Below, piece by piece: positions 1 to 36,989 of a stretch of 36,989 bases of DNA (the stretch's first letter is position 1; each line of letters starts with the position of its first letter). Origin of the DNA: Bacteroidota bacterium (GTDB lineage: Bacteria > Bacteroidota > Bacteroidia > Chitinophagales > Chitinophagaceae); NCBI GenBank assembly GCA_018267535.1, contig JAFDYH010000195.1, positions 1 to 36,989 on the forward strand, in the 5' to 3' direction. The position numbers were made by a program, and so were the translations under genes. The notes under the pieces are model-generated. The model saw nothing but the letters and a program-made list of their open reading frames with translations. It did no database searches and was not told the origin of the DNA.

Positions 1-1
1 T

Positions 2-580
2 GCCGTAACGTCAAAATTGCTTCCAGGCGATATGAAATTTGAGGATGTGAATGGAGATGGGAAAATCAATAATCTTGACCAGGTACGTTTAAATAAAAGT
101 AATACGCCTGTATTTAATTATGGTATTACTGGTGAAGTACGTTACAAGGGGTTTGACCTGAATATTCTTTTCCAGGGGGCAAGCGGTGCCGCAATAAGAA
201 TTCAGACAGAATCTGGTGATATTGGTAACTATCTTCAGTACTCTTATGATCATCGCTGGACAATTGACCATCCCAGCAGTACGGATCCAAGACTGGCAAG
301 CCGTGGAGATACTTACTATACAGGGCAAGGTTACGGAAACAATACTTACTTTCTTTTCAGCAAGAATTACCTGCGGTTGAAGAACGTGGAGTTGGGCTAT
401 AGTCTTCCGGCCAGTATTCTCAGCAAAGTAAAGATCAGTGGACTTAGGGTATACATCAACGGATTGAACCTGGTAACTTTTGATAAAATGAAAGTATACG
501 ATCCTGAAGCAACAGCTGAAAGTGGCGTATATTATCCACAGGCAAGAGTAATTAATGGGGGTCTGAGTTTAACTTTCTAA
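2..580 (+). CDS. SusC/RagA-like TonB-dependent receptor, C-terminal fragment (5' end outside window)
   Basis: This is the last ~192 residues of an outer-membrane beta-barrel receptor. The reading frame is open from base 2, so the gene starts upstream of the window; the TTG at 17 is not a credible start. Near the beginning is the Asp-rich turn VNGDGKINNLDQVRLN, followed by SNTPVFNYGITGEVRYKGFDLNI-type strands, which is typical of the last third of SusC/RagA proteins. The chain ends in GGLSLTF, with the terminal aromatic residue expected of a barrel inserted by the BAM complex. The stop is 10 bases before the SusD-like gene, so the two form the usual SusC/SusD uptake pair. The ligand cannot be told from this fragment. 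Family membership is very likely. Confidence 0.92.
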   Translation, partial: AVTSKLLPGDMKFEDVNGDGKINNLDQVRLNKSNTPVFNYGITGEVRYKGFDLNILFQGASGAAIRIQTESGDIGNYLQYSYDHRWTIDHPSSTDPRLASRGDTYYTGQGYGNNTYFLFSKNYLRLKNVELGYSLPASILSKVKISGLRVYINGLNLVTFDKMKVYDPEATAESGVYYPQARVINGGLSLTF

Positions 581-590
581 ATTTAATGAT

Positions 591-2480
591 ATGAAAAAAA
601 TAATATTCATACTTGGTTTCTTTGTTTTGTTATCGGTTTTAATAATTTCTTGTAAAAAGAATTTTTTAAATACTGATCCCAAAGGCCAGGTTTCAAGTGC
701 CGTAACATGGACGGATGGGGCGCTGTCCGACGCCTATATTGTCGGCGTATATTCAAACTTAGGTTATGGTGGCTTTGAAGAGCAGGCTTTGGCTGCTTAT
801 ACAGACGAGGCTATGTTTACACATGCAGGCAGGGGAATCAACACATTTACAGAGGGAACAGAAACTGCAGGTAATATTGCATGGACAAGCTCAACATATT
901 CGTGGGGTAGTATGTATAGTGCTATTCGTGCAGCAAATATTGCTATCCAGGAGTTGCCAAATGCTACATTTGAAGACGCGGTATTAAAAGATAAATTGCT
1001 TGGTGAAGCTTATTTCTTGAGAGGATATTTTTATCATCAGCTTATGAGATATTATGGAGGAGTACCTCTTGTTGACAAACCGTACGGTTTATCTGACGAT
1101 CTGAGTATTGAACGTAGCACTTTTGCGCAAACTATAGATTTTATCAATGCAGATTTGGATAAAGCAATTCAATTGTTAGATGGTAAAACGACCGTTGCCG
1201 GACGTGCTTCCAAACTTGCTGCTATGGCACTAAAAGCAAGGGTTCTCTTATATGCAGCCAGCGACCTGCATGATGGCCCTACTGCAAAAGCAAATTCAGC
1301 ATTGCTTAATGGCTATGCTGATATCGATTTATTAGCCTATCCTTCCGGCGACCGGAATGCAAGATGGCAGGCTGCGAAAGATGCAGCAAAAGCCGTTATG
1401 GATGCAGCCCAGGGATATAAATTAGATCTTACAGCTCCGGTTTCCCCAGCTGATGGTAAAATGAATTATTTATCTATTGCTATGGGTGGTAAAAGTGCCG
1501 TTGGTGATGCAGCAGCAGCTACAGAACTTATTTTTCAACGTACTGAGTCTGCTCTTTATACACCTGAAGATAACTGGCCTCTGGGAGGCACTCACTACGG
1601 TATTAATAATGGCCCTAATGGTTATCATAACTGGGCCGGAAATACCCCAATACAATTATTGGTAGATGATTACGAAATGATGGATGGAAGTAAATTCGAC
1701 TGGTCAAATCCTGTTGAAGCAGCTGATCCTTATACTAATCGTGACCCGCGTTTTTATTCCACAGTTATGTATGATGGCGCAGAGTGGAAACCAAGACCTG
1801 CCGATGTAAAAGATAAAGACCCAGTTAACCAGATTCAAACCGGTTATTATGATGATGGCGCCGGCGGAACTATTAATGGTATTGACACCCGCGAATCTCC
1901 GGTTGAAAACTGGAATGGTAGCCGTACACACTATTATACCCGCAAATTTATAGATCCAAATCCGGCTTTACCGGATAATCAGTCTAACGCTCAGGTGATA
2001 CCCTGGCCTTTTATAAGGTATACAGAAATGGTATTGAATTATATTGAAGCCTGCCTTGCGTTAGGCCAGGAAGGGGAAGCAACAACCTGGTTGAACAGAA
2101 TCAGATTCCGTGCGGGTATGCCTGCTGTTACAGATGCGGGCCAGGCTCTTATCGATCGTTATCGCAATGAAAGAAGAGTAGAATTAGCCTATGAGGAACA
2201 CCGCTATCACGATGCCCGCCGGTGGATGATCCCCGCGCAAACAGTAGGCCGTGGTATCAAAACAATTAAAGTAGAAGCTAAACTGAAACCTGGTAAAACC
2301 GCGTTGGTTCCCTACCGCTACGATAAAACAGTTTACGACTATAAATATACCGTGGTTGATAATACGGAGAATGAAACCCGTGTATGGAAAGATAAAATGT
2401 ATTACAGGCCGATAGCCAGTTCCGAACTGACGAAGAACCCGAAACTTGCCGGTCATAATAACCCGGATTATAATCAATAA
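591..2480 (+). CDS. SusD/RagB-family nutrient-binding outer-membrane lipoprotein
   Basis: A 629-residue SusD-like surface lipoprotein that would cap the SusC-like barrel encoded immediately upstream and capture its ligand. The N-terminus is a lipoprotein signal with the lipid-bearing Cys21 in the context LIISCKK. SusD hallmarks include the early FLNTDPKGQ segment, the helical TPR-like stretch around residues 125-150 (GEAYFLRGYFYHQLMRYYGGVPLVD), and the C-terminal NRIRFRAGMP, ERRVELAYEEHRYHDARRW and YYRPIASSEL motifs. Length is in the normal range for the family (about 500-650). Its ATG lies 10 bases after the susC stop, so the two are cotranscribed. The substrate is not inferable from sequence; no glycosidase lies nearby, so this is not an obvious polysaccharide-utilisation locus. 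Confidence 0.95.
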   Translation: MKKIIFILGFFVLLSVLIISCKKNFLNTDPKGQVSSAVTWTDGALSDAYIVGVYSNLGYGGFEEQALAAYTDEAMFTHAGRGINTFTEGTETAGNIAWTSSTYSWGSMYSAIRAANIAIQELPNATFEDAVLKDKLLGEAYFLRGYFYHQLMRYYGGVPLVDKPYGLSDDLSIERSTFAQTIDFINADLDKAIQLLDGKTTVAGRASKLAAMALKARVLLYAASDLHDGPTAKANSALLNGYADIDLLAYPSGDRNARWQAAKDAAKAVMDAAQGYKLDLTAPVSPADGKMNYLSIAMGGKSAVGDAAAATELIFQRTESALYTPEDNWPLGGTHYGINNGPNGYHNWAGNTPIQLLVDDYEMMDGSKFDWSNPVEAADPYTNRDPRFYSTVMYDGAEWKPRPADVKDKDPVNQIQTGYYDDGAGGTINGIDTRESPVENWNGSRTHYYTRKFIDPNPALPDNQSNAQVIPWPFIRYTEMVLNYIEACLALGQEGEATTWLNRIRFRAGMPAVTDAGQALIDRYRNERRVELAYEEHRYHDARRWMIPAQTVGRGIKTIKVEAKLKPGKTALVPYRYDKTVYDYKYTVVDNTENETRVWKDKMYYRPIASSELTKNPKLAGHNNPDYNQ

Positions 2481-2500
2481 GCAGAATAAATTAAATGCTG

Positions 2501-2538
2501 AAAAAAAATCTATCTCTATCTTGAGGTAGATTTTTTTT
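2501..2538 (+). terminator. Rho-independent terminator after the SusC/SusD pair
   Basis: Sixteen-base arms, 2501-2516 (eight A then TCTATCTC) and 2523-2538 (GAGGTAGA then eight T), pair with one T:G wobble around a six-base loop. The right arm ends in a run of eight T. It lies 20 bases after the SusD stop and before the CRTAC1 gene, so it should end or attenuate transcription coming from susC/susD. Confidence 0.8.
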
Positions 2539-2563
2539 CATGTATGGTTTGCAATTAAATTCA

Positions 2564-5500
2564 ATGAAACTATTCACTGGCCTTTTGGTGTTAAGTATTT
2601 TTTTATTGGGCAGTTGTGGGGAAAACCCCGGTGCTGATAAAAAAGATTCCGGCAATCATTTATTTACCCTGTTAACTCCTGGACAAACCGGGGTTGCTTT
2701 TCAAAATACACTGACAGAAGGGCTCAACACCAATATCCTGGTGTATGAATACTTCTACAATGGCGGAGGGGTAGCGGCCGGAGATTTTAATGGAGATGGC
2801 CTTACTGATCTTTATTTCACTTCGAATATGAGTGACAATAAGCTTTACCTGAATAAAGGAAAAATGCAATTTCAGGATATCACCGTTGCATCTGGTGCGG
2901 CAGGCCGGTCAGGGCCCTGGAAAACAGGTGTGAATGTGGTGGATATAAACGGCGACGGTAAGCCTGATATCTATTTATGTTATTCCGGCGCAATGCCACC
3001 TGAAAAAAGAATGAACCAGCTTTTTATCAATAAAGGAAATAATAAAGAAGGAATTCCCCTGTTTGAAGAAAAGGCACAGGAATATGGACTGGCGAGTACT
3101 GGCTTTAGCAATCAATCATATTTTTTTGATTATGATAAGGACGGTGATCTCGATATGCTGTTGCTCAACCATAACCCGAAAAACCTGCCGATATTGAATG
3201 AGGCAAGCACAGCCGAACTGTTTAGGAAAGATAATCCTGAAAAAGGGCTACGATTATTTAAGCAAACCAATGGAAGATTTGAAGACATTACCATTGCGGC
3301 CGGCATCAACGGTTCGGAACTGAGCTATGGATTGGGCCTGGGAATTTCTGATTTCAACAATGATGGATGGCCTGATTTTTATGTATCCAATGACTATGCG
3401 GTACCCGATTACCTGTATATTAATGATAAGAAAGGAGGTTTTTCCAATAGGTTATCGGACTATATCGGCCACACCAGCCAGTTTTCGATGGGCAATGATG
3501 TAAGTGATATTGACAATGATGGACTAACGGATATCTACACACTGGATATGCTGCCGGAAGATAATCACCGGCAAAAGTTATTGTTGATGCCGGATAATTA
3601 TGCGAAGTTTGATCTGAACGTACACCTCGGATTTTATTATCAGTATATGCGCAATATGCTGCAGTTGAATAATGGTAATGAAACCTTTAGTGAGGTAGCA
3701 CAGCTCGCAGGCATATCCAATACAGACTGGAGCTGGTCGGCTTTATTTGCGGACTATGATAACGATGGCTGGAAAGATTTGTTTGTTACGAACGGCTATT
3801 TCCGGGATTACACAAACCTGGATTTTATCAATTATATGAATGAATATGTGGAGCGGAAAGGAAGATTGCAGCGTGAAGATGTAATGGAAATAATAAAGGA
3901 AATGCCGTCGTCTAATGTAATTAATTATATTTTTAAAAATAATAAAGACAGGACATTTACAGACCGGAACAAAGATTGGGGTATCACACAGGTATCAAAC
4001 AGCAATGGTGCGGTGTACGCTGATCTCGATAATGATGGCGACCTTGATTTAGTTGTCAATAATATTAACCTGCCTGCCTTTATTTACCGTAATGAATCAC
4101 AAAAAGACAGTGCGAATCATTTTCTGCAGGTATCTCTCTCTGGTAATACCGGGAATACCGAAGGGATCGGGGCAAGAATAAAAATTTTCAATAAAGATCA
4201 TTTACAGGTACTGGAGCAAAATCCGGCAAGAGGTTATCTTTCTTCTGTTTCTTCAGTTCTTCATTTTGGCCTGGGGAAGGATGATAAGGTCGATTCTTTA
4301 TTAATTACATGGAATAGCGGAAAAACCCAAAAGCTTGAAAATATTAAAGCGGACCAGGTAATCCATCTTTCAGAAAAAGAGGCAGGTAATGCACCGGCTA
4401 TTATTCAAAAGAGTAAACCACTGTTTTCGGAAACAGCTTCTTCCATAAAATATACTAACCCGGCAACAGAAATTAATGACTTTAACCGGCAACCTTTGTT
4501 GATCAGCGAATTTTCTTATAACAGCCCCTGTATGAAAAAAGCCGATATCAACGGGGATGGGCTTGATGATATATTAATTGGAGGTACGGTTGGCCAGGCA
4601 ACAAGTTTGTTTGTTCAGCAGAAGAATGGGTTGTTTATTAAAAAAAATACAGACGCTTTTGAAAAGGATAAATCATATGAAGCGGCTGATATTGCTGTAT
4701 TTGATGCTAACGGAGATGGTAAACCGGATATTTATATAGCCAGTGGCGGTTATCATGACTTTAATACAGCAGATACTTCTTTGGTTGACCGCCTGTATAT
4801 AAACGATGGTCATGGTGGGTTTAACAAAAAAGAAGATGTTCTGCCCGTTTATGGCAGCAAATCCTGTGTAAGGGTACAGGACATAAACGGTGATGGCGCC
4901 CCGGACCTGTTTATTGGCGGTAGGGTAGTGCCAGGCCGCTACCCGGAGTCGCCCAATAGTTATGTTTTGATTAATGACGGCAAAGGAAATTTTAAAGATG
5001 AAACTCCGGCGGTATGTTCATTGATTTCTAAAATCGGAATGGTAACAGATGCCGTATGGGTTGACCTTGATGCGGATAAGAAGAATGAGCTGGTTGTTGC
5101 AGGAGAGTGGATGCCTGTAACTGTATTCAAAAACGAAAACGGAAAATTAATCAATAGCACTTCACAGTTTTTCGATAAAAACTATTCAGGCTGGTGGAAT
5201 ACAATTACGGTTGGCGATTTTAATTCAGATAATAAACCTGATCTCATTATTGGCAATATGGGATTGAATACACAATTCAAAGCGTCGGAAAAAGAACCCC
5301 TTGAGCTTTATTATAGCGACTTCGACAAAAATGGTTCTATCGATCCCGTATTTAGTTTCTATATACAAGGTAAGCGGTATCCATATATTACCCGCGATGA
5401 ACTGGTAAGCCAGATGCCGCTATTCAAAAAAAGATTTTCAAATTTTAAAAGCTATGCGGATATTACCCTTGAAGATCTTTTTCAGAATAACGAACTAAAA

Positions 5501-5893
5501 GATGCTGGCCATCTTATGGCAGACCATATGGCTACTACCTGCTTCCTGAGCAGCCCCACAGGAAAGTATATAGTGGCCCAACTACCACAGGAAGTACAAT
5601 ATTCGCCGGTAAACACTATTAACACGATAGACTTCAACCGGGACGGGAAAATGGATATATTACTCTGCGGCAACAATAGCCATACCAAGATAAGATTAGG
5701 TAAATTTGATGCTAATTATGGAGTTTTGCTGGCCGGTGATGGAAAGGGTAATTTTCACTATGTCAACCAGGATATTTCGGGCTTTAAGCTGGAAGGAGAT
5801 ATAAGAAGCTGTGTGTGGATCAATAACAGGTTTTACTTTGGCATTAATGGTAAAAGCCTTGTTAGCTATATTCTGTCTGGAAACAAGAATTGA
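2564..5893 (+). CDS. CRTAC1-family lipoprotein: two VCBS/FG-GAP beta-propellers flanking an ASPIC/UnbV domain
   Basis: A 1109-residue exported lipoprotein of unknown biochemical role. An in-frame ATG exists at 2540, but it is two bases after the upstream terminator. The ATG at 2564 gives a clean lipoprotein signal (MKLFTGLL..LLGSC, lipid Cys18) and is preferred. Calcium-loop repeats of the DxNxDGxxD type are plain: seven before and seven after a central ASPIC/UnbV domain at about residues 518-605 (EGIGARIKIF, ..VLHFGLG..). The protein is therefore two predicted seven-bladed propellers with ASPIC between them. Some later loops are degenerate (DLDADKKNE, DFDKNGSID). It heads a three-gene run with the haloperoxidase-like protein (16-base gap) and a second CRTAC1 protein. 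A role in ligand or cell-surface binding is inferred only from the fold. Confidence 0.9.
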   Translation: MKLFTGLLVLSIFLLGSCGENPGADKKDSGNHLFTLLTPGQTGVAFQNTLTEGLNTNILVYEYFYNGGGVAAGDFNGDGLTDLYFTSNMSDNKLYLNKGKMQFQDITVASGAAGRSGPWKTGVNVVDINGDGKPDIYLCYSGAMPPEKRMNQLFINKGNNKEGIPLFEEKAQEYGLASTGFSNQSYFFDYDKDGDLDMLLLNHNPKNLPILNEASTAELFRKDNPEKGLRLFKQTNGRFEDITIAAGINGSELSYGLGLGISDFNNDGWPDFYVSNDYAVPDYLYINDKKGGFSNRLSDYIGHTSQFSMGNDVSDIDNDGLTDIYTLDMLPEDNHRQKLLLMPDNYAKFDLNVHLGFYYQYMRNMLQLNNGNETFSEVAQLAGISNTDWSWSALFADYDNDGWKDLFVTNGYFRDYTNLDFINYMNEYVERKGRLQREDVMEIIKEMPSSNVINYIFKNNKDRTFTDRNKDWGITQVSNSNGAVYADLDNDGDLDLVVNNINLPAFIYRNESQKDSANHFLQVSLSGNTGNTEGIGARIKIFNKDHLQVLEQNPARGYLSSVSSVLHFGLGKDDKVDSLLITWNSGKTQKLENIKADQVIHLSEKEAGNAPAIIQKSKPLFSETASSIKYTNPATEINDFNRQPLLISEFSYNSPCMKKADINGDGLDDILIGGTVGQATSLFVQQKNGLFIKKNTDAFEKDKSYEAADIAVFDANGDGKPDIYIASGGYHDFNTADTSLVDRLYINDGHGGFNKKEDVLPVYGSKSCVRVQDINGDGAPDLFIGGRVVPGRYPESPNSYVLINDGKGNFKDETPAVCSLISKIGMVTDAVWVDLDADKKNELVVAGEWMPVTVFKNENGKLINSTSQFFDKNYSGWWNTITVGDFNSDNKPDLIIGNMGLNTQFKASEKEPLELYYSDFDKNGSIDPVFSFYIQGKRYPYITRDELVSQMPLFKKRFSNFKSYADITLEDLFQNNELKDAGHLMADHMATTCFLSSPTGKYIVAQLPQEVQYSPVNTINTIDFNRDGKMDILLCGNNSHTKIRLGKFDANYGVLLAGDGKGNFHYVNQDISGFKLEGDIRSCVWINNRFYFGINGKSLVSYILSGNKN

Positions 5894-5909
5894 TTCGATA
5901 TAGAATCGC

Positions 5910-7244
5910 ATGAAACTATTCCTATTATACCTGCCACTTTGCTGGCTTGCCATGTCTTGCAATCCTGAGAAAGAAAGATTGCCTGAAGATTATGAGCTGG
6001 CTACTGCATGGGCTGATATGGCGAATTATATAACAAAGAATACGCCGGCAAATTCCCCCACTTTCGCATCCCGCTGTTTTGGCTATATCGGTTTAACGAT
6101 GTATGAATCGGTTGTTAATGGCTACCCGGAATATGAGTCTGTGGCTTCCCAGTTAAACGGTTTGGGCCCACTTCCAATACCGGAACCCGGGTTAAACTAT
6201 AACTGGAAATTGTCGTTAAATGCAGCGGAAGCTGAAATCCTTCGCAGTATCTATATGCAGACATCCGGTATCAATAAGAACAAGATTGACTCATTGGAAA
6301 AACACTTTGAAAATCTTTTTAGTACTACATATAATAATGACTCGGTTATTAAACGATCTATTGAGTATGGTAAGAAAATAGCGCAATTGATATTTGAGTG
6401 GTCGAAATCGGATGGAGGCCATCGTGGCTACCTTAACAATTTTGATAAAAACCTTGTTTTTGACCAGAAACCGGGTTGTTGGCAACCTCCTTTGTATGCA
6501 CAATCATTCAGTCATTTTCCATTGCATCCCTATTGGGGAAAAAACCGGGCTTTCCTGGCTATTGATTCTGCAGTTACCGCACCCGTATTCATACATTTTG
6601 ATACATTACAAAGTTCTCCATATTACCAACAGTTTATTAAGGTATACGAAACAAATAAGGAGCTTACACAGGAACAAAAAGAAACCGCTATCTGGTGGAG
6701 TGATGATCCGGATGTGACCTTCACGCCACCCGGGCACTCTTATTTTATCGGAACGATTGCTATACGGAAAACAAAACCATCATTAATTAAATGTGCAGAA
6801 ACCTATGCCCGCATAGGCATGGCCGTTGCAGATGCTTTTCGCAATTGCTGGAAATGGAAGTATCAGTTTTTTACTGAACGGGCCAATACTTATATTCCGC
6901 AGCATATCGATCAGCATTGGGAGTCTTTCTGGCCTGATCCTCCTTTTCCTGCATTCCCTTCCGGTCATGCTATACAGGCTGCCGCTGCTGCAACAGTTAT
7001 GACCGATTTATACGGGGATAATTTTTCTTTTATTGACAGCTCTCATGTTGGCCGGCCAAGAGATGAAATACGAAAAGCAGATTTTAAAGCCAGGCATTTT
7101 AGTTCCTTCTGGCAAACCGCTGAAGAAACTGCTATGTCAAGATTGTATGGTGGTATTCATACACCACAGGATAATGAGAGAGGCCTGGAAAAAGGAAAAG
7201 AAATTGGAAATAATATAAACCGGCTACGATGGAAAAAGACCTGA
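5910..7244 (+). CDS. Vanadium-dependent haloperoxidase / PAP2-superfamily lipoprotein
   Basis: A 444-residue protein of the vanadium haloperoxidase and acid-phosphatase superfamily. Such enzymes either oxidise halide with peroxide using bound vanadate or hydrolyse phosphate esters with the same pocket. The oxyanion site is complete: K317 and R324 (K-x6-R), P350-S-G-H353, and R411-x5-H417 in SRLYGGIH. The residue after R324 is Ala rather than the Pro seen in many members. The N-terminus is a short lipoprotein signal with Cys17 (LAMSC), so it is probably anchored on the periplasmic or outer face. It is 16 bases after one CRTAC1 gene and 18 before another. Haloperoxidase versus phosphatase activity cannot be decided from sequence; the long helical N-terminal half and overall size favour the bacterial haloperoxidase branch. 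Confidence 0.88.
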   Translation: MKLFLLYLPLCWLAMSCNPEKERLPEDYELATAWADMANYITKNTPANSPTFASRCFGYIGLTMYESVVNGYPEYESVASQLNGLGPLPIPEPGLNYNWKLSLNAAEAEILRSIYMQTSGINKNKIDSLEKHFENLFSTTYNNDSVIKRSIEYGKKIAQLIFEWSKSDGGHRGYLNNFDKNLVFDQKPGCWQPPLYAQSFSHFPLHPYWGKNRAFLAIDSAVTAPVFIHFDTLQSSPYYQQFIKVYETNKELTQEQKETAIWWSDDPDVTFTPPGHSYFIGTIAIRKTKPSLIKCAETYARIGMAVADAFRNCWKWKYQFFTERANTYIPQHIDQHWESFWPDPPFPAFPSGHAIQAAAAATVMTDLYGDNFSFIDSSHVGRPRDEIRKADFKARHFSSFWQTAEETAMSRLYGGIHTPQDNERGLEKGKEIGNNINRLRWKKT

Positions 7245-7262
7245 TTATTATTTACTAACGAT

Positions 7263-8942
7263 ATGTTACCGAAACTTACCTTACTTCCCTGCTTACTTTT
7301 TTTTAGCCTTAACATTCTTTGCCAGAAACGTTTTACAGATATTACAGCAAAGGCAGGGATCCATCATGTATTTAAAGTTTATGAAGGCATGTTTGGCGGG
7401 GGCGCCTGTGTGTTTGACTATAATAACGATGGAAAAGAAGATGTATACATTACAGGCGGAATGAACGATGATGTATTGTACAGGAACAATGGCGATAGCA
7501 CTTTTACTAACGTTTATGAACAATCCGGAATAACGGGTACAAAAAATTTTGTTACACAAGGAGTGTGTGCTGCCGATATAAACCGCGATGGCTTTGTCGA
7601 TCTTTTTATAACGACCATTACAAGGAGAGATAGAAAAGAAGCTATCCCCCGCGCCATCAATCTTTTATTTCTGAATAATGGGAACGGAACATTTCGTGAT
7701 GTAACAAAAGAATATGGCCTGGATGAAATGTATTCGTTCAGTACCGGCGGAAGTTTTGGAGATTTTAACGCCGATGGATGGCCGGATTTGTATGTGGGTA
7801 ATTACTTTAATGACTACACCGGTAAGCTGAGCGTTATTAATGACGAAACGGTTGTGGCCTCTAATCAAATTGCCAAAGGATATTTATTGTTAAATGAAGG
7901 GGGCAAACGATTCCGGGATGTATATACAGACTATGGGCTGGACTATAAAGGATTTGGGTTTGGCGGTGTTTTTACGGACTTTGATAACGATGGAGACCAG
8001 GATTTATTTGTTAATCATGATTTTGGTTATAAACGTACAGCTGATATGTTGCTGGAAAACCTTTACCCGAAAAAAATGTTTTTAGATGTTGCCAAAGAGA
8101 AAGCAATGGACTTGCGCATCAATTCAATGGGAACGGCAGTAGGAGATTATAATAATGATGGCTGGATGGATTATTATATCACCAATATCCGTTTTAACGC
8201 TTTTATGGTTAACCAGGGAGCTGGTAAACCTTTTTTAAATAGATCCAATGAATTGGGCACAGGGTTTAATTCTATCAGTTGGGGAGCTAATTTCGCCGAC
8301 TTTGATCAGGATGGAGATGTAGACTTGTTTGTTGCAAACGGAGATCTTAATCCAAATTGCCGGCCCTTGCCGGATTTCTATTTCGAAAATAAAGGCTCAA
8401 AGTTTGAGGAGCTGGCATCTATCTATGGTTTATCTGGTTATGGAATAGGCCGCGGTTCTGTCGTCTTTGATTATGATAATGATGGCGATCTTGACCTGCT
8501 TGTAGTAAACCAGGAAGCTGTAGCGGAGTATCCTGTTCCTTCGGTTACAACATTATACAGGAATGATTCTGCAAAGGGGAACTGGATAAAAATTGCATTG
8601 AAAGGAGTGCAGGCAGAAACACATGGCATAGGCTCAAAAATAGAGATTGAAGTGAATGGGAAAAAGATGATACGGGAAATAGACGGAGGTGGATCCAGTC
8701 ATTTATCGCAAAACTCTGTCATTGCTCATTTTGGCCTGGCAGATGCTAAAAAGATTGATAAAATTACTGTGTACTGGACAGGAGGAAATCAGCAATCACT
8801 GACGGCAGTACCCGTAAATCAATTACTGACGATTCAGGAAATACCGCAAAAGAAAGAAAACCATCTTCTGCTTTTTGCACTGGCAGGTTTTTTTATTCTT
8901 TTTCTCTTTTTTATCTTCCTGAGGAAGACAGGTGCTATTTAA
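7263..8942 (+). CDS. CRTAC1-family protein, single propeller + ASPIC/UnbV, C-terminal membrane anchor
   Basis: A 559-residue protein with a Sec signal peptide (MLPKLTLLPCLLFFSLNILCQKR) and seven calcium-loop repeats, for example DYNNDGKED, DFNADGWPD, DFDNDGDQD, DFDQDGDVD and DYDNDGDLD. These predict one seven-bladed VCBS propeller. An ASPIC/UnbV domain follows at about residues 440-528 (HGIGSKIEIEV..HFGLADAKKIDKITVYW). It ends in a single hydrophobic helix (about 534-553) followed by RKTGAI, so it may be held in the membrane by its C-terminus. That differs from the lipid-anchored paralogue two genes upstream. It is 18 bases after the haloperoxidase-like gene and is the last gene of the run. 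Function unknown; the pairing suggests it acts with the neighbouring enzyme. Confidence 0.9.
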   Translation: MLPKLTLLPCLLFFSLNILCQKRFTDITAKAGIHHVFKVYEGMFGGGACVFDYNNDGKEDVYITGGMNDDVLYRNNGDSTFTNVYEQSGITGTKNFVTQGVCAADINRDGFVDLFITTITRRDRKEAIPRAINLLFLNNGNGTFRDVTKEYGLDEMYSFSTGGSFGDFNADGWPDLYVGNYFNDYTGKLSVINDETVVASNQIAKGYLLLNEGGKRFRDVYTDYGLDYKGFGFGGVFTDFDNDGDQDLFVNHDFGYKRTADMLLENLYPKKMFLDVAKEKAMDLRINSMGTAVGDYNNDGWMDYYITNIRFNAFMVNQGAGKPFLNRSNELGTGFNSISWGANFADFDQDGDVDLFVANGDLNPNCRPLPDFYFENKGSKFEELASIYGLSGYGIGRGSVVFDYDNDGDLDLLVVNQEAVAEYPVPSVTTLYRNDSAKGNWIKIALKGVQAETHGIGSKIEIEVNGKKMIREIDGGGSSHLSQNSVIAHFGLADAKKIDKITVYWTGGNQQSLTAVPVNQLLTIQEIPQKKENHLLLFALAGFFILFLFFIFLRKTGAI

Positions 8943-9332
8943 TTTATCAAACGGATCGTCCGGATTTTTGAATGCAATAAATATAAAAGCTGTTCCTTAC
9001 GGGAAACAGCTCAGTGTAGAGATCGTCAGTCTTGTCCTTATTTTCTGAATCACATGAGTTATAGATAGATCCCTGTACTAACTTACCAGGTAAAGGTTCA
9101 ATGGCTTTTGCTTTTTGATAAGATAAAGATGATATTTATTCTTCTTTAAAATGAAAGGAAGAAAGCAGGTGGCGTATATCATTTACTGAGTGGTTGATTT
9201 TGCGAATGAAGCGTTTCTTCTTATAAACAACAGGATGTTTTGCCATACAACGTTGCTTGAAATACAAAAAGTACAAGTGCGCGACGCAACAGAGCCTGAA
9301 TAGAATTAACTTAGCCCGGCAAATAATAAATA
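8943..9332. other. 390-base intergenic stretch with two hairpins
   Basis: No convincing gene. A short hairpin, CGGA-TCG-TCCG followed by ATTTTT (8952-8967), lies just after the CRTAC1 stop and may act as a weak terminator. A stronger imperfect hairpin lies at 8988-9011 (AGCTGTT-CC paired with GG-A-AACAGCT). Read on the minus strand it is followed by a T-rich stretch, so it looks more like a minus-strand terminator. The rest shows no recognisable RNA gene or repeat. Confidence 0.5.
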
Positions 9333-10022
9333 ATGAAAACAGCAATTGTAACAGGGGCATCGGGTAATATGGGCCAGGCGGTAGTAAAGAAGTTTTTAAA
9401 AGAAGGATATAAAGTTACAGGTACAATTGTTCCGAATGACCCGGTGAAAATCGAAATAGATAGCCCGTATTTTGAAACTGCGGTTGTGAACCTTATGGAT
9501 GAAGAAAATACAGCAGAATTTGTCGGGTCCGTTATCAGGAAAAATGGTACTATTGATGCGGCAATATTAACGGTAGGAGGGTTTGCTATGGGGAGCCTTG
9601 CTGAAACAAAGACAGCGGATATAATGAAGCAGTATAAACTAAACTTTGAAACAGCCTATAATACGGCCCGTCCTGTTTTTGGTCAGATGATGAAGCAAAA
9701 TAGTGGCCGCATATTTATTATTGGGTCCCGCCCGGGATTGGATGCAAAGAATGGAAAAGGAATGATTGCTTATGGTCTTTCAAAGTCATTGATCTTTCGT
9801 TTAGCAGAGTTAATGAACGAAGAAGCGAAAGGAAAAAATATTGTAACCAGTGTGGTTGTGCCCAGTACTATTGATACAGCCCAAAACCGGAAAAGTATGC
9901 CGGATGCGGATCCTTCAAAATGGGTGAAGGCTGAAGACATTGCCAATATAATTTATTTCTATTGTACAGATGAAGCAGCAGTGTTAAGGGAACCTCTCAT
10001 AAAGCTGTATAACAATTCATAA
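9333..10022 (+). CDS. Short-chain dehydrogenase/reductase (SDR) family oxidoreductase
   Basis: A 229-residue classical-type SDR predicted to oxidise or reduce an alcohol/carbonyl with NAD(P). The N-terminal cofactor motif is TGASGNMG (residues 7-14). The catalytic set is visible as Ser132 (IIGSRPGL), Tyr147 and Lys151 (YGLSK). It lacks a signal peptide, so it is cytosolic. It is slightly shorter than typical SDRs (about 250) and the C-terminal substrate loop is brief (ADPSKWVKAEDIANIIYF). It stands alone, closed by a strong terminator and facing the DUF2911 gene. Substrate unknown. Confidence 0.92.
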   Translation: MKTAIVTGASGNMGQAVVKKFLKEGYKVTGTIVPNDPVKIEIDSPYFETAVVNLMDEENTAEFVGSVIRKNGTIDAAILTVGGFAMGSLAETKTADIMKQYKLNFETAYNTARPVFGQMMKQNSGRIFIIGSRPGLDAKNGKGMIAYGLSKSLIFRLAELMNEEAKGKNIVTSVVVPSTIDTAQNRKSMPDADPSKWVKAEDIANIIYFYCTDEAAVLREPLIKLYNNS

Positions 10023-10052
10023 TTATTCTTCATTCTGAAATTATGGTTAGCT

Positions 10053-10089
10053 ATTAAAAAGCCTCTCAATTACAGAGAGGCTTTTTAAT
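10053..10089. terminator. Bidirectional terminator between convergent genes
   Basis: A perfect 15-bp stem (ATTAAAAAGCCTCTC at 10053-10067, complement at 10075-10089) with a seven-base loop. The A-tract in the left arm and T-tract in the right arm let it work on both strands. It sits between the SDR gene stop (10022) and the DUF2911 gene stop (10111), as expected for a shared terminator. Confidence 0.9.
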
Positions 10090-10110
10090 GGAGTTACTGT
10101 CCATTATCAA

Positions 10111-11214
10111 TTATTGATTAGCATCTTTTCCTGCTTTGAGTTTATCGATCATCCCCTGCAGGTTTTTTTTGTTCAGGTCATCCGGTGCTAACGGTAATGC
10201 CTGTGTGGCATATTTCAAAGCATTTTTATAGTCCCCGTTGGCGGAATAACCTCTTGTCAATCCCATTAATGTTGTAAACTGGTTGGGATTTTTTGCAAAA
10301 TTGTTTTTGAATACATCCAGTGCTTCTTTGTTTTTCTTTTGTGCCAGCAGTTGACGGCCATATTGATGTATCTCATTTACGCTGGCGAAGGCGAATGATT
10401 TTTTCATTATTTCTGCAGCTTCTGTACTACGGCCAAGCTTTTCAAGTACCTGTGCCTTTGTACTGAAAGCCTGGAAACTTTTATCGCCACCGAAGTTAAT
10501 ACTCGTTGCAGAGTCTGACCAAAGCAAAGCTTCTTCGAGGTTTACGTTACGTTGTACACACCAGTTGGCGGCCTGGTCCCATGTATTCCAGAAAAAACCT
10601 TTATCGGTTCTTAATTCCTTTCGGAAAGATTCTATCTGGCTATTGATATAATCCACTTCAACTTTAAAAGGAAATGATAATTTTTCCCATTCCAATGCTA
10701 TTGTCGCTGTATTTTCTGTCTGATCCATAAATTCATATTTCAGCCATTCTACACTTTTATCCAGGGCAACAGGTTTTATTTTTACGCGTAGTGCATCCTC
10801 TTTGGCATCATAATAATAGCTTCCCCATGAATCGTGGTTTTTCGAAAAAATGATGGTGGGTTCGGCAGGATCATAGGCAATGAAAAAACCATATTTACCG
10901 GCTGGTAAATTTTGTCCTTCAATTTTTACAGGGCCTGAAAATTCAATGGTTGTATTTTCATTAGCCCCTGCCCGCCAGGGGGCGGCTTTTGCAGTTCCAA
11001 AACCCTGGTCTATAAAGCCAGTATGGACAAGTTGTCCCCAGATTTTCCCTTCCCTTCCATTAACATGGGGGCGGCTGTAAGAAATCGTCACATCAGTAAT
11101 ACCAATCCGTTCGGTTACAGTTGCTTTTTTATTACCGCCGCTTGGTAATGAAGTCAATTGGGCATTAGCAAATGCAAAAATTAAAAGGAATGCCGGCAGA
11201 AACAATTTTTTCAT
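10111..11214 (-). CDS. DUF2911 domain protein with C-terminal TPR region, secreted
   Basis: A 367-residue exported protein. A signal peptide (MKKLFLPAFLLIFAFANAQ) leads into a DUF2911 domain at about residues 20-175, recognisable by TISYSRPHVNGREGKIWGQL, WRAGANENTTIEFS and LPAGKYGFFIAYD. The second half (about 240-360) is helical with tetratricopeptide-like repeats (KAQVLEKLGRSTEAAEIMKK, ALDVFKNNFAKNPNQF, NALKYATQALPLAPDD). DUF2911 proteins are frequent in Bacteroidota and have no established activity. It is monocistronic, converging on the SDR gene. Family assignment is firm, function unknown. Confidence 0.92.
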   Translation of the reverse strand: MKKLFLPAFLLIFAFANAQLTSLPSGGNKKATVTERIGITDVTISYSRPHVNGREGKIWGQLVHTGFIDQGFGTAKAAPWRAGANENTTIEFSGPVKIEGQNLPAGKYGFFIAYDPAEPTIIFSKNHDSWGSYYYDAKEDALRVKIKPVALDKSVEWLKYEFMDQTENTATIALEWEKLSFPFKVEVDYINSQIESFRKELRTDKGFFWNTWDQAANWCVQRNVNLEEALLWSDSATSINFGGDKSFQAFSTKAQVLEKLGRSTEAAEIMKKSFAFASVNEIHQYGRQLLAQKKNKEALDVFKNNFAKNPNQFTTLMGLTRGYSANGDYKNALKYATQALPLAPDDLNKKNLQGMIDKLKAGKDANQ

Positions 11215-11280
11215 AAATAGATAATTTGAGGGAAGCTACTGTTAATATTTAATGTATGGATGTGTTTTTGATCAATGAAA

Positions 11281-11325
11281 CCCGGCCGGGATGAGTGGAG
11301 CGGTTTGACCTGACTGATACGTCAG
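11281..11325. repeat. Palindrome CCCGGCCGGG and small CTGAC/GTCAG inverted repeat
   Basis: Between the divergent DUF2911 and FAD-oxidoreductase genes there is a perfect 10-bp palindrome (11281-11290), then CTGAC (11310-11314) and GTCAG (11321-11325) six bases apart. They could be operator half-sites, but both are short and no regulator is encoded next door. Confidence 0.3.
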
Positions 11326-11468
11326 TTTAATGGTTATCGTATTATAAAAGACACAATGTTTCAATCGATTTTTTTATTCGTCGTGGATGCATTAAGTTCG
11401 GTGAAATTATTCTGGATTGTTTTCTTTATTAATGAAAATTATATATGCTGAAGCTATAAATCTACTGC

Positions 11469-13226
11469 ATGCAGCCTAAAGAACTAAAACCGGCTTATGA
11501 TGTTGTTGTTATCGGCTCCGGAATAGGAGGGCTTACCGCTGCAGCTCTACTAAGTAAGGCTGGCCTTTCTGTTTGTGTATTGGAAAAGGAGCCACACCCG
11601 GGCGGTTATCTTGCCGGTTTCCGTAGAAAAGATTTTCGGTTCGATACCGCTATTCACTGGTTAAACCAATACCGGAAAAACGGACTGGTGTTTAATATAT
11701 TTGATGTATTGGGCAATGATTATCCGAAGGCAGTGCCTCAAAAAAGGATTCGCCGGTACAAGGGAGATGATTACGAATACCTGCTAACCAATAACCCCGA
11801 TGAATTAAAAGAGCAATGGCAAAACGAATTTCCTGAAGATGCGGCAGGCATAGAGCGTTTTTTTAAAGCAGCTAGAAAAATAGGCGAGGCATTTGAGAAT
11901 TTCGGCCATGTATTTCGTTCTGAAGAAACAATGAGTTTTTGGGAAAAGATTCGGAACAAAAGAAAGCTCATTAGGTTTGGGATGTATTTCATCCCCCATC
12001 TGCGGTATACTGGTGATAAAGGAATAAAAAAGGGGTTATCAAAATATTTCAAGAATGAAAAATTGAAAAAAATCTTTAGTGCTGACTCCGAATTACTTTC
12101 ATGTATTGTTCCTATTGGCTGGGCATATAGTAACGATTACCAAAGCCCCCCGCATGGAGGTGGGCAGGTGATAGCAGAATGGCTTGAACACATTATTCAA
12201 TACTACGGGCAGGAAACTCATTACCGGTATGAAGTAACACAGGTGTTGATAAAAGAAAATACGGCTTGTGGTGTTATATGCAGGAGAAGGGATAAAGAAT
12301 ATAAAATTGAAAGCAAATATGTGATTGCTGCCTGTGACGCCCCTGCTTTGTATGAAAAGATGTTACCCGCATCGTCTGTTCCGGATAGATTAAAGACCAA
12401 CTTACAGGCTGCAGAATTGTATAGCTCTTCAGTAACTATCAGTATTGCGTTGGATTGCCCGGTTGAAGAATTGGGTTTTAATGAAGAGTTGATCCATGTA
12501 TCCAGTGCAGAAGTGCCGAGGAGTGAACATATTGGAGGGAACCCTGATCGTACAGAAATAAGTATACTTGCCCCAAGCTTCCGCGACCCTTCGCTGGCCC
12601 CTGAGGGACAAGGCACTTTGATTTTATTTATGCCTGCGTACATGGAATTTGAAAAGCAATGGCGTACCGAAAAAGATAAAAATGGCAATCTGGTAAGAGG
12701 AACAGCATATAAAGAATTAAAAGTAGAAATAGCAAAAAGGTTAATAGAAAGGGTAGAAAAGAAAGTGGCCCCGGGATTACAAAAGCATATTTTATTTTAT
12801 GATGTTGCTACACCGGTTACTCATTGGCGTTATACAGGAAATACCGGGGGCTCAATGATGGCGACGAAACCCAACCGGCTGAATATGGTTAATAAAGTGG
12901 CTACCTATCATACACCGGTGAAAAATCTTTTGGTCGGAGGTCACTGGGCGGAACTAGGGGGTGGTGTACCTATTGCCGCGAAAGCGGGAGCCAATGCTGC
13001 TTTAATCGTTTTAAAAAAAGAAAATAAGATTGCTTACCAGGCATTGGCAGATTATTTTGACTATAAGAAAGACTTAGAGCAATTATTGAAATGCCCTGCA
13101 TTTATTCCTTATTACGGGGAATGGCATCAGCCGCCGACACCTGCACAGAAGAAAAAATTAAGGGAGCAAAACCCTGTGATTGCTGCAGAAGAAGACGAAG
13201 AGGAAGCAGATGGAGATGAATCATAA
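11469..13226 (+). CDS. FAD-dependent phytoene desaturase/retinol saturase-like oxidoreductase
   Basis: A 585-residue flavoprotein of the CrtI/CrtH/RetSat-like amine-oxidase superfamily. The dinucleotide-binding motif is VVIGSGIGGLTAA (GSGIGG at 16-21) with the ribose-binding acid in VLEKE, then HPGGYLAGF. The C-terminal FAD-contacting segment is NLLVGGHWAELGGGVPIAAKAG. Such enzymes desaturate, saturate or isomerise polyenes; no carotenoid gene (crtB, crtY, crtZ) is nearby, so a role in carotenoid synthesis is not supported by context. The C-terminus is a strongly acidic tail (EEDEEEADGDES), unusual for the family. The next gene follows closely, suggesting cotranscription. Confidence 0.87.
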   Translation: MQPKELKPAYDVVVIGSGIGGLTAAALLSKAGLSVCVLEKEPHPGGYLAGFRRKDFRFDTAIHWLNQYRKNGLVFNIFDVLGNDYPKAVPQKRIRRYKGDDYEYLLTNNPDELKEQWQNEFPEDAAGIERFFKAARKIGEAFENFGHVFRSEETMSFWEKIRNKRKLIRFGMYFIPHLRYTGDKGIKKGLSKYFKNEKLKKIFSADSELLSCIVPIGWAYSNDYQSPPHGGGQVIAEWLEHIIQYYGQETHYRYEVTQVLIKENTACGVICRRRDKEYKIESKYVIAACDAPALYEKMLPASSVPDRLKTNLQAAELYSSSVTISIALDCPVEELGFNEELIHVSSAEVPRSEHIGGNPDRTEISILAPSFRDPSLAPEGQGTLILFMPAYMEFEKQWRTEKDKNGNLVRGTAYKELKVEIAKRLIERVEKKVAPGLQKHILFYDVATPVTHWRYTGNTGGSMMATKPNRLNMVNKVATYHTPVKNLLVGGHWAELGGGVPIAAKAGANAALIVLKKENKIAYQALADYFDYKKDLEQLLKCPAFIPYYGEWHQPPTPAQKKKLREQNPVIAAEEDEEEADGDES

Positions 13227-13302
13227 AATGCGCAGTTGTACGGGTAAAGAGAACTATCTAATTGGTGTAAAAAAATTATTTTCACGAAAATTATTCTTAT
13301 TT

Positions 13303-15726
13303 ATGCGTCGCATCTTCTTTTGCATCCCACTTTTTGCCGGGATTATTTCTGCTGCCCAAAACCTTCCTTCTGTAGATGAGAAAACGAAAGGCCTGAAAAA
13401 ATATGAAGGATACATCAATTTTTACTGGGATGAAAATGCCGGCAAAGTCTGGCTGGACATTGATAAGCTGGACACAGAGATTTTATATCAGACATCATTG
13501 CCGGCGGGCCTGGGATCAAATGATATTGGATTAGACAGGGGGATAATGGATGATACAAGGATTGTAAAATTTATCAAAACAGGCAGAAAAATACTAATGA
13601 TTCAGCCGAACTATGCGTATCGTGCAGTTACAAATGATAAAGCCGAAAAACGGGCGGTTGAACAATCTTTTGCTCAATCTACAATTTGGGGGTTTACCGT
13701 GGAGGCAGAAATGAGCGGGCATTACCTGGTAGATGCAACTGATTTCCTAATGAGGGATGCTGTAAAAGCAGGTAACCGTATCCGTAGTATGCGCCAGGGT
13801 AATTATAGTTTGGATAAATCCAGGTCGGCAATGTATTTACCCAATACAAGGAATTTTCCATCCAATACCGAACTGGAAACTACGGTGACCCTGGTTAATA
13901 CTGATGGCGAAATCGGAAATTATGTTCAATCGGTTACACCATCTCCAGAAGCTATTACGTTACGAATGCATCATTCGTTTGTACAACTGCCTGATAATAA
14001 TTATAAACCCAGGGTTTTTGACCCAAGAAGCAGCTTTATTGATATCTCTTATTTCGACTATAGCACACCGGTATACGAGCCTATTGATAAATATGTCGTA
14101 ATGCGGCATCGCTTACAAAAGAAAGATCCATCAGCCGCAAGAAGCGAAGCGGTAAAACCGATCGTATATTACCTTGACAATGGTACACCCGAACCGATAC
14201 GCAGTGCATTATTAGAAGGAGCGCAATGGTGGAACCAGGCATTTGAAGCGGCTGGTTATATCAATGCTTTCCAGGTAAAGATATTGCCGGATAGTGCTGA
14301 CCCTATGGATATCCGTTATAACATGATCAACTGGGTGCACCGTTCAACAAGGGGATGGTCATACGGAGGCGCAGTTGTTGACCCGCGCACCGGTGAAATC
14401 ATTAAAGGCAATGTAACCTTAGGATCGCTCAGGGTGCGACAGGATTATCTTATTGCGACCGGTTTACTGGCGCCATTTGAAAATGGATTGCCGACAGATA
14501 ATAAGATGCTGAAAATGGCGCTCCAAAGATTAAAACAACTTTCAGCACATGAAGTAGGGCATACCCTGGGCCTTATGCATAATTATTCGGCAAGCGTTGT
14601 TAATCGTTCCAGTGTAATGGATTATCCGCCTCCGTCTGTAAGCCTGGACGCAAATGGTAATATTGATATCAGCGATGCATACACAAATGAAATAGGGGAG
14701 TGGGACAAAGTAAGTATTGCCTGGGGGTACCAGGATTTCCCACAGGGAACGGATGAAAAAGCAGCACTGAACAAAATAATGACAGAAGCTTATCAGAAAG
14801 GCTTACAATTTATCAGCGACCGCGATGCGCGGCCGGCAGGTGGCCTGCACCCGACAGCTCATTTATGGGATAACGGGTCAAACCCGGTTGCTGAACTGAA
14901 AATTGCTATGAAAGTCCGTGAAAAAGCATTGAAGCAGTTTGACGAAAAAGATATCCGCCCCGGAATGCCGATGGCTTTTTTAGAAGATGTTTTAGTGCCG
15001 GTTTACCTGTATCATCGTTATCAAACAGAGGCTGTAACGAAAATAGTGGGAGGGATGAATTATAAATATGCATTACGGGGAGATGGACAAATCGTGACGC
15101 AGTCTATTTCAAAAGAAGAGCAAATGAAAGCACTGGATGCGTTGATTGGAACGATCGACCCATCGGTATTGGTACTACCGGAAAGAATTATCAAATTAAT
15201 TCCACCCCGCCCATCCGGGTATGAGTATACAAAAGAGTTGTTTAAAAAACGTACCGGTCTTGCCTTCGATGCACTAAGCCCTGCAGAAACTGCCGCCGAT
15301 ATGCCTTTATCCTTTTTATTTAATAGTGAACGGATAAACAGGTTAGTACAATACCAGGTGCAGTATGATGGTCTTGGACTGGATGAAATGATTGATAAGT
15401 TAATCACTGCTACCTGGAAAGCACCGAGAAGAAAAGGAATGGAAGGGTTGATACAGTTACAGACAGAACAGGTGTTGCTGACTTATCTTCTTTCGGCAAG
15501 TGTAAATGATGATAATTCATTTATTGTTAAGTCTGTATTGCAAAAACGATTAGCTGATTTGAAAACGTTTATTGAAATGAAAAAGAAAATGGCCACAGAT
15601 CCCAACTATGCCGGTCACCTGCTACTAGCATTGGAAAGAATGAAAGCACCGGAAAAAGCGAAGCCAACAATACATGTAGTAATGCCACCCGGTTCACCAA
15701 TTGGTTGTGATGGCGGGAATTTTTAA
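13303..15726 (+). CDS. Secreted zinc-dependent metalloprotease (DUF5117/DUF4953 type, metzincin-like)
   Basis: A predicted 807-residue exported zinc protease. The open frame reaches back to 13180, inside the previous gene, but the ATG at 13303 starts a good signal peptide (MRRIFFCIPLFAGIISAAQ) and is preferred. The catalytic signature is HEVGHTLGLMH, with zinc ligands H416, H420 and H426 and general base E417. A Met-turn-like SVMDYPPPS follows, as in metzincins. The N-terminal half matches the DUF5117 layout of Bacteroidota enzymes (YEGYINFYWDENAGKVWLDI, then LDRGIMDDTRIVKF). It lies 76 bases after the FAD oxidoreductase gene. Its stop overlaps by 4 bases the convergent VOC gene. The substrate is unknown. 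Confidence 0.9.
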   Translation: MRRIFFCIPLFAGIISAAQNLPSVDEKTKGLKKYEGYINFYWDENAGKVWLDIDKLDTEILYQTSLPAGLGSNDIGLDRGIMDDTRIVKFIKTGRKILMIQPNYAYRAVTNDKAEKRAVEQSFAQSTIWGFTVEAEMSGHYLVDATDFLMRDAVKAGNRIRSMRQGNYSLDKSRSAMYLPNTRNFPSNTELETTVTLVNTDGEIGNYVQSVTPSPEAITLRMHHSFVQLPDNNYKPRVFDPRSSFIDISYFDYSTPVYEPIDKYVVMRHRLQKKDPSAARSEAVKPIVYYLDNGTPEPIRSALLEGAQWWNQAFEAAGYINAFQVKILPDSADPMDIRYNMINWVHRSTRGWSYGGAVVDPRTGEIIKGNVTLGSLRVRQDYLIATGLLAPFENGLPTDNKMLKMALQRLKQLSAHEVGHTLGLMHNYSASVVNRSSVMDYPPPSVSLDANGNIDISDAYTNEIGEWDKVSIAWGYQDFPQGTDEKAALNKIMTEAYQKGLQFISDRDARPAGGLHPTAHLWDNGSNPVAELKIAMKVREKALKQFDEKDIRPGMPMAFLEDVLVPVYLYHRYQTEAVTKIVGGMNYKYALRGDGQIVTQSISKEEQMKALDALIGTIDPSVLVLPERIIKLIPPRPSGYEYTKELFKKRTGLAFDALSPAETAADMPLSFLFNSERINRLVQYQVQYDGLGLDEMIDKLITATWKAPRRKGMEGLIQLQTEQVLLTYLLSASVNDDNSFIVKSVLQKRLADLKTFIEMKKKMATDPNYAGHLLLALERMKAPEKAKPTIHVVMPPGSPIGCDGGNF

Positions 15727-16127
15727 ACAGGAAATTTATACGTTACTTCAAGACGGTTATTATCCGGGTCGAGTGTCTCGAATTCATAATAACCGTCTCC
15801 TGTTCGTCTTGGGCCGCTCAAAATAGGGCAACCATTTTTCTTTAACTGCCTTGCTTTTTCCTCTACTTCTTCCAGGCTGTTAACACCAAAGGCAAGGTGA
15901 ATAATTCCTTTGTACTGGGTTTTTATAGTGTCATTTAAATTAGGGGAAATACCGGGCATTGTCATTAATTCCAGCCTTGCTCCTGAGTTAAAAGAAAGGA
16001 AATAACTATGAAAGCCTTTCGTTGTATTGGTGTATTTGGTATTGGGCTCACCGTCAAAATATTTAATATAATAATCTCTTAGTTCTTCGAGTCTGTCCGT
16101 CCATATAGCTACATGTTCCAATCTCAT
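15723..16127 (-). CDS. VOC-family (glyoxalase/dioxygenase-like) protein
   Basis: A 134-residue single-domain vicinal-oxygen-chelate protein. The four positions that usually bind metal are present: H5 (LEHVAIW), E53 (ARLELM), H77 (GIIHLAFGV) and E127 (NRLEVTYKF). A lactoylglutathione-lyase-like, isomerase or resistance role is possible; the subfamily cannot be set. It starts 9 bases after the DUF6807 stop on the same strand and is the last gene of a Gfo/Idh - DUF6807 - VOC operon. Its 3' end overlaps the convergent protease gene by 4 bases. Confidence 0.88.
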   Translation of the reverse strand: MRLEHVAIWTDRLEELRDYYIKYFDGEPNTKYTNTTKGFHSYFLSFNSGARLELMTMPGISPNLNDTIKTQYKGIIHLAFGVNSLEEVEEKARQLKKNGCPILSGPRRTGDGYYEFETLDPDNNRLEVTYKFPV

Positions 16128-16136
16128 TGAATGGTA

Positions 16137-17180
16137 TTATTGCTTTTCAAATTCCTTACTTAGCTTTTCAACAGTATTATTTGATAATCTTTTTTTATCG
16201 GAGTTGATAACAATGCGGAAACGGAAAGTAACAGATTCCCCATTTTTCAATGCGTAGTTTAAGACCTGTTTGCCATTGCTGAATATTTTTTGACCGAGTG
16301 GGTTGGCGGCAAATAAACCGTATCCTCTTGCATGCCAGTAAGTGGGATAACCAACATTTTTAGGATGATCAATAATGGCAATGCTAATGGTGTCGTTTCC
16401 TTTTTTCCCATATAGCATACACCATTTGCCTCTTGTGCTCCAGGCAGCATCACCTGTCGCTCCTTCACTGGTAATATAATTACCTGATACCAGCGGATCA
16501 TCTGATGGCTTTACTTTAGTGATATTCCCTTTGTCATCCGTGAATTCTCTTTCTTCTTTCGAAGGAAGTTCCAATTCATGCGTTACCCGTAAACCGAGAA
16601 AGCCATCTTTTACATCCGGCATTTTCACATCTGTTTTTGCAGTAAGAGTTGTAATGCGGTCGATGATGCGGATATTATTTTTTGCTGAAAAATGAAAAGT
16701 TGTTTTTTCTTCCAGTAAAATATTTTTATGAATATCCTGCCAGTTGGCAAAATAGGTTAATGTGCCTGTAGGCCCGTCTTTCATTTCGCCGAGCCTTGTC
16801 ATCTTAATCCAACCATATTGTGCTTTTTTTTCTGCTGCTATTGCTGATGAATTATTCCAGAAATCAAGGCCATTTACATTTTCATAATTCATCCAAAGAC
16901 CAATATGGTGCGGATGATCAACAGGTTCATGCGGTCTTGGTGCAATCGGGTACCCTCTTGTTATCAATTCCCCATCGGCAGCATAGAGGGGATATAAAAC
17001 CGGTTTTTCCAGCGTATCCGGGTAAAGCAAACTGGTAAAAGGTTTACCATCTGCAAGAACAGTAACCTGGTTATTGGATTCCTTTACCAGTTTTATCATT
17101 TGCACTTTTTGGGCAGAAATAACTGAAAATAAAAACAAACCAGGAACAAGGCCAATGCCGTATCGTAAAAGATTCTTCAT
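16137..17180 (-). CDS. DUF6807 (PmoA-like) secreted protein
   Basis: A 347-residue exported protein of the DUF6807 family, often labelled 'PmoA family' though unrelated to methane monooxygenase chemistry. A signal peptide (about 1-23, ..LFLFSVISAQ) precedes the conserved core: FTSLLYPDT, YPIAPRPHEPVDHPHHIGLWMNYENVNGLDFWN around residues 80-115, and TRGKWCMLYGKKGNDTISIAI later. The histidine-rich HEPVDHPHH stretch looks like a metal or active-site loop. It lies 40 bases after the Gfo/Idh/MocA gene and 9 before the VOC gene. Members commonly sit beside Gfo/Idh oxidoreductases, consistent with periplasmic sugar-derivative catabolism; the exact reaction is not known to me. Confidence 0.88.
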   Translation of the reverse strand: MKNLLRYGIGLVPGLFLFSVISAQKVQMIKLVKESNNQVTVLADGKPFTSLLYPDTLEKPVLYPLYAADGELITRGYPIAPRPHEPVDHPHHIGLWMNYENVNGLDFWNNSSAIAAEKKAQYGWIKMTRLGEMKDGPTGTLTYFANWQDIHKNILLEEKTTFHFSAKNNIRIIDRITTLTAKTDVKMPDVKDGFLGLRVTHELELPSKEEREFTDDKGNITKVKPSDDPLVSGNYITSEGATGDAAWSTRGKWCMLYGKKGNDTISIAIIDHPKNVGYPTYWHARGYGLFAANPLGQKIFSNGKQVLNYALKNGESVTFRFRIVINSDKKRLSNNTVEKLSKEFEKQ

Positions 17181-17220
17181 AAAACGTATTTATGATTATT
17201 GCAGAAATCGGGTAAACAAC

Positions 17221-18576
17221 TCAGCCTTTAAATGCTTTACCATTTGCCATTACTTCCTGTGTTGCTTCATCAAAAGTAGCTTTAGCGCCGGTATGTGCTG
17301 AAGCTGTTGTCATCAATGTAGCAATGGAATGGCTATAACCGGCGTCTACCGGGGCATTCGGCTGTTTCCGGCTGCGGATACATTCCATCCAGTTTCGTAT
17401 GTGATTTGACGTTAGATCATCGCCACCGGTATTGGCAGCTGTTACTACTTTTGCTGCCTCCGATAAGCTTACTTCCGGTAATAAAAATGGTTGCAGCTTC
17501 ATGGCATCAGCATGGTCCTTTGTCAATCCCCCTTTGGGCGAAACCTTGTTGGAATCAAGATTTAATTCACCGCCATTGGAATAATATATTTCTTTCGGGT
17601 CGTCTTCACCATTATCCATCCGGGAGGCGAATGTAACCTGGAAGCCGGATGAGGGATCATTTTCGGGGCCATAATCAAATACTGCAGTTATTGTATCCCA
17701 GTTCTTTCTTCCATCTTTCCACATGTATATGCCGCCATTGGCTACCACACTTCGCGGGTGTTTCAACCCACTGAACCAATGTACTGTGTCTATCTGGTGG
17801 CTCATCCATTGACCGGGTAAACCTGAAGAATAAGGCCAGAATAAACGGAACTCCAGGTATTTTCTTGGATCAAATGGTTCGAAAGGCCTGTTCAATAAAT
17901 AACGCTTCCAGTCTGTATCTTCTTCTTTAAGTAAAGGCACTGTTGAGGTTCTGCGCCAGCGCCCAGGTTGATTTACGTTCCAGGTAAGTTCCACCATTTT
18001 TATATCACCAAACTTACCTGATTTTATAAATTCATTTGCAGCATGATAATTAGCGCCGCTTCTTCTTTGCGAACCTATCTGTACAATCTTGCCCGATTCT
18101 TTCACGGCTTTCAATGCTGCGCGGTTATCAGCCATCGATTCTGCAAAAGGCTTTTCCACATATGCATCACAACCCGCTTTTACCGCTTCGATTGTATGCA
18201 ATGCATGCTGGAAATCCGCCGTGCTGATAAATACGGCATCCACCAATTTCTTATCATATAGTTCTTCATTATTGCGGCAGGCAGTTATATCATGTCCCAT
18301 TTTTTCTTTCCAGGTGGCTGCGCCCGTTTCCCTCCTTAGCTTCCATATATCCGACACAGCAACCACGTCAAAATTCATTTCTTTATAGTGGTTCATGAAA
18401 CAGGGAATATGCGAACTGCGGTGGCGATCTGAAAACCCAACTACACCCACACGTACCCGATCATTGGCGCCCATTATTCTGCGGTAGCTTTGCGCAGACC
18501 ATCCTGTTTTTGCCACAAATACACCGGCCCCTGCCATAGCTGCCTGCCGGATAAACTGGCGACGTGAATTTTTCAT
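17221..18576 (-). CDS. Tat-exported Gfo/Idh/MocA-family oxidoreductase
   Basis: A 451-residue NAD(P)-dependent sugar-type oxidoreductase. It begins with a strong twin-arginine signal (SRRQFI at residues 4-9, then AAMAGAGVFVA), so it is exported folded with its cofactor. The Rossmann start is VRVGVVGFSD (about 42-50). The family's EKP motif is at 141-143 (YVEKPFAES, catalytic Lys142), and the substrate-side helix PGQWMSHQIDTVHWF is present. It is the first gene of the three-gene minus-strand operon with DUF6807 and VOC genes. Related periplasmic enzymes oxidise glycosides or inositols; the specific sugar is not known. Confidence 0.93.
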   Translation of the reverse strand: MKNSRRQFIRQAAMAGAGVFVAKTGWSAQSYRRIMGANDRVRVGVVGFSDRHRSSHIPCFMNHYKEMNFDVVAVSDIWKLRRETGAATWKEKMGHDITACRNNEELYDKKLVDAVFISTADFQHALHTIEAVKAGCDAYVEKPFAESMADNRAALKAVKESGKIVQIGSQRRSGANYHAANEFIKSGKFGDIKMVELTWNVNQPGRWRRTSTVPLLKEEDTDWKRYLLNRPFEPFDPRKYLEFRLFWPYSSGLPGQWMSHQIDTVHWFSGLKHPRSVVANGGIYMWKDGRKNWDTITAVFDYGPENDPSSGFQVTFASRMDNGEDDPKEIYYSNGGELNLDSNKVSPKGGLTKDHADAMKLQPFLLPEVSLSEAAKVVTAANTGGDDLTSNHIRNWMECIRSRKQPNAPVDAGYSHSIATLMTTASAHTGAKATFDEATQEVMANGKAFKG

Positions 18577-18674
18577 ATAGCTCTGTTATTTATCGTTGAG
18601 GTTAGAAAATACTTTATTCTAAACAACACTAAAAGTATGATTTTATACTATTCAGAAATGCCGGAAATATTTAT

Positions 18675-19973
18675 TTAGTCGACAACAGAAACGATCGTTT
18701 CATCAACCGGTTTGTCAAAAAAATAAATAACTGCACCAATAGCCAGGATGCCAATCCCAATCAGGCTTTCTACCGGCCGGTCAATCAGCGTAAAAATCAA
18801 TACCCATGCATTAAAGAGAAGAAAAATGATTTGTAATACTGGCCTGAGAGGGCTTTTAAAGGTTTCTTTTTTCCGGTCTTTTATGAATAAACTGGTGGCT
18901 ACCGTTAATGAAGCCATTAGCTGTAACACAAACCCGGCATACAGTAACACTTTTTCAAATGAACCGGTCAGGGTTAACAAGATGCTGATCACTACGTGCA
19001 GCCAAACTGCAGCAACCGGTATGCCGTGAATATTCTTCTTCGCAAGAGGTTGCCAGAGTTTATTTTCTTTTGCCATAGCCCAGGTAACCCTTGGCCCCAC
19101 CCATAAATAGGAACTAACGGTGGCGACTAACTGAATCGCAATAAATATGCTTACCCATTTACCGCCCGATTCTCCCAGCAGATGAGTAAATGAAATAAAT
19201 GTCACCTCTTCTTTTCCCTGCAACTCGTTAATTGAAGCGTTTTTTAACAATACGAATTGAAAAAGAATGTAGGCAATAGAAACAAACAATGTGCTTCCTA
19301 CTAAAGCCCTTGGTAAATTTTTTGCCGGATAATCTATTTCATCGGCTACATAGGCAGCCGCATTCCAACCGGTATAGGCAAAACTTACATAGATCATGGA
19401 TACCGCAAATCCGGGCTTGAATATTTCTTGCTGCCAGCTGTTACTGAAATTGAAAGCATTGTTCACATTATTGGGAAGTATAAGCCCCAATGTAATCAGG
19501 CAAACAATAAACAGGATTTTTATAACAGTTGTACTATTTTGAAAACGGCTGCTGTGCCGGATAGTAAAGCTGTGCATTAAGCCGATGATAATAATGACGC
19601 CGACCGCCAGCCAAACATTATCCCGGAGGCCGAATGGGGCGAGATATTTTGTAAAGGCCATTGCTGCTAAAGCAACAGGGGCAGAGAATCCGACTGTTAA
19701 ACCTGCCCATGCAGATAAATAACCCAGTAATGGATGAAAAATACGGGAGAGATAAATATAATCACCACCTGATTCTTTAAAATGAGTGCCCAGTTCAGCG
19801 TAGGCAAATGCGCCAAATAAAGAAAGTAATCCGCCAATCAACCACAATAATAAGATAGCCCAGGTGTTTTGCACAGAATTTAATTGAAAACCGACACTGG
19901 TAAATACGCCGGTGCCAATCATGTTGGCGATAACAATTGCGGAAGCAGTAGAGATGCCGATTTTCTTTTTCAA
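18675..19973 (-). CDS. APC-superfamily amino acid permease
   Basis: A 432-residue integral membrane transporter with about 12 hydrophobic segments. The first helix carries the APC signature IGTGVFTSVGF, followed by the FGAFAYAELGTHFKESGGDYIYL segment typical of amino-acid/polyamine permeases. The frame begins with TTG at 19973 (KKKIGISTASAIVIANMIG), the only start that keeps the whole first helix; no ATG, GTG or TTG lies in frame just upstream, and the next Met is residue 18, inside helix 1. It is monocistronic, 98 bases upstream (in sequence) of the Gfo/Idh start. Substrate specificity cannot be read. Confidence 0.9.
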   Translation of the reverse strand: MKKKIGISTASAIVIANMIGTGVFTSVGFQLNSVQNTWAILLLWLIGGLLSLFGAFAYAELGTHFKESGGDYIYLSRIFHPLLGYLSAWAGLTVGFSAPVALAAMAFTKYLAPFGLRDNVWLAVGVIIIIGLMHSFTIRHSSRFQNSTTVIKILFIVCLITLGLILPNNVNNAFNFSNSWQQEIFKPGFAVSMIYVSFAYTGWNAAAYVADEIDYPAKNLPRALVGSTLFVSIAYILFQFVLLKNASINELQGKEEVTFISFTHLLGESGGKWVSIFIAIQLVATVSSYLWVGPRVTWAMAKENKLWQPLAKKNIHGIPVAAVWLHVVISILLTLTGSFEKVLLYAGFVLQLMASLTVATSLFIKDRKKETFKSPLRPVLQIIFLLFNAWVLIFTLIDRPVESLIGIGILAIGAVIYFFDKPVDETIVSVVD

Positions 19974-20189
19974 ATCCGTTAGTCTGTGCCGACAAAATAC
20001 AAAGAATATGCGGATTCGGCTTTAAGCATTGTCCCTTATCAATGAGAATTATTCAATTTGGCATATTGCAGAGGAGCATTTTTTTGGTATTAGGATTACA
20101 TAAATAGAACAGGACCCGTTGTCTGAAAGAATCTCTATTTTGAAACTTTTATAGCATTTATTTTCGCTTTTCCCCTTTAAAGTTTAGGA

Positions 20190-21152
20190 TTATTTGACAA
20201 TGGGGTCATTATTCAGCCAAACTACTTTCTGTTCAGATTTATGTTGCTTACCTATTATATCTCTGTAGAGTTCAGGTCTCCTTGCTTTAATATAACGGTA
20301 ACCACCAGCCTGTTTTAATTTTTCTGGAGTTAAAGTAGCAACCACAAAATCGTTATCCAATTTTCTGCATTCGGCAATAATATCTCCGAACGGATCGATA
20401 ATCATTGAGCAGCCATTTTTCAACTGATCATCGTCCATGCCGATAGGGTTGGAGAATACAGCGTAAATACCATTATCATATGCCCTTGCCGGCAGCCATT
20501 TCATCAGCCATTGTCTTCCTTTCAATCCGTCAAACTCAAGTCGTAGTGAAGTAGGATCATTCTCCCTGTTATGCCAGAGTTGCGGATCCACAAAGCCGGC
20601 GCCGGGCCGGGTAGAGGGTGTGCACATCGTGACGTGTGGCATGAAAATAATATCGGCACCCAGCAATTTGGTAGCCCTTACATTTTCAACAATATTATTA
20701 TCGTAGCAAATCAGGATGCCACACTTCCATCCATTCAAATCAAACACACAATAGCTATGGCCCGGTGTCAGATGGGGATTGATAAAGGGGTGTAATTTCC
20801 TGAATTTTCCTTTCAATCCACCTTTATCAACGCAGATGTAGGCTTTGAATAAATTATCATCACTGTCTTTTTCAAATAAGCCCGCCAAGATGGCAATATT
20901 GTTTTTGGCAGCAATTGCGATCAATGCTTCAACACTTTCTCCTGTGGGTATAAGTTCTGAGATATCCAGCATTTGTTCTTTCGAAAGATGCCTCGCGAAA
21001 GTATAGCCTGTAACGGAGCATTCATGAAATGCGATGGCTTGTGCGCCTTCATCAGCTGCTTTTTTTGATAGTTCGTCTATCACGGACAAATTGTATTTCT
21101 TATCGCCGCTTTTATTTTCAAATTGTGCAGTTGCTATTTTTATAGTGTCCAT
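20190..21152 (-). CDS. Nitrilase/carbon-nitrogen hydrolase family protein
   Basis: A 320-residue cytosolic C-N hydrolase. The catalytic triad is visible: E44 (AFHECSVTGY), K119 (GKFRKLHPF) and C149 (CGILICYDNN). Such enzymes hydrolyse nitriles, amides or N-carbamoyl compounds; the FxNPHLTPGH and MPHVTMCTPSTRPG stretches suggest an amidase-like rather than Nit/Fhit branch, but this is tentative. It starts 22 bases after the rhodanese stop on the same strand, so the two are likely cotranscribed from the promoter before the rhodanese gene. Confidence 0.9.
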   Translation of the reverse strand: MDTIKIATAQFENKSGDKKYNLSVIDELSKKAADEGAQAIAFHECSVTGYTFARHLSKEQMLDISELIPTGESVEALIAIAAKNNIAILAGLFEKDSDDNLFKAYICVDKGGLKGKFRKLHPFINPHLTPGHSYCVFDLNGWKCGILICYDNNIVENVRATKLLGADIIFMPHVTMCTPSTRPGAGFVDPQLWHNRENDPTSLRLEFDGLKGRQWLMKWLPARAYDNGIYAVFSNPIGMDDDQLKNGCSMIIDPFGDIIAECRKLDNDFVVATLTPEKLKQAGGYRYIKARRPELYRDIIGKQHKSEQKVVWLNNDPIVK

Positions 21153-21174
21153 AATTGGAAAGATATTCTTTAAA

Positions 21175-21729
21175 TTATTTAATGCAAGCCTTATCTTTCA
21201 TCACGCTCATGCCACCAGACATATTGATTACGTTGCGAAAGCCATGTTGTGTTAGTATATAACTTGCCCTTGGGCTGCGATGACTGTGTGAACAATAAAC
21301 AATTATTTCTTTTTTCTTCAGGTGATTGATTTCTCCAATCCGGGTTTCTAATTCCTGCACCGGTATATTGATTGAATTTTTAAGAACACCAAAGTTTGGA
21401 TCCGCCTTCTCTTCGAACTCTTCTCTGGTGCGCACGTCCAGCAATATTGTATTGGAGTGGCTGCTGATGTAGTTACAAATATCAGCAGGACTTATTTCTT
21501 TAAACCTAATGGTGGCTTTTTTTACCAGCGGCATCTGGCAATGGGGGCATTTGCCAGTTTGTGTAAAAGAACTATTATCACATTCATTACCGCAGGGCAG
21601 GCATTGATATGCGCCCTTCCCTTTTGCAACGCTTACACGCTCTGCCTGTGAGAAGGAATTATCAGAAGCAATTAAAAAAGAAAAAATACTGAATATAAGT
21701 TTGAGAACAGCAACTAATGTGATTTTCAT
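21175..21729 (-). CDS. Secreted rhodanese-like protein with N-terminal Cys-rich (zinc-ribbon/heavy-metal-binding-like) segment
   Basis: A 184-residue exported protein. A signal peptide (about 1-28) is followed by a Cys-rich stretch with CLPC at 43-46 and CPHC at 61-64, as in heavy-metal-binding domains of efflux proteins. A rhodanese domain occupies about 76-180 (ILLDVRTREEFE, INIPVQEL, VYCSHSHRSPRASYIL, GFRNVINMSGGM). The catalytic Cys146 is intact. Rhodaneses move sulfane sulfur, for example from thiosulfate to cyanide or a protein thiol. The periplasmic location and metal-binding segment suggest sulfur or metal handling at the envelope. It is the first gene of a pair with the nitrilase. 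Confidence 0.92.
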   Translation of the reverse strand: MKITLVAVLKLIFSIFSFLIASDNSFSQAERVSVAKGKGAYQCLPCGNECDNSSFTQTGKCPHCQMPLVKKATIRFKEISPADICNYISSHSNTILLDVRTREEFEEKADPNFGVLKNSINIPVQELETRIGEINHLKKKEIIVYCSHSHRSPRASYILTQHGFRNVINMSGGMSVMKDKACIK

Positions 21730-21758
21730 TTCAGGAGATCTTAATAGCGATTGATTTC

Positions 21759-21766
21759 CAAATTTA
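21759..21766 (-). promoter_or_regulatory. Candidate -7 promoter element for the rhodanese-nitrilase pair
   Basis: On the minus strand the sequence is TAAATTTG, a full match to the Bacteroidota -7 consensus TAnnTTTG, about 30 bases before the rhodanese ATG. The upstream -33 element (TTTG) is poor: ATTG lies 16 bases further up. Assigned on motif and position only. Confidence 0.4.
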
Positions 21767-21836
21767 GCTGATTTAAATCATGCAATATGGTGGTAAAAAG
21801 TAGAACAGGAAATTTTACTTGTACGGCAATATGCCC

Positions 21837-22721
21837 TTACCGGCGCCAGTAGGGTTTTATAAAATTGCCTTTCCTTTTGCCCATCCGTAAAAATATAATT
21901 GATAATACCAGGCAAAGTGTTGCGGCTTGTATTGAATTGCCTGGCCCGTTCAGGCCGCCGGTGAATATTTCCGGCCCTGTTATTTTGCTTGTGAATAAAC
22001 TTTCTTCGACTGAAATGCCTGGATTGATGCCGCCAAATATGGAAGGTTCGGCAAAATCCCAGGCGAAATGAAAAAAGATAGGCAGCCATAAACTTTTGCT
22101 GAATATATAAAGTGATGAAAGAAATATACCCGCCTGTATGGTTGTCGCCAGTACAGAAAGGGTAGTTGCGTGTTCCCCACTTGTATGAACAATTAAAAAA
22201 AGTAAAGCCAAAAACATAATGGCGATAGAAGTTCCAAGATATTCCTCAACTACTCTGAAGAGTATGCCCCGTAAAATTATCTCCATAACAAACCCTGCTA
22301 CTAAGGCGCTTATCAATCCGGGGATAAGAAAAGAGAGAGGATTAGTTTTTGTAATTGAATAATTGTGTGTCCAATAGAGCAAAAGGATTACCAGGGATTG
22401 AGTACCTGTTCCGATAGTGCATCCCCAAAAAGTATTTGTTAAAAAATTGCCTGTGCTGAGTTCGGATATTTTTCTTTTTTCAAGAGTTCTGAATAAAAGA
22501 ATATAAGTAAATATTGCAAGAACTATTTGAAGAGACCCTATAACTACATTCTTCCAGTTTTGCGACAAGCTTGTTTTATTAATAATATTATTTCTTAGCA
22601 ATTCACCTGAAAAAACGACAATTATTATTAGGGAAATACCAATGATAATTTTTGTGAAAGGAGAATATAGGATTTTCTTAAAAATCATTCTTGTTGGTTT
22701 CTCCATAAAGATTGCGGGCAC
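21837..22721 (-). CDS. CPBP-family intramembrane protease-like membrane protein with altered first motif
   Basis: A 294-residue polytopic protein resembling the CPBP/Abi (Rce1-like) intramembrane glutamic protease family. Three family signatures are recognisable: M146-E-I-I-L-R151 at the EExxxR position, F175-L-I-V-H179 (FxxxH), and HFAWD near the C-terminus. In the first motif the leading glutamate is replaced by Met; the DNA reads ATG GAG at 22286-22281. If that Glu is the catalytic one, as described for Rce1 enzymes, activity may be lost. In-frame ATGs at 22706 and 22688 are alternative starts, and the latter begins just before the first hydrophobic segment. It lies between BNR and rhodanese genes on the same strand with gaps over 100 bases. 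Confidence 0.8.
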   Translation of the reverse strand: MPAIFMEKPTRMIFKKILYSPFTKIIIGISLIIIVVFSGELLRNNIINKTSLSQNWKNVVIGSLQIVLAIFTYILLFRTLEKRKISELSTGNFLTNTFWGCTIGTGTQSLVILLLYWTHNYSITKTNPLSFLIPGLISALVAGFVMEIILRGILFRVVEEYLGTSIAIMFLALLFLIVHTSGEHATTLSVLATTIQAGIFLSSLYIFSKSLWLPIFFHFAWDFAEPSIFGGINPGISVEESLFTSKITGPEIFTGGLNGPGNSIQAATLCLVLSIIFLRMGKRKGNFIKPYWRR

Positions 22722-22863
22722 ATTTTGTTTGCATTTTTGAATAATTTAATTCAACCCCGGTGGCTTTTTTATCGTTTATTTTAATGGAAAGAGTACCCGG
22801 AGTACTAATTTCTTTTTTATAAAGGGTAACGAATATGCTCAGTTATCAATATTTTATTGAATC

Positions 22864-23946
22864 CTAATTTGTGAATTGTACCGAGTAAATCATCGGGAGA
22901 TAGTTGCTCAGAACCTGCCAGCTTTCACCACGGTCAGGTGAAAAAAACAAATTGCCTGTTGTTGTACCAAATACTAAGGCATTACCAGATGAAGCTAATG
23001 CATGCCGGTAAACAATATCGAAACAATTTTCCTGCGGCAAGCCTTTCCTTAATTCCTTCCAGGTTTTGCCACCGTCATCTGTACGGCAAATACAAAGAGC
23101 ACCTTTTATTGCTGTTCTGGTCATATCGCTGTTTGCAGGCGCTACCCATGCTTGTTCAGCATCATCATCTGCAACAGCTATTGCGAAACCAAATTTTGCC
23201 GGTCCTTCCGGCTGCCCTATATCTACCCAGTTTTTTGCCCCATCAGTTGAACGAAATATTCCGCAGTGATTTTGTTGCCACAGAATTTCAGGATCAGAAG
23301 GGGCTGCTACTAATATATGAGGATCATAACCAGTTTCTGCATTCGGATCAGGAAGAAAATCAGCATGCATTCCTTTATTTCTAATTATCCATGTTTTACC
23401 GGCATCTATAGTTTCAAATACACCTGCACAACTTATTCCTATATGGATACGGTTTTCATCGCGGGGATCAACAACGATAGAATGGATGCCGGGCTGATCT
23501 CTTCCGCCGCCAAACCAACCTTCTTTCCGGGTGGGATGATTCCATAATGATTCGACGAGATGAAAATTATTCCCTTCGTCCTCGCTTAAAAACAATCCAC
23601 CCGGATCTGTGCCAATCCATAAGCGGGAAAGAAAGTTTTTGCCCCCATTAGCCATGGACCATATATACCGTGTCGTGGCCGGTATGCCTTCTTTTATTTC
23701 TTTTCCTTCAGGGTATGCTGGCGCCTTTATTTCTTCCCATGTCAGGCCCCTATCTTTCGAGCGGTGAAGTTTAACTCCCCAATGTCCATGGTCCAGGCAG
23801 GCCCACCATGTACCAGATCTTTCATCAGCATAAGCAATGGAAACAGGTTGGCCCTCAAATGAAAGATTTTCTACCTGCCAGCGGTTGTTTGAAAAATGAT
23901 AAGCTATAAATCCTTTCCGCGTGCCAAGCAATACTGTTGGTTTCAT
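22864..23946 (-). CDS. Cytoplasmic BNR/Asp-box beta-propeller (sialidase-like fold, WD40/YVTN/BNR-like)
   Basis: A 360-residue beta-propeller with no signal peptide. Six Asp-box repeats of the S/T-x-D-x-G-x-T-W type start near residues 63, 121, 179, 233, 289 and 336 (SKDRGLTW, SEDEGNNF, TIDAGKTW, STDGAKNW, TDDGGKTW, SPDRGESW), predicting six blades. I see no complete sialidase active site (no RIP/arginine triad), so hydrolase names often given to this family are doubtful. The start MKPTVLLGTRKGFIAY matches a stand-alone family. It begins 54 bases after the MoaD/ThiS-like gene on the same strand, so both are probably in one transcript. Function unknown. Confidence 0.88.
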   Translation of the reverse strand: MKPTVLLGTRKGFIAYHFSNNRWQVENLSFEGQPVSIAYADERSGTWWACLDHGHWGVKLHRSKDRGLTWEEIKAPAYPEGKEIKEGIPATTRYIWSMANGGKNFLSRLWIGTDPGGLFLSEDEGNNFHLVESLWNHPTRKEGWFGGGRDQPGIHSIVVDPRDENRIHIGISCAGVFETIDAGKTWIIRNKGMHADFLPDPNAETGYDPHILVAAPSDPEILWQQNHCGIFRSTDGAKNWVDIGQPEGPAKFGFAIAVADDDAEQAWVAPANSDMTRTAIKGALCICRTDDGGKTWKELRKGLPQENCFDIVYRHALASSGNALVFGTTTGNLFFSPDRGESWQVLSNYLPMIYSVQFTN

Positions 23947-24000
23947 AACCCTGAATTTTATACTGGTAAAAGATTGTATACTACGGTTGCGCTGCTGTTT

Positions 24001-24273
24001 TCATCCTCCCGATAATGCCTGCATTATATAAATTTCACTATCCTTATTAAATGGATCACTCAAAGTGGTACGGTCATTAATCAATTTACCGTCAATAAAT
24101 ATATTCACATGTTTTCGTAAAATGCCCTGGTCGTCTACTATATAACTTCGTATGCCGGGATATTCTTTTTCCAACTCCTCCAATACTTCCTGTAGGGTTT
24201 CACTTTTTGCAGAAGTATCTTTAAGTGTTTTGAAAAATCTTCTCAACGCATATGTAAATTTCACGGTTGGCAT
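24001..24273 (-). CDS. MoaD/ThiS-family ubiquitin-fold protein with C-terminal Gly-Gly
   Basis: A 90-residue beta-grasp protein. Features are the N-terminal strand VKFTYALRRFF, a helix with LEELEKEYPGI, the HVNIFIDGKLIN strand, and the C-terminus IYIMQALSGG, ending exactly in the Gly89-Gly90 that is adenylated and thiocarboxylated in sulfur carriers. MoaD and ThiS donate sulfur for molybdopterin or thiazole synthesis, and archaeal SAMPs are conjugated to proteins. No moaE, moeB, thiF or thiG gene is present here, so the classical pathways are not supported by context. Its immediate partner is the BNR propeller. Confidence 0.9.
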   Translation of the reverse strand: MPTVKFTYALRRFFKTLKDTSAKSETLQEVLEELEKEYPGIRSYIVDDQGILRKHVNIFIDGKLINDRTTLSDPFNKDSEIYIMQALSGG

Positions 24274-24286
24274 TCTTATAAAGTTA

Positions 24287-24294
24287 CAAACTTA
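24287..24294 (-). promoter_or_regulatory. Candidate -7 promoter element for the MoaD-BNR pair
   Basis: The minus strand reads TAAGTTTG, a full TAnnTTTG match, only 13 bases before the ATG at 24273. The predicted transcript would have a leader of about 5-10 bases. No good TTTG -33 element is found at 19-21 bases, so confidence is limited. Confidence 0.35.
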
Positions 24295-24551
24295 GCACAC
24301 CCCTGCAATTTTTTTAGTTGTAAATGTCTTCTTGTAATAGAGCCATGTTTGTTATTTCTTTTCAGTCAGGATTTTGCTTCGGTTAAAATTCTTTTGAAAG
24401 GATAAAATGCAGGTGCTGTACTAAAATTCATCTGAAGGGCGATTGGGGCGGAGACTATCATCAAGTCTTCTGCTAACCTGTTAAACAACTCTTTTATGTC
24501 CTGCGACGGCAGGTTGGCCTATTATTGGGTCTTTGTGGTTTCAAGGAATTA

Positions 24552-25238
24552 TCAATGGAGGCTTGTTAAAGTCCTTATTCCATTATCATAGGTGATCAGT
24601 TTTGTGTTATCATCCTGGTAATAAGCCACAGGGTATTCGGAAGGGGGTACACTGTTTTTTGTAGTTACCCGCCATGCTTTTACAAGAACTTCTTTCGTAT
24701 TTCCGCTTCCGGCATTCAGGTTGTAATAGCCCAATTCAGCTTTAAGGCATGTGTCTTTAAATTGATCCCCTTTGTGATCAAACTGCTCAATATCCCTGAT
24801 AAAAAAATCTCTTAATTGATCAAGTGTTAGTTGGGGTGATGTGTTCAGCGAAGTTCCTTTTGTTGCGTCCCCTCCTGTAAAATTGAGTATATTATCGATG
24901 AAATTGAAAACCATATCGCCGGTAAATATCCTTACACCGTTTGTATACTGATCTACCCTGACTGTTTTGTTGTCTTTTTTAGTAAAAGGAGGATAAAGGG
25001 TCTGTAAAGTATCGTGTAGATAATTGAAATACCGGTAATGCCTGTTATCGATACCATTATCGCTAAATAATTTATCTATTATGACCTTATCCGGGTTGCT
25101 GACGCTATGAGCGCTTACAGGAATTATAACTTGTTCAATACATCCATCTTGTTCTTTTGCAGAGCCCTGAATTTCCGCTTTGCTACAGGAGAAAAGGATA
25201 AACAGGAGAAAAAAACCGGATAGATGACCGACTTTCAT
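24552..25238 (-). CDS. Lipoprotein of unknown function
   Basis: A 228-residue predicted lipoprotein that I do not recognise. The frame extends to an ATG at 25286, but the ATG at 25238 starts directly on a lipoprotein signal (MKVGHLSGFFLLFILFSC, lipid Cys18) and is preferred. The mature part has no known motif. It contains two adjacent strand-rich segments (TVRVDQYTNGVRIFTGDMVFNF) and a PQLTLDQLRDFF helix, ending VAYYQDDNTKLITYDNGIRTL. Those features recall the small beta-rich PepSY/FTP-like lipoproteins, but that is only a resemblance. It is monocistronic. The 278 bases between it and the MoaD-like gene hold only a CCTGC/GCAGG hairpin (24500-24513). Confidence 0.75.
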   Translation of the reverse strand: MKVGHLSGFFLLFILFSCSKAEIQGSAKEQDGCIEQVIIPVSAHSVSNPDKVIIDKLFSDNGIDNRHYRYFNYLHDTLQTLYPPFTKKDNKTVRVDQYTNGVRIFTGDMVFNFIDNILNFTGGDATKGTSLNTSPQLTLDQLRDFFIRDIEQFDHKGDQFKDTCLKAELGYYNLNAGSGNTKEVLVKAWRVTTKNSVPPSEYPVAYYQDDNTKLITYDNGIRTLTSLH

Positions 25239-25520
25239 ATAAGAAAAATTTACAGCCTGACAAACAGAATACATCAGTCGTTGCATGATCCGATAAGATT
25301 ATCTGCAAAACATATATACGAAAACTTTACTCTTAATTTTTTTAAAAAACTTTACGTGTTTTAAAAAAAACCGCTTTTCTTTATGTAACTTACAGTTACC
25401 CTCAATTAGATACTATACGATTCGCTTTTTTCTACACTATTCATTCCAACTGATTGTCTGCTGAGAAATTTTAACCGGAAGTTTATTTTCTGTAGTACCA
25501 TTTAATTCAAACCAGTTTTT

Positions 25521-25730
25521 ATGAATAATGCATTGAAACAAAATTCGGTTAACGAAAACGAATTGCTGCATCAGGCTGCGGTTGTTATCCCGATAGGCGA
25601 AGCCACATTAAAGCACAGTCATAAAAAGACCGTAAAACAGGTTAAGGAAACTAATAAAAAAGCCCCTGCAGCGTTATTTCCCGGATTTACATCTCCGGTA
25701 TTCAAGCCAAGAAAGCATGATTTATTCTGA
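25521..25730 (+). CDS. Small hypothetical protein (69 residues)
   Basis: An isolated ATG-started frame coding for a basic, polar protein without signal peptide or membrane segment. It is rich in Lys and His (KHSHKKTVKQVKETNKK) and ends PGFTSPVFKPRKHDLF. No family is recognised. It lies between a divergent lipoprotein gene and the remnant of a GNAT gene, so decay is common in this stretch; no clear TAnnTTTG promoter is seen upstream. It may be a real small gene or a chance frame. Confidence 0.4.
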   Translation: MNNALKQNSVNENELLHQAAVVIPIGEATLKHSHKKTVKQVKETNKKAPAALFPGFTSPVFKPRKHDLF

Positions 25731-25754
25731 TAAGAGTACCGGTAAATTGACAAC

Positions 25755-26149
25755 TTATTTTATTCTTTTTTCAAAACAAATACTGTTTTCGGAATTGATA
25801 TACTTCCCAAATTTTGGAGTGACCCAGTAATTATGTTTCCGGTAAAAAGAAACGGCTTCTGGTTGATTCATTCCTGTTTCTAATACACATTTATTACAAT
25901 TCAGGCCCACACCGCCCAGTTTTCTGGTTCTTTTAAAATTTCAGACGCAATTCCGCTTCTCCTGTTTTCCGGCTTCACATACATTCTCTTTAGTTCTACA
26001 GCATCATTCGAATGTTCACGTATTGCACCGCAGCCAACAGGTATTTTGCTTTTATAGGCGATGACTACATAATGGATGTTTTCAATTTTGTTCAACGCGG
26101 CATAAAATTCATGTTCAGCCCCATAATTAGCATTCCTGTCTCCTTGCTA
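25755..26149 (-). pseudogene. Frameshifted GNAT-family N-acetyltransferase remnant
   Basis: On the minus strand, one frame (26149 down to 25901) encodes the acetyl-CoA-binding core: YVVIAYKSKIPVGCGAIREH, then VELKRMYVKPENRRSGIAS and LKEPENWAVW, ended by a TGA at 25901. The rest of the domain is intact in the next frame from about 25907 to a TAA at 25755: CVLETG, NQPEAVSFYRK, and ENSICFEKRIK at the end. Together they follow a standard GNAT domain, broken by a one-frame shift near 25907-25912. A TAG at 26147-26149 closes the upstream side before any good start, so the N-terminus is also lost or degraded. Intact relatives are about 150 residues. Confidence 0.85.
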
Positions 26150-26337
26150 TTGCGTAAGCATTCAAATAAAACAGCTTCATCCACCCTGCCGGTGGCACTG
26201 GTTATAAGTACCTGGGATCTCTCATATAGGATTGATTTATTAAAATAAAGGTCGGCAGAAATTTCAAAAATGGCCCTGGTTTAAAACCGCGTTTCTATAG
26301 AATCGTAAAAGGCCCGATAAAACCACCTTTCTGATCT

Positions 26338-26368
26338 TTTAATAGTTTAATAACTTTAAACTATTAAA
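26338..26368. repeat. Perfect 13-bp inverted repeat before the membrane-protein gene
   Basis: TTTAATAGTTTAA (26338-26350) and its exact complement TTAAACTATTAAA (26356-26368) are separated by five bases. The right arm ends 11 bases before the ATG at 26380. It could be a dimeric-repressor operator or an mRNA hairpin near the ribosome-binding site. It has no T-run, so it is not a typical terminator. Confidence 0.75.
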
Positions 26369-26379
26369 CCAAATCGATT

Positions 26380-27126
26380 ATGAAAAAGAATGACTCCATT
26401 CAGGGAGGCTATGAAGAAATTATTTCTTACCAAAAGCTCAGAACATTTATTGGCATTACAGGCATCTCCCTTCCCGTCGCTGTTGTTTTAGGTTGCTTCC
26501 TGTTTGGAGCCGCTCAATATTCATGGCAAATTTCAATCAGCCACTATTATTATAGTAAAATGCATATTGTCTTTGTATGCATACTTTGTGTATTAGGTGG
26601 TTTCCTGATCACTTATAAGGGAAAACAGGACAATCCATGGGAGAGCCGGATGTCGAATATTGCAGGCTTTTGTGCTTTTGGAATTGTCTCTTTTCCTACG
26701 CAATTTGAAGGATTCAGGCTTAATGCTGAAGGTACAAACCAATATATTAAATTAAAGGAAGAGGTAACGAAGTTTTGGGGCGGCGCACATTTCTTATTTG
26801 CGGGAGCTTTATTTATGTGCTTCATTATATTTTGCCTTCATTTTTTTCAAAAACCTGATGCTCCGTATACGCAGGCGGATGAAATAAAGAAATTCAACCG
26901 GAGAAAACGGATTTATAAAATATGCGGATGGGCAATTATCGTCAGTATCGCAATGATTGTGTTATTCAATTTTGTTATTCCACCAGTTGAAGGATTCTTT
27001 AAATACAGCACTTTTATTTTTGAAACGACATCATTATGGGCATTCGGGACCGCATGGCTGGTAAAAGGATCTATAATATGGAAAAATATCCCTGTAGCAA
27101 AACAAATAATTAAAACGATCAGGTAA
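26380..27126 (+). CDS. Six-helix membrane protein of unknown function
   Basis: A 248-residue integral membrane protein with about six hydrophobic segments (near residues 25-45, 59-79, 91-106, 136-156, 180-203 and 213-233). Noticeable features are ISHYYYSKMHIVFV before helix 2, FPTQFEG after helix 3, and FIFETTSLWAFGTAWLVKG in the last helix. This layout recalls uncharacterised DUF998-like membrane proteins, but I cannot assign a family firmly. It stands alone: upstream is the GNAT remnant, downstream a convergent Fe-S protein gene 27 bases away. The 13-bp inverted repeat just before its start suggests specific control. Confidence 0.8.
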   Translation: MKKNDSIQGGYEEIISYQKLRTFIGITGISLPVAVVLGCFLFGAAQYSWQISISHYYYSKMHIVFVCILCVLGGFLITYKGKQDNPWESRMSNIAGFCAFGIVSFPTQFEGFRLNAEGTNQYIKLKEEVTKFWGGAHFLFAGALFMCFIIFCLHFFQKPDAPYTQADEIKKFNRRKRIYKICGWAIIVSIAMIVLFNFVIPPVEGFFKYSTFIFETTSLWAFGTAWLVKGSIIWKNIPVAKQIIKTIR

Positions 27127-27153
27127 CCAGATCAGGTTTGTGAAGTTGTAGTG

Positions 27154-28470
27154 TTATAGTTCCTTCGCCCAGTTATCTCTTTCATCGGGGCTGAACTTCC
27201 AGGGGGCAAAATTATTTTCAGTGTTGCTGAACATAACATTCCATTCCTGTGGGGCATTACTTTCTTCCATCACCAGGTAACGACGCAATTGCAGAATAAT
27301 ATCAAGGGGACTTATACTTACCGGGCATTCCTGCACGCATGCATTACAGGTAGTGCAGGCCCTTAATTCTTCTGTACTTATATAATCATGTAATAGGGTT
27401 TTTCCATCTTCTTTGAATCCCCGGTTCGTATTTATATTGCGTCCAATTTCTTCAATACGGTCGCGGGTATCCATCATAATCTTGCGGGGAGATAATAATT
27501 TGCCTGTAAGATTTGCCGGACAGGCGGCAGAGCAGCGTCCGCATTCCGTGCAGCTATAAGCATCTAATAAATTCTTCCAGCTGAGATCAGTTGCATCTTT
27601 GGCGCCAAATTTTTTTACTGGTTCAGCATTCGCAGGCGCCAGCTCAGGTTGCATTGCAAATAATACTTCATTCTGGATTTCCTTCATATTCTTCATTTCG
27701 CCCATCGGTAGCAACCGGGCATAGTACGCATTTGGAAAAGCCAGTAAGATGTGGAGGTGTTTGCTCCATGGCAGGTAATTGAGAAATATAAAGATCCCAA
27801 TAATATGCAGCCACCAGCAACCTCGTTCAATGATCTCTAATGTTTCATTGCTTGCCTTGTTAAGTAACGGCTGCAGCCATTGCGAAATAATAAAATTACC
27901 GGTCGGGTGAACGGAATAATGCCCTACACCCCTTGACTGCAGCAATGTATCACTGGCATTCATTGTCAGAAACAGGAACATGAGAACAATCTCAGTGATG
28001 AGGATATAATTAGCATCGCTGCGGGGCCAACCATTCAGGTCTTTGCTGATAAACCGGTTTAGTTTCAGAATATTCCTGCGTATCAAAAAAATGGCACAGG
28101 CTATTAATACCGATAATGCCAGCACTTCAAATGCATTGATCAGGAAAATATAAAAACTACCCAAAAAGCCTGAGAATAGCCGGTGTGTCCCCAAGATGCC
28201 ATCGAGTATTATTTCCAGTACTTCGATATTAATAATGATAAAACCGGCATAAACAAAAAAGTGAAGCACGGCTACCAGGGGATTACGAAACATTTTTTTT
28301 TGCCCAAAAGCGAGTAATAAAACATTTCTCCAACGTTGCGAAGGGTTATCATTAATAACCTCATCCCTGCCCAGCAAAATATTCCGGCGTATTTCCTTTG
28401 CCTTCTTACTAAAAAAATAAACAGCTGCTATAAAGATAAAGAGAAAAATAAGCCGGGGAATGTAATGCAT
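27154..28470 (-). CDS. Membrane-bound 4Fe-4S dicluster protein (HdrE/HdrC-like quinone oxidoreductase subunit)
   Basis: A 438-residue electron-transfer protein. The N-terminal half has about five membrane helices (near 4-22, 66-90, 103-130, 156-175 and 216-238), like NarI/HdrE-type quinone modules. The C-terminal half is cytoplasmic with two CxxCxxCxxxCP clusters: C307/C310/C313/C317 and C372/C375/C378/C382. In Bacteroidota this protein is normally followed by an HdrB-like CCG-domain Fe-S protein, together shuttling electrons between a soluble donor such as ETF and quinone. Here its stop is followed at 27 bases by a convergent gene, so the CCG partner is absent at this locus. Family assignment is solid; the physiological donor is not known. 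Confidence 0.92.
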   Translation of the reverse strand: MHYIPRLIFLFIFIAAVYFFSKKAKEIRRNILLGRDEVINDNPSQRWRNVLLLAFGQKKMFRNPLVAVLHFFVYAGFIIINIEVLEIILDGILGTHRLFSGFLGSFYIFLINAFEVLALSVLIACAIFLIRRNILKLNRFISKDLNGWPRSDANYILITEIVLMFLFLTMNASDTLLQSRGVGHYSVHPTGNFIISQWLQPLLNKASNETLEIIERGCWWLHIIGIFIFLNYLPWSKHLHILLAFPNAYYARLLPMGEMKNMKEIQNEVLFAMQPELAPANAEPVKKFGAKDATDLSWKNLLDAYSCTECGRCSAACPANLTGKLLSPRKIMMDTRDRIEEIGRNINTNRGFKEDGKTLLHDYISTEELRACTTCNACVQECPVSISPLDIILQLRRYLVMEESNAPQEWNVMFSNTENNFAPWKFSPDERDNWAKEL

Positions 28471-28580
28471 AAACCAATAGTTCTGATAGCTAAATTAACC
28501 TTTTTGTGTCTTTTGCCCGAGTAATTCAGACAAAAATTACACTTGTAAAAGACGAAGAATTGACGTTAATTCGTGGCCTT

Positions 28581-29081
28581 ATGGACGCAAGCAAAAATTA
28601 TATCCTCAATAAAGACGTAGCTGCCAAAAAGCTGAAACGGATTGCTTATGAAATCCTGGAAAATAATGTGAATGAAGACTATATTATACTTGCCGGCATC
28701 AGGGAAAGCGGAAGTGTAGTGGCCCGGAATATCCGCCGGCTATTATCCGAAATTTCAACGGTTAAAACAGACCTGATTACGATTACACTGGATAAGCATT
28801 TGCCAAAAGATGTGAAGCTGAGTGAAAAACTCGATTTTAATGATAAAGTGATTATCGTTATTGATGACGTATCAAACAGTGGTAAAACCTTAATGTATGC
28901 GTTAAAACCTTTTCTCGAATACCAGCCTAAAAAGATACAAACATTAATACTGGTAGAACGTAGTCATAAAACTTTTCCTGTTCACCCCGATTATGTAGGC
29001 CTCTCTATTGCCACTTCTTTACAGGAACATATTTATGTGGAGGTAAATGAAGAAGAAGTATTGGGTGCATACCTGAAATAA
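28581..29081 (+). CDS. Phosphoribosyltransferase-family protein (PyrR-like)
   Basis: A 166-residue type-I phosphoribosyltransferase fold. The PRPP-binding signature is IIVIDDVSNSGKT (91-103, acidic pair D95-D96). The N-terminal SKNYILNKDVAAKKLKRIAYEI and IILAGIRESGSVVARNI segments match the PyrR-like uracil phosphoribosyltransferase/regulator group of Bacteroidota. The frame is open back to a GTG at 28506, but the ATG at 28581 sits where these proteins begin and is preferred. It is divergent from the Fe-S protein gene. Whether it makes nucleotides or regulates pyrimidine genes is not shown; no pyr genes are adjacent. Confidence 0.87.
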   Translation: MDASKNYILNKDVAAKKLKRIAYEILENNVNEDYIILAGIRESGSVVARNIRRLLSEISTVKTDLITITLDKHLPKDVKLSEKLDFNDKVIIVIDDVSNSGKTLMYALKPFLEYQPKKIQTLILVERSHKTFPVHPDYVGLSIATSLQEHIYVEVNEEEVLGAYLK

Positions 29082-29183
29082 ATTCAATTTACAAAAGAAC
29101 ATACTCCGGGGTCATATATAACTTCTTGCTATTGCGAATAAAGAGAAGAGAAATCGCAAAAAGTTTGTGATTTAAACTGACTA

Positions 29184-29191
29184 TACTTTTG
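29184..29191 (+). promoter_or_regulatory. Candidate -7 element upstream of the TonB-dependent receptor gene (distal)
   Basis: TACTTTTG matches TAnnTTTG, with TTTG at 29164-29167 as a possible -33 element but a short 16-base spacer. Use would give a leader of about 230 bases before the receptor ATG. Confidence 0.25.
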
Positions 29192-29413
29192 GTTTAGACT
29201 ATTGCCGGTTTAAATAAGTAGTATAGGGAATAGGAAGGATGCCGCTTTAAAATAGACGCGGATGTATTGCATATATTTTTTACATATTAGATAAACATTT
29301 TTCAAACCTGCCTAGCCACTTGATCCAAACCAATTTTGAACGATAAGATGATTTTTTTTAACGTGTTTTAGCAGCGACTGACCATAGATATTTCCTGTTA
29401 TTAATTTGAGTTA

Positions 29414-29421
29414 TATATTTG
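29414..29421 (+). promoter_or_regulatory. Candidate -7 element placed at the receptor start codon (proximal)
   Basis: TATATTTG is a full TAnnTTTG match, with TTTC exactly 19 bases upstream (29391-29394) in place of TTTG. The receptor ATG begins at 29426, four bases after the element, so transcription from here would yield a leaderless or nearly leaderless message. Confidence 0.35.
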
Positions 29422-29425
29422 GGGC

Positions 29426-31798
29426 ATGCATAAGATTATTCTTTTTCCCTTAGCCCTTATTTTGTGCTCCGGACTAGTATGGGGACAACAGACAACGAGT
29501 TTAACAGGAACAGTGACTGATAGTAAATCGAACAGCATTCCTAAAGCCTCTGTGTATATCCTGAATACCAATTACGGCACAGTAACCGATGAACAGGGAA
29601 GGTTTCAGTTAAACAATTTAAAGCCGGGTAAATACCTGTTAAATGTTACAGCTATTGGTTATGCTACATTTAACCAGGAAGTAAATACCGCCGTTAAGAA
29701 TGATATCAGTATTGTATTAACAGAAGCAGATATTCACCTGGATGAGGTAGTGGTTTCTGCTCAAAAGAAGGAAGAACTATTACAGAAGCTCCCTTTCAGT
29801 ATTTCAGCATTATCTTCTAATAAAGTAAAGGATTACCGTTTATGGCGGAATAAAGACATTACTGCTATTGTTCCCAACCTGTATTCTGCTAATCCCGGTG
29901 ATGACAGAAATGTAACTTCAATAAGAGGCATTACTTCTACTTCCTATGACCCGGCGGTAGCTACTTATATAGATGGTGTCAATCAATTTAGCCTGGATAC
30001 TTATATCCCGCAATTATTTGATGTAGAACGTGTAGAAGTATTAAGAGGCCCGCAGGGTACATTATATGGCCGCAATGCAATGGGGGGTGTAATTAATATT
30101 ATTACTAAGGCGCCAACCAACGAAACCAACGGCTTTGCTGAATTGAATTTTGGAAATTATAACCAGCAACGGTATAATGTTGCGATTCGTACACCCATTG
30201 TAAAAAATAAACTTTTCCTTGGCGCTTCTGCCATGTATAACGCATTGGATGGTTTTTACACTAATGATTATAACAACAGTCATTTTGATAAGCAGCATAG
30301 CATAACCGGCAACTATTTTCTCAAGTACCTGGTATCGCAAAGATGGGCCGTAACATTAAATGTAAAGCATCATAATAACCGCAACAATGGCCCATTCTCA
30401 TTGGTAAATGGAGTGGATGAAGCGTTCAGCAACCCTTTTCACCTGAACCAGAATGCGACGACTCAGATGGTAGACAATACCTTTAATGCGTCTTTATCTG
30501 TAAACTATACCGGGCCCTCTGTAAATTTCACTTCTCAGACTGCATGGCAAACAAACCAGCGTTATTATAAACAGCCGATTGATGGAGATTTCTCACCAAT
30601 TGATGGTGTTACTATAATAAATAATTATGGTCATAAATGGAATAACGTAAAAGCACTGACACAGGAGTTCCGGTTAACATCACCTGCATCCATTGCTTCT
30701 CCGTGGAAATGGACAACGGGTATTTATCTGTTTTACCAGGATGTACCAAATAAACAAGCAACTCATTTTGGAGAAAATGGCGATTTGCTGGGCGCTGAAA
30801 AAAATACATCCGTTATTACTACGTCGACCGGTAAAAGCACAGGGGCTGCTTTTTTTGGACAAGCTACTTATGAAATCAATAACAGGTTACAAATAACCGG
30901 CGGTATCCGCTACGATTATGAGCATAAAAAGCAGAGTGTTTTAAGCCAGTACCAGGTCGATCCGGATCCAACCCCTGTTTTTGATATAAGACCGGATACA
31001 AGCACAAGTGGTAATTTCAGTGCGTTTTCTCCAAAGCTGAGTTTGAATTACCTGATCACCCAAAACAATATCATTTATGCTACTTATAGCCGTGGCTTCC
31101 GTGCGGGTGGGTTTACACAAATATCTTCTGATCCTTCACAGCCCCCTTTATTTAAATTCAAACCAGAGTATAGCAACAATTATGAAATAGGAGTAAAAAA
31201 TGATTTTCTTGATAGCAGATTAAGATTGAATATAGCTTTGTTCTATACGCTTGTTAACAATGCCCAGATACCTGTTCTCGTGTTACCCGATGCCGTAACC
31301 ATTACAAAAAATGCCGGAGACCTTCGCAGCAAAGGGGTAGAAGCGGAAATAGCGGTAACTCCGGTAAAAAACCTGGAGATCAATTACAACTTTGGGTATA
31401 CAGATGCGAAATATACAAGTGCAGCTGTATTAAAAACTGACCAGGATGGCAATGAGATAAACCTGAAAGATAAGCGCCAGATTTATACACCAAAGACAAC
31501 ATCTGCACTGGCAATTCAGTATGGTTATGTTATTGGCTCCAAACAAAACCTGAAATTGGTGATAAGAGGAGAGTGGATGAATCTTGGGTCTCAATACTTT
31601 GATCTTGCCAATACGATCAAACAATCTTCCTATAGCTTGTTTAATGCACGGTTTGGTGTAGCAGCAAAGAACTTCGAGGTAATGCTTTGGGGAAGAAACC
31701 TGGGGGATAAAAGATATATTTCCTATGCTTATGATTTCGGCGCTGTTCATTTAGGCGACCCAAGAACATATGGCATTACATTGACGGGAAAATTTTAA
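29426..31798 (+). CDS. TonB-dependent receptor with N-terminal CarboxypepD-regulatory-like domain
   Basis: A 790-residue outer-membrane receptor for energised uptake. Order of parts: signal peptide (1-20, ..CSGLVWGQ); carboxypeptidase-regulatory-like domain about 25-105 (LTGTVTDSKSNSIPKASVYI, NLKPGKYLLNVTAIGY); plug domain about 115-225 containing VERVEVLRGPQGTLYGRNAMGGVINIITK; then a beta-barrel ending in ..YGITLTGKF with the terminal Phe. The plug motif and ~790-residue length are nearer to siderophore/vitamin-type receptors than to the ~1000-residue SusC group, and there is no SusD partner. Ligand unknown. A terminator separates it from uxaB. Confidence 0.93.
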   Translation: MHKIILFPLALILCSGLVWGQQTTSLTGTVTDSKSNSIPKASVYILNTNYGTVTDEQGRFQLNNLKPGKYLLNVTAIGYATFNQEVNTAVKNDISIVLTEADIHLDEVVVSAQKKEELLQKLPFSISALSSNKVKDYRLWRNKDITAIVPNLYSANPGDDRNVTSIRGITSTSYDPAVATYIDGVNQFSLDTYIPQLFDVERVEVLRGPQGTLYGRNAMGGVINIITKAPTNETNGFAELNFGNYNQQRYNVAIRTPIVKNKLFLGASAMYNALDGFYTNDYNNSHFDKQHSITGNYFLKYLVSQRWAVTLNVKHHNNRNNGPFSLVNGVDEAFSNPFHLNQNATTQMVDNTFNASLSVNYTGPSVNFTSQTAWQTNQRYYKQPIDGDFSPIDGVTIINNYGHKWNNVKALTQEFRLTSPASIASPWKWTTGIYLFYQDVPNKQATHFGENGDLLGAEKNTSVITTSTGKSTGAAFFGQATYEINNRLQITGGIRYDYEHKKQSVLSQYQVDPDPTPVFDIRPDTSTSGNFSAFSPKLSLNYLITQNNIIYATYSRGFRAGGFTQISSDPSQPPLFKFKPEYSNNYEIGVKNDFLDSRLRLNIALFYTLVNNAQIPVLVLPDAVTITKNAGDLRSKGVEAEIAVTPVKNLEINYNFGYTDAKYTSAAVLKTDQDGNEINLKDKRQIYTPKTTSALAIQYGYVIGSKQNLKLVIRGEWMNLGSQYFDLANTIKQSSYSLFNARFGVAAKNFEVMLWGRNLGDKRYISYAYDFGAVHLGDPRTYGITLTGKF

Positions 31799-31825
31799 AT
31801 TTTAGAGGATATTGACCACATTGAT

Positions 31826-31871
31826 AAACGGATAAGAACTGATTAATTAATTTTATCGTTCTTATCCGTTT
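31826..31871 (+). terminator. Terminator after the TonB-dependent receptor gene
   Basis: Perfect 14-bp arms, AAACGGATAAGAAC (31826-31839) and its complement (31858-31871), around an 18-base loop, followed by a T-rich TATTATTTCTTT tail. It lies between the receptor stop (31798) and the uxaB start (31894) and should uncouple the two. Confidence 0.75.
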
Positions 31872-31893
31872 TATTATTTCTTTAATTTTCGGA

Positions 31894-33402
31894 ATGTTAT
31901 TATCAAAACAAACGCTTGGTTCTGTTACATCAAAAGATGGCCTGGATGTTCCATCCACAGAATATTTTACACTCCTGGAGAAAGTTTTACAATTCGGTAC
32001 GGGTGTATTGCTTCGTGGTTTGCCGGATTATTTTATCGATAAAGCGAATAAGCGGGGCGTATTTAATGGCCGCATTGTTTTAATAAAATCAACTGCATCC
32101 GGATCGGTCGATGAGTTTAATAAACAGGATAACTTGTATACTTTATGCGTAAAAGGAATTGAAGATGGCAGGCTTGTTGAAGAAAACAGTATCAATGCCT
32201 CTATAAGCCGTGTGTTATCCGCAGCCTATGAATGGAATAAGATTCTTGATTGTGCTACAAATTCCAATATTGAAGTTGTTATTTCCAATACAACGGAAGT
32301 AGGGTTGGATCTTGTAAAAGAAAGTATACGCCTGAACCCTCCGTCTTCTTACCCTGCCAAATTATTGGCGTTACTATATGAACGTTTCAAATATTTCGAA
32401 GGAGCAGCAGATAAGGGGATGGTTATTATTCCAACGGAACTGATTCCGGATAACGGAAAAAAGTTATTGGGAGTCTTAAAAGAGCTTTCTGTTTATAACC
32501 AGTTGGATGAAACTTTCATCAATTGGCTGGAAAATTCCAATTTTTTCTGTAGTTCATTGGTGGATCGTATTGTGCCGGGTAAACTACCGCCTGATAAGCA
32601 CAAAGAAGCAGAAAGGAATTTCGGCTACGAAGACAACCTGATGATCATGTCCGAACTCTACCGGTTATGGGCAATTGAGACTTCAGATAAAAGGGCATCA
32701 CAGGTTTTGGCTTTCAGCAAAGCTGATGAAGGAGTAATAATAGCTCCCGATATCTTTATATTCCGGGAATTAAAGCTTCGTTTATTGAACGGATCGCATA
32801 CGTATAGTTGCGGGTTGGCGCATCTTGCTGGTTTCCGTTTGGTAAAAGATGCGATGAGTGATAAAGCATTCTCTGAATATATTACGGCATTGATGTTAGA
32901 AGAGATTGGTCCTGCCATTACAGGAAATGGTATAACCGGCGAAATGGCAATTGATTTTGCGAAAAAAGTGCTGGATCGCTTTCGCAACCCCTATATTGAA
33001 CATGCGTGGCTGAGTATTACTTTACAGTATTCTTCGAAAATGAAAATGCGTAATGTACCGGTATTGCTTGGTTATTACCAGTTAAAACAAGTCGTTCCTG
33101 TGCGTATGGCATTAGGTTTTGCAGCACATATTTTATTTATGCGCTGTAAAAAGAATAAAGACGGCAAATATGAAGGTGTATTGAATGGCAGGGAATATTT
33201 CATTAATGATGATCATGCTGCAGTTTATGCACAACGATGGGAAAACTTACCTGTTGAAAAAGTTGTGCATGAAACACTGGCAGATGAATCTCTATGGGGA
33301 CATGACTTATCCCTGCTGCCCGGATTTGAAAAAGCTGTATTGGAAAATATTCAGATAATTATCCGGGAAAATGTTTCGGCTGCAATAAATAGAATTATTT
33401 GA
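31894..33402 (+). CDS. uxaB: Tagaturonate reductase (altronate oxidoreductase)
   Basis: A 502-residue member of the long-chain mannitol dehydrogenase family matching tagaturonate reductase, which converts D-tagaturonate to D-altronate with NADH in galacturonate breakdown. The N-terminal nucleotide-binding region is LQFGTGVLLRGLPDYFID. The family's catalytic KxxxxNxxH set is K294, N299 and H302 (KLRLLNGSH). The INASISRVLSA and NTTEVGLDL segments are typical of UxaB. Other uxa/kdg genes (uxaA, uxaC, kdgA, kdgK) are not in the window, so it stands apart from the usual cluster. It follows the receptor terminator by 22 bases; no clear promoter is visible in between. Confidence 0.9.
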   Translation: MLLSKQTLGSVTSKDGLDVPSTEYFTLLEKVLQFGTGVLLRGLPDYFIDKANKRGVFNGRIVLIKSTASGSVDEFNKQDNLYTLCVKGIEDGRLVEENSINASISRVLSAAYEWNKILDCATNSNIEVVISNTTEVGLDLVKESIRLNPPSSYPAKLLALLYERFKYFEGAADKGMVIIPTELIPDNGKKLLGVLKELSVYNQLDETFINWLENSNFFCSSLVDRIVPGKLPPDKHKEAERNFGYEDNLMIMSELYRLWAIETSDKRASQVLAFSKADEGVIIAPDIFIFRELKLRLLNGSHTYSCGLAHLAGFRLVKDAMSDKAFSEYITALMLEEIGPAITGNGITGEMAIDFAKKVLDRFRNPYIEHAWLSITLQYSSKMKMRNVPVLLGYYQLKQVVPVRMALGFAAHILFMRCKKNKDGKYEGVLNGREYFINDDHAAVYAQRWENLPVEKVVHETLADESLWGHDLSLLPGFEKAVLENIQIIIRENVSAAINRII

Positions 33403-33434
33403 TAATAGCTTATCTATTACTTGTAAACGGGCAC

Positions 33435-33542
33435 TTATCTTACATTCGCAGGACAGCCATATTTGCTACGACTTGTAACACAAGATGTTATTGTTAAGGT
33501 TAGTGTAGCCAGCAGGAGTAAAATGTAAAATTTGTTTTTCAT
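33435..33542 (-). CDS. 35-residue lipoprotein (too short for ordinary gene calling)
   Basis: A minus-strand ATG frame of 35 residues in the 284-base gap between uxaB and the exonuclease gene. It begins with a lipoprotein signal (MKNKFYILLLLATLTLTITSC, lipid Cys at 21), leaving a mature peptide of 15 residues: CVTSRSKYGCPANVR. The KYGCPAN ending resembles a class of tiny Bacteroidota lipoproteins ending in YGCP-type motifs, as far as I recall; that is recognition rather than a search. A weak TAATAG/CTATTA hairpin (33405-33421) lies just beyond the stop. Its role is unknown. Confidence 0.7.
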   Translation of the reverse strand: MKNKFYILLLLATLTLTITSCVTSRSKYGCPANVR

Positions 33543-33662
33543 TTAAGGGTCTTTTCACTAAAACGTTCCGGATTGTTTTTTATTTTATCGGGTAACCTTT
33601 CCCTTTTTACCAGGCAAAGATGATTTTACTGTACAATTTTTAGTTTAAGAAGGCTAAAAACT

Positions 33663-33670
33663 TACCTTTG
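33663..33670 (+). promoter_or_regulatory. Candidate -7 promoter element for the exonuclease gene
   Basis: TACCTTTG is a full TAnnTTTG match, 28 bases before the preferred ATG at 33699. The -33 region is only T-rich (TTTT at 33638-33641, 21 bases upstream). Spacing to the gene is typical for Bacteroidota. Confidence 0.5.
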
Positions 33671-33698
33671 ACGCTACATAAAACAAGTGTATAGCGAC

Positions 33699-34463
33699 AT
33701 GTTGCAATTAGTGAAGCCGTTGGCGTTTATTGATCTCGAGACTACAGGAGTGAACCTGGGAACTGATCGTATTGTTGAAATCGCAATTGTAAAATTACTA
33801 CCCGATGGAAACAGATCCGTAAAAAGAAAACTGATCAATCCCCAAATACCTATTCCTCAAACAGCCAGCGATGTACATGGAATTACCAATGATATTGTAA
33901 AAGACGCACCGACTTTTAAACAGGCAGCACAGGAGCTAAAACAATTTATTGATACCTGCGACCTGGCAGGCTACAATTCAAATCGGTTTGACATACCTTT
34001 ATTGGTAGAAGAATTTTTAAGAGCCGGTGTTGAGTTTGATCTTAAAGGACGTAAGCTGGTCGACATTCAAAAGATATTTCACCAGATGGAGCAGCGAACC
34101 TTAAGTGCTGCCTATAAGTTTTACTGCAATAAAGTACTGGAAGGTGCCCATAGTGCTGAAGTAGATGCTTCTGCAACTGCTGAGATATTAACAGCACAAT
34201 TACAAAAATACCCTTCTCTTGGTAGTACTGTTGATTCGATACTGAAAATAATCGGTGAAGACCATGTAGTGGACCTGGCCCGCCGTTTTGTAATGGAAAA
34301 TGGGACAGAAGTTTTTAACTTTGGTAAGCATAAAGGCAGGCCGGTGGCTGATGTGCTTAAATCTGAGCCCCAATATTATGACTGGATGATGAAAGGAGAT
34401 TTTCCCCAACATACCAAGCAAAAACTGACTGAAATTTATACCCGCACCATGCTGAAGAAGTAA
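33699..34463 (+). CDS. DEDDh-family 3'-5' exonuclease (DnaQ-like) with C-terminal DUF3820-like domain
   Basis: A predicted 254-residue exonuclease. The GTG at 33687 is in frame, but the ATG at 33699 is better placed relative to the promoter motif. Exo I is FIDLETTG (D12, E14), Exo II is GYNSNRFDIPLL, and Exo III is HSAEVDASATAEIL with the DEDDh histidine. The C-terminal ~50 residues (FNFGKHKGRPVADVL..YYDWMMKGDFP) form the small domain often fused to such exonucleases. It is probably involved in DNA or RNA end trimming or repair; no polymerase subunit is adjacent. Monocistronic. Confidence 0.92.
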   Translation: MLQLVKPLAFIDLETTGVNLGTDRIVEIAIVKLLPDGNRSVKRKLINPQIPIPQTASDVHGITNDIVKDAPTFKQAAQELKQFIDTCDLAGYNSNRFDIPLLVEEFLRAGVEFDLKGRKLVDIQKIFHQMEQRTLSAAYKFYCNKVLEGAHSAEVDASATAEILTAQLQKYPSLGSTVDSILKIIGEDHVVDLARRFVMENGTEVFNFGKHKGRPVADVLKSEPQYYDWMMKGDFPQHTKQKLTEIYTRTMLKK

Positions 34464-34538
34464 TTGCCGTTGGTGAAAAAATAACAAGTCGCAGGCGGCA
34501 AAAAATTGTAAATTCGTTCTACACCGTTATCAGCCTAT

Positions 34539-35333
34539 TTGGAAAAATTAGTCGTCATACCTACCTATAACGAAAAGGATAATATTGTGCTTATCCTGCA
34601 GGCTATTTTTGGGCTTAATCAAAACTTTCATGTACTCGTTATAGATGATGGTTCTCCCGACGGTACAGCAACTATAGTAAAAGGCCTTCAATCAAAATTT
34701 TCAGACCAACTTTTTCTTGAAGAAAGAAAGGGTAAACTAGGTTTGGGAACAGCCTATATACATGGTTTTAAATGGGCTGTAGAGAAAGGCTACAATTTTA
34801 TTTTCGAAATGGACGCCGATTTTTCGCACGACCCCGCTGACCTGGAGAGGTTATATGATGCCTGCAAAGTCGGTGGTGCTGACCTTGCAGTTGGTTCAAG
34901 ATATACAAAAGGAGGGGGATTTATTAACTGGCCCTGGGATCGTATTGTTCTATCAAGAGGCGGTTCCCTCTATACGCGGTTTATTACATGGATGCCTGTC
35001 AGTGATCCTACTGCCGGCTTTGTATGCTACAGAAAGGAAGTACTCGATACCATTAATCTTGATGCGATTACCTTTGTGGGGTACGCTTTCCAGATAGAAA
35101 TGAAATTTGCCGCCTGGAAACTGGGTTTTAAAATAAAGGAAGTACCCATTATCTTTAAAGATCGCACAAAGGGCATATCCAAGATGAATAAGGGAATTGT
35201 GAAAGAGGGGATATTGGGGGTATTGAAATTGCGCTGGGATAGCCTCTTTAAAAATTATAGAAAAAGAGTTAAAAATACTGAAAATCAATCTCCTGTTTCT
35301 TCTGTTGGTAAGGCTGAAATAGCTGGCAGATAA
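34539..35333 (+). CDS. GT2 glycosyltransferase, polyprenol-phosphate mannose synthase-like
   Basis: A 264-residue cytosolic/peripheral glycosyltransferase resembling dolichol/polyprenol-phosphate mannose synthase, which loads mannose from GDP-mannose onto a lipid carrier. Visible motifs: VVIPTYNEKDNI, VIDDGSPDGT, RKGKLGLGTAYIHGFKWA, and the metal-binding FEMDADFSHDP. The SDPTAGFVCYRKEVL and YAFQIEMKF segments also fit this group. The start is TTG at 34539, because a stop lies in frame at 34509 and no ATG or GTG lies between. It lacks the C-terminal membrane domain found in some GtrB-type relatives. The EamA transporter follows 8 bases later. Confidence 0.9.
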   Translation: MEKLVVIPTYNEKDNIVLILQAIFGLNQNFHVLVIDDGSPDGTATIVKGLQSKFSDQLFLEERKGKLGLGTAYIHGFKWAVEKGYNFIFEMDADFSHDPADLERLYDACKVGGADLAVGSRYTKGGGFINWPWDRIVLSRGGSLYTRFITWMPVSDPTAGFVCYRKEVLDTINLDAITFVGYAFQIEMKFAAWKLGFKIKEVPIIFKDRTKGISKMNKGIVKEGILGVLKLRWDSLFKNYRKRVKNTENQSPVSSVGKAEIAGR

Positions 35334-35341
35334 ATTTCTTC

Positions 35342-36226
35342 ATGAAAAAAGCTTTCCTGCAATTACATCTCGCAGTCTTCTTTGCCGGGTTTACGGGTAT
35401 ATTAGGTCGGCTGATTACATTAAATGAAGGGTTACTGGTTTGGTACCGTTTATTGTTCAGCGCATCAACGATGTGGGTGCTGTTTTTTGCATTAAAAAAA
35501 ATCCAGAAAATCCCCTTCCATCTTTTACTTAAAATTACTGCTGTTGGCTTTTTAGCGGCAATACATTGGGTCACATTTTATGGGTCAATTAAGTCTTCCA
35601 ATGTATCTGTTGGATTGGTTTGCTTTTCTTCTGTAGGTTTTTTTACCGCTTTACTTGAACCTCTGGTTTTCAGGAAAAGACTTGATATAGCCGAATTACT
35701 GTTGGGCATATTGGTCATGGCCGGTATCTATATTATTTTCCGCTTCGATCCCCGGTACAAAACGGGTATTATCATTGGCCTTATATCGGCCGTACTCGGC
35801 AGTCTTTTTCCCATCTATAACAAGCTTCTTTTAAAAGAGGTGAATGTAGAAACATTGCTCAGTTATGAACTGACCGGCGGATTTTTAGTATTAACTGCAT
35901 TACTGCCCCTTTACCTGCATTATTTCCCGACTGATCAGTTATTGCCGGACTGGTCAAACCTGCTCTGGCTGCTGGTCTTATCCTGGATTTGTTCTGTATG
36001 GGCCTTTCAACTTTCAACAAATGCTTTGAAAAAACTTTCTGCATTTACTGTAAACCTTACTTACAATCTTGAACCTGTATATGGCATTTTGCTTGCCTTT
36101 GTCGTTTATCATGAGAATAAAGAGCTCAGCCATTGGTTTTATATTGGCTTTGCTTTAATTGGCCTTGCTTTAATCATCCATGTGCTTATGTTGAGGAAAA
36201 AAGAAAAAGAACCAGCACTTGCATAA
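35342..36226 (+). CDS. EamA/DMT-family transporter
   Basis: A 294-residue transporter of the drug/metabolite superfamily with about ten hydrophobic segments in two homologous five-helix halves. The first half starts at the N-terminus (LAVFFAGFTGILGRLI), the second near residue 140 (GIIIGLISAVLGSLFPIYNKLLL). The C-terminal NLTYNLEPVYGILLAFVVYHE is a hallmark of EamA domain 2. Substrates range from amino acids to nucleotide sugars, so none can be assigned. It begins 8 bases after the glycosyltransferase stop and is very likely cotranscribed with it. Confidence 0.9.
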   Translation: MKKAFLQLHLAVFFAGFTGILGRLITLNEGLLVWYRLLFSASTMWVLFFALKKIQKIPFHLLLKITAVGFLAAIHWVTFYGSIKSSNVSVGLVCFSSVGFFTALLEPLVFRKRLDIAELLLGILVMAGIYIIFRFDPRYKTGIIIGLISAVLGSLFPIYNKLLLKEVNVETLLSYELTGGFLVLTALLPLYLHYFPTDQLLPDWSNLLWLLVLSWICSVWAFQLSTNALKKLSAFTVNLTYNLEPVYGILLAFVVYHENKELSHWFYIGFALIGLALIIHVLMLRKKEKEPALA

Positions 36227-36351
36227 AATAATTTGCCCATACGATTGTAAGGGAATCAATTCAATAATTTCTTTCTCTACAAGTACGATCATTTTCTCCT
36301 ATAGGGTAATTTGCTATTTCGCCTTTAACTTTATTACTATAACGATACAAA

Positions 36352-36989
36352 ATGAAGAATTCTTTTCTCCTGGTAAGTCTTATCCTTGTTGTTCTAAATG
36401 TTGTTAATGCCCAAAAAAAACCGCTCGATCATTCCGTATACAACAGTTGGCAAAGTATCGGTGAAAAGATGATTAGCAACGACGGCAAATGGGTAGTATA
36501 TACGATAGATGTACAGGAAGGCGATAACCAGCTTATTATACAATCCTCGGATGCAAAGTATAAAAAGGAAGTGCCTCGTGGCTATAGCGCATTGATAACC
36601 GAAGACAGCCGCTTTGTAATCTTTAAAATAAAACCATTTTTCAATGACATCAAAGATGCGAAGATTAAAAAGAAAAAGGCTGAAGATTTTCCAAAAGATT
36701 CGCTGGCGATAATAGAACTCGGAAAGGAAGAGATATGGAAAACTCCCCGCATCAAAGGTTTTCGAACGCCTCAAAAGGCTGCAGGATGGGTCGCCTATCT
36801 TACTGAGAAACCTCTTGACAAAAAAAGCCCGGATGATAAGAGCAAAAGGGTTACGGATAGCCTTAATCACATTATTGATTCGCTGAAACAAATAATTATT
36901 GAAAGCAACGCTGGTAAAAAAAAGAGGAAGGATAATGATGAATGGGCTAACGATTTTGCCGGTGATGATATTTCTTCGGGTAATGCAGA
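36352..36989 (+). CDS. S9-like prolyl oligopeptidase family protein, N-terminal part (runs off window)
   Basis: An ATG frame open to the window end (212 full codons). It starts with a signal peptide (MKNSFLLVSLILVVLNVVNAQ) followed by KPLDHSVYNSWQSIGEKMISNDGKWVVYTI, the opening of the Bacteroidota S9-type serine peptidases with an N-terminal beta-propeller. GDNQLIIQSSDAK, RFVIFKIKPFF and KDSLAIIELGKEE follow. A Lys/Asp-rich linker with helical character lies around residues 155-205. The catalytic alpha/beta-hydrolase domain would be downstream of the window. The opposite-strand frame over 36394-36891 is a shadow of this gene. Confidence 0.85.
   Translation, partial: MKNSFLLVSLILVVLNVVNAQKKPLDHSVYNSWQSIGEKMISNDGKWVVYTIDVQEGDNQLIIQSSDAKYKKEVPRGYSALITEDSRFVIFKIKPFFNDIKDAKIKKKKAEDFPKDSLAIIELGKEEIWKTPRIKGFRTPQKAAGWVAYLTEKPLDKKSPDDKSKRVTDSLNHIIDSLKQIIIESNAGKKKRKDNDEWANDFAGDDISSGNA

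Follow-up and report, generated by a model that had tools for sequence, protein, structure and literature searches.

A conserved pairing of a ThiS/MoaD-family protein with an Asp-box propeller in bacteria: a possible sulfur carrier and its acceptor

A small ThiS/MoaD-family protein ending in Gly-Gly and the Asp-box beta-propeller encoded next to it in a Chitinophagaceae genome are almost certainly functional partners, probably in the delivery of sulfur or the tagging of proteins, as judged from their pairing across bacterial phyla. The reading of this partnership that we prefer, to which we would give marginally less than an even chance, is that of a carrier and its acceptor, in which the E1-activated tail of the small protein docks on the propeller and sulfur is handed on. 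The features on which the analysis turns are given here by their positions in the window, i.e. the whole stretch of 36,989 nucleotides that was analysed.

24001-24273, minus strand: ThiS/MoaD-family small protein, 90 residues (PF02597 score, 74-row family alignment and model)
24004-24021, minus strand: its C-terminal QALSGG, identical in 72 of 73 homologues and QSLSGG in one
24109-24117, minus strand: its nearly invariant R53-x-H55 (within LRKHV), Arg in 99% and His in 100% of the family
24287-24294, minus strand: TAAGTTTG, a possible Bacteroidota -7 element 5' of the small gene, not significant alone
22864-23946, minus strand: Asp-box propeller, 360 residues, apparently cytosolic, seven blades by homology to 3b7f
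23770-23772, minus strand: Lys59, in 78 of 78 linked propellers, 9 of 9 unpaired clade members and 0 of 6 outgroup propellers
23317-23325, minus strand: DPH motif (D208, P209, H210), Asp and Pro specific to the linked clade, His common to all
23263-23277, minus strand: QQNHC motif (224-228) in the B-C turn of blade 4, with Q225, N226 and H227 invariant
23116-23118, minus strand: Arg277, top-face loop of blade 5, invariant
23002-23007, minus strand: Arg314-His315, the Arg invariant throughout and the His restricted to the linked clade

The two proteins

The first-pass annotation of this DNA described a 90-residue reading frame ending SGG, followed 54 bases later by a propeller with six Asp boxes, no signal peptide and no full sialidase site. 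Both reading frames are exactly as described, 54 bases separating the stop codon of the small gene from the propeller's start. The small protein is a member of the ThiS/MoaD superfamily, as it scores 35.3 bits against PF02597 (Pfam ThiS; curated cut-off 22.5), and its model has a beta-grasp-like secondary structure with high pLDDT. Among NCBIfam profiles its best match is SAMP1 (NF041918), at 45 bits and so under the curated cut-off of 60, and the MoaD equivalog TIGR01682 gives no match. A family profile separates its homologues, which score at least 97 bits, from other ThiS/MoaD proteins, which reach at most 68. Gly89-Gly90 is invariant in all 73 linked-clade homologues, and the His of R53-x-H55 is absent from the CysO and MoaD proteins of the window's own genome.

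The six Asp boxes of the propeller lie at residues 63, 121, 179, 233, 289 and 336. Such repeats are a mark of GH33 sialidases that is also common to non-sialidases; a FRIP-like motif is absent from the propeller sequence, and the match to BNR_2 falls under the Pfam cut-off. No signal peptide is evident at the N-terminus (MKPTVLLGTRKGFIAY). At the level of sequence, the pairing with a carrier, the missing sialidase motif and the missing signal peptide together argue that the propeller would be neither secreted nor a sialidase. The solved structure 3b7f (Reut_B4987 of Ralstonia eutropha, function unknown) belongs to the same full-length propeller family, matching residues 6-358 with an E-value of 3.5e-60, and ranks first in a Foldseek search with the propeller model (TMt 0.89); it was counted as seven-bladed in a 2009 survey (PMC2716378). 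It differs in being only about 35% identical to the window propeller and in having no Lys59 in the pairwise alignment. We rejected identity as a sialidase or other glycosidase on the absence of the FRIP motif and on this best structural match having no known function. A phage or defence gene was likewise rejected, with no match in phage records, PADLOC or viral contigs.

Conservation and surroundings of the pair

To follow the pair across genomes, seeds were taken from a sample of 148 genomes; these were three relatives in Bacteroidota, two of them adjoining a small gene ending ALSGG, and they were aligned with the window propeller. A propeller scan of 84,980 species, with the small gene not in the query, returned 380 relatives, and the best 80 of these together with the three seeds gave 83 loci. 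In 73 of these 83 loci (best 80 of 380 plus seeds) the small gene directly precedes the propeller gene in the same orientation, the two being separated by a median of 23 bases. The paired loci come from eight phyla: Bacteroidota, Chloroflexota, Verrucomicrobiota, Planctomycetota, Poribacteria, Gemmatimonadota, Eisenbacteria and Myxococcota. The pair was found too in beta- and gamma-proteobacteria (Mitsuaria, Burkholderia, Cupriavidus and a Pseudomonas aeruginosa replicon) and, with the gene order reversed, in the Actinomycetota Arthrobacter and Nonomuraea, and it spans at least nine bacterial phyla. The distances between carriers and those between propellers correlate with a Mantel r of 0.63, the maximum in permutations being 0.26. 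The first-pass annotation had the pairing occur in other genomes too and proposed a neighbourhood survey across phyla as the check; the survey bears this out, the pair being specific and conserved beyond close relatives. That a sialidase-like glycosidase merely stands next to an unrelated MoaD, as the exo-alpha-sialidase label of these propellers in databases might suggest, is scarcely credible given a pairing kept over nine phyla, the absence of the FRIP motif and the BNR_2 score under the cut-off.

The ten loci without an adjoining small gene include one outgroup (L007) and two (L097, L104) in which a contig end cuts near or inside the propeller. Of nine genomes that were checked, seven (those of L046, L050, L051, L083, L096, L099 and L104) have a family-type small gene at another place, and these unpaired loci support the carrier-propeller link. 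The displaced small gene adjoins a propeller in three cases (L124, L125, L127); in L129, L131 and L132 no propeller was detected next to it. Some Saprospiraceae-type genomes (L046; L080/L124) hold two clade propellers and one detected carrier gene, and therefore a single carrier may serve both. The module is sporadic, being present in about 3 of 148 Bacteroidota, window included, while in Chloroflexota a family member occurs in the centre genome only, among 151 genomes; such an occurrence would fit horizontal spread.

Two individual loci deserve mention. The carrier of Nonomuraea gerenzanensis, directly 3' of its propeller (L117:5072-5383), ends in PALA and has no Gly-Gly, which reflects either a sequence error or a loss of the tail chemistry. 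On the Pseudomonas aeruginosa plasmid pZYPA1927 (L116) the pair is accompanied by a sigma factor, rhtA and PmpM, and this part of the plasmid looks as if it came from a chromosome. In strain PAO1 the pair is presumably PA1355/PA1356, as deduced by counting back from PmpM (PA1361). A transcriptome paper states that PA1356 promotes colonisation and biofilm (PMC11538994); if PA1356 is the propeller, this claim may rest on the sialidase label.

Two further elements of the window had been mentioned alongside the pair in the first-pass annotation. The TAAGTTTG element ahead of both genes is present but is only a candidate promoter of the small gene, because the window has four copies where 2.4 would be expected, which is not significant, and because the TTG just 11 bases 5' of it is closer than the usual -33/-7 spacing of Bacteroidota promoters. 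The nearby rhodanese gene also exists (21175-21729); its product begins much like a signal peptide, has an N-terminal segment rich in Cys and contains a CSHSHRS loop that resembles an active site. Its association with the pair is coincidental: a single weak match (L066) among the 83 loci places it outside the module, and as it is not kept beside the pair in related loci we rejected it as the sulfur donor.

Carrier tail, propeller face and a plausible source of sulfur

The genome of the window contains three ThiS-family genes: a CysO-like gene in a cysM-mec-cysO-moeZ operon (contig C67), a MoaD gene adjoining the genome's one MoaE (contig C346) and the small gene of the window. Since CysO and MoaD/MoaE have operons of their own, the window protein is a third carrier; CysM and Mec adjoin another ThiS-family gene and MoaE partners another MoaD. 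It resembles CysO as a ThiS-family carrier with a GG end, and the CysO operon holds the genome's only detected E1 and is joined to the pair in L078, but CysO ends in AIAGGNL rather than QALSGG, and the window protein coexists with it and has no CysM or Mec as neighbour. In MoaD-MoaE, too, a small carrier and a larger partner are encoded side by side, although here the partner is a beta-propeller and the genome has its own MoaD-MoaE. SAMP1 and the archaeal MoaD-type modifiers give the best NCBIfam similarity, yet below the cut-off and with no archaeal-type context.

As had been noted at the outset, no MoaE, ThiG or E1 is reported in the window. A single E1 was found in the genome. It is encoded in the CysO operon, is MoeZ-like, with MoeZ as its nearest NCBIfam model, and bears a C-terminal rhodanese domain with HCKVGGRS. 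Any E1-dependent step must use this protein, with the reservation that the assembly is 91% complete and a further E1 gene could sit in the missing part, and its rhodanese domain is a plausible source of sulfur. Elsewhere E1 genes adjoin the pair itself at three loci: in L078, the clearest case, the order is cysM-mec-cysO-moeZ-carrier-propeller, in L059 an E1 gene lies just 5' of the pair and in L039 one lies just 3' on the opposite strand. These genes and the invariant C-terminus support, in broad terms, the earlier proposal of a carrier or modifier that works together with the propeller.

The propellers linked to QALSGG carriers fall into one well-supported clade, separate from alphaproteobacterial, actinobacterial and L007 propellers, and carry invariant polar residues on their top face. 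Conservation there is 3.31 bits in the B-C turns and 2.83 in the D-A loops, compared with 2.17 and 2.43 at the bottom, for blades assigned by hand from the strands of the predicted model. Lys11, His210, Gln225, His227, Arg277 and Arg314 are common to the linked clade and the outgroups, whereas Lys59, Asp208-Pro209, Trp223, Cys228 (nearly invariant), Asp310, His315 and Thr329 are specific to the clade and are retained in its unpaired members too. From its distribution, Lys59 is a candidate functional or acceptor lysine.

We infer activation, docking and sulfur transfer by the pair. The MoeZ-like E1 would activate the small protein at its C-terminal glycine, most likely giving a thiocarboxylate; the QALSGG tail would then dock on the conserved His, Arg, Lys and Asn residues of the top face; and the sulfur would pass to a small molecule or cofactor held on the propeller, comparable with transfer from MoaD to MoaE or from CysO to CysM. 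Docking of an E1-activated tail is the more probable part of this scheme, while the choice of sulfur transfer over tagging is evenly balanced. Other Asp-box proteins (GH33 sialidases, GH74, Ycf48, sortilin) share the fold and the boxes, and two of them bind protein tails: the sortilin propeller binds peptide C-termini within its tunnel (PMC3115958), a precedent for docking of the carrier tail, and Ycf48 binds D1 via an arginine patch, with the C-terminal tail of D1 wrapping round it (PMC10403576). The window propeller differs from this group in lacking a sialidase motif, in being apparently not secreted and in its link to a carrier. For AlphaFold the two proteins were joined by reading through the in-frame stop, TGA being taken as Trp in the case of the window; 23 other loci allow the same. 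In two such tethered pairs the domains folded with no confident docking (pTM 0.77 and 0.74); the tether blocks the free C-terminus.

In the main rival reading the E1 would charge the small protein and the Gly-Gly end would be joined to Lys59 or Lys11 of the propeller, a ubiquitin-like modification that switches it on or off, or the propeller would be an adaptor through which other proteins are modified. Every propeller of the linked clade has Lys59 and no outgroup propeller does, Lys11 is invariant in all, the nearest NCBIfam model (though under its cut-off) is an archaeal modifier, and the genome encodes a JAB-type desampylase-like peptidase. We consider modification unlikely nonetheless, since the JAB gene is part of the CysO operon, no recurrent E2- or E3-like neighbour of the pair was seen, and Lys59 could equally be catalytic. 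The Nonomuraea partner without Gly-Gly, together with the simple docking of a C-terminal peptide by sortilin, would fit a different arrangement, a non-covalent complex in which the propeller has the small protein as a subunit, structural or regulatory, and the tail is a docking peptide only. Such a role may hold in some lineages; as a general account it is rather less likely than modification, because the invariance of Gly89-Gly90 exceeds what docking should need and E1 genes adjoin the pair at three loci.

Molybdenum-cofactor context and significance

Most pairs have no recurrent neighbours and most, the window's included, have no molybdenum-cofactor (Moco) neighbour. Locally we observed an ADP-ribosylglycohydrolase-family gene 3' of the pair in five Chloroflexota loci (L107, L109, L110, L111, L112), a DUF4301 gene (cluster c16) immediately 5' of the carrier gene in one sub-clade (L075, L085, L093), and a gene for a protein of about 600 residues 3' of the propeller in three Saprospiraceae loci (L062 at 6746-8521, L069, L077), the L062 product having no Pfam match.

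A Moco context, which was no part of the first-pass annotation, nevertheless appears around the pair in other genomes. In L055 the order is mocA-moaA-x-carrier-propeller-coxG-xdhC; in L061 a Mo-hydroxylase flanks the pair on one side and a molybdopterin oxidoreductase on the other, and MOSC, moaC, moaE, moaD and mobA follow farther out; and in G149, G150 and G152 the distance from XdhC to the small gene is about 1 kb or less. A Moco, molybdoenzyme or E1 gene is present at 17 of 83 loci compared with 1 of 51 control regions drawn from pair-bearing genomes, an enrichment that is inflated by three query-source loci; p is 0.009 without these and 0.049 when one XdhC lineage is also collapsed. MoaE occurs in 21 of 21 pair genomes tested against 53 of 148 phylum genomes, and within Bacteroidota in 13 of 13 against 50 of 145 (p 2.8e-6, uncorrected for kinship). 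These neighbours, from XdhC, CoxG, MocA and MoaA to the hydroxylase and oxidoreductase, would suit a sulfurase devoted to the terminal sulfido ligand in molybdenum enzymes of the xanthine-dehydrogenase family and in formate-dehydrogenase-like enzymes. In G128, however, which is 99% complete and carries the pair and MoaE, no Mo-hydroxylase, XdhC or FdhD was detected, which speaks against a function confined to sulfido-molybdenum enzymes; we rejected that specificity and regard the sulfurase as quite improbable. More broadly, the substrate of the pair may tentatively be placed in Moco metabolism. We hold a molybdenum link to be possible, if short of likely, and the fullest version of the preferred reading, in which a ubiquitin-like carrier, once activated by the E1, supplies an active site on the propeller in or beside Moco metabolism, to be doubtful.

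No paper linking MoaD/ThiS with a BNR propeller was found in the open-access literature; propellers are not mentioned in Iyer 2006 and figure in Burroughs 2007 only in the abbreviation list. The folds are known, while the carrier-propeller combination, the invariant tail and the conservation across phyla appear to be undescribed. Annotated records name the pair 'MoaD/ThiS family protein' with 'exo-alpha-sialidase' or 'hypothetical protein', and the sialidase label is misleading to readers. Our understanding of the ThiS/MoaD carriers characterised so far comes from the enzymes that they partner, and we know of no other sulfur carrier with a propeller as its acceptor enzyme; if the preferred reading is true, this would be the first. 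A third, widespread carrier with an invariant tail and a propeller dedicated to it would mean an undescribed pathway of sulfur transfer or protein tagging in culturable bacteria, the pair genes being present in Cupriavidus, Burkholderia, Pseudomonas aeruginosa, Reichenbachiella and Puia.
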